Assembly (NCBI RefSeq): GCF_028768465.1
Contig: NZ_CP118225.1
Coordinates: forward strand, 186,001-250,000
DNA from: Rhodopirellula sp. P2
Lineage (GTDB): Bacteria; Planctomycetota; Planctomycetia; Pirellulales; Pirellulaceae
Length of the DNA: 64,000 bases
Direction: 5' to 3'
Part shown: positions 1 to 64,000 of the stretch, in pieces
Layout: every line of letters starts with the position of its first letter
Numbering within the stretch: position 1 is the first letter of the stretch
The notes under the pieces: generated by a model
What the model was told of the DNA's origin: nothing
The model's input: only the letters and a program-made list of their open reading frames with translations
Database searches by the model: none
Translations under genes and position numbers: made by a program

Positions 1-654
1 AACTGCGTGTAAGTGGTTTCCGTGTCGTTGATAGTCAATGTGCGTTTGCGTATGCGGCACATAGTCAATGTGCGTTTGCGTGTGCAGATGTGGTTGATGG
101 GTGGATCGGAAGCCGCCGTGAACCGTGCCAGCCCTGTTCCGATAGATCACTCGCCCCTGCTGCGGAAGTCGTTGACCTTGGATGGAGACTGCCCGTCCCT
201 GGATCACTTGTCCCTGGATCACTGGGCGAGCAACACGATACGGTTGCCGATTCGGCTGACTGAAAACCTGTTGATTTCCGTAAGGCACTGCCTGATTGAA
301 TTGCCCCGTCGTATGCGGAACTTGGTCAATGTGCGTTGTCGTATGCGGCACTGCATCGACATGATTCCCGTGTTGAACTTAATCAGTATGCGTTGTCGTA
401 TGGGGCACGCTATCAAAATGGGTGGTCGCGTGGGGGACGTGGTCGAAATGCGTGGTCGTGTGAGGAATGCGATCAATGTGCGTGGTTGTGTGAGGCACTG
501 CGTCGACATGGTTGCCGTGGCGGACGTAGTCCGTGTGGGTCGTCGTGTGAGGCACATTGTGAAAATGCGTGGTCGTGTGTGGCACGATATGCTGCGCCCC
601 AGCGGTGGACACCAGCGCCACGGTTGCAACGGCACCTAAGAGGAAACGTCTCAT
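1..654 (-). pseudogene. His/Thr-repeat secreted protein, interrupted by a nonsense codon and cut by the window edge
   Basis: The reading frame starts at ATG 654 (GGAG about 9 bases upstream) with a signal peptide, MRRFLLGAVATVALVSTAGA. It continues as tandem repeats built on VPHTTTHxD. A single TAA at 381-379 breaks the frame. Below it the same frame stays open to base 1 and still encodes the repeats (HGNHVDAVPHTTTHID, later THIDYVPHTQTHIDY). The intact paralogous repeat higher up reads HTDYVRHGNHVDAVPHTTTH where the broken one has HTD-stop-VQHGNHVDAVPHTTTH, so a TAC-to-TAA change is the simplest explanation. Histidine about every third to fifth residue suggests periplasmic or surface metal binding, in keeping with the metal-resistance genes that follow. 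The true 3' end lies outside the window. Confidence 0.72.
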
Positions 655-943
655 CAAACCAACTCCATACGGGAAAATTCGCACGGGCAATCACGATCCG
701 GCGAATCATTGACACCGCCCAACTAGCTTAGCAAGCAATGGGAGGGGGTGGGCGAAAAAACCAATCTCCGAGTGATTCGTTGCCTGTCGTCTCATTCGCA
801 TGACTTCGTCGTCAATGAGACAACTCGGAGTACAACTCAGCCTAGCAATCCATTGATATTTCGGTTTGGCACGCGCAATGCGTTGCTTTGCTATTCAGCG
901 GCACTTGCCGCGAACCTCCCCTCGAATGTTAGGAAAGAACCCT

Positions 944-1288
944 ATGAATCGTGCCTTTGCAATTGCCGCTCTCGCAGTAGGACTATTCGTCTTTACCGGA
1001 AACACAGATGCCACCGCGAACGACTACTTTCACGGCGGACACCACGGTTACCACGGGAGTCATCACGGTGGCGGTCACCATGGCGGCTACGCTCACGCAC
1101 CTGTTCAAACGTATGGCAACTACGGCTATTCATCGAACTACGGCGGCTATGGATATGGCCAAACTTATCAGCCACGATACCAGCAACGGTACGCCCCGAC
1201 CTACCGATCGCAACCCTATCGCCAGCGAGGTGGCTTGCACCTTGATATCGGACGCTTCCATGTTCTAGGTGTTGGTGGCCATCACTAA
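944..1288 (+). CDS. Small secreted Gly/His/Tyr-rich protein
   Basis: This 114-residue protein starts at ATG 944, preceded by AGGAAAG at 931. Residues 1-24 form a signal peptide (MNRAFAIAALAVGLFVFTGN). The mature part opens with a His/Gly-rich stretch (HGGHHGYHGSHHGGGHHGG), then a Tyr/Gly/Gln-rich low-complexity segment, and ends in GVGGHH. No enzyme domain is visible. The composition suggests a metal-sequestering or extracytoplasmic structural protein, and the neighbouring metal-efflux genes support the first option by inference only. Confidence 0.75.
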   Translation: MNRAFAIAALAVGLFVFTGNTDATANDYFHGGHHGYHGSHHGGGHHGGYAHAPVQTYGNYGYSSNYGGYGYGQTYQPRYQQRYAPTYRSQPYRQRGGLHLDIGRFHVLGVGGHH

Positions 1289-1410
1289 TCAAGCGTTGTT
1301 CGCTTGCGAATGTTACCGACCGCGCTGAATCAGTTGGACGGGCGAACAAGTCTCGTCCGTCCTTCTTGCCTAACTAAGTCTCTTTGTCTCCGTGCAAAAC
1401 TTACAACGAA

Positions 1411-2175
1411 ATGAAAAACATGCCGAAACCATTCGTCGTCGCGATCGCCGCATTCGCAATCGTCGCCTTTTTCCAGATACAACTCGCAACTGCTCAGCAT
1501 TGGCACGGACATGGTCATGGCACGTATCACCATAGCGACCACGCATCCATTCACGATCACTCCAACGGCGGATGTCCCTACGACGCATCTCACCATTCCG
1601 ACGATTACTCGTATGATTACAATCACGCTCATGCACCGATCACGCTCGGTTACGGGGACATACGGCTGAACCAAGTTCATGGCGATACCAGCGTTTACTG
1701 TCCCGCCCATTCCGGTTGCCCGCTGCAATACGACCAACCCGTTTATGGTCGATTGCCTGGGCCGATGCCACGCTACCGTGACGTGCCCTATCGAGATGCA
1801 CCGCGACAGAATGGATTCCCAAACGGTTCCTTGGATTCCAATCACAACCATAGCCACGATCACGACGGAAACTCACACGATGGACACGACCATAGCGATC
1901 ACTCGCACGACGGACACTCACACGCACCGCTAAATCCCAACGGCCAAACCGCCCTGCCTTTCCGCACGCCTGACCGTCAGCCGATGGAGGCACCAACACT
2001 TCCCAATCGCAATGCAGTTCCCCCGCCTCCTCGCTTCAACGCACCGAGCAACCGCCAAGCACCATCAAGCAACCCGCCGACAAACGCCCCACCAACAAAC
2101 AACGGGCCCATCCGAATGGATGGGCCACCACCAAGCCTGACGACACTGAGCAAACCCATTCAATCCGTCAGTTGA
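1411..2175 (+). CDS. Secreted His/Asp-rich protein
   Basis: This protein of about 254 residues has an N-terminal signal peptide (PFVVAIAAFAIVAFFQIQLA, cleavage near ATAQ). A first His-rich block (HWHGHGHGTYHH) follows, then a Cys-containing middle region, a second dense block of HDHDGNSHDGHDHSDHSHDG type, and a Pro/Asn-rich tail. The start is uncertain: ATG 1411 is used here, while ATG 1420 sits directly before MPKPFVV and ATG 1384 gives a longer form. The HxHxDH patterning resembles extracytoplasmic zinc or copper binding tails. Function is unknown; it lies next to a minus-strand metal-efflux series that ends 28 bp downstream. Confidence 0.72.
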   Translation: MKNMPKPFVVAIAAFAIVAFFQIQLATAQHWHGHGHGTYHHSDHASIHDHSNGGCPYDASHHSDDYSYDYNHAHAPITLGYGDIRLNQVHGDTSVYCPAHSGCPLQYDQPVYGRLPGPMPRYRDVPYRDAPRQNGFPNGSLDSNHNHSHDHDGNSHDGHDHSDHSHDGHSHAPLNPNGQTALPFRTPDRQPMEAPTLPNRNAVPPPPRFNAPSNRQAPSSNPPTNAPPTNNGPIRMDGPPPSLTTLSKPIQSVS

Positions 2176-2202
2176 CACGCAAACGGAAAGCTCCTTCACC
2201 GC

Positions 2203-2805
2203 TCAACTCGTTTCCTCACTGGAACGAGCCATACTAAGAATCCGGATACCACCTCGGACAACGACGCTTGCGATCAGGATTCCGATGACAAGGTCGGGGA
2301 TTTGCGAACCGGAGACTTTAACAATCAAACCTGAGACGATGACGCCGATGTTGGCGATCACGTCGTTTGCTGAGAAGATGTAGGACGCTCGAAAGTTGAC
2401 GTCGCCACTTTTGTGCTTGGCGATCAGCCACAAGCAAAATGAATTGGCGATTAAAGCAACGCAGCCCATCGCCATCATCGCAACGCCGATCGGTTCCCCA
2501 CCACCGATGAAACGGCGAAGTGCTTCGATCAATACACCGCAGCCGAGCGCCAGTTGCAATACGCCGCTAGCTGTCGCTGCATTACGGCGGATGTTGGCGG
2601 CGCGACCGACGGCGTACAGACTGATTGCGTAAACGCTCGCGTCGGCCAGCATGTCGAGCGAGTCCGCGATCAGGCCCGTCGAACTGGCAAGCACGCCAGA
2701 GACAATCTCGACGACAAACATTGCAGCGTTGATTGCCAGCACCACGCGCAGCGTCGCTCGCTGTGCGTCGCCTTCTGCTTCCAGTTGGCATCCACAGTCA
2801 GTCAT
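2203..2805 (-). CDS. Short cation diffusion facilitator family transporter
   Basis: This 200-residue membrane protein has about six hydrophobic segments. It carries the CDF-type motif GLIADSLDMLADASVYAISL in the second transmembrane region and a partner acidic site in SANDVIANIGVI. CDF proteins export Zn, Co, Cd or related divalent ions from the cytoplasm by proton antiport. The usual C-terminal cytoplasmic domain is missing, so this is the short type. The N-terminus carries a Cys pair (MTDCGC). The start ATG 2805 overlaps the stop of the upstream thioredoxin gene by 8 bp, which suggests translational coupling in the same operon. Confidence 0.88.
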   Translation of the reverse strand: MTDCGCQLEAEGDAQRATLRVVLAINAAMFVVEIVSGVLASSTGLIADSLDMLADASVYAISLYAVGRAANIRRNAATASGVLQLALGCGVLIEALRRFIGGGEPIGVAMMAMGCVALIANSFCLWLIAKHKSGDVNFRASYIFSANDVIANIGVIVSGLIVKVSGSQIPDLVIGILIASVVVRGGIRILSMARSSEETS

Positions 2806-3283
2806 CCTTGTTCCTCGGGTTGTCGTCTTCTGCTTCGATTGACGAACTGAGAAACGGCGAAAGAGCATCTATTAGCTCGTATTCAGTTTTTACACCGAAC
2901 AAACGACCGACTTCCTCGCCGTCGCGAAAGATCAACAGCGTCGGATAGCGGTCGATGCCATACTTTTCTTTGATGAATGGGTTTTTGTCGATATTGAGTT
3001 CCGCGATCTTTGCTTGACCAGTCAGTTGTTCAGTGACCAATCGCAACGTTGGTTTCATTTCGATGCACGGCCTGCACCATGGTGCCCACATATCGACCAA
3101 TACCGGAATATCCGACTCGATCACTTCCGTTTGGAAATTCGCATCGGTCAACTGGACAGGTTTGATGCCATTCGCTTTTGGATCATCCAATGGTTTTACT
3201 GCAACGCGAGAGTCGCATCCCATTTGGAGAACCGTAAACACGATTGGCAGCAGGGCTATTGTGAGCTTGGTAGACCAGTTCAT
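2798..3283 (-). CDS. Thioredoxin-domain lipoprotein
   Basis: This 161-residue protein begins at ATG 3283 with a lipoprotein signal (LQMGC, lipid-anchored Cys23). A thioredoxin fold follows with the active site WCRPC (Cys70, Cys73) and the cis-proline segment RYPTL. It is expected to work as a periplasmic, membrane-anchored thiol oxidoreductase. It lies between a small Cys-rich lipoprotein and a CDF transporter, so protecting or reducing cysteine metal ligands is a plausible inferred role. A longer upstream reading frame exists but lacks a signal sequence. Confidence 0.88.
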   Translation of the reverse strand: MNWSTKLTIALLPIVFTVLQMGCDSRVAVKPLDDPKANGIKPVQLTDANFQTEVIESDIPVLVDMWAPWCRPCIEMKPTLRLVTEQLTGQAKIAELNIDKNPFIKEKYGIDRYPTLLIFRDGEEVGRLFGVKTEYELIDALSPFLSSSIEAEDDNPRNKDD

Positions 3284-3387
3284 AAAATTCGTTCCGGCAT
3301 TGATGGTTTGACGTGTCGCTGAGGCGTTGCACGAACTGACCGCGAAGTCAGAAATGCGCGACGCCCCAGCCACTCCGTCGGGCCGTT

Positions 3388-3759
3388 CTATTCTTCCGGT
3401 TGCGGTGGCTTTTGACCCGTTTTGGCTTCGTATCGCGATGCGAACTTGTCGAATCTTGCGGGGCTGCAAATGAAACACTGCGACTCGGGCCGATCGTGCT
3501 CGTCGCACCAGTCACCGTCTTCCTTGAACTTGGCCACCAAGGATGTGTCGCACAATGCGCACTCTTCCTCGGGCACACCATGTTCCACGCACCACCAACC
3601 ACCGTGGCTGTGATCGACATTGGTTGCAGCGACGGGATCTGCTGCACCATCGCTTGTGACTTGGTCTTTGTTGCATCCACTCAATCCGATCGCCATGGCG
3701 GCGATGGCTGCAAGCGAGATGCCTTTGAAGCTAGTCATCCATTTCATCATCGTCATCAT
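3388..3759 (-). CDS. Small lipoprotein with two WCxEHxxPExxCxxC motifs
   Basis: This 123-residue protein starts at ATG 3759, preceded by AAGGAG nine bases upstream. It has a lipobox ending LSGC. The mature part holds two tandem motifs, WCVEHGVPEEECALC and WCDEHDRPESQCFIC, each with a Trp-Cys, a His and a CxxC. The same type of motif occurs in the N-terminal part of the RND adaptor encoded upstream (7027-8706). Clustered Cys/His of this kind suggests metal binding at the outer or inner membrane face. The gene lies 34 bp after the RND pump gene and so probably belongs to its operon. No named family is claimed. Confidence 0.82.
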   Translation of the reverse strand: MMTMMKWMTSFKGISLAAIAAMAIGLSGCNKDQVTSDGAADPVAATNVDHSHGGWWCVEHGVPEEECALCDTSLVAKFKEDGDWCDEHDRPESQCFICSPARFDKFASRYEAKTGQKPPQPEE

Positions 3760-3793
3760 CGTAAAATTCTCCTTCGGCATGGCCGAACTAAAG

Positions 3794-6700
3794 TTAGACC
3801 GATGCCGTTTCAGGCACGCGCCTGATTTTCGGGTCAATCGGTTCATCGGGTTCAAGACGATGACCGTCATCGTCTCCGTCGTCGTCATCTCCTGCATCAG
3901 CATCACTGCGCAGTTTTTCCACTGGCGTGTTGAACACGACGTAGAGCACTCGAAGCACGAGCAAACTCATCACCATCGCACTGCACACGCCGCCAATCAC
4001 CACCGTGGCCAGTGGTCGTTGCACTTCCGCTCCCATCCCGATGCTGAATGCCATCGGAACGAATCCAAGACTCGCCACCAGCGTCGTCATCAAGATTGGA
4101 CGCAATCGTGTCATCGCGGCCTCTTCGACCGCTTCGTCAAGCGAATGCCCTTTTCGCCGCAGTTGTCGAATCGTTGACACAAGCAGCATGTCATCGAGCA
4201 CCGCGACTCCGGACAATGCGATGAATCCAACCGCTGCCGAAATCGAAAACGGCATGTCGCGGATCCACAACGCCAGAATCCCGCCAATCCACGCGAATGG
4301 AACGCCTGTAAAAACTCGCAGCGAGTCAACCCAGTTGCGATACGTCATGTAAAGCAGCGAAAGAATCATCAGGAGTGCAATTGGCACCACGATCATCAGG
4401 CGGGTTTGAGCCCGCTGCAGATTCTCGAATTGCCCGCCCCATTCGATGCGGTAGCGTCCGGCAGGCAGTTGCACCTTTTCAGAAACCACACGTTGAGCTT
4501 CGGCAACGAAGCTGCCCAGGTCGCGACCACGGACATTCGATTCAATCGTAATGCGACGTTGGTACCAGTCTCGCTTGATCGTATTCCAACCTTCCACGGT
4601 TTCGATCGTGGCCAGCCGGGAAAGCGGAATACGTTCGCCAGATGGCGTGGCAACCAAGATTTGCTTGATGGCCTCTGGACTAGCGCGAGCTTCTTCGGGC
4701 AGTCGGATAATCAGTGGAAACCGCAACTGGCCTTCGTAGACTTCGCCAACGTTATGCGTACCCAAGGAGCGGACAAGATTCATCACCGTGCTGGCCGGTA
4801 CACCGTAGCGGGCGATCAGGTCTTGGTTGATGCGAATTTGCAAAACCGGCTGACCAGAAACCTGTTCGACCTTCACGTCTTCCGAACCAGGAATCGAGTT
4901 GAGTGCCCGCTCAATTTCTTCGGCTTTCTCTACCATCACATCCAAATCATCGCCATAAAGAATTGCGGCGACATCCGAGCGTACACCAGAGATCATTTCG
5001 TTCATTCGCATTTCAATCGGCTGCGACATGGCCAGTCGCGGACCGGGTAGATCACGCAGCTCTTCCTGCACCTTGACCACCAATTCATCCTGCGTCTCCG
5101 CTCGCGTCCATTTCTCACGTGGATGCAGTGTCAGAAACAAGTCGGTCAACTCCGTACCCATTGGGTCGGTCGCCACCTCCGCCGTTCCGATACGGCTCCA
5201 GACCTGTGCGACTTCGTCCGGGAATTTTTCCAGAATGACCTGTTCCATTTTTGTGTTGTAACGCATGGATTCTTCCAGCGTCGTCCCCGCCAGTCGCACC
5301 ACGTTGATCGTGATAGCACCTTCAGAAAGTCGTGGGACGAACTCGCTGCCGAGATTCGGAGCGACGAGGCCAAACACGGTGACGAGTAACAACAGGGCCG
5401 ATCCGATAATGAACGTCTTGTGGTGCATCGTGAACCGCAACACCGGTGCGTAGAGGCGTTTCAATAGACGAAGTAGTAGCGGCTCGGTTTCTTTGATGTT
5501 CTTGGGGAGGAACAGACTCGCCAACACGGGCATCAGTGTCAGCGAAAGAACCATCGACCCGGCAAGAGCCATAATCACTGTGATTGCCATCGGTCGAAAC
5601 AGTTTGCCTTCGATGCCTTCGAGCGTCAGGATCGGCAAGTAGACGATCATGATGATCAATTCGCCAAACATGGTCGGCTTGCGAACCTCAACCGCCGCAT
5701 CGCGAATGATCTGCAAGCGACTGCGACCGTCCGACTTGTGAGCCAAGCAACGAACACAGTTTTCGATCATCACGACTGAACTATCGACGACCAATCCGAA
5801 GTCGATGGCACCGAGGCTAAGCAAGCTCGCAGCGATGCCGAACTTCAACATCCCCGAGAAAGCGAACAGCATCGACAACGGAATTGCGAGCGCAACAATG
5901 ATTCCGGCTCGCAGATTCCCCAGGAAGATGAACAGAACCGCGACAACCAGCAAACCGCCCTCGAACAGATTCTTCTGAACCGTATGAATGACATGGTCAA
6001 TTAGCTCGGTACGGTCATAGACCGTTTGAATCTTGACGCCGGCAGGGAGCGATTGCTGAATGCCTGCGATCTTCTCTTTGATGGCCCAAGTGACGTCGTG
6101 GCTGTTTTCGCCCATCAACATGAAGCCCAACCCCAACACCGCTTCGCCGCGACCGTTTGCCGTGACCGCGCCCCGCCGAATCTCATGCCCGATCATCACA
6201 TCGGCGACGTCGCGAATGCGAACTGGCACGCCATCTTTGGAAGTGATGACAATGTCTTCAATCTCCTGAATGTTGACCGTTCGGCCAACACCATGCACCA
6301 GTAGCATCTCGCTGCCGTCAGTGACCGTTCCCCCGCCGACATTCTCGTTATTCGCTTCAATTGCGTCAGATACTTGCTCGAAGGTCAGGCCGTACTTGAA
6401 CAGCCCTTCGGGATCGAGACGAATCTGATATTGCTTCTCGTACCCGCCCCAACTGTTTACTTCGGCCACACCTCGAACCGATCGCAATTGTGGCTTGACC
6501 ACCCAGTCGTGAATCGTTCGCAACTCGGTCATGCGTTTAACACGCTCCGACTGAGAGGCTTCCGAAAAGTCAACACCGTCGTAAACCAGAACGTAGTGAA
6601 AGACTTCACCCAGACCCGTCGAAACTGGCCCCATCTGCGGCCGGCTGATGCCGTCGGGTAGCTCGACAGTGGACAACCGTTCGTTAATCAACTGACGAGC

Positions 6701-7015
6701 AAAATAGATGTCGATGCCGTCATCAAAAATGACCACAACCTGCGACAGACCGAACTTGGAGATCGAACGTAATTCGTGGAGTCCCGGTAATCCGCTGATC
6801 GCCTGTTCGACGGGGAAGGTGATCTGCCGTTCGATTTCCTCAGACGCCAGCGACGGGGCGACCGTGTTGATCTGAATCTGAACCGGTGTGGTGTCCGGGA
6901 ATGCGTCAATGTCGAGCTGCTGGAGTGAGAACACGCCTACAACCGCGAACAACGCCGCCGTTAGAATCACGAGCGCACGATGGCGTAGTGATACGTCAAT
7001 CAACCAATTAAGCAT
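3794..7015 (-). CDS. Heavy-metal efflux RND pump, CzcA/CusA family
   Basis: This 1073-residue inner-membrane RND transporter starts at ATG 7015 with GGGAG upstream. It has an N-terminal transmembrane helix, a large periplasmic porter domain opening with FPDTTPVQIQINTVAPS, a six-helix block, a second porter loop, and a second six-helix block. The motif GAIDFGLVVDSSVVMIEN near residue 400 corresponds to the proton-relay helix of heavy-metal RND pumps, which use the proton gradient to expel divalent or monovalent metal ions. It lies 11 bp after its adaptor gene. The C-terminus ends in an acidic run before ARG-rich residues. The substrate metal cannot be read from the sequence alone. Confidence 0.93.
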   Translation of the reverse strand: MLNWLIDVSLRHRALVILTAALFAVVGVFSLQQLDIDAFPDTTPVQIQINTVAPSLASEEIERQITFPVEQAISGLPGLHELRSISKFGLSQVVVIFDDGIDIYFARQLINERLSTVELPDGISRPQMGPVSTGLGEVFHYVLVYDGVDFSEASQSERVKRMTELRTIHDWVVKPQLRSVRGVAEVNSWGGYEKQYQIRLDPEGLFKYGLTFEQVSDAIEANNENVGGGTVTDGSEMLLVHGVGRTVNIQEIEDIVITSKDGVPVRIRDVADVMIGHEIRRGAVTANGRGEAVLGLGFMLMGENSHDVTWAIKEKIAGIQQSLPAGVKIQTVYDRTELIDHVIHTVQKNLFEGGLLVVAVLFIFLGNLRAGIIVALAIPLSMLFAFSGMLKFGIAASLLSLGAIDFGLVVDSSVVMIENCVRCLAHKSDGRSRLQIIRDAAVEVRKPTMFGELIIMIVYLPILTLEGIEGKLFRPMAITVIMALAGSMVLSLTLMPVLASLFLPKNIKETEPLLLRLLKRLYAPVLRFTMHHKTFIIGSALLLLVTVFGLVAPNLGSEFVPRLSEGAITINVVRLAGTTLEESMRYNTKMEQVILEKFPDEVAQVWSRIGTAEVATDPMGTELTDLFLTLHPREKWTRAETQDELVVKVQEELRDLPGPRLAMSQPIEMRMNEMISGVRSDVAAILYGDDLDVMVEKAEEIERALNSIPGSEDVKVEQVSGQPVLQIRINQDLIARYGVPASTVMNLVRSLGTHNVGEVYEGQLRFPLIIRLPEEARASPEAIKQILVATPSGERIPLSRLATIETVEGWNTIKRDWYQRRITIESNVRGRDLGSFVAEAQRVVSEKVQLPAGRYRIEWGGQFENLQRAQTRLMIVVPIALLMILSLLYMTYRNWVDSLRVFTGVPFAWIGGILALWIRDMPFSISAAVGFIALSGVAVLDDMLLVSTIRQLRRKGHSLDEAVEEAAMTRLRPILMTTLVASLGFVPMAFSIGMGAEVQRPLATVVIGGVCSAMVMSLLVLRVLYVVFNTPVEKLRSDADAGDDDDGDDDGHRLEPDEPIDPKIRRVPETASV

Positions 7016-7026
7016 CCGTGCTCTCC

Positions 7027-8706
7027 CTATTCGGCGACGCAGTCACAGCCTGCGCCTAGATTGTTTTTGAGGAGCTGCGCCCGTAGCACGTCGCTACCGT
7101 CGGTCGCGATCACTTCGCCCGGCAGGACGCCGGAGATGACCTCCGTGAATTCGCCGTTCGTTGCACCCAAGCGTACCGAACGGACGTGAAAGACTTTGAA
7201 GCTGTCGGGACTGTCGAAGTAATGTTTATCACGCACGAATACAATTTGGCAGCAACCTTCCCAGTGCGACGATCCGTTGGGAATCACAATGGCGTCTGGT
7301 TCTTCCCGCAAAATGATTTGGCCCGTACCAAACGTTTCGCTGCGTAACTTGCCTTCAACGTTCGGCAAGATAGCTCGCACCTGCACCATCCGCGTTTGCG
7401 AGTCCGCCGCCGTGCTGATCCAGTCCAACTTGCCTTCCACTTCATAGCGACTGCCATCGGCTTGAAAGCGAATCGATTGCCCAACAGCAAGCTGATCCAT
7501 GTTCTCTAGTGGAACATTGAGTGTGAGCCACATCTGGCTGGTGTTCGCGACTTCAAACAGAATGCGAGTCGGGTCAACAACTTCACCCGGTGCAACGTGC
7601 CGCTGCGTGACGAAGCCTTCGATCGGCGAAACGATTGGAATTAGGTTCGAGGTGATTGTCTTGCTGTTGAGTTGGGTGCGAATCTCAGCGGGAATTCCGA
7701 GCAGGCGTAGCTCGTCGAGGACTTGTCGTTCCGACAACCCTCGCAGCGATGCGATGTCGATCGGCAATCCGAGATTTCGTAGTGACTGTTCAGCGGACAA
7801 CACATCCGCTTGGGCTTTGGACAGCGCAGCTTCAGCATCGAGAATCCGCGAACCCGCAATGGCACTTCGAGCTTGGTTGAGCCGTGAGACGTTTTGTCGT
7901 TGCAGGTTTTCTTCGGCCAACGCCCGCAGAAGGCTTGTTTTCAAATCACCGACTTGTGCCGCGTCGACAACAGCAAGAACTTCTCCCTTGGTGACCAAAT
8001 CGCCAACGCCTTTGGTGACCAACCAGACGCTTCCGGGTACTCGCGACGCCAGGCTCGCTTGCTTCGTTGGGTCGTAAACAATCTCCCCGCTGCCGGTGAT
8101 CGCTTCGACAATCGGGGCATGTTCGATCAATTCCACATCAACGCCAGCCTGCTTCACTGACTCAATGGATGCGAACTGAATGCGGGCCTGATAAATCTTG
8201 CAGGCGCTGTTGTTCTCTTTTCGCGGAGCCACGGCCAAGGCTCGTGCGGCTCGCTCCAGATCGCTCGGCAATATCGACGGCGTCTCCTTCATCTGTGCTA
8301 CATCGGGATGATCCAGCACGCAGTTGTGAACGCCATGCACCGCGCACCAACCGTAGTCGGGGCCTTTCGGCATCAGGGTTGGATCGCACTCGACGCAGAT
8401 AGACTCCGGCACGGCGTGTTCTTCACACCAATCGTCGGCGACCGTCTCGACACTCCCAGTCAACGCGGCGAACTTAGGAATTCGCCAATCGTTGTGGTGC
8501 CCATAGTAGAAGACCGCGGCAAAGCCAATCAGAACCAACGTCGGCCCGATGCTACCAAGGGCAAGCGAGACAAATCGCCGGATGGGGCTAACATTTCTGG
8601 TGGGCGTCTCAATCTGGGGAGCATGCACGGCCCGTCCGTTGGCCGAGGTTTCGGGGGAGGCGGGACGCGGATTTTTCTCCGGCGCATTGACAACTGAGTG
8701 ACTCAT
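7027..8706 (-). CDS. RND efflux periplasmic adaptor (HlyD/CusB type) with N-terminal Cys/His motifs
   Basis: This 559-residue adaptor starts at ATG 8706, preceded by AGGAG. A single membrane anchor lies around residues 49-69. Residues 93-107 carry WCEEHAVPESICVEC and residues 120-130 WCAVHGVHNC, related to the motifs in the lipoprotein at 3388-3759. The classic adaptor core follows: lipoyl-like halves, an alpha-helical hairpin rich in Ala/Gln/Leu, and a beta-barrel ending near the C-terminus. It should link the RND pump encoded next (gap 11 bp) to an outer-membrane channel. No such channel gene is present in the window. The C-terminus ends in a Cys pair (GCDCVAE). Confidence 0.9.
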   Translation of the reverse strand: MSHSVVNAPEKNPRPASPETSANGRAVHAPQIETPTRNVSPIRRFVSLALGSIGPTLVLIGFAAVFYYGHHNDWRIPKFAALTGSVETVADDWCEEHAVPESICVECDPTLMPKGPDYGWCAVHGVHNCVLDHPDVAQMKETPSILPSDLERAARALAVAPRKENNSACKIYQARIQFASIESVKQAGVDVELIEHAPIVEAITGSGEIVYDPTKQASLASRVPGSVWLVTKGVGDLVTKGEVLAVVDAAQVGDLKTSLLRALAEENLQRQNVSRLNQARSAIAGSRILDAEAALSKAQADVLSAEQSLRNLGLPIDIASLRGLSERQVLDELRLLGIPAEIRTQLNSKTITSNLIPIVSPIEGFVTQRHVAPGEVVDPTRILFEVANTSQMWLTLNVPLENMDQLAVGQSIRFQADGSRYEVEGKLDWISTAADSQTRMVQVRAILPNVEGKLRSETFGTGQIILREEPDAIVIPNGSSHWEGCCQIVFVRDKHYFDSPDSFKVFHVRSVRLGATNGEFTEVISGVLPGEVIATDGSDVLRAQLLKNNLGAGCDCVAE

Positions 8707-8886
8707 TGCAGAACTCCTGCTGGGATGGACGGGACAAGCGCGAACCGCACAAATGCAATTCAAGCACTTAACCAACGGATACAGGCCGACCAGAAATGAA
8801 CTCGAACGCGGTGTCGCAACATGCGGCGAGCGCAATCGCGATCACAAACCGATTTCGAGGGTCAACCAACGTGGGCCAGCAGTGGC

Positions 8887-9300
8887 CTACAGCAATAGAG
8901 AGGCGTAAACGAGACGCACGTCTCGCCCGCTTTGCAGATCAAACCGTTGCGGATGTCGTTCTTCGCAGCGTTTGGCAAGCAGTTTGGACAGGTCCAGCGT
9001 TTCCAGACACAGCGGAGTCCAATCCGACAATAGCTGGAAGTCCGCCGACACAGTGCGGGAATTTGACTCCGGCGTTACCAGACAAACGCAGCCGGTGTCG
9101 CAGGGGCAAGGGTTGTCACAAGGGGCATTTCCCGGCGGCAACTGACGGTCATCGCATGGAGTGGATTGTTCGTGTCCACAGTGACAGCTACAAACCTTCT
9201 CAACTCCTGCTGTCGACGCAACATCCCCACCCACCGCACAAAATACGGGGCACGCAACCACACGTAGTGTGATGAACGAGATGAACAGAAGACGGAACAT
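8887..9300 (-). CDS. Small Cys-rich secreted protein
   Basis: This protein of about 137 residues has a hydrophobic N-terminus (FRLLFISFITLRVVACPVFC) that looks like a signal peptide or membrane anchor. A dense cysteine region follows (VCSCHCGHEQ, then PCDNPCPCDTGCVC), and the C-terminal half has no Cys-rich motif. The start ATG 9300 has no clear ribosome binding site. It sits between the two RND systems on the same strand. Soft-metal binding is a reasonable inference from at least twelve cysteines, but I recognise no family. Confidence 0.68.
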   Translation of the reverse strand: MFRLLFISFITLRVVACPVFCAVGGDVASTAGVEKVCSCHCGHEQSTPCDDRQLPPGNAPCDNPCPCDTGCVCLVTPESNSRTVSADFQLLSDWTPLCLETLDLSKLLAKRCEERHPQRFDLQSGRDVRLVYASLLL

Positions 9301-9412
9301 CAAGAGGATGGGAAACCTGTAGATTGATAAGGCTCTAAGTAATCAGTGTAGGTTGGAAAAGCGGTTACGGCAAGGTAAGTTCGGCTACGGCTGCCATTTG
9401 CATGAAGCGTAT

Positions 9413-12400
9413 CTAAGCGTCCTTTACGAACCGCTCGTCCTTGATTCCTAGTCGCAGCTTCCACTCCATCGCGGCACAGTACAGCACCGGGACCACGAAC
9501 ATCGTGATGATTGCGATGGCCATTCCTCCGAAGCTCGGAATGGCCATTGGCACCATGATGTCGCTGCCTCGGCCGGTGGATGTCAGAATGGGAATCAATG
9601 CCAGCAAAGTCGTTGCTGTGGTCATTAAACACGGGCGTACGCGGCGCATGCCGGCAGTTACGGTGGCTTCGCGGGCGTGCTTGGCGTTTTCGATCCGGTC
9701 CTTGCGGAAGCTTTCGTCGAGGTAGGACGCAATCACCACGCCGTCGTCACTGGCGATTCCGAACAGGGCGAGAAAGCCGACCCAGACGGCGACGCTTAGA
9801 TTGATCGTCTTGACCTGGAAAAGCTCACGCATGTTGGTGCCGAGCAAACTGAAGTCGAGAAACCAATCGGTGTCGTACAACCACAGCATGATGAAGCCGC
9901 CTGCCCAAGCGATCAGAATGCCACTGAAAACGAGCGATGTCGTGATGGCAGATTTGAACTGCATGTACAGAATCAGAAAGATGATTCCGAGGGCTAGCGG
10001 TAACACAATCGACAATGTCTTCTGCGATCGGATTTGGTTCTCGTAGTTGCCCGCGAACGTGTACGTCACACCGGCCGGCAGCGTGAACTCGCCCGAGTCG
10101 ATTTTCGATTGTAAGAATGCTTGAGCATCCTCGACCACGTCGACTTCCGCTTCGCCAGGTTTCTTGTCGAACAGTACGTAACCGAGCAAGAATGTGTCTT
10201 CGCTCTTGATGACTTGCGGGCCGCGGGTGTAGCGAATGTCGGCTAGTTGGCCGAGCGGGATTTGTGCGCCAGCTGGCGTTGGAACGAGAATCCGTTCGAG
10301 CGACTCGAGGTCGTCTCGCAACTCTCGGGCGTAACGCACGCGGACAGGGAACCGCTCGCGACCTTCGACCGTCGTTGTGATTTGCCGGCCACCGATCGCG
10401 ACTTCGATCACATCCTGCACGCTGCGGATGTGCAACCCGTATCGCTTGATCGCATCACGGTCGATGTCGATTTCCAAGTACGGCTTGCCGACGATTCGGT
10501 CAGCGATGACGGCGGAGGATTGCACGGTCGGAACTTGTTTCAGTAGCGATTCCAATTCGAGAGCAACTCGCTCGATCGTTTCCAGGTCCGGGCCTTTGAC
10601 CTTCATTCCCATCGGTGCTCGCATGCCGCTTTGCAGCATCACGATCCGAGCTGCGATCGGTTGCAGCTTGGGTGCCGATGTCGTGCCTGGGATTTCAGCT
10701 GCCGCGGTGATTGCTTGCCAGATATCATCCGGCGTGCGAATCTCGTCACGCCATTGGCGGAACGGTCGGCCAGCGGGATCGAGAATCAGCACACCGGAGT
10801 CATCGCGGACGAACTCGTCGGCTTCCTCGTCGTAGCGGAAGTTTAGCCTATGACCGTCTTCGTCCGATTTGTATTCGGACTTGTAGGTGATGTAGGTCTC
10901 GATCATCGACACGGGAGCGGGATCGAGTGGCGTGTCGGCGCGACCGATCTTACCGACCACTGATTCGACTTCGGGAATCGACACCAACAGTTGATTCTGC
11001 AGCTGCAAAACATCCATTGCTTCGCCGATCGAAGCGTGCGGCATCGTCGTTGGCATGTAGAGAAACGAGCCTTCATCGAGCGGCGGCATGAACTCTTTGC
11101 CGAGTCCCGGTAACACGTCGGTTGCAGCTTTCCAAGGACCGGACTGACGAACGGTCGTTTCAGACACACCAATCATCGAGAGTGACTTGGGGACGAAACC
11201 GAATACTTTGTCGAAGCCCAACCAAGCCGATCCGCCGAAAAGCAGGATCGCAGTTGGAAAGCAGAGAAACGCTAGCTTGTGGTTCAAGCACCAACGCAGG
11301 ATCGGTTCGTACAAGAATCGCTGAAAGATGGTGAAGAACCCGAGGATGCCGCCAATCAATCCGCCGACGAACAGCAAGTTCAACAGCAAACCTTTCTGTG
11401 GCCCCAGCGGCAACCACTCCTGAGTCAGCAACACGCCGACGACCAACGCCGCAAGTGCACTGGCCGCGTACGGTCCGAAACGGTGGTAACGCTCGGGGAT
11501 CCTTTCTTCATTCAGCTTGTACGCCGACAGCGCGATCAAGATAACACCGACCCACCATGTCAGTAGCATCGACGCGGCAATGCCCAGGATCAGCAACGCG
11601 AACCAGGCTCCGCGACGCAAGCTCTTCGATACAATACGCCCACCCATCAGGATGTGGGCCGCAGGCGGAATGATGGTCAACGCCACAATGACAGAAGCTG
11701 CGAGTGCAAACGTCTTGGTAAAAGCGAGCGGTCGAAACAACTTTCCTTCTGCACCGATCATCGTGAACACCGGCAGAAAACTGACCACGGTCGTTGTCAC
11801 GGCGGTCAGCACCGCACCGGCGACTTCGTGAGCCGCCTTGAAAATCACCGTCAACTTGTCATCTTCCGGTTCCGCTTCGTCGAGATATTTGAGAATGTTC
11901 TCGGTGAGAATGATCCCCATGTCGACCATGGTCCCGATTGCAATCGCGATGCCTGACAGGGCGACGATATTGGCATCCACACCGAAGGTCTTCATGGCGA
12001 TGAAGCACATCAGCACCGCCAGCGGCAGCAACGCGCTAATGAGGAACGAACTGCGCAAATGGATGACCATCACCAGGATCACAATGATCGTGACGAGGAT
12101 TTCCTCAAAAAGCGCCGTGTTCAACGTACCCAATGTCTCGTAGATCAATCCGGTGCGATCGTAGAACGGAACGACCGCGACTTGACTGGTCGTGATCCAT
12201 GTCGGCCACTGTTCTTGAGGCATGCCACGAAGATGTTTCACCCAAGCATCGCTGCTGGTCATTGCTCCGGTGATCGGTTCCAGACCATGGCGATCGGCGT
12301 ACAAGTCAACTTCATCGGCAGACGTCTTCGTGTAATCGACAAGCACCTTTGTGGGCAGACCCGGTGAGACTTCTTTGATGCGTTGCTTGATGTTTTTGAT

Positions 12401-13390
12401 TGCCGCTAGTGGGTTGTACCCGTAGCGCACGACCGCGACGCCGCCGACGGCTTCGGCACCTGCCTTATCCAACGCACCACGCCGAAGTGCCGGCCCAAGC
12501 GACACGTGGGCAACGTCGGCGACCGTGATCGGCACGTTGTCCGTTACCTTCACGACGGTCTTCTCGATGTCTTCGATATTCTCGATGAAGCCCAAACCAC
12601 GGATAACGTATTCGGCCTTATTCAGTTCAATCGTCCGAGCACCCACGTCAACATTCGTCATCCGAATGGACTCGAACACTTTGGCCAACGTCACGCCAGC
12701 GGCCCGCATCGCATCGGGATCAACGTCGATTTGATATTCCTGAACGAAGCCACCAATCGACGCCACTTCACTGATGCCTTCGGCCGACGTCAGCGAATAT
12801 CGAACGTAGTAATCCTGGATCGTACGCAGTTCTCGCAAATCCCAGCCGCCCGTCGGGTTTCCATCTGGATCGCGACCTTCGAGCGTATAAAGATAAATTT
12901 GTCCGAGTGCCGTCGCGTCTGGCCCCAGTGTCGGCTGCACACCATCAGGCAGCGTGCCGGCCGGCAAACTATTCAGTTTTTCCAGCACCCGCGTTCGGGA
13001 CCAATAGAAGTCCGCGTCTTCGCCAAAGATGATGTAGATCGACGAAAAGCCGAACATCGAATAGCTGCGGATCGTCTTGACTTCGGGAATGCCCAGCAGC
13101 GCGACCGTCAGCGGATAACCGATTTGGTCCTCCACGTCTTGCGGGCTACGCCCCATCCACTGCGTGAACACGATCTGCTGGTTTTCGCCAATGTCAGGAA
13201 TCGCATCGACGGGTACCGGATCGCGAGGCAATGCTCCCGTGTCCCAGTCGAACGGAGCGATCATGATGCCCCAACCAAGCGTCGCGATGACCAGCAACAA
13301 CACAACTAGCTTGTTGGTCAAGCAGAACCAAATCAGCCGGCCGAGGACCGAGCGTTTCGCGTTTTCGATTGTTGCATCGTTGTCAGGCAT
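9413..13390 (-). CDS. cusA: Heavy-metal efflux RND pump, CusA-like, with an enlarged membrane domain
   Basis: This 1325-residue protein is clearly longer than typical CusA/CzcA proteins (about 1050). It has the N-terminal helix, VDAIPDIGENQQIVFTQWMG and the proton-relay helix GIAIAIGTMVDMGIILTEN near residue 490. Residues 585-690 add several hydrophobic helices after the first membrane block. Near residue 917 the segment IVMLQSGMRAPMGMKVKG aligns with the E. coli CusA region that holds a copper-ligand methionine. The long substrate loop also carries an inserted acidic stretch around residues 835-865. It is expected to export Cu(I)/Ag(I) from periplasm or cytoplasm with the adaptor encoded 15 bp upstream. 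The gene symbol reflects similarity, not proof of substrate. Confidence 0.9.
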   Translation of the reverse strand: MPDNDATIENAKRSVLGRLIWFCLTNKLVVLLLVIATLGWGIMIAPFDWDTGALPRDPVPVDAIPDIGENQQIVFTQWMGRSPQDVEDQIGYPLTVALLGIPEVKTIRSYSMFGFSSIYIIFGEDADFYWSRTRVLEKLNSLPAGTLPDGVQPTLGPDATALGQIYLYTLEGRDPDGNPTGGWDLRELRTIQDYYVRYSLTSAEGISEVASIGGFVQEYQIDVDPDAMRAAGVTLAKVFESIRMTNVDVGARTIELNKAEYVIRGLGFIENIEDIEKTVVKVTDNVPITVADVAHVSLGPALRRGALDKAGAEAVGGVAVVRYGYNPLAAIKNIKQRIKEVSPGLPTKVLVDYTKTSADEVDLYADRHGLEPITGAMTSSDAWVKHLRGMPQEQWPTWITTSQVAVVPFYDRTGLIYETLGTLNTALFEEILVTIIVILVMVIHLRSSFLISALLPLAVLMCFIAMKTFGVDANIVALSGIAIAIGTMVDMGIILTENILKYLDEAEPEDDKLTVIFKAAHEVAGAVLTAVTTTVVSFLPVFTMIGAEGKLFRPLAFTKTFALAASVIVALTIIPPAAHILMGGRIVSKSLRRGAWFALLILGIAASMLLTWWVGVILIALSAYKLNEERIPERYHRFGPYAASALAALVVGVLLTQEWLPLGPQKGLLLNLLFVGGLIGGILGFFTIFQRFLYEPILRWCLNHKLAFLCFPTAILLFGGSAWLGFDKVFGFVPKSLSMIGVSETTVRQSGPWKAATDVLPGLGKEFMPPLDEGSFLYMPTTMPHASIGEAMDVLQLQNQLLVSIPEVESVVGKIGRADTPLDPAPVSMIETYITYKSEYKSDEDGHRLNFRYDEEADEFVRDDSGVLILDPAGRPFRQWRDEIRTPDDIWQAITAAAEIPGTTSAPKLQPIAARIVMLQSGMRAPMGMKVKGPDLETIERVALELESLLKQVPTVQSSAVIADRIVGKPYLEIDIDRDAIKRYGLHIRSVQDVIEVAIGGRQITTTVEGRERFPVRVRYARELRDDLESLERILVPTPAGAQIPLGQLADIRYTRGPQVIKSEDTFLLGYVLFDKKPGEAEVDVVEDAQAFLQSKIDSGEFTLPAGVTYTFAGNYENQIRSQKTLSIVLPLALGIIFLILYMQFKSAITTSLVFSGILIAWAGGFIMLWLYDTDWFLDFSLLGTNMRELFQVKTINLSVAVWVGFLALFGIASDDGVVIASYLDESFRKDRIENAKHAREATVTAGMRRVRPCLMTTATTLLALIPILTSTGRGSDIMVPMAIPSFGGMAIAIITMFVVPVLYCAAMEWKLRLGIKDERFVKDA

Positions 13391-13405
13391 GTTGGGATTT
13401 TCGGC

Positions 13406-15733
13406 CTACAGCTTTTCGACTTTGTCGGCACACTTCAGCATCGAAGCGCCATAGTACGGATTGCGAACGGCATCATCCGATTGAATCCAAGAGGCACCGC
13501 GACCCTCAAAGGCCATCGGGCAATGAAGCTCATAAAGCGTTTCGTCAGTCGGTAGGCCGAACATTCGCTTGAGGCTCAACATCTGTTCAGACAGCAACGC
13601 GAACCCGCTACGCAAGGCGGCGAGGTCGTTTGCCTTCTGCAATCTTGTAGTGATCTCGGACAAGTCGCGTTTCTCTTTGGTCCACATTTCGACGGATTTG
13701 TCTTCGGAGACGATTGGCAGCAATGAAGCCGATCGCTGATGCAACGGCTCGACCGCTCGCTTTGCGGCATCCAAATCGTCCGCCGCGAGTGCTTGACTTA
13801 GTTGCAAATAGGGTGCGACAAAACCACTGAGTTGCTCGACGACTTCTGCCGGAGCGGCCATGTTCGTCATGGATCGCATCTGCATTTCGTCGTGAGACAT
13901 CGGCAAAGGGAACTGAGCCTTCATTTGATCGACGTGCTGGCGAGTCAACGCGAACACCCGATCGGCTTCACGCATGGAATTTACCTCGCGGCCTTCGGTG
14001 ACATCGTTCCGCAATAGCATTGCGACCTCCAACCACTGCGGTCGCATTTGAGGACCGATCAAGTCCGCCGGCACCGCTTCAAAAGCTTTGCTCAATTGGT
14101 CGTAGCTTCCGCGAATCTCAGCAAGATTCGCCGCTTCGATCTTTGCTTGAATCGTTTTGTATTGCTCAACAATGCCCCGCATCGCATCACGTACCGCTGG
14201 CACCAATTCCGTTGGACCTGCGTCCATCTTGACGCCTTCTTCGTCCTTCGGCATTTCCATGCCTCCGTGATTGTGTCCACCGCCGCCACCACCTTGTGGT
14301 GTCATCATCGAAGGCTTTGCGGAAATCTGAAGCGCACTGTCGAGCTTGAAGTTGCCGTTGGTCACGACCAAGTCGCCTTCTTCGAGGCCCGACTTTACTA
14401 GGTAGAAGTCGCCGGCGCGCGGACCGATCACAATCTCGCGACCCTCGTAAGTTGGCTTGTCGGCGTCGGGAATCTGCACGTACACAATCGCTCGCGTCCC
14501 GGTCAGCAACACGGCTGACGCCGGTACGACCAATGGTTTCGCGGCACTCGTTGGCTCCGCCGTGACGTAGCCAAGCGTTTCTGCTCGCACCAACGGCATG
14601 CCGCAAATGTCACAGTCGCCAGGCTGGTCTTTGATGATTTCCGGGTGCATCGGACTGATCCACTTTCCTGCCAACGATGCGTCGAGCACTCGGCCACCCG
14701 AAGCGACGTTCGACTTGACGATCGCTCGCACAAACATCTCCGGCTTCAATCGGCCATCACCATTCGACACATTGACACGAACTTTCACCGTCCGTGTGTT
14801 TTCGTTTAACACTGGGTCAATGAACGCGATTCGGCCGCGGAAAACTTCGCCAGGATAGGCTTCAGTCGTGAACTCGACGTCTTGCCCGTATCGCAACCAA
14901 GCCAGATCCGATTCATACGCATCCATTTGAACCCACAGGTGATTCAGATCGGCGACCGTGTAGATGCGGTCGCCGGTTTGGACGCGGTCGCCTTCTTGTT
15001 TGTTCTTCGCAACCACCACACCGCCGACGGGCGAATAGATCGTCACCGTTTCGGATGACTTACCGCGCTCTTCGATTGTTTGAATCTGCTCCGTCGTCAA
15101 ACCGAGTAAACGCAACTTCTCGCGAGCGGACTCGGCAAGATCGAGCGGTTCGATAAAACGAGAGGAACTCTGCGGCCGATCGCGTTTGGTCACCGCCAAC
15201 AGTTCTTCCTGCGCGGTGTAGAGTGCCTCGCTGTAGATCTGGACCATGTGATCGCCCTTGTTGACTTCGACGCCAGTGAAATCAACGAACATGCGTTCCA
15301 ATCGACCGGGCACCCAAGCGGTGATGTGGGCAAGACGAGTTTCGTCGTATTCGACCTTGCCAACCATGCGAACGTCGGCAGTGACATACTGTCGACGCAC
15401 GGGGCTGACCTGCACGTTCATCAGGCTCTTGATTTCTGGGCTAATCGAAACCGTGCGAACGCCGCCGGCCGATTCCTTGACTGGCACCAAGTCCATGCCA
15501 CAGATTGGACAACTGCCCGGACCGTCGCGACGTATTTGCGGGTGCATCGAACAAGTCCAAATTGAAGGCTTGCTTTGCATTGCCTCCGAGTGCGCCGTTG
15601 AGGAAGTCTCGGAGACTTTCGACTCTCCTGAGCCGCCGTTAAACCAAGATGCGACGACGACACCCAGCAGCACAAACGCCACCGCTTGTCCAATCCAGAG
15701 CTTTCCGCGGTGTTGCTTGAAGAATTCGTTCAT
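13406..15733 (-). CDS. cusB: CusB-like RND adaptor with two heavy-metal-binding domains and a DUF3347-type tail
   Basis: This 775-residue adaptor has a membrane anchor at residues 12-30. A first metal-binding domain at 58-85 (WTCSMHPQIRRDGPGSCPIC) is followed by the adaptor core. A second copy lies at 358-382 (WISPMHPEIIKDQPGDCDIC), inserted inside the adaptor core rather than at an end. The C-terminal part (about 510-775) ends with CPMAFEGRGASWI and RNPYYGASMLKC, a pattern typical of DUF3347 domains found with copper systems. A His/Met-rich linker (HNHGGMEMP) precedes it. The gene starts 9 bp after the anti-sigma-like gene and ends 15 bp before the pump gene, so the three form one operon. 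Confidence 0.92.
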   Translation of the reverse strand: MNEFFKQHRGKLWIGQAVAFVLLGVVVASWFNGGSGESKVSETSSTAHSEAMQSKPSIWTCSMHPQIRRDGPGSCPICGMDLVPVKESAGGVRTVSISPEIKSLMNVQVSPVRRQYVTADVRMVGKVEYDETRLAHITAWVPGRLERMFVDFTGVEVNKGDHMVQIYSEALYTAQEELLAVTKRDRPQSSSRFIEPLDLAESAREKLRLLGLTTEQIQTIEERGKSSETVTIYSPVGGVVVAKNKQEGDRVQTGDRIYTVADLNHLWVQMDAYESDLAWLRYGQDVEFTTEAYPGEVFRGRIAFIDPVLNENTRTVKVRVNVSNGDGRLKPEMFVRAIVKSNVASGGRVLDASLAGKWISPMHPEIIKDQPGDCDICGMPLVRAETLGYVTAEPTSAAKPLVVPASAVLLTGTRAIVYVQIPDADKPTYEGREIVIGPRAGDFYLVKSGLEEGDLVVTNGNFKLDSALQISAKPSMMTPQGGGGGGHNHGGMEMPKDEEGVKMDAGPTELVPAVRDAMRGIVEQYKTIQAKIEAANLAEIRGSYDQLSKAFEAVPADLIGPQMRPQWLEVAMLLRNDVTEGREVNSMREADRVFALTRQHVDQMKAQFPLPMSHDEMQMRSMTNMAAPAEVVEQLSGFVAPYLQLSQALAADDLDAAKRAVEPLHQRSASLLPIVSEDKSVEMWTKEKRDLSEITTRLQKANDLAALRSGFALLSEQMLSLKRMFGLPTDETLYELHCPMAFEGRGASWIQSDDAVRNPYYGASMLKCADKVEKL

Positions 15734-15742
15734 GAGTTCGCT

Positions 15743-16657
15743 TTAGGATTTGTTCAACCAAGTCACGAGCTTCGCCACTTCGTCTTGGTCACGAACGCCA
15801 ACGGCTGTAACGCTCCGCGTGCCTTGCTTCCAAGTCGCCGCGATGCTGGAATCGAGATCAACGAGGCAGCAATCCTTGTCGCCGCACATCGCCATGCTCT
15901 GGCGACGATCGCCAAACCAAGCCGTCTCTTCGTCGTCGTGTTCAAACAGAACCAACGTCGAACCGTCATTCCGTTTGCAAACCGCTTTCACGCAGGTGCA
16001 GCAAGGCATCTTCAACACGCTTGTCGACGCCAACGAATAGCCCTCTGGCAATCCGCCGGAGACGATCGGTCGATAACCGACCAACTTCACTGCTCCCTCT
16101 GTGTCGACTTTCTCACCATCGTACTTCGTCAGCAGCATCTGTTCCGCTCCATCCGGATCGCTTGGCAGCTTCTGCAAATAGTCATCCATCACGCTAGCGA
16201 ATTCGACCATGTGCTCAGCCGACATTTCGTCGTCATGAGTATGCCCGTCGTTGCCGTGCATCGCCATCGCTCTACCGTTGCCGGCCATTTCGTGTTTGTT
16301 GTTGCCGCCGTACCAAAGGCCAAAGCCAAGCAACAACAGAATGGACGCCGCCATCGACACCAGTCCCGCACCATACGGCGACTCACGAACCCAAACGCTG
16401 AACCGTCGCGATAGTGTCACCGGCTCATTGGCTTTCGAAAGTTCACGCTCAATCCGCTGCCAAAGATCGTCCCGTTTGGCTGGAATAGGAGCCTGCGCAA
16501 AAGCCGACCCGAGTGACTCGAACGCACGAAGCTCCGATGCACACGATTCGCACGCCTCAACGTGTTGTGCCACAGTTGCCGCTTGTCCAGCCGAAAGCTC
16601 GCCGTCGTGATATGCCGACAGGTATGGCTGCACGGTTTTGCAATCGTTGGTTGACAT
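15743..16657 (-). CDS. Membrane anti-sigma-factor-like protein with a Cys/His-rich periplasmic domain
   Basis: This 304-residue protein begins with a zinc-finger anti-sigma domain: HVEACESC gives the H-x3-C-x2-C signature at residues 32-39. One transmembrane helix lies at 96-117. A Met/His-rich stretch follows (HEMAGNGRAMAMHGNDGHTH). The periplasmic domain has several Cys clusters (MPCCTCVKAVC, MCGDKDCCLVD). It is expected to hold an ECF sigma factor at the membrane and to sense metal outside through the Cys/Met/His residues. It is the first gene of the operon with the CusB/CusA-like genes. No sigma factor gene lies upstream; the next gene is divergent. Confidence 0.82.
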   Translation of the reverse strand: MSTNDCKTVQPYLSAYHDGELSAGQAATVAQHVEACESCASELRAFESLGSAFAQAPIPAKRDDLWQRIERELSKANEPVTLSRRFSVWVRESPYGAGLVSMAASILLLLGFGLWYGGNNKHEMAGNGRAMAMHGNDGHTHDDEMSAEHMVEFASVMDDYLQKLPSDPDGAEQMLLTKYDGEKVDTEGAVKLVGYRPIVSGGLPEGYSLASTSVLKMPCCTCVKAVCKRNDGSTLVLFEHDDEETAWFGDRRQSMAMCGDKDCCLVDLDSSIAATWKQGTRSVTAVGVRDQDEVAKLVTWLNKS

Positions 16658-16720
16658 AAGCCACTCGTTCTCCGCGAGACGTTTCTGCTGTTATGTGTTT
16701 TTTGATGCCCCAAGTTGCCG

Positions 16721-16774
16721 TTTCTTCACGCAATTGGGGGAAATAGAAGAATTCTTACGCGCCGCGTGAAGAAA
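16721..16774. promoter_or_regulatory. 11-bp perfect inverted repeat in a divergent promoter region
   Basis: TTTCTTCACGC at 16721-16731 and its exact reverse complement GCGTGAAGAAA at 16764-16774 are separated by 32 bases. They lie in the 188-bp gap between the anti-sigma/cusBA operon (minus) and the metal-binding lipoprotein gene (plus). A perfect 11-bp pair placed symmetrically between divergent metal genes could be a shared operator, or two divergent copies of a promoter element for the same regulator. Neither is proven. Confidence 0.45.
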
Positions 16775-16845
16775 GCGACCGCCCAAGCATCCAAATGCAC
16801 GTCGATCGAAAACTCCGCCCTCCTGATCCGCGAAGGCAAATCCCC

Positions 16846-17277
16846 ATGCGACTTACGAAATTCATCCCTTTCCTGCTCGGCGGGATGCTCATTCTCGGCA
16901 TTTACGGGTGTAACTCGCCCGAATCCGACCCTGTGACGCCCCCCGCGACTCCCGCCAGCGATACCGCTGACGCCCATGCTGACCATGACCATGGCGACCA
17001 TGCCGACCACGACCACGCCGATCACGATCACGGCAACCATGCCGATGCCGATTCTCCGATGGCCAAGATGATGCCGGGGCTAAAAGAGCTGTCGCCAGAG
17101 GACTACAAGTCCGCGATGGCCCAACACATGTGCCCAGTCAGCGGTGAGATGCTCGGAACGATGGGAGCTCCTGAAAAGGTCGATGTGAACGGCAAGTCAG
17201 TGTGGATTTGCTGCGACGGCTGCAAAGACAAACTGCTCGCCGACCCAGACAAGTACCTCGCCAAGTTGAATCAGTAG
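16846..17277 (+). CDS. His-rich lipoprotein with one CPV...CC..C metal-binding module
   Basis: This 143-residue protein starts at ATG 16846 with GAAGG upstream. It has a lipobox ending IYGC (Cys22). A His/Asp linker follows (DHDHGDHADHDHADHDHG), then one module with CPVSGEMLGTMG and VWICCDGCKDKLLADPDKYL. The same module occurs twice in the next gene. The CPxSG / CCxGC pattern resembles YHS/TRASH-like heavy-metal-binding modules. It probably works as a periplasmic metal buffer or chaperone beside the divergent CusBA-like pump. Confidence 0.85.
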   Translation: MRLTKFIPFLLGGMLILGIYGCNSPESDPVTPPATPASDTADAHADHDHGDHADHDHADHDHGNHADADSPMAKMMPGLKELSPEDYKSAMAQHMCPVSGEMLGTMGAPEKVDVNGKSVWICCDGCKDKLLADPDKYLAKLNQ

Positions 17278-17326
17278 CCCCACGTTCATCACCCTGTACC
17301 ATCACTATTTTCAAAGAACTATATCA

Positions 17327-18220
17327 ATGAAACTTCGCATTCTCACTGCAATTGTCGCGGCCACACTGTTCGCGTCGCCCCAACTCGCGACCGCGCAGGA
17401 CGTCCACTCCGGACACGACCACGCGGCACACAACCACGCTGGCCACAGCCACGCCACTGCGGCAACTGGCCCTCACGGTGGCACTGTGCAAACCGTTGGC
17501 GACCGCCGAGTCGAAACGGTGATCGCCGACAAAGGCATCATGTTCATGATCCTTGGCAAGAACGACCAACCGATCGCCCCGCCCGACGCGAGCGGCACGC
17601 TGAAACTGCGAGTTGGTGACAGCGAGAAGGAATACACCTACCAACTCAAAACGCTCAAGAATCTCGCGATTGGAGTCGGCGTCGACCTTTCCAAAGTCGT
17701 TGATCGACCGTTGCACATGAACGTCGAGATCACCAACATCGGAAACCAGCCTCTGGTATTCCACGCGATGGGCAAACTCGCCAGCGGTAAGCTCTCTGAT
17801 GAACTCCTCATCAGCCTCCAAGCCACATGCCCCGTCAGCGGCCAACCGCTCGGCAGCATGGGAAAGCCACCCAAGGTCACGATCGGTGACAAGTCACTCT
17901 TCGTCTGCTGTGCCGGCTGTACCAAGAAAGTCGAAGCCTCACCCGACCAGTACCTCACCAAGTACTACACCGCCAAAGGCGAACAAGTCCGCGAGGGCGT
18001 TTTCAAATCGACGCTTGCCGATGCTGCCGCAATCGCCGCACAGAAAACCTGTCCCGTCATGGACGAACCACTTGGTGGCATGGGCGTCCCAGGCAAGGTC
18101 AATGTCAACGGAAAAGCCGTCTACATCTGCTGCCCCGGCTGCGCCAAAAAGCTAGCCGCCAAACCAGACAAGTACCTCGCGGCCCTCAAAGCCAAGGGAA
18201 TCACTCCACCAGCGTTTTGA
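17327..18220 (+). CDS. Secreted His-rich protein with two CPV...CC..C metal-binding modules
   Basis: This 297-residue protein has a signal peptide (MKLRILTAIVAATLFASPQL), a His-rich segment (HSGHDHAAHNHAGHSHA), and a beta-rich central domain (about 50-160) of unknown family. Two modules follow: CPVSGQPLGSMG with FVCCAGCTKKVEASPDQYL, and CPVMDEPLGGMG with YICCPGCAKKLAAKPDKYL. It lies 49 bp downstream of the lipoprotein with the single module, in the same direction, so it is probably co-transcribed. Metal binding in the periplasm is inferred from the ligands. It ends convergently with the next gene (32-bp gap). Confidence 0.85.
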   Translation: MKLRILTAIVAATLFASPQLATAQDVHSGHDHAAHNHAGHSHATAATGPHGGTVQTVGDRRVETVIADKGIMFMILGKNDQPIAPPDASGTLKLRVGDSEKEYTYQLKTLKNLAIGVGVDLSKVVDRPLHMNVEITNIGNQPLVFHAMGKLASGKLSDELLISLQATCPVSGQPLGSMGKPPKVTIGDKSLFVCCAGCTKKVEASPDQYLTKYYTAKGEQVREGVFKSTLADAAAIAAQKTCPVMDEPLGGMGVPGKVNVNGKAVYICCPGCAKKLAAKPDKYLAALKAKGITPPAF

Positions 18221-18252
18221 TGTTGAACGCCCGAGACCGGATCACCGAAAAC

Positions 18253-19461
18253 TTAAGAGGGCCACTCGCCTTCTTGTGTAAAGTCCATGCATTGCTTTAT
18301 GCCGAACGCCTGCCACATTTCATCAAATAGTGGGCGAAGTATGTTGGCGAGAAGCGAACGGTCATCGGGGATCGGCTCGTCAATCAGCTGTTCGGAGAAT
18401 GTGATTTGGTTCGTTTTGATTGTGACCGTGTCGATGAAATGTCGGAACCGTTCCGGTAGGTAAATTTGACAAGGTGCGACATTCAAGAGCGATACGAAGA
18501 TGACATAGGGCGGATCGACGTCGAGATGACGGTAGAGATTCCGCAACTTTATGAGCGTGGTTAGCAGGTCGTTGCATAGGTGCGTAGCGGAAAAATCACT
18601 CGACTCGCCGCTGTTCTTAACGTGTACGGATGATGAAACAAATTCAACGGCACCGTTTCGGAACAATTGTCCATAGATTCGTGCCCGATCAGCTTCGCTG
18701 GTCGCTGTGTACTTCGCGTAACCGTCTAAGTTAATTCGCTCCAGTCCGTCCCTTCCAAACGGAGCGAAGTTCAGCGATTGGGGGTGCTCGATGTCTCGAG
18801 GATCAATTTTGTGCGAACCGAGCATCGCTGAAATTGGGACGAAATGAACTACAGCGATCGGGCCGTCGATCAATGAAATCGAGGCAGCGTCGTCAAGCAG
18901 TTTCGTCAGCCGGTCAAGAACGAAAGCTCGAAGCATCTCCGGTAGTTTTGCCGACTGGACGAAAGCCGTTCGGATCTCGCCGACATCGAGTTGGTGCTTT
19001 CCAGCGCTCGTCCGTCCGTAAAATCGTGAACTTCCTTTGAAAGTCACCATGTGTGGTTTCTGAAAGCTATCTGGGATGCGGACGAGTATCGCTGGGCCTT
19101 CATCACCGCCCTCGATCTCGACAACGTCTAGGCCGACGATTCTGGGTGCGACGCCGTGAAGCACCATCTCCTTTAGCCGCAGCGTTTCGGCGTCTGTCGA
19201 GATCTCCTTTAGCCCCGTAAATTCTGACGCTGCGCCAGTGGTCTTTCCATCTGCATCACGTTCACCCCTCATCCCGTACACCATATCGCCACCGGATGTG
19301 TTGGCGAATGAGGTGATATCAGCGAGAAACTCTTTGCGATCAGAGTCCCCGCGTCCTGGCAATGATTCTTTAAATTCAAGGGTCCGTCCCTCCTTCACTC
19401 CTTCGGAAACGATTGTTCGCAAATCGTCACCAGAAATTGCGTCAATGCGTTTCGGAATCAT
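18253..19461 (-). CDS. AlbA_2/Schlafen-type ATP-binding-like protein
   Basis: This 402-residue cytoplasmic protein starts at ATG 19461. The first ~180 residues fit the AlbA_2 (Schlafen-type, formerly AAA_4) domain: EGRTLEFKESLPGRGDSDRK, then FLADITSFANTSGGDMVYGM and FYGRTSAGKHQLDVGEIRTAF. The C-terminal half has no motif I recognise. Such proteins are frequent in defence or transcription-control settings, but their bacterial function is poorly defined. The gene stands alone at the border between the metal island and the repeat-rich zone. Confidence 0.85.
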   Translation of the reverse strand: MIPKRIDAISGDDLRTIVSEGVKEGRTLEFKESLPGRGDSDRKEFLADITSFANTSGGDMVYGMRGERDADGKTTGAASEFTGLKEISTDAETLRLKEMVLHGVAPRIVGLDVVEIEGGDEGPAILVRIPDSFQKPHMVTFKGSSRFYGRTSAGKHQLDVGEIRTAFVQSAKLPEMLRAFVLDRLTKLLDDAASISLIDGPIAVVHFVPISAMLGSHKIDPRDIEHPQSLNFAPFGRDGLERINLDGYAKYTATSEADRARIYGQLFRNGAVEFVSSSVHVKNSGESSDFSATHLCNDLLTTLIKLRNLYRHLDVDPPYVIFVSLLNVAPCQIYLPERFRHFIDTVTIKTNQITFSEQLIDEPIPDDRSLLANILRPLFDEMWQAFGIKQCMDFTQEGEWPS

Positions 19462-19571
19462 TGTTCTTTTGTTCCTAAGTTCAACTTAGTTGGGCTCGTT
19501 GTCGGTAGCCTTATCCTAAGACAGGATAGCGTTTGACATTCGATTGGCGAAGAACGAGGCGAGGCAAAATA

Positions 19572-19874
19572 ATGGATCCGAACTGGGAGACAATCAGAAC
19601 GTAGTGGCCGACCTACGGCATTGACCAGCAGGATGAATTCTTGGTCGATGCGTCGGCGTGCTGTTTCGCGGGAGACAGGAAGCACGAGATTGCCGTTTAC
19701 TCGTTTGATCGTTGCACACGTCGGGCAATGATCGACGCGACGGCGACCTATCCACTGTGCCTGCAGTTTGGAATTCACTTTCCATCGTTCACGTCAGGCG
19801 AAGAAAGGCGATTGGACATCTGCGAACGCGATTCTCTGGTGACCCGACTGGATTGGTCGAACCAGTGCAACTAA
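19572..19874 (+). pseudogene. Small hypothetical gene with an in-frame amber codon
   Basis: From ATG 19572 the frame reads MDPNWETIRT, then TAG at 19602-19604, then stays open (WPTYGIDQQDEFLVDASACC) to TAA at 19872-19874. Its stop overlaps the ATG of the next small ORF as TAATG. The open stretch has a protein-like composition but no recognised family. A Gln-to-stop change (CAG to TAG) would explain the break. Evidence is modest, because the region contains competing short frames on the other strand. Confidence 0.35.
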
Positions 19875-20068
19875 TGGCTGTGCTCTCAACGAACAACGGG
19901 CCGTTTTTTTGGCGAGAACTTCACCGCGCGATGGAGGAGCGAGACCAAGTTGTTCTGTGTGGAAACGAAGATGATCACGAAGTCTGGTACGACAGCAAGA
20001 TTGAGGACGTAATGGATGCTTTTTGCATCATCGACAAACGGCCAACGCCGGACTTCGTTCCGATGTAA
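19874..20068 (+). CDS. Small hypothetical protein
   Basis: This possible 64-residue protein begins MAVLSTNNGPFFWRELHRAM and ends with an acidic/aromatic C-terminus (DKRPTPDFVPM). Its ATG overlaps the stop of the preceding broken ORF (TAATG), a layout common for coupled gene pairs. No family is recognised. It may be a remnant, given the damaged neighbour. Confidence 0.3.
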   Translation: MAVLSTNNGPFFWRELHRAMEERDQVVLCGNEDDHEVWYDSKIEDVMDAFCIIDKRPTPDFVPM

Positions 20069-20550
20069 GCGTCCAAGTGATGTTCGGTATCTGGGGCGCA
20101 ACCGCATCGAGAACGAGTGATCCTGCGAGAGGATCTCCGGCGTGTCGCCCCGTCAATCTTTAAGGGACAACTTGGATGGACCGTTCCGGATAAGGGCTTT
20201 TCAATCAAGCCGGGTCGAACCAGCCTTCAATTGGCAGTACTTCGTCGCGGTGAGGCAACCCAGCCGTGAATAGTTCACTCATCGTTTGGTGCGACGGCCG
20301 TACAGCGGAGACTGCTTCCAAGGGCAGCGGCACGTCCACTCACGTTCTGCAGATGCCGTGCGCGTGTATCTCTCATCGCTTACACGCTTTCGATATTCCG
20401 TCACCCGTTCGTCATCCCTGTTTGGGGGTGCTCGGAAAAGGAAGTACTTCTAACGGTCGATAAAGAGTGATAACGGTTGCACAAGCGCAAACAGGGATAT
20501 AGGATCGCGGAATCTTCGTCAAACACGGTGTTTTTGAAGTTTTCCGGGCT
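20069..20550. other. Intergenic stretch without a supported gene
   Basis: I see no convincing reading frame in this stretch. It precedes the tRNA fragment and contains a short perfect palindrome, AAACACGGTGTTT, at 20521-20533. Short frames on both strands lack start signals and family features. Confidence 0.5.
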
Positions 20551-20595
20551 AGCCTCATAACCTCGAGGTCGTCGGTTCGAATCCGGCTCCCGCAA
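20551..20595 (+). tRNA. 3' fragment of a tRNA-Met (CAU)
   Basis: The anticodon loop CTCATAA is followed by an intact T arm (GTCGG-TTCGAAT-CCGGC, 20571-20587) and the 3' acceptor strand TCCCGCA plus A. The 5' half is missing: no matching TGCGGGA acceptor strand or D arm is found upstream, and the anticodon stem has two mismatches. A lone 3' tRNA end is what an integrative element leaves at an attachment site, or it may be a decayed gene. A terminator follows 43 bp later. Confidence 0.5.
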
Positions 20596-20637
20596 CTTCA
20601 GTGAGACAGGCACTTGCCTGTCATTCACGATCGAATC

Positions 20638-20677
20638 AAAAAGCCGGCGTTGGTCACTGACCGACGCCGGCTTTTTT
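20638..20677 (+). terminator. Strong intrinsic terminator
   Basis: A hairpin with an ~18-bp stem (AAGCCGGCGTTGGTCA paired with TGACCGACGCCGGCTT) and a tiny loop is flanked by A5 and T6 runs, so it could work in both directions. It lies directly downstream of the tRNA-Met fragment and directly before the 129-bp repeat array. Confidence 0.85.
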
Positions 20678-20696
20678 CGTGCGCCAATGCCTCGCT

Positions 20697-20942
20697 CGTT
20701 CCCAGGCTCCTGCCTGGGAACGCAATGCACCGCAGGCTCTGCCTGCTGTTTCGGGGGTGCAGGAGGCGGGAGCCTCCAAGACACTGTGTGCCCAGGCAGA
20801 GCCTGGGTACAAGACCGCGTCCCTCGTTCCCAGGCTCCCGCCTGGGAACGCGATGCACCGCAGGCTCTGCCTGCTGGTTCGGCGGTGTGGGAGGCGGGAG
20901 CCTCCAAGGCACTGTGTGCCCAGGCGGAGCCTGGGTACAAGG
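20697..20942. repeat. Array A: two copies of the 129-bp multi-hairpin repeat
   Basis: Units begin at 20697 and 20825. Each unit holds four successive hairpins: CCCAGGC/GCCTGGG, GCAGGCTCTGCCTGC, GGAGGCGGGAGCCTCC and CCCAGGCGGAGCCTGGG. The array ends 3 bp before the stop codon of the RAYT gene at 20946. The same unit recurs in array B on the other side of that gene and in scattered fragments. Long reading frames across the array are a by-product of its GC-rich periodic structure. Confidence 0.93.
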
Positions 20943-20945
20943 TTG

Positions 20946-21482
20946 TTACATCCAGTCCGTGCAAACATCGATGAGGCAAGGTTGGCGAGCGTAGGCTCTT
21001 GCACTGGAGAAACGCCAGTGCAGCGGATCGTCGACGTATCCACGACGCAACGGATTGTGATGCATGTACTCAATCTTTTGCCACATCACTTCGTCCGACT
21101 CCATCACTTGCGAATGACTGCCTTCCTGCCATAGCTGGTGCCTTTGGTCGACCTTGTGACGCAGCTTGAAATACTCGAACTCCTGAAGCAAGGTTTCATA
21201 GCCCATCTGTTCCATCTTGTTGAAGATGCTCGTCGCCGTGAATGACTTGAACTCACCGACGCGTTTGCCAATCTGCGGCCCCACCGCGATCCAGTGCAAA
21301 TGATTTTCCATGACAACGAATCCGAGGATTTGAATGTCACGTTCGCTTTGAAGAAAACGCCAACTACTGAAAATAACGTCGGTGAACGCCGGGTAAGAAA
21401 AGACAGGCAACCAAGCCACGATCGTGTCAGTCATGAAGTACGGCCGATAGTCTTCCCCGAACTTATATCGAGAACGAGACAT
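20946..21482 (-). CDS. REP-associated tyrosine transposase (RAYT), IS200-like Y1 family
   Basis: This 178-residue protein starts at ATG 21482 (MSRSRYKFGEDYRPYF). It carries the HUH-type metal site in MENHLHWIA and the family signature YMHHNPLRRGYVDDP near the C-terminus. RAYT proteins cleave single-stranded REP hairpins and are thought to spread them. The gene is bracketed by arrays A and B of the 129-bp hairpin repeat, so gene and repeats probably form one functional unit. There are no IS ends in the usual sense. Confidence 0.9.
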   Translation of the reverse strand: MSRSRYKFGEDYRPYFMTDTIVAWLPVFSYPAFTDVIFSSWRFLQSERDIQILGFVVMENHLHWIAVGPQIGKRVGEFKSFTATSIFNKMEQMGYETLLQEFEYFKLRHKVDQRHQLWQEGSHSQVMESDEVMWQKIEYMHHNPLRRGYVDDPLHWRFSSARAYARQPCLIDVCTDWM

Positions 21483-21542
21483 GATTGCTTTCCTGGACGA
21501 AAGGATTGACACCTTTCGTCAGCCTAACATTTCCTCACGACT

Positions 21543-22180
21543 CGTCCCCAGGCTCCCGCCTGGGAACGCGATGCACGGCAGGCTCTGCCTGCTGGTTTTG
21601 GCGGTGTGGGAGGCGGGAGCCTCCAAGACACTGTGTGCCCAGGCAGAGCCTGGGTACAAGATGGCGTTCCTCGTTCCCAGGCTCCTGCCTGGGAACGCGA
21701 TGCACGGCAGGCTCTGCCTGCTGGCTTCGGCGGTGTGGGAGGCGGGAGCCTCCAAGACACTGTGTGCCCAGGCGGAGCCTGGGTACAAGATGGCGTTCCT
21801 CGTCCCCAGGCTCCCGCCTGGGAACGCGATGCACCGCAGGCTCTGCCTGCTGGCTTCGGCGGTGCGGGAGGCGGGAGCCTCCAAGACACTGTGTGCCCAG
21901 GCGGAGCCTGGGTACAAGACCGCGTCCCTCGCTCCCAGGCTCCCGCCTGGGAACGCGATGCACGGCAGGCTCTGCCTGCTGGTTTCGGGGGTGTGGGAGG
22001 CAGGAGCCTCCAAGACACTGTGTGCCCAGGCAGAGCCTGGGTACAAGATGGCGTTCCTCGTTCCCAGGCTCCCGCCTGGGAACGCGATGCACCGCCGGCT
22101 CTGCCTGCTGGCTTCGGCGGTGCGGGAGGCGGGAGCCTCCAAGACACTGTGTGCCCAGGCAGAGCCTGGGGACAAGATGG
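21543..22180. repeat. Array B: five copies of the 129-bp multi-hairpin repeat
   Basis: Units begin at 21543, 21672, 21801, 21930 and 22059, a constant 129-bp period. Copies differ by scattered substitutions that mostly keep the hairpins paired (for example CTCCCGCC versus CTCCTGCC in loops). The array starts 60 bp upstream of the RAYT start codon. The last unit is slightly degraded at its end. There are no unique spacers, so this is not a CRISPR array. Confidence 0.95.
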
Positions 22181-22271
22181 CGATGGCGTCGTCGTCAACT
22201 CCGATCATTCGGGGCAGCCCTCTTTGAACGGTCGTCCCATCGCATCAAAAGGGGTCTGGGCCACGAAAGAG

Positions 22272-22667
22272 TCAGCCGTTGTTCCAGGTGATCGTGAATT
22301 GCAACACGGTCGCGATCGTCACCCAGATCAGGTACGGGATTTGAGCCACAGCGATCCAGCGATGGTGCGGCCAGATGGCTTTCATCGCCCAGACAATCGT
22401 GATCCACACGATCGCGATGTCGATGGCGGCGAGGGGCAGGTTCCGCAGGCCGAACTGGATTGGTGTGAAGGCGATGTTCGCGATCAGATTGATGGCGAAG
22501 GGGATCGCGACGGGCCACGGGATTTGCTTGCGGGCGACTCGGTAGAAAACGTATCCGAACGTGAGCAGGATGATCGGGTAAAGAATTTGCCAGATCGTGC
22601 CAATCGTGGAAGGCTCAGGCGTCCAAGCCGGCTTGTCGAGCGCGTCGTACCAGTCTCGCCAACTCAT
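22272..22667 (-). CDS. TspO/MBR family membrane protein
   Basis: This 131-residue protein starts at ATG 22667. It has about four to five hydrophobic helices, the KPAWTPEP motif near the N-terminus and a W-rich segment (WITIVWAMKAIWPHHRW). It matches the TspO/peripheral benzodiazepine receptor family, whose members bind porphyrins and take part in stress responses. At 131 residues it is slightly short. It ends about 90 bp from repeat array B. Confidence 0.82.
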   Translation of the reverse strand: MSWRDWYDALDKPAWTPEPSTIGTIWQILYPIILLTFGYVFYRVARKQIPWPVAIPFAINLIANIAFTPIQFGLRNLPLAAIDIAIVWITIVWAMKAIWPHHRWIAVAQIPYLIWVTIATVLQFTITWNNG

Positions 22668-23075
22668 GCTTGGAAGCTCAAAAGTGAAGGGGTGCAGTTT
22701 AAAAAGTGAGTGCTGAAGTCGTAGCAGGTCAGCTCCCCCGCCCCAACCCTCTCCCGCTCGAAACGCGAGGAAGAAGGAGCAAGAAACAATCCGCTGCGGC
22801 GGCTTTCGTTCACTGGGGAACAATCCAGAGCTACACTGATCAAGAGGCTCCCTCGAGGAAGATTGCTACGAAGTGTTTTGCGGATCTTTTGCAAACTGTG
22901 AGTTGCCTCACTGCCCCATGAACTCCTCGCTGCGATCGTGACATTGGACCCATGGGAAAAAACGCATGGCCACCCCATCGGTCGCTGCCGGAAATCATTC
23001 CGACGTCGCCACGACACGTCATCGTCAGGCAGCTCACTCAGGTATCTTGATTCATCGAAAAGGAGTTGATCCGAA
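22668..23075. other. Divergent intergenic region
   Basis: This 408-bp stretch lies between the TspO gene (minus) and the DUF3179 gene (plus). It should hold both promoters. I see no supported gene or clear operator; a Shine-Dalgarno AGGAG at 23061 belongs to the plus-strand gene. Confidence 0.6.
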
Positions 23076-24077
23076 ATGGGTATTCAGTCCGGACTGATCC
23101 GCCGTTGCCTGCTTTTCACTTCGTTCGCATTGGCAGTGACATGGTCATTGCAACGTCATGCGGATCGTTTCCCCAGCAATCCGCCAATCGCCCAACCGGT
23201 GCAACTTCGAGGTCAAGGCGGTGTCGGATTTGACTTGAGGCACGCAACCATCCCCGTCCAGGAGATTCGCTCCGGTGGCCCTCCCAAAGACGGCATCCCC
23301 TCTCTGTCAAATCCAAGGATGGTATCGGCGGCGGAAGCGACTTACTTGCGTGCCGGCGACCGGGTGATCGGCGTCGCGTCGGGGGGTGAATCGCGTGCCT
23401 ACCCGCTCGCAATTTTGAACTATCACGAGATCATCAATGATCGCCTCGGAGAACGACCGATCGCGGTGACCTATTGTCCTCTGTGTGACTCCGCCGTCGT
23501 CTTTGATCGCCAGACTCCGCTGGGAGAGCTGGAGTTCGGCGTCTCCGGTTTGCTCTACAACAGCAACGTGTTGATGTACGACCGATCCAACACGGAAAGT
23601 CTCTGGTCGCAGGTGAAAGGCGAAGGTGTTTCTGGCCCCGGTGCCGGAATGAAGTTGAGAGGGTTGCCAATGGAACTCACCACGTGGGCTGCATGGCAAG
23701 CTCGCAACCCAAACACAACCGTCCTCTCATCGGAAACGGGGCACCGGCGAAACTACCAAGGCAGTCCGTACGCCCGCTATTTCAAACAGCCCCAACTGAT
23801 GTTCCCGGCAAAGCCAATCAGCAACGCCTTGCCCTTGAAGGAAAGCGTGTTGGGGGTTTGGGACGATGCCAACTCAATGGCGATTCCGATTTCCGCGTTG
23901 GGAGGGACATCGAAGCAAATCGAAATGTCACTGGGCAACAGAAAGTTCACCGTGGCCTTCGACGCTGACGATCAAACGATTCGAGTCGTCAAGGCTGAGG
24001 CTGAACTTCAGTGGATGAATACGTTTTGGTTTGCATGGCATGCCTTTCGTCCTGAAACTGAGATTGCGAGTCGCTGA
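23076..24077 (+). CDS. DUF3179 domain protein
   Basis: This 333-residue protein starts at ATG 23076 after AGGAG. A short hydrophobic N-terminus (CLLFTSFALAVTWSL) suggests export or anchoring. The body matches DUF3179: GIPSLSNPRMVSAAEATYLR, RAYPLAILNYHEIIND and the hallmark VTYCPLCDSAVVFDR. The function of the family is unknown. It appears to be a single-gene unit, with 120 bp to the next gene in the same direction. Confidence 0.9.
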   Translation: MGIQSGLIRRCLLFTSFALAVTWSLQRHADRFPSNPPIAQPVQLRGQGGVGFDLRHATIPVQEIRSGGPPKDGIPSLSNPRMVSAAEATYLRAGDRVIGVASGGESRAYPLAILNYHEIINDRLGERPIAVTYCPLCDSAVVFDRQTPLGELEFGVSGLLYNSNVLMYDRSNTESLWSQVKGEGVSGPGAGMKLRGLPMELTTWAAWQARNPNTTVLSSETGHRRNYQGSPYARYFKQPQLMFPAKPISNALPLKESVLGVWDDANSMAIPISALGGTSKQIEMSLGNRKFTVAFDADDQTIRVVKAEAELQWMNTFWFAWHAFRPETEIASR

Positions 24078-24197
24078 CGTTGCCCTCCAGATTGCCCCGC
24101 AGTATGGTCCGTCACTTCATATCCCAGCGTTCGACGACACTCGCGGATTGGCGACCTGGATCATCACGCTCGATCGTTTTGTTGGAGTTGAGTATTC

Positions 24198-24875
24198 ATG
24201 CCATCCCATCTATCTCCGCTGAAGAAATCCGAAGCCCGCGAATGTGAACTGATCTTTCGCATGGCACGACAGCAACTCGGCGTGGTCCCAAACTCGATGT
24301 TGACGATGGCTCGTCAACCAGCAGTGCTCAGCAACTTCGCAATGCTGGTTGGAAACATCCTGGGCCCGCCAGCCGGCCGTCGCATACCGATTTGGACGGG
24401 CGTCCGGTTGTTCTGGAAGAACATCGTCTGGACGATCCGTCATCAGCGATCCAAATCCCGGGTCCCTGCGCCGCTGAAAAGTTTGGTTGCCCATGTGAGC
24501 AGCCATGCATCAGGATGTCGGTACTGCCAAGCGCACACGATCGGAGAGGCCTTTCGCCTGGGCGTATCCGTCGAAAAGCTCGAAGCGGTTTGGGACTTCG
24601 AGAACAGCGACCTTTTCAACGCTGCGGAAGTCGCTGCGTTACGCTTCGCACTTGCTGCGGGCAGCACGCCCAACGCTGTCACCAGCGAACACTTCGCCGC
24701 CCTGAAACTGCACTACAGCGACGAACAGATCGTTGAATTGGGAGCAACGATTGCGTTATTTGGATTCCTGAATCGCTGGAACGACACGTTCGCGACAACT
24801 CTTGAACCAGAATCCGCGGCTTTCGCCCAGAAGCATCTTGGCGGTAGCGGGTGGGAAATTGGCAAGCACGGGTAG
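24198..24875 (+). CDS. AhpD-like carboxymuconolactone decarboxylase family protein
   Basis: This 225-residue protein starts at ATG 24198 (GGAG 10 bases upstream). The AhpD core is SSHASGCRYCQAHTIGEA, with Cys107 and Cys110 forming the redox pair and the following His conserved. Such proteins act as alkylhydroperoxidases or decarboxylases; which one applies here cannot be told. It converges on the glycosyltransferase gene with a gap of 17 bp. Confidence 0.87.
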   Translation: MPSHLSPLKKSEARECELIFRMARQQLGVVPNSMLTMARQPAVLSNFAMLVGNILGPPAGRRIPIWTGVRLFWKNIVWTIRHQRSKSRVPAPLKSLVAHVSSHASGCRYCQAHTIGEAFRLGVSVEKLEAVWDFENSDLFNAAEVAALRFALAAGSTPNAVTSEHFAALKLHYSDEQIVELGATIALFGFLNRWNDTFATTLEPESAAFAQKHLGGSGWEIGKHG

Positions 24876-24892
24876 TGCAAGACTTGCGAGAC

Positions 24893-26272
24893 TCAACGCC
24901 GCGACCGATACCAGCGGTGCAACGTGTCCGGTGGAATGCCCAAGCCAAAACCGGCGATGCAAAGTTGGTTGATGAGGGTGGTTTTTAGAATCCCCAGTCG
25001 CAGCCACCGGCGGGCGGAAGTTGTGACGGCGGCTTCGACCAGCGAAATGGTTCCCTGCTTCCGCAAACGCCGGCACAGCTCAACGTCTTCCATGAGCGGC
25101 CAATTCGGAAAACCACCGATTTCGAAAAACCGACGGGCGGACACAAACAATCCCTGATCCCCGTAGGGTCGTCCGAGGAAACGCGATCTGAAGTTCACGC
25201 CGTGCTCGATCCACCGCAACCCCCAACGGTCGTCGTCGATTCGCAACGAAAAGGCCCCTGCAACGGCGCCTTGTTCAAGCGTCGTCCGCAGGTGCTGATG
25301 AAAGAGTTCCGGCAACTGGGTGTCAGCGTGCAGAAACAGCAGCGCATCGCCGCTCGCGAGCGCCGCGCCAGCGTTCATCTGACGCCCGCGTCCCGGATTG
25401 GCTGGGACGACCGCCGCGCCCATGCGTCGCGAGATTTCGATCGTCGCATCCTTGCTGCCGCCGTCCGCGACAATGACTTCGACATTCGGATGTCCAACGA
25501 TTCGGCTGAGCGTCTGTTCGATGCAGCGTTCTTCATTCAACGTCGGCACAATCACCGACAACAACCCTTCGCGGGTCAGGGGAAGCACGCCATCGATGGG
25601 ATCGAGACAATGTCGACAGACAACCAAGTCCTCGGGATAGTCGACATCCGAAAGCGTTTGCAAACAATGGACTTTGCATCGCAACTGAATTGCCTTCCGG
25701 GCGGTTTGTCGGAACACATTTTCGCCGCCCCAGTCAATCTCTTGAAAGAGGCCAGGCTGATTCGCGTTCAACCCAATCAGGTAGTAACCACCATCGATCG
25801 CCGGCCCCAACACCACATCGGCATGCGACAGTGCCCTCATCGCCTCGTCAAGAATGGTGGGGTCCATTTCGGGACAGTCCGATCCGATCACGACGACGCG
25901 TGTTGCACCTTCGTTGAAGGCAACCGCGAATGCATCGATCAATCGCTCCCCCAAACTTGCACCTTGCTGGGAACGATACTCCTTGTCCGTCCCAAATGCG
26001 TTTCGCATTCGTGTTGAATCACCACCGGCGAATCGCACTTCCAAATCACATGAATGGCCGCTTCGATACTCACTCGCGACGGCCAACGTCCGCTTCGTCA
26101 ATGACTCCTGGAGCCCTGCCGCACGCTCAGCCCCTAGCGCCGGAATCATCCGCGTCTTTGTCACACCAGGCTCTGGATACCGCGAGAACACGATCACCCG
26201 ATGGGGATTCGCCGCCGACTTGCTTGATTCAGGCGGATGGTCCAGGAGCTTTCCGATTGGATTCGTATTCAA
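24893..26272 (-). CDS. Fused double glycosyltransferase of the arsenosugar-biosynthesis type
   Basis: This protein of about 459 residues joins two domains normally encoded separately. Residues 24-235 match the DUF2064/TIGR04282-type domain (VIVFSRYPEPGVTKTRMIPA, VVIGSDCPEMDP, GPAIDGGYYLIGL). Residues 238-459 match the TIGR04283 family-2 glycosyltransferase (SVIVPTLNEERCIEQTLSR, VIVADGGSKDAT, LLFLHADTQLP, MEDVELCRRLR). The start is probably TTG 26272, four bases after the pstB stop; the first in-frame ATG would cut into the N-terminal domain. It is the last gene of the Pst operon, which suggests that the phosphate or arsenate taken up is linked to sugar transfer. Confidence 0.87.
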   Translation of the reverse strand: MNTNPIGKLLDHPPESSKSAANPHRVIVFSRYPEPGVTKTRMIPALGAERAAGLQESLTKRTLAVASEYRSGHSCDLEVRFAGGDSTRMRNAFGTDKEYRSQQGASLGERLIDAFAVAFNEGATRVVVIGSDCPEMDPTILDEAMRALSHADVVLGPAIDGGYYLIGLNANQPGLFQEIDWGGENVFRQTARKAIQLRCKVHCLQTLSDVDYPEDLVVCRHCLDPIDGVLPLTREGLLSVIVPTLNEERCIEQTLSRIVGHPNVEVIVADGGSKDATIEISRRMGAAVVPANPGRGRQMNAGAALASGDALLFLHADTQLPELFHQHLRTTLEQGAVAGAFSLRIDDDRWGLRWIEHGVNFRSRFLGRPYGDQGLFVSARRFFEIGGFPNWPLMEDVELCRRLRKQGTISLVEAAVTTSARRWLRLGILKTTLINQLCIAGFGLGIPPDTLHRWYRSRR

Positions 26273-26276
26273 TGCG

Positions 26277-27155
26277 TTAACCCGCCTTGCCGTTGACGTA
26301 GGCGACCGTCAACGGTTGTCGTGGTTCATCGAAGATGCGAGCACCGGTCCCGTGCTCGACCAACGTGCCAGTCCCGTCGGTTGCCCAGAAGAATGCCGCG
26401 TAATCGGCAACCCGCCGGGCTTGCTGCAAGTTATGGGTCACGATGACAACGGTGTACCGACCTCGAAAACGGAGCAGCAACTCTTCCACCACACCACTGG
26501 CCAGCGGGTCCAGGGCGCTGCACGGCTCATCCATCAAGAGAACTTCGGGACGCAAGGCAAGCGCCCGTGCGATGCAAAGCCGCTGCTGCTGGCCACCCGA
26601 AAGGGACAAGGCAGACGAGTCAAGCCGATCCTTCACTTCAGCCCACAGGCCGACGTCTTCGAGAACGGTCTCAATGATTTCTGCACGCTCGTTCCGGTTC
26701 CGCATCCCGTGTTCTTTCAGTGGCATTTCGATGTTTTTGCGTATCGAAAGCGGAAATGGATTTGGTTTTTGAAAGATCATTCCGACGCGACGGCGGAGCG
26801 AGATCACATCCTTGGTCGCGCGGACGTCGAGCGAACCGAGCGCAATCTTCCCCTCCACTCGGCATCCAGGAATCATGTCCGTCATCCGGTTCAAGCTACT
26901 CAAGAAGCTCGTTTTTCCACATCCCGATGGCCCGATCAACGCGGTCACACACCCTCGGTTGATCGTCAACGAAATCCCGCTCAAGACGCGAGCGTTCCCG
27001 TAGTGAACCGCAAGCCCGTCGACTTCAATCAGCGGCTGAGGAAGACAGCAAGGTGGCCCGGTGTCGACGGGACCAAGCGTGAACCCGTTGCTTTCGGGGC
27101 AAGACGCTCGTTCGCAGCCATCTTGGTTGCGTGCTGTTCTGTCTTTTGCGTTCAT
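26277..27155 (-). CDS. pstB: Phosphate ABC transporter ATP-binding protein PstB
   Basis: This 292-residue ATPase has Walker A GPSGCGKTS, the Q-loop MIFQKPNPFP, signature LSGGQQQR, Walker B VLLMDEP and the switch His in IVTHNLQQARR. MIFQKPNPFP is typical of PstB. The chosen start ATG 27155 overlaps the pstA stop as ATGA and has AAGGA upstream; a longer TTG-initiated form exists. It has an N-terminal extension of about 40 residues with several Cys before the ABC core, which is unusual for PstB. No phoU follows; the glycosyltransferase fusion takes that place. Confidence 0.93.
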   Translation of the reverse strand: MNAKDRTARNQDGCERASCPESNGFTLGPVDTGPPCCLPQPLIEVDGLAVHYGNARVLSGISLTINRGCVTALIGPSGCGKTSFLSSLNRMTDMIPGCRVEGKIALGSLDVRATKDVISLRRRVGMIFQKPNPFPLSIRKNIEMPLKEHGMRNRNERAEIIETVLEDVGLWAEVKDRLDSSALSLSGGQQQRLCIARALALRPEVLLMDEPCSALDPLASGVVEELLLRFRGRYTVVIVTHNLQQARRVADYAAFFWATDGTGTLVEHGTGARIFDEPRQPLTVAYVNGKAG

Positions 27156-28030
27156 GTCACCACGATCCTTTTTCTCAGCCAACGATTGGCAGTCCAGCTA
27201 GCACTCGCGTTGATGACCAACAACATCGCAATGAGAACCAACGCGGAGCCATACGCATGCCGATCACCGCCAGCGACGTTCATCGACAGATCAAAAATGT
27301 GAACCGACAAGGCTCGCCCGGAATCAAACAACGAATCGGGTGAGCGGTCGACGTATCCGCTGGTAAATATCAACGCCGCGGTCTCAGCCAACGCTCGGCC
27401 GATACCAAGCACCAATCCGACAACAACACCTGGCACAGCGGCTGGCAATAGCAGTTGGACAAGCGTGGCTGTTCGCGACAATCCCAACGCCGCCGCCCCC
27501 ATCCGATATTCATTTGGAACGGAACGAAACCCTTCTTCCGTCGCTCGAATCAGGATCGGCAGCACCATGCATGATAGTGTGAGACCGCCCGACAAGATGG
27601 AAAACCCCAGCCCCAAGTGGATGCAAAAAAAGGCGTTGCCGAACAGCCCGAACACGATGGAGGGCACCCCTGCGAGTACATCCAAGCTTCTTCTCACCAG
27701 CTTTCCAAATAGACTTTCCGCCTGCGTCAACTCACTTAGCAGGATCGCAGTTCCGACTCCCAACGGCACGGACACGACCATCGTAACGGCCAGAATGAGC
27801 AGCGTTGAAACAATGATGGGAAAGATCCCTCCATCACGTCCCGCGTTGCGAGGAGCTTCCGTCAGAAACGCCCAGGAGATCGAGGGCAGGCCGGCAATCA
27901 CGATGTCCGCCAAAATCCAGACGAAAACACCACTGACCATCGCGGCGATGGACCACACGACACAGGTCGCCAGGGAATCAAGCAGCCTGCTGACAGTTGG
28001 ACGCGACGGCGTGGTGGTTGTGCTATCCAT
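27152..28030 (-). CDS. pstA: Phosphate ABC transporter permease PstA
   Basis: This 292-residue membrane protein has about six helices and the PstA pattern GGIFPIIVSTLLILAV, AGVPSIVFGLFG, and the EAA-type cytoplasmic loop AALGLSRTATLVQLLLPAA. ATG 28030 overlaps the end of pstC by 8 bp and the stop overlaps pstB by 4 bp. It forms the channel with PstC. Confidence 0.92.
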   Translation of the reverse strand: MDSTTTTPSRPTVSRLLDSLATCVVWSIAAMVSGVFVWILADIVIAGLPSISWAFLTEAPRNAGRDGGIFPIIVSTLLILAVTMVVSVPLGVGTAILLSELTQAESLFGKLVRRSLDVLAGVPSIVFGLFGNAFFCIHLGLGFSILSGGLTLSCMVLPILIRATEEGFRSVPNEYRMGAAALGLSRTATLVQLLLPAAVPGVVVGLVLGIGRALAETAALIFTSGYVDRSPDSLFDSGRALSVHIFDLSMNVAGGDRHAYGSALVLIAMLLVINASASWTANRWLRKRIVVT

Positions 28031-28919
28031 GAATGCGTCCTTGACTGACCCATTCTGCGAAGCCAACCAGCACAATGACCATTCCCATCAAGAGCAGTCC
28101 GCACACAAACAGTGCCGAACGATGGCCCTCCATCGCGTAAGCCATCTCCAACGCAATGTTTGCCGTGATCGTACGGACCGGCTGAAAGATGCTGGTCGGG
28201 TTTTGGACGACGTTGCCAGCCACCATCAGCACCGCCATGGTCTCGCCGATCGCCCGGCCTGTCCCCAACAACACGGCCGTGAACAGACCCGATCGAGAGG
28301 CCGGCAACACGACGCTCAAAACGGTTCGCCCGCGAGACAATCCGAGTGCCGCGGAAGCTCGCAGGTATTCGCTTGGCAAATTGTCAAACGCAGCACCGGC
28401 GAGCAACGCGATGGTTGGAAGAATCATGATCGTCAAGACGATGATCGCCGAGAACAGACTGGTGCCTGGCGGATGCCAGCGTGCAATCAGTGGGACGAGC
28501 ACGACCAGGCCCCACAGACCGTAGACCACCGAAGGAATCCCGGCGAGCAGTTCGATCATCTTGCCGTGCGTGTGCCTCAATTGGCGTGGTGCATAGAAGT
28601 GTGCGAACACGGCCGAGCCAATGCCAAGGGGTGCTGCCAGGAGAACGGCGCCCGCGGTTGCCAGCGCCGTCGCCACAATCATCGGAACAAGATTGAATTG
28701 CCCGCCGGCCGCCCCAGCGGACGGGTGCCAGGATTGGTCAGAAACGAATCGACGAACACCAACATCGCGAATGGCGGGCAGTGATTCCCAAAGCAGAAAC
28801 CCCACAATCACCACCGTGATCGCTCCGGTCAGCAACCCGCATCCACGAAGGATCCAAACGAGCGCGACATCACTGCGAGAGCGGGACAAAGTACTGCTCC
28901 AGAATGATCTGATTGACAT
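28023..28919 (-). CDS. pstC: Phosphate ABC transporter permease PstC
   Basis: This permease of about 298 residues has six helices, LLAGIPSVVYGLWG and the EAA-type loop AALGLSRGRTVLSVVLPAS. The start is placed at ATG 28919, giving a 50-bp overlap with the 3' end of pstS; a later start would cut close to the first helix. It pairs with PstA in the membrane. Confidence 0.9.
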   Translation of the reverse strand: MSIRSFWSSTLSRSRSDVALVWILRGCGLLTGAITVVIVGFLLWESLPAIRDVGVRRFVSDQSWHPSAGAAGGQFNLVPMIVATALATAGAVLLAAPLGIGSAVFAHFYAPRQLRHTHGKMIELLAGIPSVVYGLWGLVVLVPLIARWHPPGTSLFSAIIVLTIMILPTIALLAGAAFDNLPSEYLRASAALGLSRGRTVLSVVLPASRSGLFTAVLLGTGRAIGETMAVLMVAGNVVQNPTSIFQPVRTITANIALEMAYAMEGHRSALFVCGLLLMGMVIVLVGFAEWVSQGRIHG

Positions 28920-29715
28920 CGCGTGAGCGAGCAAATTTGATGAACTCCGCCACGATTCCGGTTGGCGTGCCTTTCACGACCAGATTCAATGGACGCGACA
29001 AGGGAAAGTCACCCGCTCGTACATTTTCGATGGATGCCGCGATCCCCGCCAGCGGGAGCAGTTTGATCTCGACGTCGTGCGTGGCATCGTATTCAGCAGT
29101 CCCAATCGAAACGTAACCAATCGCGTGACGGTTACCGGCGACTGTCTTGATCCCCTGTTCGTTGTCGCCGATCACCGCATCGGCTTTGATTTGTTTGTTG
29201 TCCAGTTGAAAATGCCCAACGAACAGCTCCAGTGTGGATCGACCTTCGGCTTTATTGACGACGGTGATGGGAGCGTCTGCCCCGCCAACGTCCTTCCAAT
29301 TGTTGATGCGATCTGTGTAGATGGCCACCACCTGATCGTCGGTGAGTGAGGCCACGGGATTGTCCCGATGGATGATGACGCAGACACCATCTCGAGCGAT
29401 CGGGAACGCCGTCAGGTCCTGTTCTTCTGCTTTGAGGTCTCGCGAGACCATCCCGATGTCAGCGAGGCCACGCCGTGCATCGGCAACGCCTCGTGAAGAG
29501 CCGCCGCTTTGCACATCAACACGCACTCCAGGGTGCAGCGATTCAAATTGCTTGGCGATCTCACTCATCAATGGGGCAACCGTGCTCGAGCCTGTCAAAA
29601 CGATTTGGTTCTCGTTTTTATCGGCGTCGTTTGAAGAGCAACCGGGGAACACGCAGAACAGCAGTCCCAGGACCAACAGGGCGATTGCCCTGACAAGATG
29701 TGGGCGTGGTATCAC
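28870..29715 (-). CDS. pstS: Phosphate-binding lipoprotein PstS
   Basis: This 281-residue protein starts at GTG 29715. The choice rests on AGGAG five bases upstream and on the GTGA overlap with the stop of the preceding gene. The lipobox is VFPGC. The oxyanion-binding features are LTGSSTVAPL, SGGSSRGVADARRGLADIGM and ARDGVCVIIH, as in PstS. It should capture phosphate (or arsenate) in the periplasm and hand it to PstCA. Confidence 0.92.
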   Translation of the reverse strand: MIPRPHLVRAIALLVLGLLFCVFPGCSSNDADKNENQIVLTGSSTVAPLMSEIAKQFESLHPGVRVDVQSGGSSRGVADARRGLADIGMVSRDLKAEEQDLTAFPIARDGVCVIIHRDNPVASLTDDQVVAIYTDRINNWKDVGGADAPITVVNKAEGRSTLELFVGHFQLDNKQIKADAVIGDNEQGIKTVAGNRHAIGYVSIGTAEYDATHDVEIKLLPLAGIAASIENVRAGDFPLSRPLNLVVKGTPTGIVAEFIKFARSRDVNQIILEQYFVPLSQ

Positions 29716-30158
29716 GATGACTCCTTCGACGCAATCTTCACCACGGTTCCCTGACATCCCAAACCGCATCCGTCAGTGCAGCCGAAGCAATGCCAACCGG
29801 TCTGGCCCGAGCCGCACATGACACCCTCAACGGTGAGCGAATGGAAGACATCGATCAGTTTCTGCATGCACACATCAAGCTGATCGGCCCGGAGCAGATC
29901 ATCGAGGAACCGGCGGATTGGAAGGATGGTGATCGTGTGCCGTTCCCAAAAGACAATATCGTAACGTGATTTCAGCGGGTCGCGGGAAGTCGCTTCGAGT
30001 TCGTGCTGCAACGGCGGCAACGAGATTCGTGCGGGATTGGAAACGAGCGTCCATTCCCGTCGTAGGCCCGGGGGCCCGTATCTGCCGTGGCGATCGCAGT
30101 TCTCTTCCATGTCGTTGTTGGCGAGTTCGGCATTTTCTCGCAGGAGTGATGATTGCAT
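29712..30158 (-). CDS. Unrecognised Cys-rich protein leading the pst operon
   Basis: This 148-residue protein starts at ATG 30158 (MQSSLLRENAELANNDMEEN). No signal peptide is visible, so it is probably cytoplasmic. The C-terminal part holds VMCGSGQTGWHCFGCTDGCG followed by LGCQG, five cysteines in a short span plus a histidine, which suggests metal, arsenic or Fe-S binding. Its stop codon overlaps the pstS GTG start (GTGA), so the two are translationally coupled. I do not recognise the family. Its place at the head of a Pst/arsenosugar-type operon makes a sensor or oxyanion-related role conceivable. Confidence 0.72.
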   Translation of the reverse strand: MQSSLLRENAELANNDMEENCDRHGRYGPPGLRREWTLVSNPARISLPPLQHELEATSRDPLKSRYDIVFWERHTITILPIRRFLDDLLRADQLDVCMQKLIDVFHSLTVEGVMCGSGQTGWHCFGCTDGCGLGCQGTVVKIASKESS

Positions 30159-30343
30159 GGTGATTCCTACCGTCGCCTCGGCTTCGGGAAGCCGAACCTT
30201 GGCAGCTCGCAAGTGAAGACGGTGGACCGACACGATCCTTACACGACATCCGAATTTTTCTTGGCCGACGTTTGCTGTGTCGACCAGTCAGCCATGCCGA
30301 CGGATCAAGAATCGTTTCCTGCGTCTCACCCTTCCGGGATGGC

Positions 30344-30628
30344 TTACCGTGTGCCTGAACCGCCAGATGGCGCAGAGCGGGTCCCAGAACCGCCTGGGGC
30401 TGAGTAGCTTTGTGCAGGGGCGGAATACGACGACGCAGGCACTGAGTTCGTCGAGCCAGACCCCTGGTACGCGGGCTGGGAATACGAAGGCGACGCCGAG
30501 TAGGCAGGCGGGCCATACCCTGCCGAAGGAACAGTGCAACTCCCGTTCTGGCGGCATCCGGCAAGCAACAGGCTTCCAAACGCAGCCACGCCGACGACTG
30601 ATGCACGGGTGAATCGTTTACGAGACAT
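30344..30628 (-). CDS. Small Ser/Pro/Tyr-rich lipoprotein
   Basis: This 94-residue protein starts at ATG 30628. It has a basic N-terminus, a lipobox LLLAGC and a low-complexity mature part of Ser, Pro, Tyr, Gly and Ala ending in two SGGSGTR-like repeats. There is no enzyme domain. It lies 185 bp upstream of the Cys-rich gene on the same strand, probably as its own unit. Confidence 0.65.
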   Translation of the reverse strand: MSRKRFTRASVVGVAAFGSLLLAGCRQNGSCTVPSAGYGPPAYSASPSYSQPAYQGSGSTNSVPASSYSAPAQSYSAPGGSGTRSAPSGGSGTR

Positions 30629-30815
30629 GGAGAGGCATCCTTGCAAAAATTGAGCTTTGATTGGTATTGGAACGAGAATTCCTGTCTGGTTCCTCTTCGG
30701 CTCGGCACGTCCGTTTGCAGTGTGAGCCGACACACAGGGACGGGAATCGTTTTACAAGAAGCGGAGCCTCTGGTCTGTGAAGTGACTCACAGTTGTTGCT
30801 GCCCCGTCTTGTCCC

Positions 30816-31055
30816 CAGGCTCCGCCTGGGAACACACTGCCTGGGAGGCTCCCGCCTCCTACTAAACAGGTACGCAGGTGTCATCGGGTATGTGAGCCGT
30901 TGGCGTTAGCCACGGTTTTCACGCGCAACCGGGGCGAACGCCCAAACGGCTCACATGGTTACGCCCGATCATTCCAGCCGACCTGCTTAGCAATCCCAAA
31001 CGCAGGCAGAGCCTGCCGTCAGTGCGTTCCCAGGCGGGAGCCTGGGAACGAGTTG
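30816..31055. repeat. Fragments of the 129-bp repeat plus one copy of a ~90-bp dispersed repeat
   Basis: Within the 567-bp gap 30629-31195, 30816-30865 and 31011-31052 carry hairpin pieces of the 129-bp repeat (CCCAGGCTCCGCCTGGGAAC, GGGAGGCTCCCGCCTCC and CCCAGGCGGGAGCCTGGG). Between them, 30901-30990 is one copy of a second repeat containing AACCGGGGCGAACGCCCAAA and CGGCTCACATGG. Its inverted partner lies at 38965-39056. I see no gene in the gap. Confidence 0.75.
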
Positions 31056-31195
31056 TGGGACTGGCAACGACCGTTGACCTTGGTCGCCAGCCCGACCGCA
31101 ATCGTCGCGGAGGGCAGGAACGATATGTTCTTCAAGAGACGGGCTATGAGCAAGACTCTTCCGCCGAATCAGCAGATGCGTGTCGCCCAACAGCT

Positions 31196-32434
31196 TCAAT
31201 GCTCGGCGGGGCGTTTCAGCGTCGGCAGGGCAGTTTTGACCGCGATGGTGAACACCATCAAGCCGAACGCCCAGATCCCGACAGTGACTTTCCATTCGAG
31301 TTGGCTGGGGACGTATTCAACGACCTCGTGCAGCGTGCTGGGGATGAAACCGGGGACGATCAGCCCCATGCCTTTTTCGATCCACGCGCCGACAAACGCC
31401 ATGCAGCAAGCGGCCACTAGCAGCGGCCGCCAACGGAATCCGAGCAACCCCGGCCACAGGAAGAGTAGTGCCGCGGTGATGTTCAATCCGATCGCGGTCC
31501 AGGTCCATGGGACGAGTGCGGTTTTGCCGTGCAAGCCGAAGAACAAATACTTCGCTGCGCTCACGTGCGAGCCACCGGTGTAGAACTCAGTGAATAGCTC
31601 GGACGCGACCATCAGCAGGTTGATCAGGATGGTGACTCGGATGATCCTGGTCAGCGTGGCGATCGGATGATCGAGCCCGCCGATGCCGGTCAGTCTTTTA
31701 ATCAGCACCATCGCAACGATGATGAAGGCGGGGCCGGAGACAAACGCGGAGGCTAAAAAGCGTGGGGTAAGCAGTGCGGTGTTCCAAAACGGTCGCCCAC
31801 CAAGACCGCAGTACAGGAACGCGGTGACGGTGTGAATTGAAATCGCCCACACGATCGACAGCATCACGAACGGGATGTACCACGTCGGGTTGGGTTTGCG
31901 ACCGAGGAACCGCATGTAAAGCAAGTAGCCGCAGATGTGCAGATTCAAGACGAGATAGCCGTTCAGCACGATCACGTCCCAGGTCAACATGGAGATCGGC
32001 CAGTTGAATTTCCCAATCCCTGGCAACATGTGCCAAAACCGATCCGGCCGGCCGAGGTCAGCGACAACGAACAGCAAGCACATCACGATCGCAGCAATGG
32101 CAAGCAACTCGCCGAGGATGACAACATCATGCATCTTGCGGTCATGATACAGGTACGCCGGGATGACCATCATCACACCGCCCGCCGCCAATCCGACCAT
32201 GAACGTGAAGTTGGCGATGTACAGTCCCCACGAAACTTGATCGGTCATGTTGGTGCCGATCATGCCGCCGGCAACTTGATTGGCCCACGCGTTGGCGCCG
32301 ACCAAAAACAGCATGGTCAACATCGTCATCCACGCATAAAACGCGAATGACCCTTCCGTTGCCAGCCACAACGAACGTCCGATGAATTTCGGATAGCTCG
32401 TGATATGCGATTCTTTGGCGGGGATGCTGCTCAT
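31196..32434 (-). CDS. NrfD/PsrC-family quinol-dehydrogenase membrane subunit
   Basis: This 412-residue protein has about ten transmembrane helices. It matches the NrfD/PsrC family by VSWGLYIANFTFMVGLAAGG, ADLGRPDRFWHMLPG and the late segment ELFTEFYTGGSH. Such subunits oxidise menaquinol and pass electrons to a partner ferredoxin. It is encoded 145 bp downstream of a Tat-exported four-cluster ferredoxin, its likely partner, and lies opposite a NapA operon. Together they may feed electrons to the nitrate reductase in place of NapC/NapGH. Confidence 0.9.
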   Translation of the reverse strand: MSSIPAKESHITSYPKFIGRSLWLATEGSFAFYAWMTMLTMLFLVGANAWANQVAGGMIGTNMTDQVSWGLYIANFTFMVGLAAGGVMMVIPAYLYHDRKMHDVVILGELLAIAAIVMCLLFVVADLGRPDRFWHMLPGIGKFNWPISMLTWDVIVLNGYLVLNLHICGYLLYMRFLGRKPNPTWYIPFVMLSIVWAISIHTVTAFLYCGLGGRPFWNTALLTPRFLASAFVSGPAFIIVAMVLIKRLTGIGGLDHPIATLTRIIRVTILINLLMVASELFTEFYTGGSHVSAAKYLFFGLHGKTALVPWTWTAIGLNITAALLFLWPGLLGFRWRPLLVAACCMAFVGAWIEKGMGLIVPGFIPSTLHEVVEYVPSQLEWKVTVGIWAFGLMVFTIAVKTALPTLKRPAEH

Positions 32435-32579
32435 AATGAATTGCTTCTCAAGAAAAATGACGCAGAGGCGGCCAGACGGAGCGTCGCAAAGAAAGGAGAA
32501 AGAAGGTCAAAAGCTCCGCGTTGAAACCTCCCTCCGCGTCTCCCCACCACACGCGACTTTGCGTCAACTTCTTTCCCAG

Positions 32580-33533
32580 TCAATCGAAGTAGTAAAAGAA
32601 TGCCGGCTTGGTACCGAGTTCTTCTTTGAGGATGTAAACACGTTTGTTTTCCAGAATCCAGCGGATATTGGAATCCTTGTCGAGAATATTGCCGAACACG
32701 CGAGCGCCCGTCGGGCAGGCTTCCAGGCACGCGGGCAACTTGCCGCGGCGGGTTCGGTGCAAGCAATACGTGCATTTTTCAACGACGCCGACCGGACGAA
32801 TCCGATTGCTCAAGTAGCTTTGGTCTGGGTTGACCTCTGCCGCCGGCACTTCGGGTTTCTTCCAATTGAAACGCCGCGCGTGATACGGGCAGGCCGCTTC
32901 GCAATAGCGGCAACCAATGCACCAGTTGTAATCGACCACAACGATGCCATCTTCTTCCTTCCACGTCGCCTTGACCGGGCAAACGTCGACACAGGGTGGT
33001 TCGTCGCACTGCTGGCACTGCACAGGCAAGTAGAACTTGTCGTCCTTGGGAACCACACCGGTGTACGTCGTCGAGCCTTGTTCCATGTCCATCGTGCCCT
33101 TGGGCATTTCGATGACGCGGATGTACGACTGGTTGGTGTCGCGGTCGTGATTGTTTTCTTTGTGGCAGGCTTCGACACATTTGCCGTTCCCATTGCACAC
33201 GCTGAGGTTGATCGCGTAGACGAATTTTGTGCCAGGGATTGGGCGATCATCCCCGATCGTCACGTCCGCACCGTACTTCTCTTTGGTCTCCGCTTCCAGG
33301 CGAGCAATCACATCGGCTTTTTGCTCGGGCGACAGTTCGGTGTAGTGCGTCTGCATGAACTCCGCCGCCGAAGTGTTCTTGGCGGCTTGTCGCAGCGGCG
33401 AAATCGCGGCCACGAACGCTCCCGCACCCAGCGTTGCAAAACCGGCCTTCACGGCGGCGCGGCGGCTGAAGTTCTCAACGATGGGCAGGCAGGGCTTGGA
33501 CGGGGACGTTGAGTCGGTTTCAGTGCTCGTCAT
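32580..33533 (-). CDS. Tat-exported 4Fe-4S ferredoxin, NrfC/DsrO type
   Basis: This 317-residue protein starts at ATG 33533 after AAGGAG. It has a twin-arginine signal (FSRRAAVKAGFATLGAGAF). Cys motifs for four [4Fe-4S] clusters are visible: CNGNGKCVEACH, CQQCDEPPCVDVCP, CIGCRYCEAACP and CTYCLHRTRRGKLPACLEAC. NrfC/PsrB-type subunits carry electrons from an NrfD-type protein. Its start overlaps the end of the tetraheme cytochrome gene by 14 bp. Confidence 0.92.
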   Translation of the reverse strand: MTSTETDSTSPSKPCLPIVENFSRRAAVKAGFATLGAGAFVAAISPLRQAAKNTSAAEFMQTHYTELSPEQKADVIARLEAETKEKYGADVTIGDDRPIPGTKFVYAINLSVCNGNGKCVEACHKENNHDRDTNQSYIRVIEMPKGTMDMEQGSTTYTGVVPKDDKFYLPVQCQQCDEPPCVDVCPVKATWKEEDGIVVVDYNWCIGCRYCEAACPYHARRFNWKKPEVPAAEVNPDQSYLSNRIRPVGVVEKCTYCLHRTRRGKLPACLEACPTGARVFGNILDKDSNIRWILENKRVYILKEELGTKPAFFYYFD

Positions 33534-34239
33534 GGGATTCCGCTCCTTCGTGGTCGTGACTGTGATCGAGAGGGGCGTTGAAGCGGTCTTTCGGTTTGAA
33601 GCCGACAATCATCTTGGGGTAGGCCGGTGCGTGCGGATCGTGGCAGTCGATGCAGTTGTTTTTCATCTGGGGTCCGCGAGTCAAATCCCAGTGCCCGTTC
33701 ATACCACCGTGGGCACCATGAGCGAAGGACTCCGCTTGTTTGCTGTGGCACTGAGAGCACAGCGTCATCACCTCCTGATAAGCCACCGAAGTTCCGTCGG
33801 CCAACCGCAACGAATCCGAGTCATCGGGATTGTGGCAGGAGTAGCAAGTGATGCTGCCGTGACTGAATGTCATGCCTTGATGAAATTCGTCGAGCGTGGC
33901 GGCCGTTTTGTTGCCCAAGTTCGGCTGGCGAACGCTGTGACAAGTGGAGCAGGCAACGCTGCCGGTTCGTCCTTGCGGGTCAGTGCCAGCGAGTTCGATC
34001 CGCGGCGGACCAGATGGTTTGCGGATGACCGTAGGATAAGTTTCCGGCTTGCCAGCGGACTTCGCTGCAGACTCACTCGCAGACTGGAAGCGGATGTCAT
34101 CTGACGGTGCAACCGGAGACACAGCATCAGGGGTGGTGTGCGAATCCTCTCGCAATGCCGTGGGACTGGTCGCGACGAAGATCATCGCACCGATCAAGCA
34201 CACCACGCCGGCGAAGAGCAGATTGGCGATTCGCGACAT
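33520..34239 (-). CDS. Membrane-anchored tetraheme cytochrome c
   Basis: This 239-residue protein has an N-terminal anchor (IANLLFAGVVCLIGAMIFVA) and four CxxCH heme sites: CSTCH, CYSCH, CSQCH and CIDCH. Extra His residues (FAHGAHGGMNGH) could serve as distal ligands. It is the first gene of the minus-strand arm of the Nap region and is translationally coupled to the ferredoxin. It probably relays electrons in the periplasm. ATG 34239 is preferred over GTG 34266. Confidence 0.9.
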   Translation of the reverse strand: MSRIANLLFAGVVCLIGAMIFVATSPTALREDSHTTPDAVSPVAPSDDIRFQSASESAAKSAGKPETYPTVIRKPSGPPRIELAGTDPQGRTGSVACSTCHSVRQPNLGNKTAATLDEFHQGMTFSHGSITCYSCHNPDDSDSLRLADGTSVAYQEVMTLCSQCHSKQAESFAHGAHGGMNGHWDLTRGPQMKNNCIDCHDPHAPAYPKMIVGFKPKDRFNAPLDHSHDHEGAESHDEH

Positions 34240-34255
34240 GAATTTCCATCCCAAA

Positions 34256-34313
34256 TGAGGTTTCACTGACGACGCCTATGGTATACCTTGGTGTACAGGT
34301 TCGCGAAACCTCA
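34256..34313. promoter_or_regulatory. Nested palindromes in the divergent nap promoter region
   Basis: TGAGGTTTC (34256-34264) and GAAACCTCA (34305-34313) form a perfect 9-bp inverted pair. Between them lie GGTATACC (34280-34287) and the near-palindrome GTATACC-TT-GGTGTAC. All sit in the 114-bp gap between the divergent cytochrome and napD starts. This fits a shared operator for both arms, but the regulator is unknown. Confidence 0.45.
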
Positions 34314-34353
34314 CTTCCGATCCTTTCTGCCACGTTTTTAAAAAGCAATCTCA

Positions 34354-34617
34354 GTGCCAATCAGTGGTCTCGTCGTCACATTCGCGTCTTCCGTGGAAGA
34401 ACATATCAGTACGATCGAATCCATCACAAACATTCCCGAAATTGATTTGGGGCAAGCCTGTGGCAGCAAGCTTGCGATTGTCGTGGACAGCGAAACAAAA
34501 ACACGCGACCAAGAGATCTGGAATGCAGTCCGAGACTTGCCGGGAGTGATCGACTTGGCCGTCGCCATGGTCGCGTTCGACGAAGACACCGAAGAAGAAC
34601 CATCCACAAGGAACTGA
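34354..34617 (+). CDS. napD: NapD-like maturation chaperone
   Basis: This 87-residue protein starts at GTG 34354 (no clear ribosome binding site). It reads PISGLVVTFASSVEEHISTI, then IPEIDLGQACGSKLAIVVDS and IWNAVRDLPGVIDLAVAMV, with an acidic tail (FDEDTEEE). The pattern matches NapD, which binds the Tat signal of NapA and prevents premature export. It lies 2 bp before napA. Confidence 0.87.
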   Translation: MPISGLVVTFASSVEEHISTIESITNIPEIDLGQACGSKLAIVVDSETKTRDQEIWNAVRDLPGVIDLAVAMVAFDEDTEEEPSTRN

Positions 34618-34619
34618 AG

Positions 34620-37043
34620 ATGAATAACGACCGACGTGCCTTGCTCAAGACAGCCGCGATGGCTGCCGCCGGTTCCATGGTTGCGGGCGCGACGCTGCCA
34701 GTTCTTCAGGCTGACCAAGCCGTCGATGGATTGCCCACAGGCGAAGGCTTGGAGTGGAACAAGGCACCTTGTCGTTTCTGCGGCACCGGATGCCACGTTC
34801 AAGTTGGTGTCGAAAACGGGCGTGTCGTCGCGGTCGCTGGTGACAAGGCCGCCGATGTCAACAAGGGCCTGCTGTGCGTCAAAGGCTATCACGTTGGCGG
34901 CATCCTTTACGGCAAGGACCGACTGACTCGGCCGCTGCTTCGCAAAGACGGCAAGCTGACCGAAATCAGCTGGGACGAAGCGATTGAAACCATCGCCCAA
35001 CGAATCTTTGACTCGCCGGATACGTTTGCGTTCTATGGGTCCGGTCAGTGGACGATTCCCGAAGGCTACGCCGCTCAGAAGTTCATGAAGGGCGGACTGA
35101 GCAACAACCACATCGACCCCAACGCACGGTTGTGCATGGCTTCGGCGGTGACCGGTTTCCTGGCAACGTACGGTGTCGATGAACCGGCAGGTTGCTACCA
35201 AGATCTCGACGAATGCGACGTGCTGATCACCTGGGGCAACAACCCCGCCGAAATGCACCCGGTGCTATTCTCGCGAGTCACCGATCGTCGTTCGCGTGGT
35301 GAACAGGTCCGCATCATCGACATCGGAACGCGTCGAACTCGCACCACCGATGCAGCGAACGACTACTTGGAAATGAAACCGCACGGCGACGTTGCGATTT
35401 CGTTGGGCATCATGCACCTGCTCATCGAGAACGACAACTACGACCAATCATTTGTTGAAAAACACTGCAACTTCCGAGGCGACGAAGCGGACACCCCGAC
35501 GCTGCAAGGCGAGCCAATCAGCGAAGAGGAATTTCGCCAACGGATCGCCAAGTACACGCCAGAACATGTCGAAGAATTGTCGGGAGTTCCGGCGGACAAG
35601 ATTCGCATGCTCGCCGACTTGTTTGGGCAACACGACATTCGGATCACGTCGCTGTGGTGCATGGGCATGAACCAGCACACGATGGGCACGGCCATCAATT
35701 CGTTGGTCCACGGCGTTCACTTGTTGTCGGGGCACTTCGGTCGCCCCGGCGATGCCCCCACCAGCCTCACCGGCCAGCCTTCGGCGTGCGGCACGGTCCG
35801 CGAAGTTGGCACGCTGGCTCACGCGTTGCCAGGTGGCCGGGTCGTCACCAAGCCTGAACATCGCGAGCAAAGCGAAGGCTTCTGGAACGTTCGCGAGGGA
35901 AGCATCAGCGAAGTGCCGGGCTATCACACGGTGAAGATGTTCGAGCAGTTCACCAAACCCACGGCGGCAGGCGGTGACATCACAACGATGTTCGTGCAGG
36001 TCACCAACCCGGGCCAAACACTGCCGAATTTGAACACACTCTTCAACGACAAACAGGGCCTCGAAGACAAATTCTTGATCGTCAGCGATGTGTACCCGAC
36101 CGCGACCACGGCACTCGCGGATCTGATCTTGCCAGCCGCAATGTGGGTCGAGAAAAACGGCATGTTTGGCAACAGTGAGCGGCGAACACAACAGTGGTTC
36201 AAAATGGTCGATCCGCCGGGCGAAGCCCGTGATGATTGCTGGATGACAATCGCGATCGCGCACAAACTCTTCGAGATGGGCCATGAGGGGATGAAGGACA
36301 AGGACGGTGAGTTCATCTTCGCGGTCAAAGACGACGCCGGCCAAGAGATTCCCGTTTGGGAATTCGATCGCTACTACGACACCAACGTCGACAAGCATCT
36401 GTTCGAGGAATACCGCCAGTTCACGACGATGAAACACAAGAACCTCGCCCCGTACGAGGAATACGTGAAAGCTCGCGGGTTGCGTTGGCCAGTGGTCGAG
36501 CAAGAAGACGGTTCATGGCGAGAAACGAAGTTTCGTTTCTCGGGGTTCGACGACCCGTTTGTAAAAGCAGGCGAGGAATTCGAGTTTTATCATTCCTCAT
36601 CCAGCGATGGTCGCGCGCAGATTTGGTTCCACGAATATCAGCCGCCGCCGGAAATGCCTGACGAAGAATATCCGATGTGGCTTTGCACCGGCCGAGTGCT
36701 GGAACATTGGCACACGGGCACGATGACACGGCGGGTCTCGCAACTCAGCCGCGCGATGCCAACCGCGTATGTGGAAATGCACTTGGAAGACGCCCAAGCA
36801 GCCAACATTCGCCAGGGCGAAATTGTCACCATTGAATCTCGTCGTGGCGTTTGCGATTTGCCGGTGTGGATCGATGGCCGTGGCCGACCACCACGTGGCA
36901 CGATCTTTGTTCCGTTCTTTGACGAAACCAAACTGATCAACAACTGCACACTGGAAGCTTACGATCCGTTTTCGAAACAACCGGACTACAAGAAGTGTGC
37001 GGCTCGTGTTGTCAAGAAAACGACCGCGAAGGTGCCTTCATGA
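34620..37043 (+). CDS. napA: Periplasmic nitrate reductase catalytic subunit NapA
   Basis: This 807-residue molybdoenzyme has a Tat signal (NNDRRALLKTAAMAAAG). The [4Fe-4S] ligands are Cys51, Cys54, Cys58 and Cys86. GSGQWTIPEGYAAQKFMKGG and IDPNARLCMASAV contain the Mo-coordinating Cys172. Further NapA features are MGMNQHTMGTAINSLVHGVH and LTGQPSACGTVREVGT. It reduces nitrate to nitrite in the periplasm. Its length and cofactor motifs are typical of NapA. The stop overlaps the next start (ATGA). Confidence 0.95.
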   Translation: MNNDRRALLKTAAMAAAGSMVAGATLPVLQADQAVDGLPTGEGLEWNKAPCRFCGTGCHVQVGVENGRVVAVAGDKAADVNKGLLCVKGYHVGGILYGKDRLTRPLLRKDGKLTEISWDEAIETIAQRIFDSPDTFAFYGSGQWTIPEGYAAQKFMKGGLSNNHIDPNARLCMASAVTGFLATYGVDEPAGCYQDLDECDVLITWGNNPAEMHPVLFSRVTDRRSRGEQVRIIDIGTRRTRTTDAANDYLEMKPHGDVAISLGIMHLLIENDNYDQSFVEKHCNFRGDEADTPTLQGEPISEEEFRQRIAKYTPEHVEELSGVPADKIRMLADLFGQHDIRITSLWCMGMNQHTMGTAINSLVHGVHLLSGHFGRPGDAPTSLTGQPSACGTVREVGTLAHALPGGRVVTKPEHREQSEGFWNVREGSISEVPGYHTVKMFEQFTKPTAAGGDITTMFVQVTNPGQTLPNLNTLFNDKQGLEDKFLIVSDVYPTATTALADLILPAAMWVEKNGMFGNSERRTQQWFKMVDPPGEARDDCWMTIAIAHKLFEMGHEGMKDKDGEFIFAVKDDAGQEIPVWEFDRYYDTNVDKHLFEEYRQFTTMKHKNLAPYEEYVKARGLRWPVVEQEDGSWRETKFRFSGFDDPFVKAGEEFEFYHSSSSDGRAQIWFHEYQPPPEMPDEEYPMWLCTGRVLEHWHTGTMTRRVSQLSRAMPTAYVEMHLEDAQAANIRQGEIVTIESRRGVCDLPVWIDGRGRPPRGTIFVPFFDETKLINNCTLEAYDPFSKQPDYKKCAARVVKKTTAKVPS

Positions 37044-37828
37044 ACCGGCTGACAACGATCTTTCTCTCCGTGGTGATGGCCGTCGCGGTGATGGGATACT
37101 TCGTTGGCCTGGGTGATGGCGTGCCAAAACCCGATGGCATGCACGAATCACCATTGACGGATCGCGAGATTTCAAGGACGACGACGGAGACAAAGTTGAT
37201 TCCTGCGGTCAGTTACGCGGAGATCGCCAGCACACCAATGGGACCGACCAAACCCTGGCAGTCGATGCCGCAGGCATTGCCAGCGCCGGAGTACGATCTC
37301 TACACCCAGATCGAACCGAGTGAATCGGAGAAGGAAGCGTCCAGCAAACTGCGGGCATCACGCCGTGCGTTCAACGGTGCTCCACCGATCATTCCGCACC
37401 CCGTCGAAAACACCACCGATGCGGCCTGCTATGCATGTCATTCCAGTGGCGTGCAAATGGCGAATTTGAAAGCCAGCGTGATGTCGCACGAATTCCTCGG
37501 CAACTGTGTCCAGTGTCACGCATCGATGGCACCGGCACCGTTCCAAGAACTCGATGCCAGTGTCTCGACGAGCTTTGTCGGGTTGCCAGCACCGAAAGCG
37601 GGCAAGCGTGCCTACCAAGGCGCGCCTCCGACAATCCCGCATTCGCAGTGGATGCGAGAAAACTGCAACGCTTGCCATGGCGGCCCGCATGGATGGGCTG
37701 GCATGGAATCAACGCACCCGTGGCGAACGAACTGCACGCAGTGCCACGCCCCCTCAGCTTCGCTTGATCAAATGCCAGAAGCCAATGCCGTCCCGATGCT
37801 GCCGCCGCTTGATGTGGTCGCAAAGTGA
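37040..37828 (+). CDS. napB: NapB-like cytochrome with duplicated diheme module
   Basis: This 262-residue protein has an N-terminal signal/anchor (FLSVVMAVAVMGYFVGLG). Two similar halves follow. The first has RAFNGAPPIIPHPVE, CYACH and CVQCH; the second has RAYQGAPPTIPHSQW, CNACH and CTQCH. The GAPPxIPH element plus two hemes is the NapB signature, so this looks like a tandem duplication giving four hemes instead of two. It should donate electrons to NapA. It is coupled to napA by an ATGA overlap. Confidence 0.87.
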   Translation: MNRLTTIFLSVVMAVAVMGYFVGLGDGVPKPDGMHESPLTDREISRTTTETKLIPAVSYAEIASTPMGPTKPWQSMPQALPAPEYDLYTQIEPSESEKEASSKLRASRRAFNGAPPIIPHPVENTTDAACYACHSSGVQMANLKASVMSHEFLGNCVQCHASMAPAPFQELDASVSTSFVGLPAPKAGKRAYQGAPPTIPHSQWMRENCNACHGGPHGWAGMESTHPWRTNCTQCHAPSASLDQMPEANAVPMLPPLDVVAK

Positions 37829-37841
37829 ATCAGGGAAAGAA

Positions 37842-38651
37842 ATGACGCCAAGTCGCGAGAGTCGGAAAAACGTTGACAAGCCAATGCAGAGGAAAAAACC
37901 CGCTCTGCGGCGGTTCCTCACTGCAGCTCTCCGCCTCCCTCTTGTTGCGTTTTCATTTCTCTTCCGACCGACTGCCGTATCCCCAAGCCGCCGTGCGTTG
38001 CTGCAAGGTCGGCTCTGGAAATTGAGACCACCATCGCGTTTTCCGGCGCTCGTCACACGATTGCCCAAACCAGAGGTGGAAGAACGACCGCTTGCAGAGC
38101 CACGCAGCATTGGCGGCATCAATATCGATCCCGTTCCGCCAACCAATCTGACTGGCAAGCCTATCGCTCGCACGCTCCCTGTTCATCGGCCCCCCGGTGC
38201 GATCGACGAGTTTCAGTTTCTGGCGGGCTGCACCCGGTGCGGCGACTGCATCACCGCGTGCCCGCACAACGCGATTGTCCAAGCCCCCGATCGTCTGGGC
38301 ACGGTCGCCGGCACACCGATCATCGACGCCGACACCTCCGCCTGCTTGATGTGCGAAGACTTTCCTTGCATCGCATCGTGTGAACCGGGCGTGTTGGTCG
38401 ACACGATCCCGCCGATCATGGGCACCGCCCGGATCACCGAACACCTGTGCCTGGCCCACCACAGCACGACTTGCACCGTTTGCAGTGAACGATGTCCTGT
38501 CGACGACGCAATCGCCGTCACCGATGGCAAGCCCGTGATCAAGGAAGACACCTGCACCGGGTGTGGCGTTTGCCGCTACGTTTGCCCGGCACCTGAAAAC
38601 GCCATCTTACTGATGCCCGCCTTCTCGCGTCCCGGATTCCCCAACACATGA
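37842..38651 (+). CDS. NapF/NapG-like polyferredoxin
   Basis: This protein of about 269 residues has its start set at ATG 37842 (GGGAAAG upstream). The N-terminus is basic, with SPSRRALLQGRLWKL, a possible twin-arginine region. Four Cys clusters follow: CTRCGDCITACP, CLMCEDFPCIASCEP, CTVCSERCP and CTGCGVCRYVCP. This fits NapG/MauM-like or NapF-like ferredoxins of nitrate reductase operons. It lies 13 bp after the NapB-like gene and overlaps the next gene by ATGA. Confidence 0.87.
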   Translation: MTPSRESRKNVDKPMQRKKPALRRFLTAALRLPLVAFSFLFRPTAVSPSRRALLQGRLWKLRPPSRFPALVTRLPKPEVEERPLAEPRSIGGINIDPVPPTNLTGKPIARTLPVHRPPGAIDEFQFLAGCTRCGDCITACPHNAIVQAPDRLGTVAGTPIIDADTSACLMCEDFPCIASCEPGVLVDTIPPIMGTARITEHLCLAHHSTTCTVCSERCPVDDAIAVTDGKPVIKEDTCTGCGVCRYVCPAPENAILLMPAFSRPGFPNT

Positions 38652-38968
38652 CGTCGAAAAAACTCACTCTGGCAGACCTCGAAAACAATGAACCGCTGCC
38701 GGAAATCCTGGAAGCAGAATGGGCCAAGGATCAAGTCCTGCAGTTGTTCGCGGACCTCTCCGAAGGCGCCGACGTGCAGCACGTTCAAATGAAATCCACC
38801 GCGACCGATGCGACAGTCTCGCTGGCCGAGGCCGCGTCCGCATTCGCTGCCGATGAAGCCCAGGCCATTCAGGTTCGTTACGTCTTTGAGAACGAAATGT
38901 GGTGCGACACGATCATGCCCGGCGACCCCACGACCAAGATCATCCGGAACCGGTTGCCAACCGGCTAA
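38648..38968 (+). CDS. Hypothetical protein at the end of the nap operon
   Basis: This 106-residue protein begins MTSKKLTLADLENNEPLPEI. It has no signal peptide, one Cys, and an acidic N-terminal half. The ATGA overlap with the ferredoxin gene places it in the nap operon. I do not recognise the family; a maturation or regulatory role is a guess from context. Its last codons run into the dispersed repeat. Confidence 0.7.
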   Translation: MTSKKLTLADLENNEPLPEILEAEWAKDQVLQLFADLSEGADVQHVQMKSTATDATVSLAEAASAFAADEAQAIQVRYVFENEMWCDTIMPGDPTTKIIRNRLPTG

Positions 38969-39056
38969 GCACGTTGGCAGGAATGATCGGGCAAAACCAT
39001 GTGAGCCGTTTGGGCGTTCGCCCCGGTTGTACGTGAGAACAGTGGCGTTTGCCATC
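38965..39056. repeat. Second copy of the ~90-bp dispersed repeat, inverted
   Basis: The sequence runs GAATGATCGGGCAAAACCAT, GTGAGCCGTTTGGGCGTTCG, CCCCGGTTGT and on to GGCGTTTGCC. It is the reverse complement of 30901-30990 with scattered differences. The core GCCGTTTGGGCGTTCGCCCC can fold partly. The two copies flank the whole nap/nrf-like region. Confidence 0.75.
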
Positions 39057-39111
39057 ACAGTCCAAATGCCGAAAGACTCCCGCCGACCTGCTTCGCGTTG
39101 GACGACTCACG

Positions 39112-39303
39112 TGGAAGCCACCACAAAAGTTGAAAACTACTTTCGCAACAGCCGTGCCGCTCCAACGTGTTGCGTTGACGCGCGCGGCGTGCACTCGTTC
39201 TTCGCCAGCGGTGACGTGACCGCGATGACGCATGAAGGCGAAATGCTCTGGAGCATGCCGATCATCAAGACCTACGGCGAAGTCGACAATGAACAGGAGC
39301 AAC
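39112..39303 (+). pseudogene. Fragment of a PQQ-binding-like beta-propeller protein
   Basis: An open stretch reads VENYFRNSRAAPTCCVDARG, then HSFFASGDVTAMTHEGEMLW and KTYGEVDNEQE. This is the pattern of one propeller blade region in PQQ-like repeat proteins (a Cys pair, SFFxSGD, DG..LW and YG.V.NE). No start, signal peptide or further blades are present, and the frame is lost after 39303. It looks like a remnant of a gene several times longer. Confidence 0.5.
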
Positions 39304-39309
39304 CACGAC

Positions 39310-39411
39310 ATGAAGTCCGACTGGAATCCCGAATCCGAGCAAATCATCCGCGATCAAGTGGCTGCGTGCGACGAGATGCGTGAACGTTGCCGTCAGGTGA
39401 ATCAACACTTG
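39310..39411 (+). pseudogene. Possible N-terminal fragment of a cytochrome P450
   Basis: From ATG 39310 the frame reads MKSDWNPESEQIIRDQVAAC, then DEMRERC, which resembles the N-terminus of many bacterial P450 proteins (W-x-P...DQ.AAYD.MRERC). The similarity stops at once after RC, and no heme-binding region follows. The identification is tentative because only ~30 residues remain. Confidence 0.35.
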
Positions 39412-39467
39412 CCTTTTCTAGTTCTCCGTACCAGTCAGCAACGGTGCATGTCGTCAGAAAGTTCTCG

Positions 39468-39875
39468 ATGGTTGAGACCGCCTCGATGATAGAACCAGCC
39501 CGTGGCATCAAACGCTGGTTGTACTGGTTCATGGCCGGCCTGTTCTTGACGCTCGCCATGGTCGGTGTCGTGTTACCGGGCATCCCGACCACGCCATTCC
39601 TCCTGTTGATGTGCTACTTTCTCATCCGTGTGTCGCCAACCTGGCACGCCAAAGCAATGGCGTGGCCAATCGTCGGCGGCCCACTGCGTGATTGGCACAA
39701 CCAAGGCGGTGTTCGACCTGGAGTGAAAGTGGTTGCCATCACCATGGTCACGGTGCTGGTCGGATCAACGTTGATCCTTAGCAGTCTCCATGTCGCCGCC
39801 AAACTGGTCACTCTATCCGCCGCGGCCTACGGCATCTTTGTGGTGCTTCGACTACCGACCGTGCCCTCAAACTGA
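39468..39875 (+). CDS. YbaN/DUF454 family inner membrane protein
   Basis: This protein of about 135 residues has three to four hydrophobic helices. It matches the DUF454 pattern: GLFLTLAMVGVVLPGIPTTP followed by FLLLMCYFLIRVSPTWHAKA, then a Trp-His loop (LRDWHNQGGVRPGVK). Function is unknown. ATG 39468 or ATG 39486 may be the start. It begins just after the two gene remnants. Confidence 0.83.
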   Translation: MVETASMIEPARGIKRWLYWFMAGLFLTLAMVGVVLPGIPTTPFLLLMCYFLIRVSPTWHAKAMAWPIVGGPLRDWHNQGGVRPGVKVVAITMVTVLVGSTLILSSLHVAAKLVTLSAAAYGIFVVLRLPTVPSN

Positions 39876-39883
39876 TGCCCGTC

Positions 39884-39965
39884 CGGGTCATTTGTCTGGC
39901 CAGCCACGCCGATCGGCCGACTCGCTGGCCAACCAGACTCAGGTTCCCAGGTGTCACCTGACCCG
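39884..39965. terminator. Long imperfect hairpin between convergent genes
   Basis: CGGGTCA (39884-39890) pairs with TGACCCG (39959-39965), and inside it GTCTGGCCAGC pairs with GCTGGCCAACCAGAC. It lies in the 109-bp gap between the convergent YbaN and sialidase genes, where a bidirectional terminator would be expected. There is no T run, so this may instead be a palindromic repeat. Confidence 0.4.
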
Positions 39966-39984
39966 CGTCCTTCAGCCAGGGACG

Positions 39985-41184
39985 CTATTGAGATTCATTG
40001 GGAGTGACAGGAATCACGTCGGCGACCTCACTTGACTGGTACAGCCAACGGATCGGAAAACGGGTGATTTGCAGTGAATTCAAACCGGGGTATTCGCAAT
40101 GGCCGAGCAGCACATGATCGTCGATGAACTCGATCGCCGTGTAGCAATACCACCCCTGTGGATCGGTACCGATATTTCGGATGTGCTGCCATGTGACGCC
40201 TTCGTCTTCGGAGATCGCCGCTGTCAAGGGGCGCCGACCGACTGGCTTGACGATTGCCAACGGGTCATCGCCGTTGTTCCAGACCAAGAGCAAGTCACCG
40301 GTTGACGGAATTCGCTCAATGGAAGCCGGAGAGGCACTCGGCTGAGCGATATTCGATCGCTGGAGCGGCGACCACGTCTCGCCACCGTCTTTGGAATGTG
40401 AGACCAGCTGACAATCACTGCTGCGAACAAACATCATCAGCTCACCGTTCTTGAGCTCCACCACGCCAGGTTCCTGAGCCAGCAGTTCGGATTCCAACGT
40501 GCTGGTGCTCGCACGCCATGTCTTCCCCAGGTCGTCCGACAAATAGCAAACGATCTGCGCCGAGTTCCGCCACCCTGGCCAGCCCGGTAAATAGTGAACA
40601 GCCAGCGGCACCACCAGCCGCCCCGACTTCAACTGAATCACGCGATCATTGTTGAGCACGCGGTAACCCGGTTGGTCTTTGGGCACGACAAAGGTCGGCT
40701 CCGACCACGTCGCTCCTTCGTCAGTGCTGGTGCGCATCAAGACATAGTCCAGTTGGGAATACTTTGTCCCCGGCGGACCCACATACTTCTGGACATAAAA
40801 CAGGGCGATCCGGTTGTCTTGCAGACGCAGGAGAGAAACCGACATCAAGTTCGTTTCACCAGGCCTTCGTTCCAGAACCGGCACATCCTCTTCGCTCCAA
40901 GTCTTGCCACCGTCGGCGGAATACCGAGCCATGAGCTCGGCGGGTGCGTGGTCACTCGTGCCGATGAACTTGGTGTAAATCAACTGAAGCCGTCCGTCCT
41001 TGAGTTGGACGAAATCACCTTCGCTGTTCCGGTCATTGTCAGGTCGGGGCGAAATCCGCAGTGGCTTCTCGACCCCGGGGGCCACCCCTTGAGGTTCTTG
41101 AGAGTTCACAACAGTGGACGATGCCGCGACGCAAGCCGCCACAATCAAAACGGGGGCCAGAGAACGGCAGTTTCGGATTCGCAT
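39985..41184 (-). CDS. Secreted sialidase-family (BNR) protein 1
   Basis: This 399-residue protein starts at ATG 41184 with a signal peptide (PVLIVAACVAASSTVVNS). It carries five Asp-box repeats of the S-x-D-x-G-x-T-W type (SADGGKTW, STDEGATW, SDDLGKTW, SKDGGETW, SEDEGVTW), which mark the six-bladed sialidase propeller. It probably acts on sugars of marine polysaccharides outside the cytoplasm; the real substrate is unknown. A longer start (41253) would bury the signal peptide and was not used. Confidence 0.88.
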   Translation of the reverse strand: MRIRNCRSLAPVLIVAACVAASSTVVNSQEPQGVAPGVEKPLRISPRPDNDRNSEGDFVQLKDGRLQLIYTKFIGTSDHAPAELMARYSADGGKTWSEEDVPVLERRPGETNLMSVSLLRLQDNRIALFYVQKYVGPPGTKYSQLDYVLMRTSTDEGATWSEPTFVVPKDQPGYRVLNNDRVIQLKSGRLVVPLAVHYLPGWPGWRNSAQIVCYLSDDLGKTWRASTSTLESELLAQEPGVVELKNGELMMFVRSSDCQLVSHSKDGGETWSPLQRSNIAQPSASPASIERIPSTGDLLLVWNNGDDPLAIVKPVGRRPLTAAISEDEGVTWQHIRNIGTDPQGWYCYTAIEFIDDHVLLGHCEYPGLNSLQITRFPIRWLYQSSEVADVIPVTPNESQ

Positions 41185-41725
41185 GGTGCTGATCGCCTTC
41201 TCGAAGACGGATGGGACAGTGAAACAATTTTCAAACACGTGGGCAAGTCTCATGGGGCTGAATCAGCCACCGAGCATCAGCTCTCAGTTCACGAGAACCG
41301 GACACGAACACGTTTCGGTGAATCGACTTTTGCCGAACGACTTCTGCTGACACGTTGAACACAGAAAGCTTTCGCGACGACTTCCACTTTGGAAAGGAGG
41401 CATTCTATTCGATTCGAAGGAACGAAAAAGCAGCAGGCATCCAGTGGCCCATCCGAGATGGTGGTGAGCCTTCCGCCAAGCCACGCGGACATTGAGAGAT
41501 GTCCGGAGAAACACTTTCTGAAAGTGATGGCCACGATCAATCACGGCGAAGTCCGGACTGGATTACAATTGGCACCCCCGACTTGGACGCAGACGGAGGC
41601 ATCGCCCTTGTGGTCGCCGGCATGGACGTCACTCAAATTCTGTTTCACCAACGGAAGCCTCCCTCGTCTCGCGCGTCCTGATTCCCTCCCCGCCTCCCCT
41701 CGATTTCCTTGCTCGGACGCTGTTC
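41185..41725. other. Divergent intergenic region
   Basis: These 541 bp separate the minus-strand sialidase from the plus-strand dehydrogenase/cytochrome gene. I see no supported gene. Reading frames here have no protein-like composition or start signals. Promoters for both neighbours should lie in it. Confidence 0.55.
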
Positions 41726-44700
41726 ATGTTGCGATACCTTTGGCGATCTGCCGGCCTGCTTTGTTTCGTTGTCAACTGTGGCAGTGCGTCCGCCCAAATC
41801 TCACCCCTCGATTCTCTCAAATCGTTGCACCCGGCCAAAGGGATGGAAGTCTCTCTTTGGGCCAGCGAGCCGATGGTGAGGAACCCAACGGCAATGGAAA
41901 TCGATTCCCGCGGACGTGTTTGGATTGCGGAAGGACTCAACTATCGAATGAAACAGAAAGAGTTTGACTCGATGGGGCGAGTCCCAGACGCAGATCAGAT
42001 CAAGATCCTCAGCGACACCAATGGCGACGGCAAAGCCGACCAAGTCACCGTGTTCGCTGACAACATCTTTCCGGTGCCATTGGGCCTGGCCGTGGAAGAG
42101 ATCTGGGAAGAGGGCGTTCAAACGGGAACGCGAGTCTACACCGGCAATTCACCGGACCTATTGGTTCTGGAAGACACGGATGGTGACGACATAGCGGACC
42201 GCCGATACCCACTGCTGACCGGTTTTCGAGGTGTCGATAGCGACCATGGACTGCATGGGATGACTTTCGGTCCCGATGGGAAACTCTATTTCACCGTTGG
42301 CGATGCCCGCTACGGGGCAGACAAACTGAAACGAGGCGAACCGACGCTGGATGTCATGGATCAATCCGGCCAACGCGTGACGTCCTCGAACGTTGGCACG
42401 ACGCTACGCGTCAACCGCGACGGAACCCAACTGAAGATTCTGTCGTCGGGTCATCGCAACAACTACGAGGCAGCGGTGGATTCCTTCGGAAACGTGTTTG
42501 GCAGCGACAATGACGATGACGGCAATCGTGGTTGCCGGATGTACTGGGTGATGGAAGGCGGCGAGTACGGTTACCAGCATCCCGATTCGCCTCGGCACTG
42601 GGCGGAAGAATTGCCCGGCATCATTCCGAAGCTGGTTGGAACCGGGAACGGGTCACCCAGTGGGCTGGTTGTCTACGAGGGAAGCCTGTTGCCCGAACAG
42701 TATCATGGCGCGGTGCTGCAGATCGATGCTGGGACTCATCAAGTCAATTCGCACCCACTCGTCCGTCACGGGGCCGGGTTCCGATCGGACTACGATGTGC
42801 TGCTGAAAGGCGATGACGACTGGTTCCGCCCCGTCGATGTCTCCGTCGCCACCGATGGATCGCTGTTCGTCTGCGATTGGTACGATGCCGGAGTCGGTGG
42901 CAACCGGTTTTCCGATCAAACGACCGGGCGGATCTATCGCGTCAGCGCCGCATCCGGCAAATCAAACACGTTGACATTCAGTGGCGACAACGCGGCCGAA
43001 GCGTTGCAGTCACCCAACGCAGTGGCACGCCTGGCCGCACGTGACCAATTGGTGAGACGAGGTGCGGGAGCCCGCGATGAATTGCTGGCGTTGCTCCAGG
43101 ACACAAACTCAGTCGTCCGCGCGCGAGCACTTCACGTCCTACATGGTCTGCCAACAACGGGCCAAGCAGACGTGACGGAAGCTCTCCACGATCCCAACCC
43201 ACGAATCCGCGAAACGGCCCTCAGCCTGCTCAGTGAATCGGACCGGAACAATCAATCCAACCAGAACCTCGATCGAATCCTGGCCCTTGTTGACGATCCG
43301 GACGCCGGCGTCCGGCGTGCGTTGTTGCTCGCGATTTCGAACCAGCCAACCAAAGACATCGGCGCCGCGTTGCAAACATTGGCCGCTGCGTGGGACGGTC
43401 GCGACCGGTTTTATCTGGAGGCTCTGCGAGTGGCCTTGATCCATCGCGAGCCAGAATTCATCACGCGTCTGTTCAGCACCTTGGCTGAAACAGCGATTCA
43501 AGCGGGGTGGGATGAGCAATCGATCGCCGTCCCTCCGTATTACCCTGTTGGTTCCAACGATGCCTTCCTTCGGCTTCAAGATCAATTGCCGCCCTCGAAT
43601 TCGGCGTCAAGCGTGATTGGCTTGGCCTGGGTGCTTCAGCGCAGCGAAGCGTTGCCAGCGTTGGAGCAACTGCTCTCACACAACCGCTCACCTTCGGTCG
43701 AACAAGCCGCCTCGCTTGCTTTGGCGGGAATCGCAGACCCGAATGCTGGTCGAGTGCTTATCCAACGATTTTTCGCAGATGGAGTCACAGCCGATAGCAA
43801 ACTCGAAATCATCAGGCAACTCGGTCGCGGACTTCCTACCAATTGGCGGGAACTTGCCAACGACGATTCGCTCCAGCAGCTGTTCATGAATGCCTTGGAC
43901 TCGCCCGAATCCCAGATCACTGCGATCGAGTCGATCGCAAACGCATCGTTGGTCGGATTTGAAGCCCCATTGATGAAACTTGCCGGCGACGACTCACAAC
44001 AGGATGTCGTCCGCGTGGCAGCACTGACGTCCCTCGGAAAGATGAAGCACCAGCCTGTTCGTGCGTTAGCAGCCAAGTTGATCGATGATGCCCAAGGCAG
44101 CCCGAGCGGTGGACGACTTGCTTTGGCCGCCCTCCAAACGATCCACTTCCTGGCAGACGACACGGCACAATCAGCCCTGCTGCATGTCCTTCTCGATGAC
44201 AACCTGCCACTGGATGCAAGACGCAAATCGTTGCAGCTGATCGCAACGACCTACCAAGGAGCCAACACGGTCTTGTCGCTGCAAAAGCAGACGAAGATTG
44301 CCGCCGACTTGAAGAGCGAACTGTCGTTCCTGCTGCACAATCATTCCGATCGCCGAATTCGTCTCGCAGCTGAGCAGCAACTGCCAGTGATGGCAGGCAG
44401 CGACAGCGCGAAGATCCACAACGTGCAAGCGGTGTTGGCGTTGCAAGGCGACGTGGAACGAGGACGCGAGCTGTTTGCCAACCACAAAGACGCCGCCTGC
44501 GCGCGTTGCCACCGGGTCACCGGGGAAGGCGCGTTGGTCGGTCCCGATCTGGCGTCTGTGGGGATGAAGTACGGCGACCGAGAACTGCTGTACCACATCC
44601 AATACCCAAGCGGAGCGATCAACTACAACTTTGTCGCGACCACCTTTCTGCTGGAAGACGGACGCATCCAAAACGGATTGGTTCTCAATCGCCGAGACGG

Positions 44701-44887
44701 GAAAATCACGCTCGGCATCGCCACTGGCCAACAGATCACGATCGAAGAAGCAGACGTCGAGGAGGAGCGTCCCCAATCCGTCTCGCTGATGCCCGAAGGC
44801 CTCGTCGCCAACTTCACCGAGCAACAACTCGCCGACTTGATCGAATACCTGCTAACACTTCGTCAAGGCGATGCAGTCCAACAATGA
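41726..44887 (+). CDS. Planctomycete membrane-bound dehydrogenase/HEAT/heme-binding fusion protein
   Basis: This 1053-residue protein has a signal peptide (MLRYLWRSAGLLCFVVNCGS). Residues 30-420 form a PQQ-dehydrogenase-like propeller (EVSLWASEPMVRNPTAMEID, GLHGMTFGPDGKLYFTVGDA, NNYEAAVDSFGNVFGSDNDD). The middle (about 430-890) consists of HEAT-like helical repeats. The C-terminal c-type heme site is ACARCHRVTGEGALVGPDL. This domain order is characteristic of a large planctomycete family (TIGR02604/TIGR02603-type). The role is presumably periplasmic oxidation of a sugar or alcohol with heme electron transfer; the substrate is unknown. Confidence 0.92.
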   Translation: MLRYLWRSAGLLCFVVNCGSASAQISPLDSLKSLHPAKGMEVSLWASEPMVRNPTAMEIDSRGRVWIAEGLNYRMKQKEFDSMGRVPDADQIKILSDTNGDGKADQVTVFADNIFPVPLGLAVEEIWEEGVQTGTRVYTGNSPDLLVLEDTDGDDIADRRYPLLTGFRGVDSDHGLHGMTFGPDGKLYFTVGDARYGADKLKRGEPTLDVMDQSGQRVTSSNVGTTLRVNRDGTQLKILSSGHRNNYEAAVDSFGNVFGSDNDDDGNRGCRMYWVMEGGEYGYQHPDSPRHWAEELPGIIPKLVGTGNGSPSGLVVYEGSLLPEQYHGAVLQIDAGTHQVNSHPLVRHGAGFRSDYDVLLKGDDDWFRPVDVSVATDGSLFVCDWYDAGVGGNRFSDQTTGRIYRVSAASGKSNTLTFSGDNAAEALQSPNAVARLAARDQLVRRGAGARDELLALLQDTNSVVRARALHVLHGLPTTGQADVTEALHDPNPRIRETALSLLSESDRNNQSNQNLDRILALVDDPDAGVRRALLLAISNQPTKDIGAALQTLAAAWDGRDRFYLEALRVALIHREPEFITRLFSTLAETAIQAGWDEQSIAVPPYYPVGSNDAFLRLQDQLPPSNSASSVIGLAWVLQRSEALPALEQLLSHNRSPSVEQAASLALAGIADPNAGRVLIQRFFADGVTADSKLEIIRQLGRGLPTNWRELANDDSLQQLFMNALDSPESQITAIESIANASLVGFEAPLMKLAGDDSQQDVVRVAALTSLGKMKHQPVRALAAKLIDDAQGSPSGGRLALAALQTIHFLADDTAQSALLHVLLDDNLPLDARRKSLQLIATTYQGANTVLSLQKQTKIAADLKSELSFLLHNHSDRRIRLAAEQQLPVMAGSDSAKIHNVQAVLALQGDVERGRELFANHKDAACARCHRVTGEGALVGPDLASVGMKYGDRELLYHIQYPSGAINYNFVATTFLLEDGRIQNGLVLNRRDGKITLGIATGQQITIEEADVEEERPQSVSLMPEGLVANFTEQQLADLIEYLLTLRQGDAVQQ

Positions 44888-44959
44888 AGTGGCACAGGCT
44901 TCCAGCCTGTCAAGGAACCACTCCAACCAACCGCCCCCTGCACAACCAAAAACAAAACG

Positions 44960-45898
44960 ATGAGCAACCCCACGCCTTCCGATCGGCTCGCCTTCACTGG
45001 AATGGGTTCACGACGCCAAAACGATAGACCACAACGAGGTGCTGTCAGTTGCCTGGTGCTCTCCACCGTGCTTGCAATCGCCACGTGCGGCAGGGCCGAG
45101 GCCCAAACGCATGCAGAGGATTTGGCGGCAGCGGCCAGATCCGTCCAGCGAATTTCAGCGCATCGTGGCTCGAGCCATGATCGTCCCGAAAACACCATCG
45201 CAGCGATCCAAAGAGCGATGGAAGCCGGAGCAACGGCGGTCGAACTTGACGTCCGCACCTCGCGGGATGGCAAATTAGTGATCATGCACGATGCGAAGGT
45301 GGACCGGACAACCAACGGCAGCGGGCGCGTCAACGATCTGACCTGGGACGAACTGACGGCATTGGACGCCGGAACTTGGTTCGGAACGGAGTACCATGCC
45401 GAACGGGTGCCGTCACTGCAGCAAGCGCTGCAGGTCTGCCGTGGACGGATCGATGTCCAATTGGACCTGAAGGAAGAAGGCCCGACGTATGCGGATCGAA
45501 TTGTCGCAGCCGTGAAAGTCCATGGCGAACCCGCGCGGACGATCGCGGCCGTGCGAACCGTGGAACAATCGCAGCAACTCAAAGAACGCTTGCCGGAACT
45601 CAAGACGCTGATCTTCCTGCGTCAGAAAAAGCAGCTGGATGCGTTCCTCGCGGCGAACATGGATTACTTGCGACCTCAAATCGCCTGGCTCGAAGATGAC
45701 CGGGCGCTCCTGACAAAGATTCGCGAGGCGGGAGCCAAGATTCATTTCGACGCGACCACAGGAACACCCGAGAAAGTTTTGCCGCTGCTAAAATATCGGC
45801 CTGAATCCCTGCTGTGCGATGATCCCGAGAAACTGGTCCAAACGCTTGCCGAACTGCAGACGAAAAACCAATCGAGGACGCAAAGGGCTCAGGACTGA
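44960..45898 (+). CDS. Secreted glycerophosphodiester phosphodiesterase
   Basis: This 312-residue protein has a signal-like region at residues 28-48 (AVSCLVLSTVLAIATCGRAE). Catalytic GDPD features are present: ISAHRGSSHDRPENTIAAIQ, VELDVRTSRDGKLVIMHDA and DVQLDLKEE. It cleaves glycerophosphodiesters to glycerol-3-phosphate and alcohol. It lies 72 bp after the dehydrogenase gene; a short hairpin (ACAGGCTTCCAGCCTGT) lies in that gap. Confidence 0.9.
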   Translation: MSNPTPSDRLAFTGMGSRRQNDRPQRGAVSCLVLSTVLAIATCGRAEAQTHAEDLAAAARSVQRISAHRGSSHDRPENTIAAIQRAMEAGATAVELDVRTSRDGKLVIMHDAKVDRTTNGSGRVNDLTWDELTALDAGTWFGTEYHAERVPSLQQALQVCRGRIDVQLDLKEEGPTYADRIVAAVKVHGEPARTIAAVRTVEQSQQLKERLPELKTLIFLRQKKQLDAFLAANMDYLRPQIAWLEDDRALLTKIREAGAKIHFDATTGTPEKVLPLLKYRPESLLCDDPEKLVQTLAELQTKNQSRTQRAQD

Positions 45899-46249
45899 AT
45901 GGCACTCAATCCATCTCCATTTCCTGCCTCGTCTGGGCCAGATTTGTGTTCGCCGCCTGGCTTCTGCATTCGCTTGTCGCCCTTCGCTTGGCATGGGAAC
46001 ACTTGCGGTTCGCAGCGGCCCGAACCGTTCCCGACAACCTGCCGGCGGCCATTCAGAAACAAAAACTCGCGCCGCCGATCAGCACGACCGATGCCCCTCC
46101 CCGTGTACCATCCGGCGTGATCGCAAGCCCTGCGTTGACCACTCCAACCACGGAGGCGACGCGGGGCGAGTCGAAAAAAGTCGAGAACTCAAAAACATCA
46201 ACCGCGAAGAATTCGCTGTCATCCCAGTGGAAGCATTGAAGGTCACCCC
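45899..46249 (+). other. Gap with a weak small ORF
   Basis: This 351-bp gap between the phosphodiesterase and SGNH genes holds one possible frame, 45946-46239 from GTG. It has a hydrophobic start (FAAWLLHSLVALRLAWEHLR) and an Ala/Pro/Thr/Ser-rich tail. There is no ribosome binding site and no known family, so I treat it as unproven. Confidence 0.3.
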
Positions 46250-47596
46250 ATGAAACCGACCCTGACACTCACCACCATCCTCCTCGTGGTGCAACCGATC
46301 GCGATCTGTTGCGTCACATCGATCGCGGCAAAATCTCCCGTCACGACGCCCGCCGAGGTACGACTGACAGGAGCATGGACCGTTTCGGTGACGGTGCCAG
46401 ACGCTCAATCGGTGGCTGCTGAACTGAAAATCCCTGGCCCCGAAATCGTCACGGTCACTCACGAGAAACACGACCGGCTTCCCGACTTCGACGCCAAGAC
46501 GACAGCGGGCTGGCGAAAGGGTGCTCGGCTCAAAGGCGTCATCGCAGCAGAATGCACGGTCGAAGGTTTGCTCGACCCCACCAGTGTTGTCGTTCGAGCC
46601 GGTCAGGAACCCGCGGCCAAGACATTTCAAAAAGGGATCGACTACGAGGCTGACCTTGTCTCCGGCACTGTCGGTCGGTTGCCGCAGGGTGCCATCGGCC
46701 CCAACCAACCGGTGTACATCGACTACCAACACACCAAACAGCGCATCGATTCGATCGTGCTCGACGGCAATCGTCAAATCGTGCTGAAGAAAGGAACGCC
46801 ACATGCTTCCATGCCCCAACCGCCGGCGTTGGATGCGGGCCAGACTCGACTGGCGAACATTTATCTTCCCGCCCGCCTTGATGCCCTGAGTACGGAGCAC
46901 CTGTTCCCGATCCTGGAAACCGCCTACCCCGAAACAACAACAAATGGTTCCTCGGTTGCGGAAACATTGCTGCCCAAGTCCTTGAAAAAGCTTCAGTCCG
47001 GAGAGCCGCTCAAAATCTTGGCCTGGGGCGACAGCGTGTCGACCTTCAATCGCTACCAAACGATGTTTGTGGAGCGTCTGAAATCCCGCTATCCGAACGC
47101 CAAGATTGAATTGGTCACGGAGGCCTGGGGCGGCCGGAATACCGGTAGCTACCTGAGCGAACCGCCGGGCAGCGAACACAACTACCAGGAGAAGGTGTTG
47201 AACCGGCAGGCCGATCTGATCGTGTCTGAGTTCGTCAACGATGCCGGTCTTTCAGAAACGCAAGTGAAGGAGCGTTACGGAAAGATCCTGGCCGACTTCC
47301 GCGAGAGAGGTGCCGAGTGGATCATTCTGACACCGCACTATGTTCGCCCCAGCTGGATGAAATTTTCGAGCCAACGAAACATTGATGACGATCCCCGCGC
47401 CTACGTCAAAGGCGTACGTGCTTTTGCGCAACAGAACCAGATCGCGGTCGCTGAAGGATCCCTTCGCTACGGCCGACTCTGGCGACAGGGAATCCCCTAC
47501 ATCACCCTGATGGAAAACAACATCAACCACCCCAACGTCAACGGTCACCGGATCTTCGCCGACAGCCTGATGGCACTTTTCCCAATGCCCGAATGA
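46250..47596 (+). CDS. Secreted SGNH/GDSL-type hydrolase
   Basis: This 448-residue protein has a signal peptide (LTLTTILLVVQPIAICCVTS). An N-terminal beta-rich region (about 30-240) precedes an SGNH domain: block I LKILAWGDSVSTFNRYQ, a block III-like region IVSEFVNDAGLSE, and the final block NHPNVNGHRIFADSL with the catalytic His. It probably removes acyl or acetyl groups from a carbohydrate. It belongs to the polysaccharide-type gene set of this region. Confidence 0.88.
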   Translation: MKPTLTLTTILLVVQPIAICCVTSIAAKSPVTTPAEVRLTGAWTVSVTVPDAQSVAAELKIPGPEIVTVTHEKHDRLPDFDAKTTAGWRKGARLKGVIAAECTVEGLLDPTSVVVRAGQEPAAKTFQKGIDYEADLVSGTVGRLPQGAIGPNQPVYIDYQHTKQRIDSIVLDGNRQIVLKKGTPHASMPQPPALDAGQTRLANIYLPARLDALSTEHLFPILETAYPETTTNGSSVAETLLPKSLKKLQSGEPLKILAWGDSVSTFNRYQTMFVERLKSRYPNAKIELVTEAWGGRNTGSYLSEPPGSEHNYQEKVLNRQADLIVSEFVNDAGLSETQVKERYGKILADFRERGAEWIILTPHYVRPSWMKFSSQRNIDDDPRAYVKGVRAFAQQNQIAVAEGSLRYGRLWRQGIPYITLMENNINHPNVNGHRIFADSLMALFPMPE

Positions 47597-47754
47597 ACGG
47601 GGGGATTCATTCCGAATCAACTTGCCCCTGATTTCTCGCGTCGTCTTCCGGCGTGGTTTGGGGACCAGCATGGCGTTGCTTCATCATTCCATTGCACCGA
47701 AGAAACCTGCCCATCGGACTTCTTCGCTTGGCTCACTTTGACCTCCGCGGACAA

Positions 47755-47970
47755 CTACCGCGCCGTTCCTGATGGGCCGATGCAGCTCTTCGAAAGCACG
47801 ACGTTGTCAAAGTAAACGATGTTTCCTGATTGCTTTGCCCAGCGGTCTGTGACGTCGCTTTCCAACGTCAATGCGTTGGCGAATCGAATTGGGCTGGCTC
47901 GCCAGTTGAAACCAGTCCAATGCCCGCGCAGCTTACCGTCGATCCACTGAGCTTGCTCACCATCGTTTTC
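47755..47970 (-). pseudogene. C-terminal remnant of a polysaccharide-lyase-like protein
   Basis: The minus-strand frame ending with TAG at 47755 reads DGEQAQWIDGKLRGHWTGFN, then FANALTLESDVTDRW and IVYFDNVVLSKSCIGP. This is the usual end of concanavalin-fold lyase or LamG-like proteins (DGxQxxWxDGKL, FDNVVLxxxYIGP). Upstream the frame runs straight into the 129-bp-type repeat at 47979, and no N-terminal part can be recognised beyond it. The whole gap 47597-48369 has no intact gene. Confidence 0.45.
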
Positions 47971-47978
47971 GGAGGAAC

Positions 47979-48160
47979 GGGAGGCAGGAGCCTCCAAGAC
48001 AATGTGTGCCCAGGCGGAGCCTGGGTACAAGATGGCTCCACTCGTGCCTAGGCTCCTGCCTGGGAACGCAATGCACGGCAGGCTCTGCCTGCCGGTTCGG
48101 AGGAACAGGAGGCAGGAGCCTCCAAGACAATCTGTGCCCAGGCAGAGCCTGGGTACAAGA
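47979..48160. repeat. Dispersed partial copies of the 129-bp multi-hairpin repeat
   Basis: About one and a half units, with GGAGGCAGGAGCCTCC hairpins at both ends, GCCCAGGCGGAGCCTGGG, CTAGGCTCCTGCCTGGGAAC and GGCAGGCTCTGCCTGCC between. They match arrays A and B, more than 25 kb away. They directly abut the lyase remnant. Confidence 0.88.
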
Positions 48161-48369
48161 GGGTCGCACGCCATGCTGATGCCCTGTCAGAATCCCCGAG
48201 CGAAAGACGATGCCGGCGCCCACATCCAGGGTAGCCGTGTCCTGGACTACAATGACCAACTCGAGCGTCAAACGTGCCGTCAGTCCCAATCGTTGATGGA
48301 CAGGAGGAGCGTGCCTCCAGTGACGTTTCGCGACACCCAAACCATGCTCGAAGAGGTAGATAGAGGCTC

Positions 48370-49668
48370 ATGATGGAACGACACGTCAGATGGATGATCA
48401 CCTTGCTCTTGCTGATCGTGTGTTGCGAGGGAGGGCCGGTCGAAGCGGCCTCCCCAACCACGCCTGGACAAGCCGATTCGGTATCACGCCGCATCGTCAC
48501 TCCCAACGAGTTCGAGGGAACGGACATCGAGCGGATCAACGAGGCGATTGAGGTGGCTGCCGCCAATGGTGGTCGAGCAGTGATCCCGAAATTCAACTGG
48601 GTGGACGGGAAACGGCAAGACATCTGGCGGATTGATTCGGCAATTCTGCTGCAGAACGACACCACGCTTGAACTGGAGAACTGCCACATCAAGCTGTCTG
48701 ATCGGTGCCGAGACAACTTCATGCGCAGTGCAAACTGCGGACTGGGCATGACCGACATTCAACCAATGCAGAACATCCATGTTCGCGGCGTCGGCCAAGT
48801 CGTGTTGGAGGGGGCTGACCGCCCGCGAGCAACCGGCGACAGTGGCAAGACACTCGGAAAACACACCTTCGGTACAGATGCAGGTGTCGCGGGCGAAAGC
48901 CAGTCGGGTGACTGGCGAAACATTGGAATTCTCTTGGCCTTCGTCGATCATTTCAGCATCGAGAACATCAGCATTCAAGATTCTCATTGCTGGGCGATTT
49001 CGCTGGAACGCTGTGCCCACGGCACGCTGCGAGACCTTGACTTTGCATCAACTGGCCACAAGACGATCGACAACACTCGCAAGACGATCTTGAATCAAGA
49101 CGGGATCGATCTTCGCATGGGCTGCCACGATATCCTGATCGACAACATCACGGGTTCCACCGGCGATGACTTGATTGCTTTGACGGCCATTCCCCGACCC
49201 GAAATCCTGGCTGGCAGCGTCGCTTCCACGATGGTCAGTGCTGGCAAGGATCGCGGTCAAGGACTTGACGCGATCCGGCATATCATCGTCAGAAATGTGA
49301 AAGGATACTCTCGTGGCGGACACCACATTGTCAGGCTGCTGAACACGTCGGGTGTAAAGATGCACGACATTCTGGTGGATGGACTGATCGACACCTCTCC
49401 GGACGGCTTACGATGCAAGGCGGCAGTCAAAATCGGAGACCATTCCTACGGAGGCGGCGTGGCACCGCTGGGCGACACTCAGCGCATCATCGTGAACAAC
49501 GTCACCAGCCAGTCGAAGCATACGATCCTGGTCGGTGGTTCGCTCGCGGACTCGATCCTCACCAATCTCATTCGCTTCGGATCGCCAGGAGACGCGGTCA
49601 CGATCCAGGCGGGAGCGGACTCCATCCGAGACGTCACGATCACCAACGTCCACGTCTTGGACAACTGA
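48370..49668 (+). CDS. Secreted GH28-like right-handed beta-helix protein
   Basis: This 432-residue protein has a signal peptide (MITLLLLIVCCEGGPVEA). Parallel beta-helix repeats and polygalacturonase-like catalytic elements follow (NQDGIDLRMGCHDILIDNIT, then STGDDLIALTA with the Asp pair, and later GHHIVRLLNTSGV). It resembles GH28/pectate-lyase-superfamily enzymes acting on acidic polysaccharides. Several acidic residues of classic GH28 are not exactly conserved, so the substrate is open. Confidence 0.83.
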   Translation: MMERHVRWMITLLLLIVCCEGGPVEAASPTTPGQADSVSRRIVTPNEFEGTDIERINEAIEVAAANGGRAVIPKFNWVDGKRQDIWRIDSAILLQNDTTLELENCHIKLSDRCRDNFMRSANCGLGMTDIQPMQNIHVRGVGQVVLEGADRPRATGDSGKTLGKHTFGTDAGVAGESQSGDWRNIGILLAFVDHFSIENISIQDSHCWAISLERCAHGTLRDLDFASTGHKTIDNTRKTILNQDGIDLRMGCHDILIDNITGSTGDDLIALTAIPRPEILAGSVASTMVSAGKDRGQGLDAIRHIIVRNVKGYSRGGHHIVRLLNTSGVKMHDILVDGLIDTSPDGLRCKAAVKIGDHSYGGGVAPLGDTQRIIVNNVTSQSKHTILVGGSLADSILTNLIRFGSPGDAVTIQAGADSIRDVTITNVHVLDN

Positions 49669-49722
49669 ACGATCAGGGGCCGTTCAAGTGCCTTGCCTGC
49701 CAAAATGACGAGCCCACTGGAG

Positions 49723-50046
49723 CTACTCGCTGCTGATGGTCAGCGGCTCGAAATCGGCTTCTTGAAAGTCGGCCACCTCGCTCAGCCACCGCTGCTGCAC
49801 GAAATTCACATGAGCAGGGTGCTCGCAATAGGCGAGGTATTCCCCCTGCGTCTGGAACTGCATTGAAATGCCGTGCGTGTGTGAATTCTTTGAATTCGTC
49901 TGTCGACGAATTCGAAAGTGTTGCACCCCGGGAATCGCGGCGAGTTCCGAGGCGGCGTTCAGAAACTCCGCTTCCTTCGGCGAGCCGAGGTCGTGAATCA
50001 GCCGGAAGGTCACAGTGTGTTCGATCGCAAACGTGGTCGTGGTCAT
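49723..50046 (-). CDS. Dabb (stress-responsive alpha/beta barrel) domain protein
   Basis: This 107-residue protein begins MTTTTFAIEHTVTFRL. The sequence IEHTVTFRLIHDLGSPKEAE with ISMQFQTQGEYLAYCEHPAH matches the Dabb fold (H-x-V-x-F and YxxxPxH). Such small dimeric proteins serve as cyclases or have unknown roles. It converges with the GH28-like gene. Confidence 0.83.
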   Translation of the reverse strand: MTTTTFAIEHTVTFRLIHDLGSPKEAEFLNAASELAAIPGVQHFRIRRQTNSKNSHTHGISMQFQTQGEYLAYCEHPAHVNFVQQRWLSEVADFQEADFEPLTISSE

Positions 50047-50255
50047 CGGGGCACCTCATCGCGCAATGTCGGTTGTCTCTGGGAAGCTGTTCTTGCCGTG
50101 ATCGAATTCAAGGTGGCTCGCTTTTGTTAGCAATGCGTTTGAAGCACAGAATGCCGGCGTGGGTGACTGCTCTGCTGGTCGAACCGAGTTCGACGCTCGG
50201 CAGCTTTCGAGTCCCGTTCCTGCACTTCCAACTCACGAAGACAGCAGAAGAACTC

Positions 50256-51875
50256 TCATTCTGCCCCGCCAGGGCTGGAACGAACATCCCCGACTGTTGG
50301 TGCGGGCAACTCCGATACCATGACGGCTGTGTCAGGAGCCTTTCCAGAGTAGAAGGAGACGTGGTGGGTGTCCCCAATCACGGTGGCATTGGCGTTGCCT
50401 GAATCCCATGCAAGCGGACTGCCGGTGGCGACCGCCTCCGAAGCGGGCCAAAGCAACGGATGGTCAAAGACGACTTCTGGATCCACGACTCGGCGCCGCA
50501 GGATGCCTCGACCGCGTTCGTAATAATAGTTGCTCAACCAACCGGTTTTGGCGTCGAGAATGAGGCTGGGGGTTGAGGCGTAAATATCGCTGATGTTGGT
50601 TTGCTGGCGTGTCCACGTAGCACCGTTGTCCGTCGAGACCATCTGGAATTGAGCTGGCCCGCTTTCCGTTCGCGCGACGGCAAGGATCCTGCCATCGCCG
50701 AGGTAAACCGCGGAGGGTTCGGTGGGCCAGTCCGCTTTCAACAACCCGGACTCGACGGGAGTCTGCTTCCAGGTGGCACCGTCGTCGCTGCTGGTCATCA
50801 GGCCCCAAGAGTGAACCGCTTTGTCACTGTAGTTGCCCGCGAACCACAAGGCCATCAACCCCACCTCGGGGACCGCGAAGACATCCGTGATCTGCATCGG
50901 TTGTGTGGCGAGTTCAGGAGTCGCCACAAGCGTGAAGGTCACGCCATCGGTGGTGCGGTAGAGGTCGTGGTGCCGCTCCTTGCCGACGCGGCGCACCCAC
51001 AGCAGCATCGCTCCCGTGGAATCCAGGCCCTTCCCGACCGTGACTTCGCCGAAGCCAGGAGTGTTGGCGACGACCGTTTCCGCCGTCCACGTTTTTCCGC
51101 CATCGGTCGAAGTCCGTGCATACACCGCGCGAGCGTCCTCACCAATCGAATGCGCGGAACCCCGGCTATAGGTGCAGACCAGTTTGTCGCCAATGGCCTG
51201 AGTCATCGGCCACGAGTTGTAGCCACTCACATCCTGCACAAAATGGGCTTCCGCGAGAGCGTTCAATGGCGTCACCTTCACCACCGCCAAACCAGTGGGG
51301 CGAGTGAACGTGTCACCGGGCAAACCAGGTTCACGCTGAATTCGCACCGTCAGAGGCGCGTTGGGAACCACTTCGTAGTAGGACTCCAAAACGATGGTGC
51401 GGGAATGAAGCGGGCCGGCGGGAAGCGGTGTCCGCACAGGTTTGCCCAACGCGTATCGCGATGTGAACGGCGCATCCTCCACCATCTGCGACAAGTGAAC
51501 CCGATAAACATCTTCCAAGTCCGGGTTGGTCCCCGCATCGGTGGAGGTCACCACGATCTCGACCTTCACCGCGACGCACTCGCCGGGAAGCCCGTTGACG
51601 ATGCCAGCAACCGATTGCCCCTCGGTGCCGCCGGACAAAGACCACACGGGAATGTGCGTGGACCCACTCGACATCAGAACGAGCGAAGGCTTCCCCGTTG
51701 CAATCGACAGATCATTCGCGGTCAGATAAACCGGAGCCCATCGATGGGAGCCCCGTTCTTCGAGTGCGTCTGCGTCATGCTCCATCGCGGACGCAGTGAT
51801 TTCCCCGGGCAGAATCGCCAGAACCACAACCAGAGGGACGAGCGATAGGCGCAGAGCAGGCGGCAACGATTTCAT
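50256..51875 (-). CDS. Secreted sialidase-family (BNR) protein 2
   Basis: This protein of about 539 residues starts at ATG 51875 with a signal peptide (LRLSLVPLVVVLAILPGEIT). An N-terminal beta domain (about 40-210) precedes a propeller with three clear Asp boxes (STDGGKTW, SSDDGATW, STDNGATW). It is a second exo-sialidase-like enzyme of the region, larger than the first. The substrate is unknown. Confidence 0.87.
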   Translation of the reverse strand: MKSLPPALRLSLVPLVVVLAILPGEITASAMEHDADALEERGSHRWAPVYLTANDLSIATGKPSLVLMSSGSTHIPVWSLSGGTEGQSVAGIVNGLPGECVAVKVEIVVTSTDAGTNPDLEDVYRVHLSQMVEDAPFTSRYALGKPVRTPLPAGPLHSRTIVLESYYEVVPNAPLTVRIQREPGLPGDTFTRPTGLAVVKVTPLNALAEAHFVQDVSGYNSWPMTQAIGDKLVCTYSRGSAHSIGEDARAVYARTSTDGGKTWTAETVVANTPGFGEVTVGKGLDSTGAMLLWVRRVGKERHHDLYRTTDGVTFTLVATPELATQPMQITDVFAVPEVGLMALWFAGNYSDKAVHSWGLMTSSDDGATWKQTPVESGLLKADWPTEPSAVYLGDGRILAVARTESGPAQFQMVSTDNGATWTRQQTNISDIYASTPSLILDAKTGWLSNYYYERGRGILRRRVVDPEVVFDHPLLWPASEAVATGSPLAWDSGNANATVIGDTHHVSFYSGKAPDTAVMVSELPAPTVGDVRSSPGGAE

Positions 51876-52202
51876 GGCGTTCAAAACAGGCGGGGAAGGA
51901 ACGGTCGGCACAACGTTCCCTCCAGCGGGTCTCGAAGCACCTTCGACACATCGGCGACCAAGCGTTTTCTTGGCAGACCAACCTTACCTGAGCGAACCGG
52001 CCGACTCAATCTTTGGACATGGGAGCGACTCGCGTCGCTGCTCCAGTGCAAATTGCTGAATCAATGCCAAACATCCCCCGTGGAGCAATCGATCGCAAGC
52101 GTCTTTTGTTTTCGGTTCGAATCGTGCCATGAATCCGGTCTCCTTGGTTCGTCATTTCACAGCATCCGAGAGTGCTCCCCTGTTGGCTTTCTCGCTGAAA
52201 CA
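51876..52202. other. Intergenic region upstream of sialidase 2
   Basis: I see no gene or strong signal in these 327 bp. A minus-strand frame crosses them from inside the neighbouring membrane-protein gene, but it is out of frame with that gene and lacks domain features. Confidence 0.55.
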
Positions 52203-52922
52203 TCAAGCGATGCACAGCATGTAAAAACCCAACGAGCCGACTGCGGACATCTGCATCACGAGCAGCAAGTACGCGATCGTTCGCTTCGGCCCCAGGCAAA
52301 TCATCCAAATGCCAAGCACAAGCTCCAGTGCGGTCAGTAGAAACGCCAGCCATTGTGATTCGAGGAAATGTTGCCCGAACACTTGACTCAGCATTGCCGC
52401 CGGAAGAAAGGCGGGCATGCCAGCAAACATCACCACAAGGTCGAGAAAGATCCTGCCAAGTTCCTTGTACCCGACCACCCAGGCGTACGGCAGGGCCATG
52501 CATGCGAACAATGTCGCTGCGGCCATCCGATGCTGCGGATTTCGGACGCAGAACGCAATGAAGTACGCGAACGCGCCGGCGCAAACGATCGCACTCACCC
52601 CAAGCGGGAACTTGGCCAGCAGCGGAATCGCGATGGCAACGCCCGCGGTGAGAATCAACAAGGTGCGAACGGAGAATCGCATCGACGTCCGTGGGGCGTC
52701 ACTCGATGCTTGGCGTCTGATGGGCAACCACGGCAGAACCAAGCAGAACGCCAAGGAAGCGATCGACGAACCAAGCGGGACCTTCCATAGCAGCGACGAA
52801 GGGCGACTTTGGTCCGAGTCCGTCCACGCGTAGAAACTCGGAATCAACCAGCCGACGAGCAAGCTGCCCCCAATGAACAGCTGGAAGATCGGAATTCGCG
52901 ATGTCAGCTTAGAAGTTCCCAT
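52203..52922 (-). CDS. Hypothetical multi-pass membrane protein
   Basis: This 239-residue protein has about six hydrophobic segments. One begins with MRFSVRTLLILTAGVAIAIP, a start pattern often seen in uncharacterised planctomycete membrane proteins. I recognise no functional motif. ATG 52922 lacks a clear ribosome binding site. It stands alone between two intergenic gaps. Confidence 0.75.
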   Translation of the reverse strand: MGTSKLTSRIPIFQLFIGGSLLVGWLIPSFYAWTDSDQSRPSSLLWKVPLGSSIASLAFCLVLPWLPIRRQASSDAPRTSMRFSVRTLLILTAGVAIAIPLLAKFPLGVSAIVCAGAFAYFIAFCVRNPQHRMAAATLFACMALPYAWVVGYKELGRIFLDLVVMFAGMPAFLPAAMLSQVFGQHFLESQWLAFLLTALELVLGIWMICLGPKRTIAYLLLVMQMSAVGSLGFYMLCIA

Positions 52923-53456
52923 GCTCCTTCAAGAGCCCGTTTTGACTCGCCCGTTGCGCCCTGATTGCAAAAATCATTCGAGTCGATCTCGAAGCCGGAA
53001 AGGGGAGGGGGGTCATCTTAAATTCGCGTCGGGTGATGATTCCTGCTTCGCCTCGGCACTGAAGCGGGAACGGTTCGGGTTCACTAAGAAATGACACGGA
53101 TTGTCAGAGGTAGGTGGATCAGTAGCTACCTTGTTTTGATTTCTTATGGCTCATCCGACGGAAGCGTGCGAGGTACCCTGACTTCAGGTTTTTGGAGGGA
53201 TTTCTCCGATGCCCGAAGTTTGAACGGACCATTCCGAGGCGTTCGAATTGAGTTGCCAAGTGAAGCGGAAGCAAGCTCTGCTGAGGAGCAACTTTCCAAG
53301 GAATAGCTTGGTCTCCGATGCGCCGAACGTGCTTCGCGGCCCACCGGCATGCCGGTGGGTTGTTTTCAACACGGACGCCGTCCATCATTGAACATTCGGA
53401 CATCGGTGCATGCCTTGAAAACCTCGGGCGCACCCTTCCGTCGGATGAGCCTTAGT
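52923..53456. other. Intergenic region with one terminator-like hairpin
   Basis: No supported gene is visible in these 534 bp. A perfect hairpin CCACCGGCATGCCGGTGG at 53341-53358, followed by GTTGTTTTC, may be a weak terminator or a short repeat. Confidence 0.45.
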
Positions 53457-53905
53457 TCAAGCGTTTCGCGACTTCGTGAACGCGGAATGATCGAAGCCCA
53501 AAACGCACCACATTGCCAGCGGAATCGCAACCGCGAAAGAGGGACGATCCCACTTACCGAAGCTGGATGACTGCATGCACCAGCACAGAAACTGCAATGC
53601 GGCGACCGTCGTGTCGTCACCAAGCTTGTTGGCACTCTCGACCAACTGAATGACCCCGGAGACCAGGTCGGATCTTCCGGTTCAGACCAGCGGATCAACT
53701 CCAGCACCTCCTTCGGCTCCCATCGCATCGGAACCGGGATCGCTCCATTCGGAATTGCCCGAAGTTGGTTGAGATGTTCTTCAGCGTCCATCCCATAATC
53801 CGCCGCAGCAATTTCCTGCAACATGGACTCATCGACGTGGCGAAAAACGAGACGCAGAAGGGAGTCGCGTGAGGGGGCGAAGTGATCGAGGTATTCGGAA
53901 GACAC
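53457..53905 (-). pseudogene. Hypothetical gene with a frameshift in a G run
   Basis: From GTG 53905 the frame reads SSEYLDHFAPSRDSLLRLVF and on to SEPEDPTWSPG. It then loses its protein-like character, while the neighbouring frame continues with VIQLVESANKLGDDTTVAAL and ends KSRNA-stop at 53457. The switch falls at a GGGG run, so loss of one G in an original five-G run would restore one ORF of about 150 residues. I recognise no family. The break may also be a sequencing error. Confidence 0.6.
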
Positions 53906-54095
53906 TGGTCTTCTGACTGAACGATGGTGCTTGGCTGGAAAGGTGACGTTTCAACTAGCGACAAATTTCACCGATGAAGGTTCGTTCCCATCGCGTCCGA
54001 TACAATCGCTCCGTCACGACGGAACCACGCCCTGGCTTCAGCGACGGTGCAATTGCCACTCGAGTGGACGTCAACCAAAACAAGTTGCCATCGCC

Positions 54096-55601
54096 ATGTC
54101 CCAACGCAGCAAACCAACTTCTGAGCCCGCGGACACTTCCGCCGAAACCCCAGAGCCGAGGTCGAAGAGAAAACGGGCGTTCGCGGCGTTTGTCATGTTC
54201 ATGCATGTGCTCGGCGCACTGACATCGATTCAAGCCGTGATGTCGACACGCACCTCGCAGGGTGCCGTGGCCTGGGCAGTCAGTCTCAACACCCTGCCAT
54301 ACGTCGCCGTCCCAGCCTACTGGGCACTCGGGCAGTCAAAATTTGATGGATACGATCTGCTGCGGCGCAGCGAACAACTCGCAAGCAGCGAGGTCGTCAA
54401 ACTCACTCGAACGGAACTTGAGGAAGACGATCTCTTGCTGGTACCTCAAACACCCTACGAAGAAAGCCAGTCGCGTCTTCTCAACCGCCTGAGCCGACTT
54501 CCCATCACCACCGGCAACTCCGCCAAACTGTTGATCGATGGGCAAGCAACCTTTGATGCGATCCTGGACAGCATCGACCAAGCCGAAGAGTACGTGCTCT
54601 TTCAGTTCTACATTTTGCGAGACGACAACCTGGGGCAAAGATGCAAAGCCGCTTTTCTCAAAAAGGCCGCCGAAGGTGTCCGCGTGTTTGTGCTCTACGA
54701 TGAACTGGGCAGCAAAGATTTATCGCCTGAGTACATTCAGGAACTCCGCAGCGGCGGCGTCGAAATCTCTCCCTTCAACACAACACAGGGCAAAGGCAAT
54801 CGGTTCCAACTGAATTTCAGGAACCACCGCAAAATTGTGGTGGTGGACGGCAAGGTGGCGTTTGTAGGAGGGCACAACGTCGGTGATGAATACCTCGGCG
54901 ATCACCCGGTGCTCACTCCCTGGCGTGACACCCACGTCGAACTTCGCGGTCCGGTCGTGCTCTGCATTCAAGCCCCCTTCGTGGAAGACTGGAACTGGGC
55001 CACAGGATCGCTTCCCCAACTTCAATGGAACCCCGTCCGCGAGGAAGGAGGGGAAGTCGTCGCCGCGTGTTTGCCGACTGGACCGGCGGACATGCTTGAA
55101 ACAGGAACGCTGTTTTTCTTGCATGCAATCAATTCCGCCAAGGACCGTTTGTGGATCGTCAGTCCGTACTTCATTCCCGACGAACAATTGATGTCGGCAT
55201 TGCAACTGGCGGCCCTTCGCGGAGTCGATGTACGAATCCTGATCCCGCAAAACCCCGACCACTTGCATGTCTATTGGTCGGGCATCTCTTACCTGGAAGA
55301 AGCCAAGGAAGCAGGCATCCAGATCTACCGCTACCAGCCAGGTTTCTTGCACCAAAAAGTCTGGTTGATCGATGACTCCACTTCGCTGATTGGGACGGCG
55401 AATCTCGACAACCGCTCGATGCGATTGAACTTCGAAATCACGATGCTGATGATCAATCAAGAATTCGCGAGTGAGGTGGAAGCGATGCTGGAAGCCGATT
55501 TTGCCAAAAGCGAACTTGCGTCGGCAGCGGAGTACACCGAAAGTTCTCTTCCCTATCGGTTCCTGGTTCGTGTCTGCCGCCTGCTCGCCCCCATCCAATG
55601 A
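54096..55601 (+). CDS. cls: Cardiolipin synthase (phospholipase D family)
   Basis: This protein of about 501 residues has two hydrophobic N-terminal helices (residues 30-80). Two HKD motifs follow: HRKIVVVDGKVAFVGGHN near residue 243 and HQKVWLIDDSTSLIGTANLD near residue 417. It condenses phosphatidylglycerols to cardiolipin. The start is placed at ATG 54096; a longer frame upstream has no membrane segment. An ATGA overlap couples it to the next gene. Confidence 0.92.
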   Translation: MSQRSKPTSEPADTSAETPEPRSKRKRAFAAFVMFMHVLGALTSIQAVMSTRTSQGAVAWAVSLNTLPYVAVPAYWALGQSKFDGYDLLRRSEQLASSEVVKLTRTELEEDDLLLVPQTPYEESQSRLLNRLSRLPITTGNSAKLLIDGQATFDAILDSIDQAEEYVLFQFYILRDDNLGQRCKAAFLKKAAEGVRVFVLYDELGSKDLSPEYIQELRSGGVEISPFNTTQGKGNRFQLNFRNHRKIVVVDGKVAFVGGHNVGDEYLGDHPVLTPWRDTHVELRGPVVLCIQAPFVEDWNWATGSLPQLQWNPVREEGGEVVAACLPTGPADMLETGTLFFLHAINSAKDRLWIVSPYFIPDEQLMSALQLAALRGVDVRILIPQNPDHLHVYWSGISYLEEAKEAGIQIYRYQPGFLHQKVWLIDDSTSLIGTANLDNRSMRLNFEITMLMINQEFASEVEAMLEADFAKSELASAAEYTESSLPYRFLVRVCRLLAPIQ

Positions 55602-56101
55602 ACTTTTTGAACCATCTCTACGAACAGCTCCTGGAACACAAGGGTGCCATGCAGTGGGCCGCCGTCATCTCCGCGGTGGTATTCGTTGGCAGCCTTCTCA
55701 TGGTGCCTTTTCTGGTGGTCCGAATCCCGGCTGACTACTTCGCGAAACCACACCGGCCCCGAACCCTGTTTGCGGACCAGCATCCGTTGCTACGATGGTC
55801 AGGGTTGATCGTCAAGAACTTGTTGGGCGCGTCGTTGTTGCTCGCCGGAATCGCAATGCTGGTGCTTCCCGGACAAGGGTTGCTGACCGTGGCCATCGGT
55901 GTCCTGTTGTTGGACTTTCCGGGCAAGCATCGATTGGAAGCCAAACTCATTCGCTTTCCGCCGGTCGGCAAATCCATCCATTGGCTTCGAAAGAAAGCGA
56001 ATGCTCCGCCGCTGGTGATCGAAAACCACTCGCCACCGACCAGCGACCACCAGGAGGAACCTGCCCAATGCATGCCCCGCGACGACCCATCCGCAACCTG
56101 A
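55598..56101 (+). CDS. Small membrane protein, PGPGW-like
   Basis: This 167-residue protein has two or three helices (AAVISAVVFVGSLLMVPFLV, LLGASLLLAGIAMLVLPGQG, LLTVAIGVLLLDFPGKHRLE). The GQGLLTVAIGVLLLDFPGK region resembles PGPGW-type transmembrane proteins. The tail is hydrophilic. It is translationally coupled to cardiolipin synthase, which suggests a membrane-lipid role. Confidence 0.75.
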   Translation: MNFLNHLYEQLLEHKGAMQWAAVISAVVFVGSLLMVPFLVVRIPADYFAKPHRPRTLFADQHPLLRWSGLIVKNLLGASLLLAGIAMLVLPGQGLLTVAIGVLLLDFPGKHRLEAKLIRFPPVGKSIHWLRKKANAPPLVIENHSPPTSDHQEEPAQCMPRDDPSAT

Positions 56102-56147
56102 GACACGCGTGGCATCGATCCGTGAACAGCATCGAGGAATTGGCCTG

Positions 56148-57731
56148 ATGAAAACCGACGACAGCCCTGGGCTGCTTCACGAACGACAACTTGACGCCAG
56201 CCCACCGGGTAGCGATCGCCACCTTGTCGTCGTCGGTGGCGGGACAGCGGGCTGGATGAGTGCAGCGACGCTGAAACGACGACTCAAGTGCCGCGTCACG
56301 GTTGTTGAATCGGCTCGTGTCCCGCCGATCGGGGTGGGCGAAGCGACGATCCCTGCCATCGTGGATTGGATCGAGAACATGGGCATCGACGAGGATGATT
56401 TCATCCGGCGGACCGGTGCGACTTACAAACTGGCGATTCGGTTCGACCACTGGGTCACCCCTCAACACCGTTACTGGCACCCGTTTGGGATTTGTGGCAG
56501 CCCGATTGATGGTGTGGACCTGATTCACACTTGGCAGCGGGGAGTTCACCAGGGTTGGTTGCCCGCCGACTCCAAGTACACCGACTACAGCTTCCAACGC
56601 GAACTGTGCGAACTGGGCCGAGGTCCACGTGCGCCCGGCCAACCGAGTCTCGCGCACAACTACGCGTTTCATCTCGACGCGGGAAAGCTGGCTGCCTTCC
56701 TGCAAGAGGTCGCCGTGAGCGAAGGCGTCCAGCATGTTGTCGCGGACGTGCGCGGTGCCATCCGCGATGAGCGAGGCAACATTCAATCTCTTTCACTGGA
56801 CGGGCAAACCGCAGTGGCAGGGGATCTGTTCATCGACTGCAGCGGATTTGCGAGCGTGCTGATTGAACAAGAGATGCAATCGGAATGGATTGACTGGTCC
56901 GAGCAATTGATCTGCGATCGCGCCGTCACGCTGCGTCGGTCTCGCAACGAACCAGGCAACGACGCCCAACCCGCAATCGAACTGCCACCGTTCACGATCA
57001 GCACCGGGATGAACGCCGGTTGGTCCTGGCAGATCCCTCTGCATGAGAACACGGGTTGTGGCTACGTGTTTTCGTCGGCTCACATCAGCGACGAAGACGC
57101 CCGAGACGAACTGATCGACTTGGTCGGTGGCGACGCGGAAACGGCGGAGACCAGAACCGTCCCGATGCGAGTGGGCATGCGACCGACATCGTGGGTCGGC
57201 AACTGCGTCTCGATCGGATTGTCCGCTGGGTTTGTCGAACCGCTGGAGTCCACCGGGATCTTCTTGGTCCAACGTGCCCTGGACGAACTTGTGGACTGTT
57301 TGCCTGCGGCGGTCTCCACGTGCGTCTTTGACAAAAGGTCCTGCGACACCCAAGCCTTCCATGCACGGATGACGGAGGTCTACGCCCAGGTGCGTGACTT
57401 TGTGCTGATGCACTATGTCGTTTCGCAGCGCCGCGACACTGCGTTTTGGACGGACGCTGCGACGGTCGCCTTGCCAGACTCGCTCGCGATGTTGCTGGAT
57501 GAATACACCAGCACGGGCCGGGTCCGGTTGCCGCAGCGGGACCCCACGTTCCTGGACGTGAACCACCACTGCATTCTCAGTCCAGCAGGCGTTCAGCCTG
57601 GACCTTTGCCAGGCTCGCGAGCCCCTCAACCAGGGACCATCGATTTCCTGGAACACATTCGATCGACCCACGCTCAGATTGCCCGGCGACTTCCCACGCA
57701 CGCATTGCTCATCGATGCGATCCATCCGTAG
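56148..57731 (+). CDS. FAD-dependent tryptophan-halogenase-like protein
   Basis: This protein of about 527 residues has the FAD-binding motif GGGTAGW at residues 30-36 and IGVGEATIPAIVDWIENMGI. Lys94 in TYKLAI corresponds to the halogenase catalytic lysine; WSWQIPL and GFVEPLESTGIFLVQ are typical of the family. It may chlorinate or brominate an aromatic compound, or act as a related flavin enzyme. ATG 56148 follows GGAAT. The C-terminus (about 490-527) lies in a region duplicated downstream, and the TAG stop at 57729 is inside the first REP hairpin. Confidence 0.88.
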   Translation: MKTDDSPGLLHERQLDASPPGSDRHLVVVGGGTAGWMSAATLKRRLKCRVTVVESARVPPIGVGEATIPAIVDWIENMGIDEDDFIRRTGATYKLAIRFDHWVTPQHRYWHPFGICGSPIDGVDLIHTWQRGVHQGWLPADSKYTDYSFQRELCELGRGPRAPGQPSLAHNYAFHLDAGKLAAFLQEVAVSEGVQHVVADVRGAIRDERGNIQSLSLDGQTAVAGDLFIDCSGFASVLIEQEMQSEWIDWSEQLICDRAVTLRRSRNEPGNDAQPAIELPPFTISTGMNAGWSWQIPLHENTGCGYVFSSAHISDEDARDELIDLVGGDAETAETRTVPMRVGMRPTSWVGNCVSIGLSAGFVEPLESTGIFLVQRALDELVDCLPAAVSTCVFDKRSCDTQAFHARMTEVYAQVRDFVLMHYVVSQRRDTAFWTDAATVALPDSLAMLLDEYTSTGRVRLPQRDPTFLDVNHHCILSPAGVQPGPLPGSRAPQPGTIDFLEHIRSTHAQIARRLPTHALLIDAIHP

Positions 57732-57793
57732 CGAAACTCGTCAAGAGTTTCGATGATTCTGGGGGAGACGAAACACTTGACGTGTTTCGCTAC
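57728..57793. repeat. REP/BIME unit of two hairpins overlapping the halogenase stop
   Basis: The 66-bp unit reads GTAGCGAAACTCGTCAAGAG-TTTCG, a short GA-rich spacer with GGGGGA, then CGAAACACTTGACGTGTTTC-GCTAC. Each half is a hairpin (CGAAACTC/GAGTTTCG and CGAAACAC/GTGTTTCG) and the ends GTAGCGAAAC/GTTTCGCTAC pair too. It is the layout of a paired REP element as used by RAYT proteins. Confidence 0.92.
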
Positions 57794-58443
57794 AATCGCT
57801 TCTCGGACGCTGCGACGGTCGCGTCCAGGCTCGCGAGCGTCTCAATCAGGGACAGTCGATTTTCTGGAACGCATTCGATCGACCCACGCTCAGATTGCCC
57901 GGCGACTTCCCACGCACGCGTTGCTCATCGATGCGATCCACCAGCGTAGCGAAACTCGTCAAGAGTTTCGATGATCCGGGGGAGACGAAACACTTGACGT
58001 GTTTCGCTACAATCGCTTCTCGGACGCTGCGACGGTCGCGTCCAGGCTCGCGAGCGTCTCAATCAGGGACAGTCGATTTTCTGGAACGCATTCGATCGAC
58101 CCACGCTCAGATTGCCCGGCGACTTCCCACGCACGCGTTGCTCATCGATGCGATCCACCAGCGTAGCGAAACTCGTCAAGAGTTTCGATGATCCGGGGGA
58201 GACGAAACACTTGACGTGTTTCGCTACAATCGCTTCTCGGACGCTGCGACGGTCGCGTCCAGGCTCGCGAGCGTCTCAATCAGGGACAGTCGATTTTCTG
58301 GAACGCATTCGATCGACCCACGCTCAGATTGCCCGGCGACTTCCCACGCACGCGTTGCTCATCGATGCGATCCACCAGCGTAGCGAAACTCGTCAAGAGT
58401 TTCGATGATCCGGGGGAGACGAAACACTTGACGTGTTTCGCGA
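57794..58443. repeat. Three 217-bp tandem copies: halogenase 3' end plus REP unit
   Basis: Copies start at 57794, 58011 and 58228 and are nearly identical. Each contains GGACGCTGCGACGGTCGC (matching the gene interior near 57460) joined to a copy of the gene's last ~120 bp (from CCAGGCTCGCGAGC, matching 57608 onward), then a REP unit. So each copy is a shortened version of the 3' end of the halogenase gene with an internal deletion. The copies read as HALLIDAIHQRSETRQEFR at the end, because two extra bases shift past the TAG. They are not separate genes. Confidence 0.93.
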
Positions 58444-58456
58444 CGTGCATCAGTTG

Positions 58457-58483
58457 TCGAAACTCTTGACGAGTTTCGCTACG
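58457..58483. repeat. REP hairpin just upstream of the second RAYT gene
   Basis: GTCGAAACTCTTGACGAGTT followed by TCGCTAC forms the same hairpin as in the array, 8 bp before the RAYT start codon. Confidence 0.85.
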
Positions 58484-58491
58484 ATAGTGGG

Positions 58492-59076
58492 ATGACTGTC
58501 GAGCATCCGCAACGGCTAAAACGATTGCCGGCCGAGTATTACCGGGGCGAAGCATGGGTGCATTGGGTGTGCACGATTGACGGTCGTCGCACCGGTTGGC
58601 TCGACGCTCGATTTCTCTACAAGATGAGAGAATTGCTGACCCACGCCGCCTTTCGCTATCAGATCGCTTGTCCGATCTATTGTTTGATGCCCGACCACAT
58701 CCACTTTCTGTGGGCAGGGCTCGCCGATGACTCGGATCAGTTGCCCGCCATGAAAGCGTTTCGCTTGAATTCAAACGACTGCTTGAAACGAGTCGGGCAT
58801 CAATTCCAATTGCAACCGTATGATCATGTTCTGAAGGACCATGAACTAGATCGCGGTGCGATTGAATCCACCATGGAATACATCGCCAGAAATCCCGAAC
58901 GGAAAGGCTTGGTCAAGACAGATCATTTCCAGACCTACCCGTACACCGGATGCCTATTGCCTGGCGCACCACGCATTCGGCTGTTTGGTGAAGCGGGCTG
59001 GGACGAAGTCTGGCAAACGCTTTCTTTTTTGAAAAGAACGGCCTGCTTCCGTCGCCCTGATCCAAAATACTTGTAA
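58492..59076 (+). CDS. REP-associated tyrosine transposase (RAYT), second type
   Basis: This 194-residue protein starts at ATG 58492. Its HUH-type site is MPDHIHFLWAG and the family signature is YIARNPERKGLV. It is quite different from the RAYT at 20946 (long N-terminal WVHWVCTIDGRRTGW segment). It is bracketed by its own hairpin type (GTAGCGAAAC...) on both sides. It probably nicks or mobilises these hairpins and may be tied to the 217-bp amplification next to it. Confidence 0.88.
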   Translation: MTVEHPQRLKRLPAEYYRGEAWVHWVCTIDGRRTGWLDARFLYKMRELLTHAAFRYQIACPIYCLMPDHIHFLWAGLADDSDQLPAMKAFRLNSNDCLKRVGHQFQLQPYDHVLKDHELDRGAIESTMEYIARNPERKGLVKTDHFQTYPYTGCLLPGAPRIRLFGEAGWDEVWQTLSFLKRTACFRRPDPKYL

Positions 59077-59093
59077 CGAAAGCTCGTCGACTC

Positions 59094-59204
59094 GTAGCGA
59101 AACTTGTCAAGAGTTTCGATGATTCGGGGGAGGCAGTGGACGAAACTCTTGACGAGTTTCGCGACGGGAATGAGTTTCGCGACGGGAATGAGTTTCGCGA
59201 CGAT
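59094..59204. repeat. REP unit and short tandem repeats downstream of the RAYT gene
   Basis: A REP pair begins GTAGCGAAACTTGTCAAGAG and continues to CGAAACTCTTGACGAGTTTC. It is followed by three degenerate copies of GAGTTTCGCGACGGGAAT. It mirrors the hairpins upstream of the RAYT gene and runs to the end of the minus-strand outer-membrane gene. Confidence 0.85.
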
Positions 59205-59228
59205 GTTTTGCGACGGATGCGTCGTGGA

Positions 59229-60476
59229 TCAGTATTGCAGTTGGATGCCGGTGGTCAGCCCGACGAAGCTCAGGTCGTCGTCCAGGACACTGTCGCCCGT
59301 GACGTCGCCGTCACGGCCCTCCATGGTGGCGGGCGGATTGACGCCGCCGACGCTGGAGTGATGCTGGCCCTCAAAGGCCACAAACGTCGTGAAGTGATCC
59401 GTGATCGTGTACTCAATGCCGACTTGCATTTCGAGACTGCCGGCAAAGGAATTCACGCCTTCGTCATACGATCGCAAATCGATCCCGTTAACATGTTGGG
59501 TGTTGCCAAAGTTTGACTCTCGTCCCAAGAAATCTTTCTGCCCATACAACATCGCTCCTCGCAACGTCCCGAACATCGTCAGACGATCCAGCGGCAAGGT
59601 CTGCCGCAGACGCAGGGCCATTGTGGGGCCCAGCCCTCGGAATTCGGTGATGGCATTGACGGAACCTTCGTCGGTCACGGCGGAATAGGCTTGGCTGAAC
59701 TTGCCGTATCGCATTCCGATGAATGCATCGACAGGTTGGATCAAATTCCGCGAGACCTCCAGGTCGATCACATCGGCTCGGACGCGGCTGGTGAAGGTCC
59801 CTTCTTCGAAGAGCTGCACTCCCAAAGCGACGTCACCGTCTTCGACGAGGTAGGGCACATCGGCTCGCCATCCCGGCTGGATGATGCCGTTGTCTTCATT
59901 GGCAACAAAAGACTGACCGTGGTTGAACTGCCAGTATCGAATTTGCCATCCAACACTGTTGCTCGGTGGTTCGTAACCAAGCGTGACACGGGGGCTGTGC
60001 TTCATTTCCCAGGGAAACATGACCGTCGCGAATTCTTCGTCGCCTGTCTGGACGATCAAGGCGGTTTGATTGCTCTGAACTGGCTGCACGATCACACTTT
60101 CATAGCGTGCGAACAACTTGCCCGGCCGAGCCGGTCCGTTCTGCAATCGAGCCAGTTGCGATTCCTGTTGGGCCAACCGACGTTCCAGATTCATCAATTG
60201 AATCGATGAATCGGAAACACTGTGAATGGCAACGCCGCCCTCGGTCGCGTTGGCGTCCGTCCACGGAGCGTAGGACGTCTGATCGATCATGTCGGCGATC
60301 TCATTGGCCGGCAGATCCGTCACGCTGTCAAACGAGCCGGAGTACTCACTCGCCAGCACATCATCCTCGGACGACTGAGCGTTCACCGTGGTGGAGAACA
60401 AGCATCCGACAACCAGAAACCTGGCCCAAACGAGGCACCGCGACGGGATGCCACCCCAACAAATTTTTTGAGTCAT
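59229..60476 (-). CDS. Outer-membrane beta-barrel protein of the Lpg1974/BBP7 type
   Basis: This protein of about 415 residues has a signal peptide (CLVWARFLVVGCLFSTTVNA) and a short helical region (LERRLAQQESQLARLQ). A long beta-rich barrel follows, ending in the aromatic terminus IQLQY typical of outer-membrane insertion. Barrel-strand patterns include VTLGYEPPSNSVGWQIRYWQ and FVGLTTGIQLQY. Planctomycetes carry many such proteins, probably porins or surface structures. ATG 60476 is preferred over the TTG at 60521. Confidence 0.83.
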   Translation of the reverse strand: MTQKICWGGIPSRCLVWARFLVVGCLFSTTVNAQSSEDDVLASEYSGSFDSVTDLPANEIADMIDQTSYAPWTDANATEGGVAIHSVSDSSIQLMNLERRLAQQESQLARLQNGPARPGKLFARYESVIVQPVQSNQTALIVQTGDEEFATVMFPWEMKHSPRVTLGYEPPSNSVGWQIRYWQFNHGQSFVANEDNGIIQPGWRADVPYLVEDGDVALGVQLFEEGTFTSRVRADVIDLEVSRNLIQPVDAFIGMRYGKFSQAYSAVTDEGSVNAITEFRGLGPTMALRLRQTLPLDRLTMFGTLRGAMLYGQKDFLGRESNFGNTQHVNGIDLRSYDEGVNSFAGSLEMQVGIEYTITDHFTTFVAFEGQHHSSVGGVNPPATMEGRDGDVTGDSVLDDDLSFVGLTTGIQLQY

Positions 60477-60730
60477 CGTTTCCAAGAGGTGGTTCAGCGT
60501 TGATGGAGGTGAATGAACCAATGTCCATGATCAAAATCAAGCTGCACCACGGAAGGTTCTGGCAGACAGCAGGCTTAGCTGGGATGGAACGACTGCGTCA
60601 AGATCAATCAGACGTCAAAATGGTGACAGTTTCCTGCGTGAAACTCGTCTAGCCGTGCGCCTTCAATTTGAGTATTTCATGCTCGAATGAATCCGTCGGC
60701 TTTGTAGATTTGCCTCAAAAACCGACGGCC

Positions 60731-63700
60731 ATGATTCGTTCCAAGGATGGAAACAGGCCGACGATGAACATCGATGATTTGCTGCGTGGACTTCAAATTC
60801 GCCGTCGCGCAACCTTTTCCAGCTTGGAAGACCGCGTCCCAAAGAGTCGCTCCAAGGCGAAGAAAAACCGCCGGCGTCGTCGACATGCGTCTCGCATTGA
60901 AACGCTTGAATCACGGCAGTTGATGGCGGGTGACTACGAAGTCCGCGGGTCGGTTCTGTACGATTCGATCAATGTGTCCCAGGACTCCGGTCATGTGGTC
61001 GTTGATGGCAATCATGACTTGACGGTGTACCTGGACGGCTTGGAAGTCGTCCCGCCTGTTGGGCACACCGATTCAACCCGCTGGGAAATCCCCACTACCG
61101 CGAATTCGATCAAGATCGATGCGTACCTGGGCGAAGACACGATCCACGTCAGCGGCACGATTGAACTCAGCCCTGCGATTGATTTCACGATCATCGGCGA
61201 GCAAATCACGGTTGAATCCAACGCTCAGATCACGGCAGGCAACCTCTCACTGCACAGCGTCGGCGCGGAGTCTGGATTGTCGGTGGCAAGCAACCTGCCG
61301 ATCGATCTCGCGGACGTCTTTTTGTCGGACCGGTTTGTCAAGATCGAAGACGGCGTCGCGCTGATCGGACAAGACATCACACTTGATGCGCAGCGAATTT
61401 CTTCGTTGGTCAGCCCGATGCGTCCGGTCGGCGTGGGCAAGAAGAACACCAGCGTGAGCATTGGTTCTGCCACCATCGCGGCCAGCGGCGATGTCCAGAT
61501 CACCGCTCAGGCTCGCGACAAGAACATCGACACCGTTGTTCCGGAGGTGATCTCCGGCTACACCCACAAAGCACTGCACTCCCTGTTTCCTGCGGCACCG
61601 CTGCCGATGCCAGTTTCCGTCATGGTTCGCGAAAGCGAGTCAACGGTGACGCTCGATTCGGCGACCATCACGGCGGACGGAAAGGTCGACATCACTTCCG
61701 ATGCCATCGCAGATGCGACCACCTACGCGATCGCCGGCATGCAATTCGGCACCGGGGCGGTCTCTCGAGGATTGGGAACGGTTGCCGTTGGGGTCAGCAT
61801 TTCAGACGCGTCCGCCCAAACGTTCTTGAAAGGCACCACGTCCATCCAAGCGACCGGCACCATCACGATCGGCTCCAACGCCGACAGCATTGCCGATGTG
61901 CAGGCATCTGCCACCAACGACAACGTCATCGAAAAATCCGAATCCGTTCAAGGCCCGGTGTTGCCAAGCCAGGACAGCCTGGGGGAAGTGGAGAGCAAGA
62001 CCTCTGATTCCAAAGCAGCCGGTGCAGCAGCAGCCGTCAGCGTCTCGGATTCGATCAGCAACACCCAAATCGATTCCGGCGTCGTCGTGACCTCCACGGC
62101 AGGCAGCATCAACGTCAATGCGACTGGCATCGGAACCAACAACGCGGCCGCCAGCGTCGGGATCAATGTCGATGCGACCGTGGCACTCGGGTTCGCTGTC
62201 GCGGTCGACAACACCGACATCCAGGCAACCGTCGCCGGAAAGCTCACGGCCGCCGGCACGTTCCAAGGTGTCAATCTGACCAACGATTCGGTGCCCACCC
62301 AAAGCACCACGATCCATGCCGAAAACCATGGTTTCGAAACCGGCGACCCATTGAACTACGAAGCCATCCCGATCGGTGACAACGAGGCATTCCCGTTGCC
62401 TGGTTTGACCAGTGGCGAGTCGTTGTTCGTCGTCAAAATTGATGACGATCACTTCCAAGTCGTCCGTCAGCGTTCCATTGACCTGTCAACGGACACGCTG
62501 TCCGCGTACGACGCCAGCGATTTCCCAACGCACTCGATTTACACCACCGAAGTCTCGCTGTTCGATCCAGCCACCGCCATCAATCTCACGGACAACACGA
62601 TCACGTTGACACAGGACCAAGTCAACGATTTCGCAGCGATCCAAAACGGCCATGTGCTGTCCTATCAATCTGGCAGCGACAATGACGATGAACCACAAGC
62701 AATCGGTGGCTTGGAAGATCGACAAAACTACATCGTCATGAACCGTCGTTTTGTGCCTGGGTCGAACGCCACCCAAATCGAATTTCAGCTGGCTGCTTCC
62801 ACCTCGGCGGAGGACGTCACGCCACTGGATCTGACCGGCATTGGCGTGGGAAACTCGCACGGTTTCGTCTACGCCGGTGTGGCACGTACGTTTGTTCCCA
62901 ACGCAAGTGGCGTGGTTGATTCGTCGACGGATCAAATCAACCTTCCCGCACACGGTTTGCAAACCGGTGACGAAATCATCTACCGAACTGACACGGACCG
63001 ATCGACCACTCAACTAAAAACCCAGCACGCCTACTTCCACTCGGTGGATAATGCGACGAAGACGCTCGCCATGCCCGGTCATGTGTTGTTCACGGGACAA
63101 GCCATCACGTATCACGCGGGCGTCGATTCTGTCAGCGGCGATTCGGGGAGTCCTTCGGCTGGTCTCGTTGACGGCAACACCTATTACGTCATTTCCTATG
63201 ACGCGGAGTCAATTCAGTTAGCCAACACCCTCGCCGAGGCATTCACGGGAACGGCGAGAACTCTGTTGGCCACGTTCCACGACAATGAAAATCAATCCTT
63301 CTCGTATGAAACCAAAGCGACCGAATTTGACGGTACTCGGGCGACTCCACTCGTCGCCCCAGCGACCAATCAATTCATCATCCCTGGTCACGGACTGACG
63401 ACAGGCACCCTGGTGAACTACGAGGCTGGTGACAACAGCACACCGGGTGAGATTGTTAACAATCAAAACTACTACGTCGTCGTCGATTCCATCGCCCCGG
63501 ACCGGTTTGGATTGTCCACGAACCCCCTTTCGCTGGTCCTGGTGAACCTCGATGATTCCGCGACGATTCAGTTCGGTGAACATGTCTTGGCGGTGATCAG
63601 CGGCGACTTGAACGTCACCGACAATGAGATCGCCATCCCAAGTCATGCGTTGTTCGATGGTGCGATCGTACGCTATCGCCATGATACCGGTGACGTGGCC

Positions 63701-64000
63701 ATCGGCGGACTCACCGATGGAACGGATTACGAAGTCTTGGCGACCAGCGGCGATTCATTGCAACTGCGTCCTGTCACCCCCGAAGGCGGCACCCCCGCAG
63801 ACGTCATCGAACTCACCGCCGCAGCCATCGGCGATGAACACCACTTGGACGTCTACACTGACAATGATTCTTCCAAACCGGTTGCGCGAACACTGACATT
63901 CGTGCCGACTCGTGTGCAACCGCCGGTCAACCGGTTGCAATTCGATCCGACCGCTGGTCCGGTCATCAACTCGGATTCAGTCGACCCGACAACCAATCCA
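60731..64000 (+). CDS. N-terminal part of a giant planctomycete surface/adhesin-like protein
   Basis: From ATG 60731 (or ATG 60764) the frame stays open for 1090 codons to the window end without a stop. Residues ~40-60 are very basic (KSRSKAKKNRRRRRHASRIE). The planctomycete surface-protein motif LESRQLMAGD follows. The rest is beta-rich and Ser/Thr/Asp-rich, first with filamentous-haemagglutinin-like repeats (ITLDAQRISS, VQITAQARDKNIDT, VDITSDAIADATTY) and then with about five repeats of a module with GHGLxTGxxxxYxxxxD and YYVVxxDxxxxxLS. It is probably a secreted adhesin or matrix protein. The 3' end is outside the window. Confidence 0.9.
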   Translation, partial: MIRSKDGNRPTMNIDDLLRGLQIRRRATFSSLEDRVPKSRSKAKKNRRRRRHASRIETLESRQLMAGDYEVRGSVLYDSINVSQDSGHVVVDGNHDLTVYLDGLEVVPPVGHTDSTRWEIPTTANSIKIDAYLGEDTIHVSGTIELSPAIDFTIIGEQITVESNAQITAGNLSLHSVGAESGLSVASNLPIDLADVFLSDRFVKIEDGVALIGQDITLDAQRISSLVSPMRPVGVGKKNTSVSIGSATIAASGDVQITAQARDKNIDTVVPEVISGYTHKALHSLFPAAPLPMPVSVMVRESESTVTLDSATITADGKVDITSDAIADATTYAIAGMQFGTGAVSRGLGTVAVGVSISDASAQTFLKGTTSIQATGTITIGSNADSIADVQASATNDNVIEKSESVQGPVLPSQDSLGEVESKTSDSKAAGAAAAVSVSDSISNTQIDSGVVVTSTAGSINVNATGIGTNNAAASVGINVDATVALGFAVAVDNTDIQATVAGKLTAAGTFQGVNLTNDSVPTQSTTIHAENHGFETGDPLNYEAIPIGDNEAFPLPGLTSGESLFVVKIDDDHFQVVRQRSIDLSTDTLSAYDASDFPTHSIYTTEVSLFDPATAINLTDNTITLTQDQVNDFAAIQNGHVLSYQSGSDNDDEPQAIGGLEDRQNYIVMNRRFVPGSNATQIEFQLAASTSAEDVTPLDLTGIGVGNSHGFVYAGVARTFVPNASGVVDSSTDQINLPAHGLQTGDEIIYRTDTDRSTTQLKTQHAYFHSVDNATKTLAMPGHVLFTGQAITYHAGVDSVSGDSGSPSAGLVDGNTYYVISYDAESIQLANTLAEAFTGTARTLLATFHDNENQSFSYETKATEFDGTRATPLVAPATNQFIIPGHGLTTGTLVNYEAGDNSTPGEIVNNQNYYVVVDSIAPDRFGLSTNPLSLVLVNLDDSATIQFGEHVLAVISGDLNVTDNEIAIPSHALFDGAIVRYRHDTGDVAIGGLTDGTDYEVLATSGDSLQLRPVTPEGGTPADVIELTAAAIGDEHHLDVYTDNDSSKPVARTLTFVPTRVQPPVNRLQFDPTAGPVINSDSVDPTTNP

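Follow-up and report, generated by a model that had tools for sequence, protein, structure and literature searches.

Tandem copies of a halogenase gene end together with REP hairpins beside a RAYT gene in Rhodopirellula sp. P2

Results and Discussion

A halogenase gene end is repeated between REP pairs

The window analyzed here, a stretch of 64,000 nt, is part of the single 7.29-Mb contig of Rhodopirellula sp. P2 (genome G000). It carries a gene for a flavin-dependent tryptophan halogenase, for which an alternative GTG start at 56109 is possible, and further downstream a gene for a RAYT (Table 1). The interval from the halogenase to the RAYT holds four REP pairs, three captured halogenase ends between them and one further iREP. 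The TAG stop of the halogenase gene is supplied by the GTAG of the first REP pair, and the array begins at this stop (57728).

Table 1. Features of the halogenase/RAYT locus (positions in the window)
Feature	Position	Strand	Basis or remarks
Flavin-dependent tryptophan halogenase gene, 528 aa	56145..57731	+	PF04820 E=3.3e-132, ORF list
Gene-proximal inverted REP pair	57728..57793	.	REP 57728-57752 +, iREP 57769-57793 -
Captured, internally deleted halogenase 3' end, copy 1	57804..57944	+	repeat comparison
REP pair, unit 2	57946..58010	.	
Captured halogenase 3' end, copy 2	58021..58161	+	
REP pair, unit 3	58163..58227	.	
Captured halogenase 3' end, copy 3	58238..58378	+	
Last REP pair of the 217-bp array	58380..58441	.	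periodicity ends where the iREP stem ends
RAYT-proximal iREP	58458..58482	-	position matches that of the final iREP ahead of the RAYT in sister genome G009
RAYT (TnpA-REP) gene, 194 aa	58492..59076	+	HUH motif H69-I-H71, Y130---N134-P135
REP pair downstream of the RAYT	59094..59165	.	REPs 59094-59118, 59141-59165
18-bp tandem repeats from iREP ends (GAGTTTCGCGACGGGAAT), 2.7 copies	59154..59202	+	TRF

Comparison of overlapping 253-nt segments at 57758 (reference), 57975 and 58192 showed 100%, 100% and 99% identity at a spacing of 217 bp, and TRF reported a tandem repeat at 57609-58441 with a period of 217, 3.8 copies and a score of 1573. Both results confirm the three near-identical 217-bp units beside the RAYT gene that a first-pass annotation of this DNA had described. 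Each unit consists of halogenase nucleotides 57451-57469 (19 nt, 100% identity) fused to 57609-57724 (116 nt, 93%) and followed by a REP pair. The 139 nt of the gene between 57469 and 57609 is missing from every unit, and a direct repeat, TTGCCAG, lies in the halogenase gene at 57471 and 57606, near both ends of the missing part. The annotation was right about the deleted halogenase 3' end, whereas the single REP that it had placed in each unit is an inverted REP pair. It had also seen the RAYT gene as bracketed by the same hairpins, and this holds, with the iREP on one side and the REP pair on the other (Table 1); these GTAG hairpins recur across the genome. A coding function of the array was considered and rejected: since 217 cannot be divided by 3 and the array is not spanned by any listed ORF of at least 60 aa, the repeated ORFs within it are taken as spurious.

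The REP family and the RAYT protein

A REP of this family is built of GTAG, an 8-bp stem and a 5-nt loop, and a REP pair folds as a single long hairpin (DNA fold -23.6 kcal/mol, z -8.6). With up to 3 mismatches allowed, the REP core occurs 165 times in the genome as compared to 0 occurrences of a reversed-pattern control, which shows that the repetition is not due to chance. Stem variants carry compensatory changes, and an inverted neighbour lies 25-100 bp away at 45 of 100 REPs (100 of the 165 positions were listed). Having a GTAG foot, a palindrome, many copies and inverted pairs, the family belongs with the REP/REPIN (BIME) elements, and the units of a REP pair plus flank, arranged head-to-tail, form an ordered REPIN cluster. 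When 43 dispersed REP units of the genome were inspected by eye, several showed a sequence like AACTCAATTTTCGG directly before the GTAG, possibly a target-site preference or an extended end.

In an alignment of 20 sequences both histidines of H69-I-H71 are invariant, as are N134 and P135, and Y130 is conserved in at least 90%. The distance from HUH to Y is 59 aa; the reported median is 58-67 in most subclasses, and Y---NP with HUH is described as the signature of class-2 TnpA-REP (PMC6006769). The predicted fold (AlphaFold2, mean pLDDT 91.3) has as its top PDB match 4er8, the E. coli RAYT in complex with a REP hairpin (E=9e-8). The E. coli TnpA-REP is likewise an HUH-Tyr enzyme with cognate GTAG hairpins (PMC8266576), although the identity of the two sequences in the structural alignment is 16%. 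No match to the protein was found in Pfam at 0.001, in PHROGs or by PDB sequence search. NF047646 matches at E=6.4e-10 with 39.1 bits, below its 80-bit cut-off, and PF01797 weakly, with 19 bits against a cut-off of 23; these cut-offs are thresholds of the libraries and not a biological trait. Judging from motifs and predicted structure, we read the protein as a divergent but proper RAYT that would fall into class 2 TnpA-Y1. The genome has three RAYTs of the same clade plus further, more distant relatives. One of the three, RAYT2, shows 99% identity to the corresponding RAYT of another species, G004.

The halogenase locus in related genomes

Sixty genomes, including 12 other genomes of the genus, were searched with a halogenase cut-off of E<=1e-80. 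Six of the 12 gave a match, one each, and all six loci were read. In the sister species (G009) the order is halogenase (85% aa identity), REP pair, one 222-bp unit, REP pair and RAYT (98% aa). The 222-bp unit has the same internal deletion as the units of P2 and a similar short filler at the junction, which could be traced to neither species' halogenase gene. Because deletion and junction filler are common to the units of both genomes, the duplication of the halogenase end is most likely older than the split of G000 and G009. The amplification, in turn, appears recent, as the first-pass annotation had proposed: the copies are near-identical, and there are 3 extra units in G000 versus 1 in the sister. 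Copy numbers also differ in two other arrays, 5 in G000 versus 2 in G009 for a 148-bp array and 9 versus 2 for a 79-bp array, where the G009 numbers may be too low because this genome is a draft.

In G011 there are REPs at and after the halogenase stop, with no RAYT and no duplication there, and the halogenase loci of G008, G002, G012 and G010 hold no REP, no RAYT and no copy. The genus provides a natural series, from a halogenase gene without REP, over REPs without RAYT, to REPs and RAYT with one or three captured ends. With this series and the REP-rich genomes without RAYT, a possible role of the RAYT in local duplication becomes directly testable. An array unit of G011 takes in what is presumably the start of selO. 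In G009, another RAYT is flanked on either side by identical types of 119-bp unit (L088:2741-3167 and 3789-4173).

Concerted evolution of the gene end and its copies

In the captured segment, 18 sites are shared within species by gene and copy in the comparison of G000 and G009, as opposed to 1 site that follows the paralogs; another 20 columns vary in other patterns, and a few of these lie at the ragged alignment end. This pattern indicates that the halogenase end and the array evolve in concert, exchanging sequence. Here the coding end of a gene takes part in concerted evolution with the repeat array next to it. For the 148-bp array, no clear species-wise exchange pattern was seen between G000 and G009. 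One could go further and regard REP/RAYT loci as local engines that turn neighbouring gene ends into arrays, which then act as conversion donors and rewrite the C-terminus of the gene. We consider this extension doubtful; if true, the RAYT would shape host protein ends via REP arrays, beyond merely spreading REPs.

The RAYT gene itself differs from its surroundings. Of the four-fold sites compared between G000 and G009, 6/85 differ in the RAYT; the corresponding figures are 64/237 for the halogenase, 64/191 for the gene downstream and 16/83 for the upstream side (Fisher 5.6e-5, 9.6e-7 and 0.022, respectively), and at window positions 58501-59100 the RAYT is ~3 to 5 times less diverged at such sites than the flanking genes. 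This low divergence relative to the neighbouring genes suggests that the RAYT cassette may recently have been exchanged or converted.

Gene ends in other arrays of the genome

A further 54 stretches of G000 around REP hits and RAYTs were fetched, 35 of them at first and 19 later. REP-bearing arrays with units of at least 30 bp in the first 35 stretches had units of 33, 33, 35, 43, 43, 79, 97, 147, 148, 271, 324 and 349 bp, and the later 19 added REP-bearing arrays of 38 and 191 bp. Fetched stretches and window together hold seven REP arrays with units longer than 100 bp, further sites being possible beyond the listed hits, and in four of the seven the end of a neighbouring gene lies inside the array. 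Besides the halogenase array, these are a 148-bp array (x5, with five distinguishable copies) that contains the end of a 240-aa ORF conserved in G009 and with no Pfam match, a 147-bp array (x4) with the end of an RlmA-like methyltransferase (Pfam) beside RAYT3, which involves another REP family, and a 324-bp array (x1.9) with the end of a class-IV aminotransferase (Pfam) beside RAYT2. No gene end was recognised in the 191-, 271- and 349-bp units. Each of the three same-clade RAYTs of the genome has one gene-end array. The first-pass annotation had suggested a search for other loci at which REPs are accompanied by host DNA from their flanks, and the fetched stretches contain such loci.

Several further arrays were observed. 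In the window at 20695-22182, a Y1 transposase gene (20946-21512, minus strand; NF047646 84 bits, above cut-off) has a tandem array on either side (128 bp x1.9 and 129 bp x5.0), and these arrays contain a different palindrome (GTTCCCAGGCTCCCGCCTGGGAAC); the architecture is as at the halogenase/RAYT locus, with a different repeat family. A drifting 7-bp repeat (GGCGTTC, GGGAGTT, GGGCGATT) occurs in ~37 copies just upstream of RAYT2 (L053:1930-2202; G000 2099929-2100201), and clustered short arrays with 33-38 bp units contain the RAYT3-type REP (GTAGCCGGATTCGCC...) at L215:801-4478 (G000 5257301-5260977). As a background sample we used twenty hand-spaced 20-kb stretches of G000, 400 kb that contain none of the 100 listed REP positions, and these held five arrays of period at least 50. 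One of the stretches has a 175-bp array of what seems to be another GTAG palindrome family (GTAGGCCGGAT...ATCCGGCCTAC; L122:13122-13568).

Tandem arrays are associated with RAYT genes

RAYT loci were collected from public genomes, and the best 80 of 122 found were analyzed. A tandem array of period at least 50 lies within 1 kb at 23 of these 80 loci, and arrays were ~25 times denser near the RAYT (29 in 142.7 kb) than farther out (3 in 365.3 kb). In a Pirellulaceae MAG, ~34 copies of a 91-bp unit are located directly beside a RAYT (L132:4689-7801). A crude ORF test, in which simple ORF calling picks wrong frames, found gene ends in few RAYT-side arrays elsewhere; since this test missed both Pfam-supported gene ends of G000, we claim no general frequency of capture.

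Within the genus, a REP was counted as directly repeated when a same-strand copy lies 25-600 bp away, and a gene as RAYT1-type when it is at least 67% identical to RAYT1 (that of G011 is 68% to RAYT1 and 62% to RAYT2). The RAYT1-type genomes counted were G000 (the first 100 of 165 listed), G009 (96 units) and G011 (62 units); the seven listed genomes without such a gene were G010 (65 units), G001 (41), G004 (27), G003 (14), G006 (12), G007 (9) and G008 (6), while G012 (RAYT1-type, 163 hits), G002 and G005 (few hits) stand outside the count. Directly repeated units made up 113 of 258 in the former and 8 of 174 in the latter (Fisher 1e-21), and sites with direct repetition 33 of 125 versus 4 of 148 (Fisher 5e-9); both Fisher values assume independence of REP units and sites, which does not hold. 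Taken by themselves, G010 and G001 had direct repetition at 4 of 106 units and 2 of 94 sites, and among near-perfect REPs (at most 1 mismatch) 54 of 125 were directly repeated versus 0 of 24, the latter from G010 and G001 only. G003, G004 and G007 carry RAYT2- or RAYT3-type genes, yet the REP of the window is directly repeated there in just 2 of 14, 2 of 27 and 0 of 9 units, and the genomes were divided by RAYT1 type once this result was known. Distant Y1 proteins are present in all 13 genomes of the genus.

The tie between the array and RAYTs that the annotation had proposed is thereby upheld as an association, in that tandem arrays concentrate at RAYT loci and direct REP repetition is commoner in RAYT1-type genomes. 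The same copying in RAYT-less relatives, which the annotation had named as evidence to the contrary, does not occur at a similar rate without a RAYT1-type gene (4/148 versus 33/125 sites), a comparison confounded by REP age: in the genomes without the gene, mostly drafts, REPs are fewer or more decayed and older.

Host DNA appears to be multiplied in place

Searches of the whole genome with the 217-bp and 148-bp units gave 68 and 61 matches, and 40 of 89 and 40 of 78 candidate stretches, respectively, were scored. Among the scored stretches no captured coding DNA was found away from its own array; essentially the REP pair alone matches, and the longest overrun into the coding side was ~10 nt (148-bp unit). 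REP-plus-host segments at unlinked sites, the mark of a mobile composite element, were lacking for the two arrays tested. Transposition of host DNA was therefore rejected for both units, and a mobile form of the capture suggested by the annotation is not supported: within the scored stretches the halogenase part and the coding part of the 148-bp array matched at their own loci alone, which argues for local tandem duplication and not transposition. Host DNA has been multiplied in place, with no sign of mobilisation.

How the arrays may have formed

At the initial joins 0-5 nt of sequence is shared, as judged by eye: ~2 nt for the 148-bp array, TGCAG for the RlmA array, TTGAG for one of the G011 arrays and no overlap for the aminotransferase array. 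In several cases the join is 3-11 nt away from the GTAG/CTAC of the outer REP, on its outer side, and one G011 join departs from this (by eye). No consistent C|T cleavage pattern was apparent at the joins when this small sample was viewed by eye. With such short overlaps and no visible C|T pattern, the transposase-driven copying put forward in the first-pass annotation is unproven. The near-identical block of the halogenase array, as delimited by an automatic edge finder, runs from the spacer of a REP pair to an iREP stem, as unequal exchange between REP pairs in direct repetition would predict; edges were clear in the 217-, 148- and 324-bp arrays, and the remaining arrays are too diverged for the finder.

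The explanation that we hold to be probable is an illegitimate tandem duplication at REP hairpins, likely aided by RAYT nicking and followed by unequal exchange and conversion, all in place and not by mobilisation. Before the species split, such a duplication would have taken up the halogenase 3' end along with the stop-forming REP pair, joining the interior of the gene to a point just outside the pair, and ~139 bp would have been lost between the direct repeats; junction and deletion are common to both species. Unequal exchange or slippage would later have altered the number of units, to the 3 extra in G000 and 1 in the sister, and gene end and copies may have swapped sequence by conversion, to which the site pattern points. 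Going by the association with RAYT genes, RAYT nicking of single-stranded REP hairpins would most likely raise the rate of the initial duplication, here and likewise at other RAYT/REP sites. A nick as the source of the first break would fit the biochemistry of other TnpA-REPs, as the E. coli enzyme cuts at C|T beside the REP and sometimes at discrete distant sites (PMC8266576).

Possibly, although we judge it the less likely course, slippage or unequal crossing-over at the hairpins is entirely passive, with palindromes that stall or mis-prime replication and RAYTs that merely sit at fresh, dense REPs. The 0-5 nt overlaps and the array boundaries inside REP pairs are in line with this, and so is the observation that an E. 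coli mutation-accumulation line lost five out of six tandem REPINs (PMC8049555). Other palindrome families of G000 form arrays too (window 21541-22182; L118, L122), and in G003, G004 and G007, which have related RAYTs, the REP of the window is little repeated. A passive process is harder to reconcile with the clustering of arrays at RAYT genes and with the rarity of direct repetition among the seven listed genomes that lack a RAYT1-type gene; two of these genomes contain 65 and 41 REPs. In the opposite extreme the RAYT itself would capture the segment, by cutting at the REP and at a distant site in the halogenase gene and re-inserting the piece as a composite single-strand element. Cleavage of discrete distant sites by the E. 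coli enzyme (PMC8266576) and the breakpoints that several arrays have within a few nt of GTAG/CTAC, on the outer side as seen by eye, would suit such a capture, but the copies are adjacent and head to tail, the joins are without a visible C|T pattern and the scored stretches of the two genome-wide searches had no captured coding DNA off the arrays, which makes it very unlikely.

Two further explanations appear highly improbable. The repeated segment could be the remnant of a second halogenase, a tandem paralog that decayed to its 3' end before the remnant was amplified, and the interior 19-nt piece that the copies hold besides the gene end would agree with this origin; against it, each of six relatives has one match at E<=1e-80, and the copy tracks the gene of its own species. 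A false expansion or collapse in the assembly, which the annotation had named as a possible source and which might be suspected as the comparison genomes are mostly drafts, is equally hard to uphold. Junction and deletion recur in the assembly of the sister species, which means that the duplication itself is no assembly artefact (copy number is to be read per assembly), and the 148-bp array has five distinguishable copies.

Relation to known REP clusters

In Pseudomonas fluorescens SBW25, 16 ordered REPIN clusters of tandem, near-identical inverted REP pairs including their flanks have been described, one cluster beside each of three RAYTs, and the authors inferred a second, cluster-forming mechanism separate from REPIN dispersal, the formation of clusters being left open in 2011 (Bertels and Rainey 2011, PMC3116915). 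These clusters resemble the G000 arrays in having tandem inverted REP pairs with flank, some beside RAYTs, whereas the portion of that account available to us reports no coding flank, no array in a sister species and no concerted evolution with an adjacent gene. A survey of GTAG-tagged REP families described tandem groups with flanking DNA, noted that GTAG often gives a TAG stop and listed R. baltica among the species with several such families (PMC3733652, 2013); gene-end content, its recurrence and RAYT enrichment are not reported in the available part of that survey. Local gain and loss of REPINs has also been described (PMC8049555). Tandem REP clusters with flanking DNA are thus already known (2011, 2013), and the new part of our finding is the recurrent capture of gene ends with concerted evolution, which we call new because no such report was found in searches of the open-licence PMC literature. 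In Salmonella, REPs were reportedly located at the join points of large chromosomal tandem duplications (Shyamala et al. 1990). Those duplications are large, whereas the units of G000 are ~0.2 kb and common to two species.
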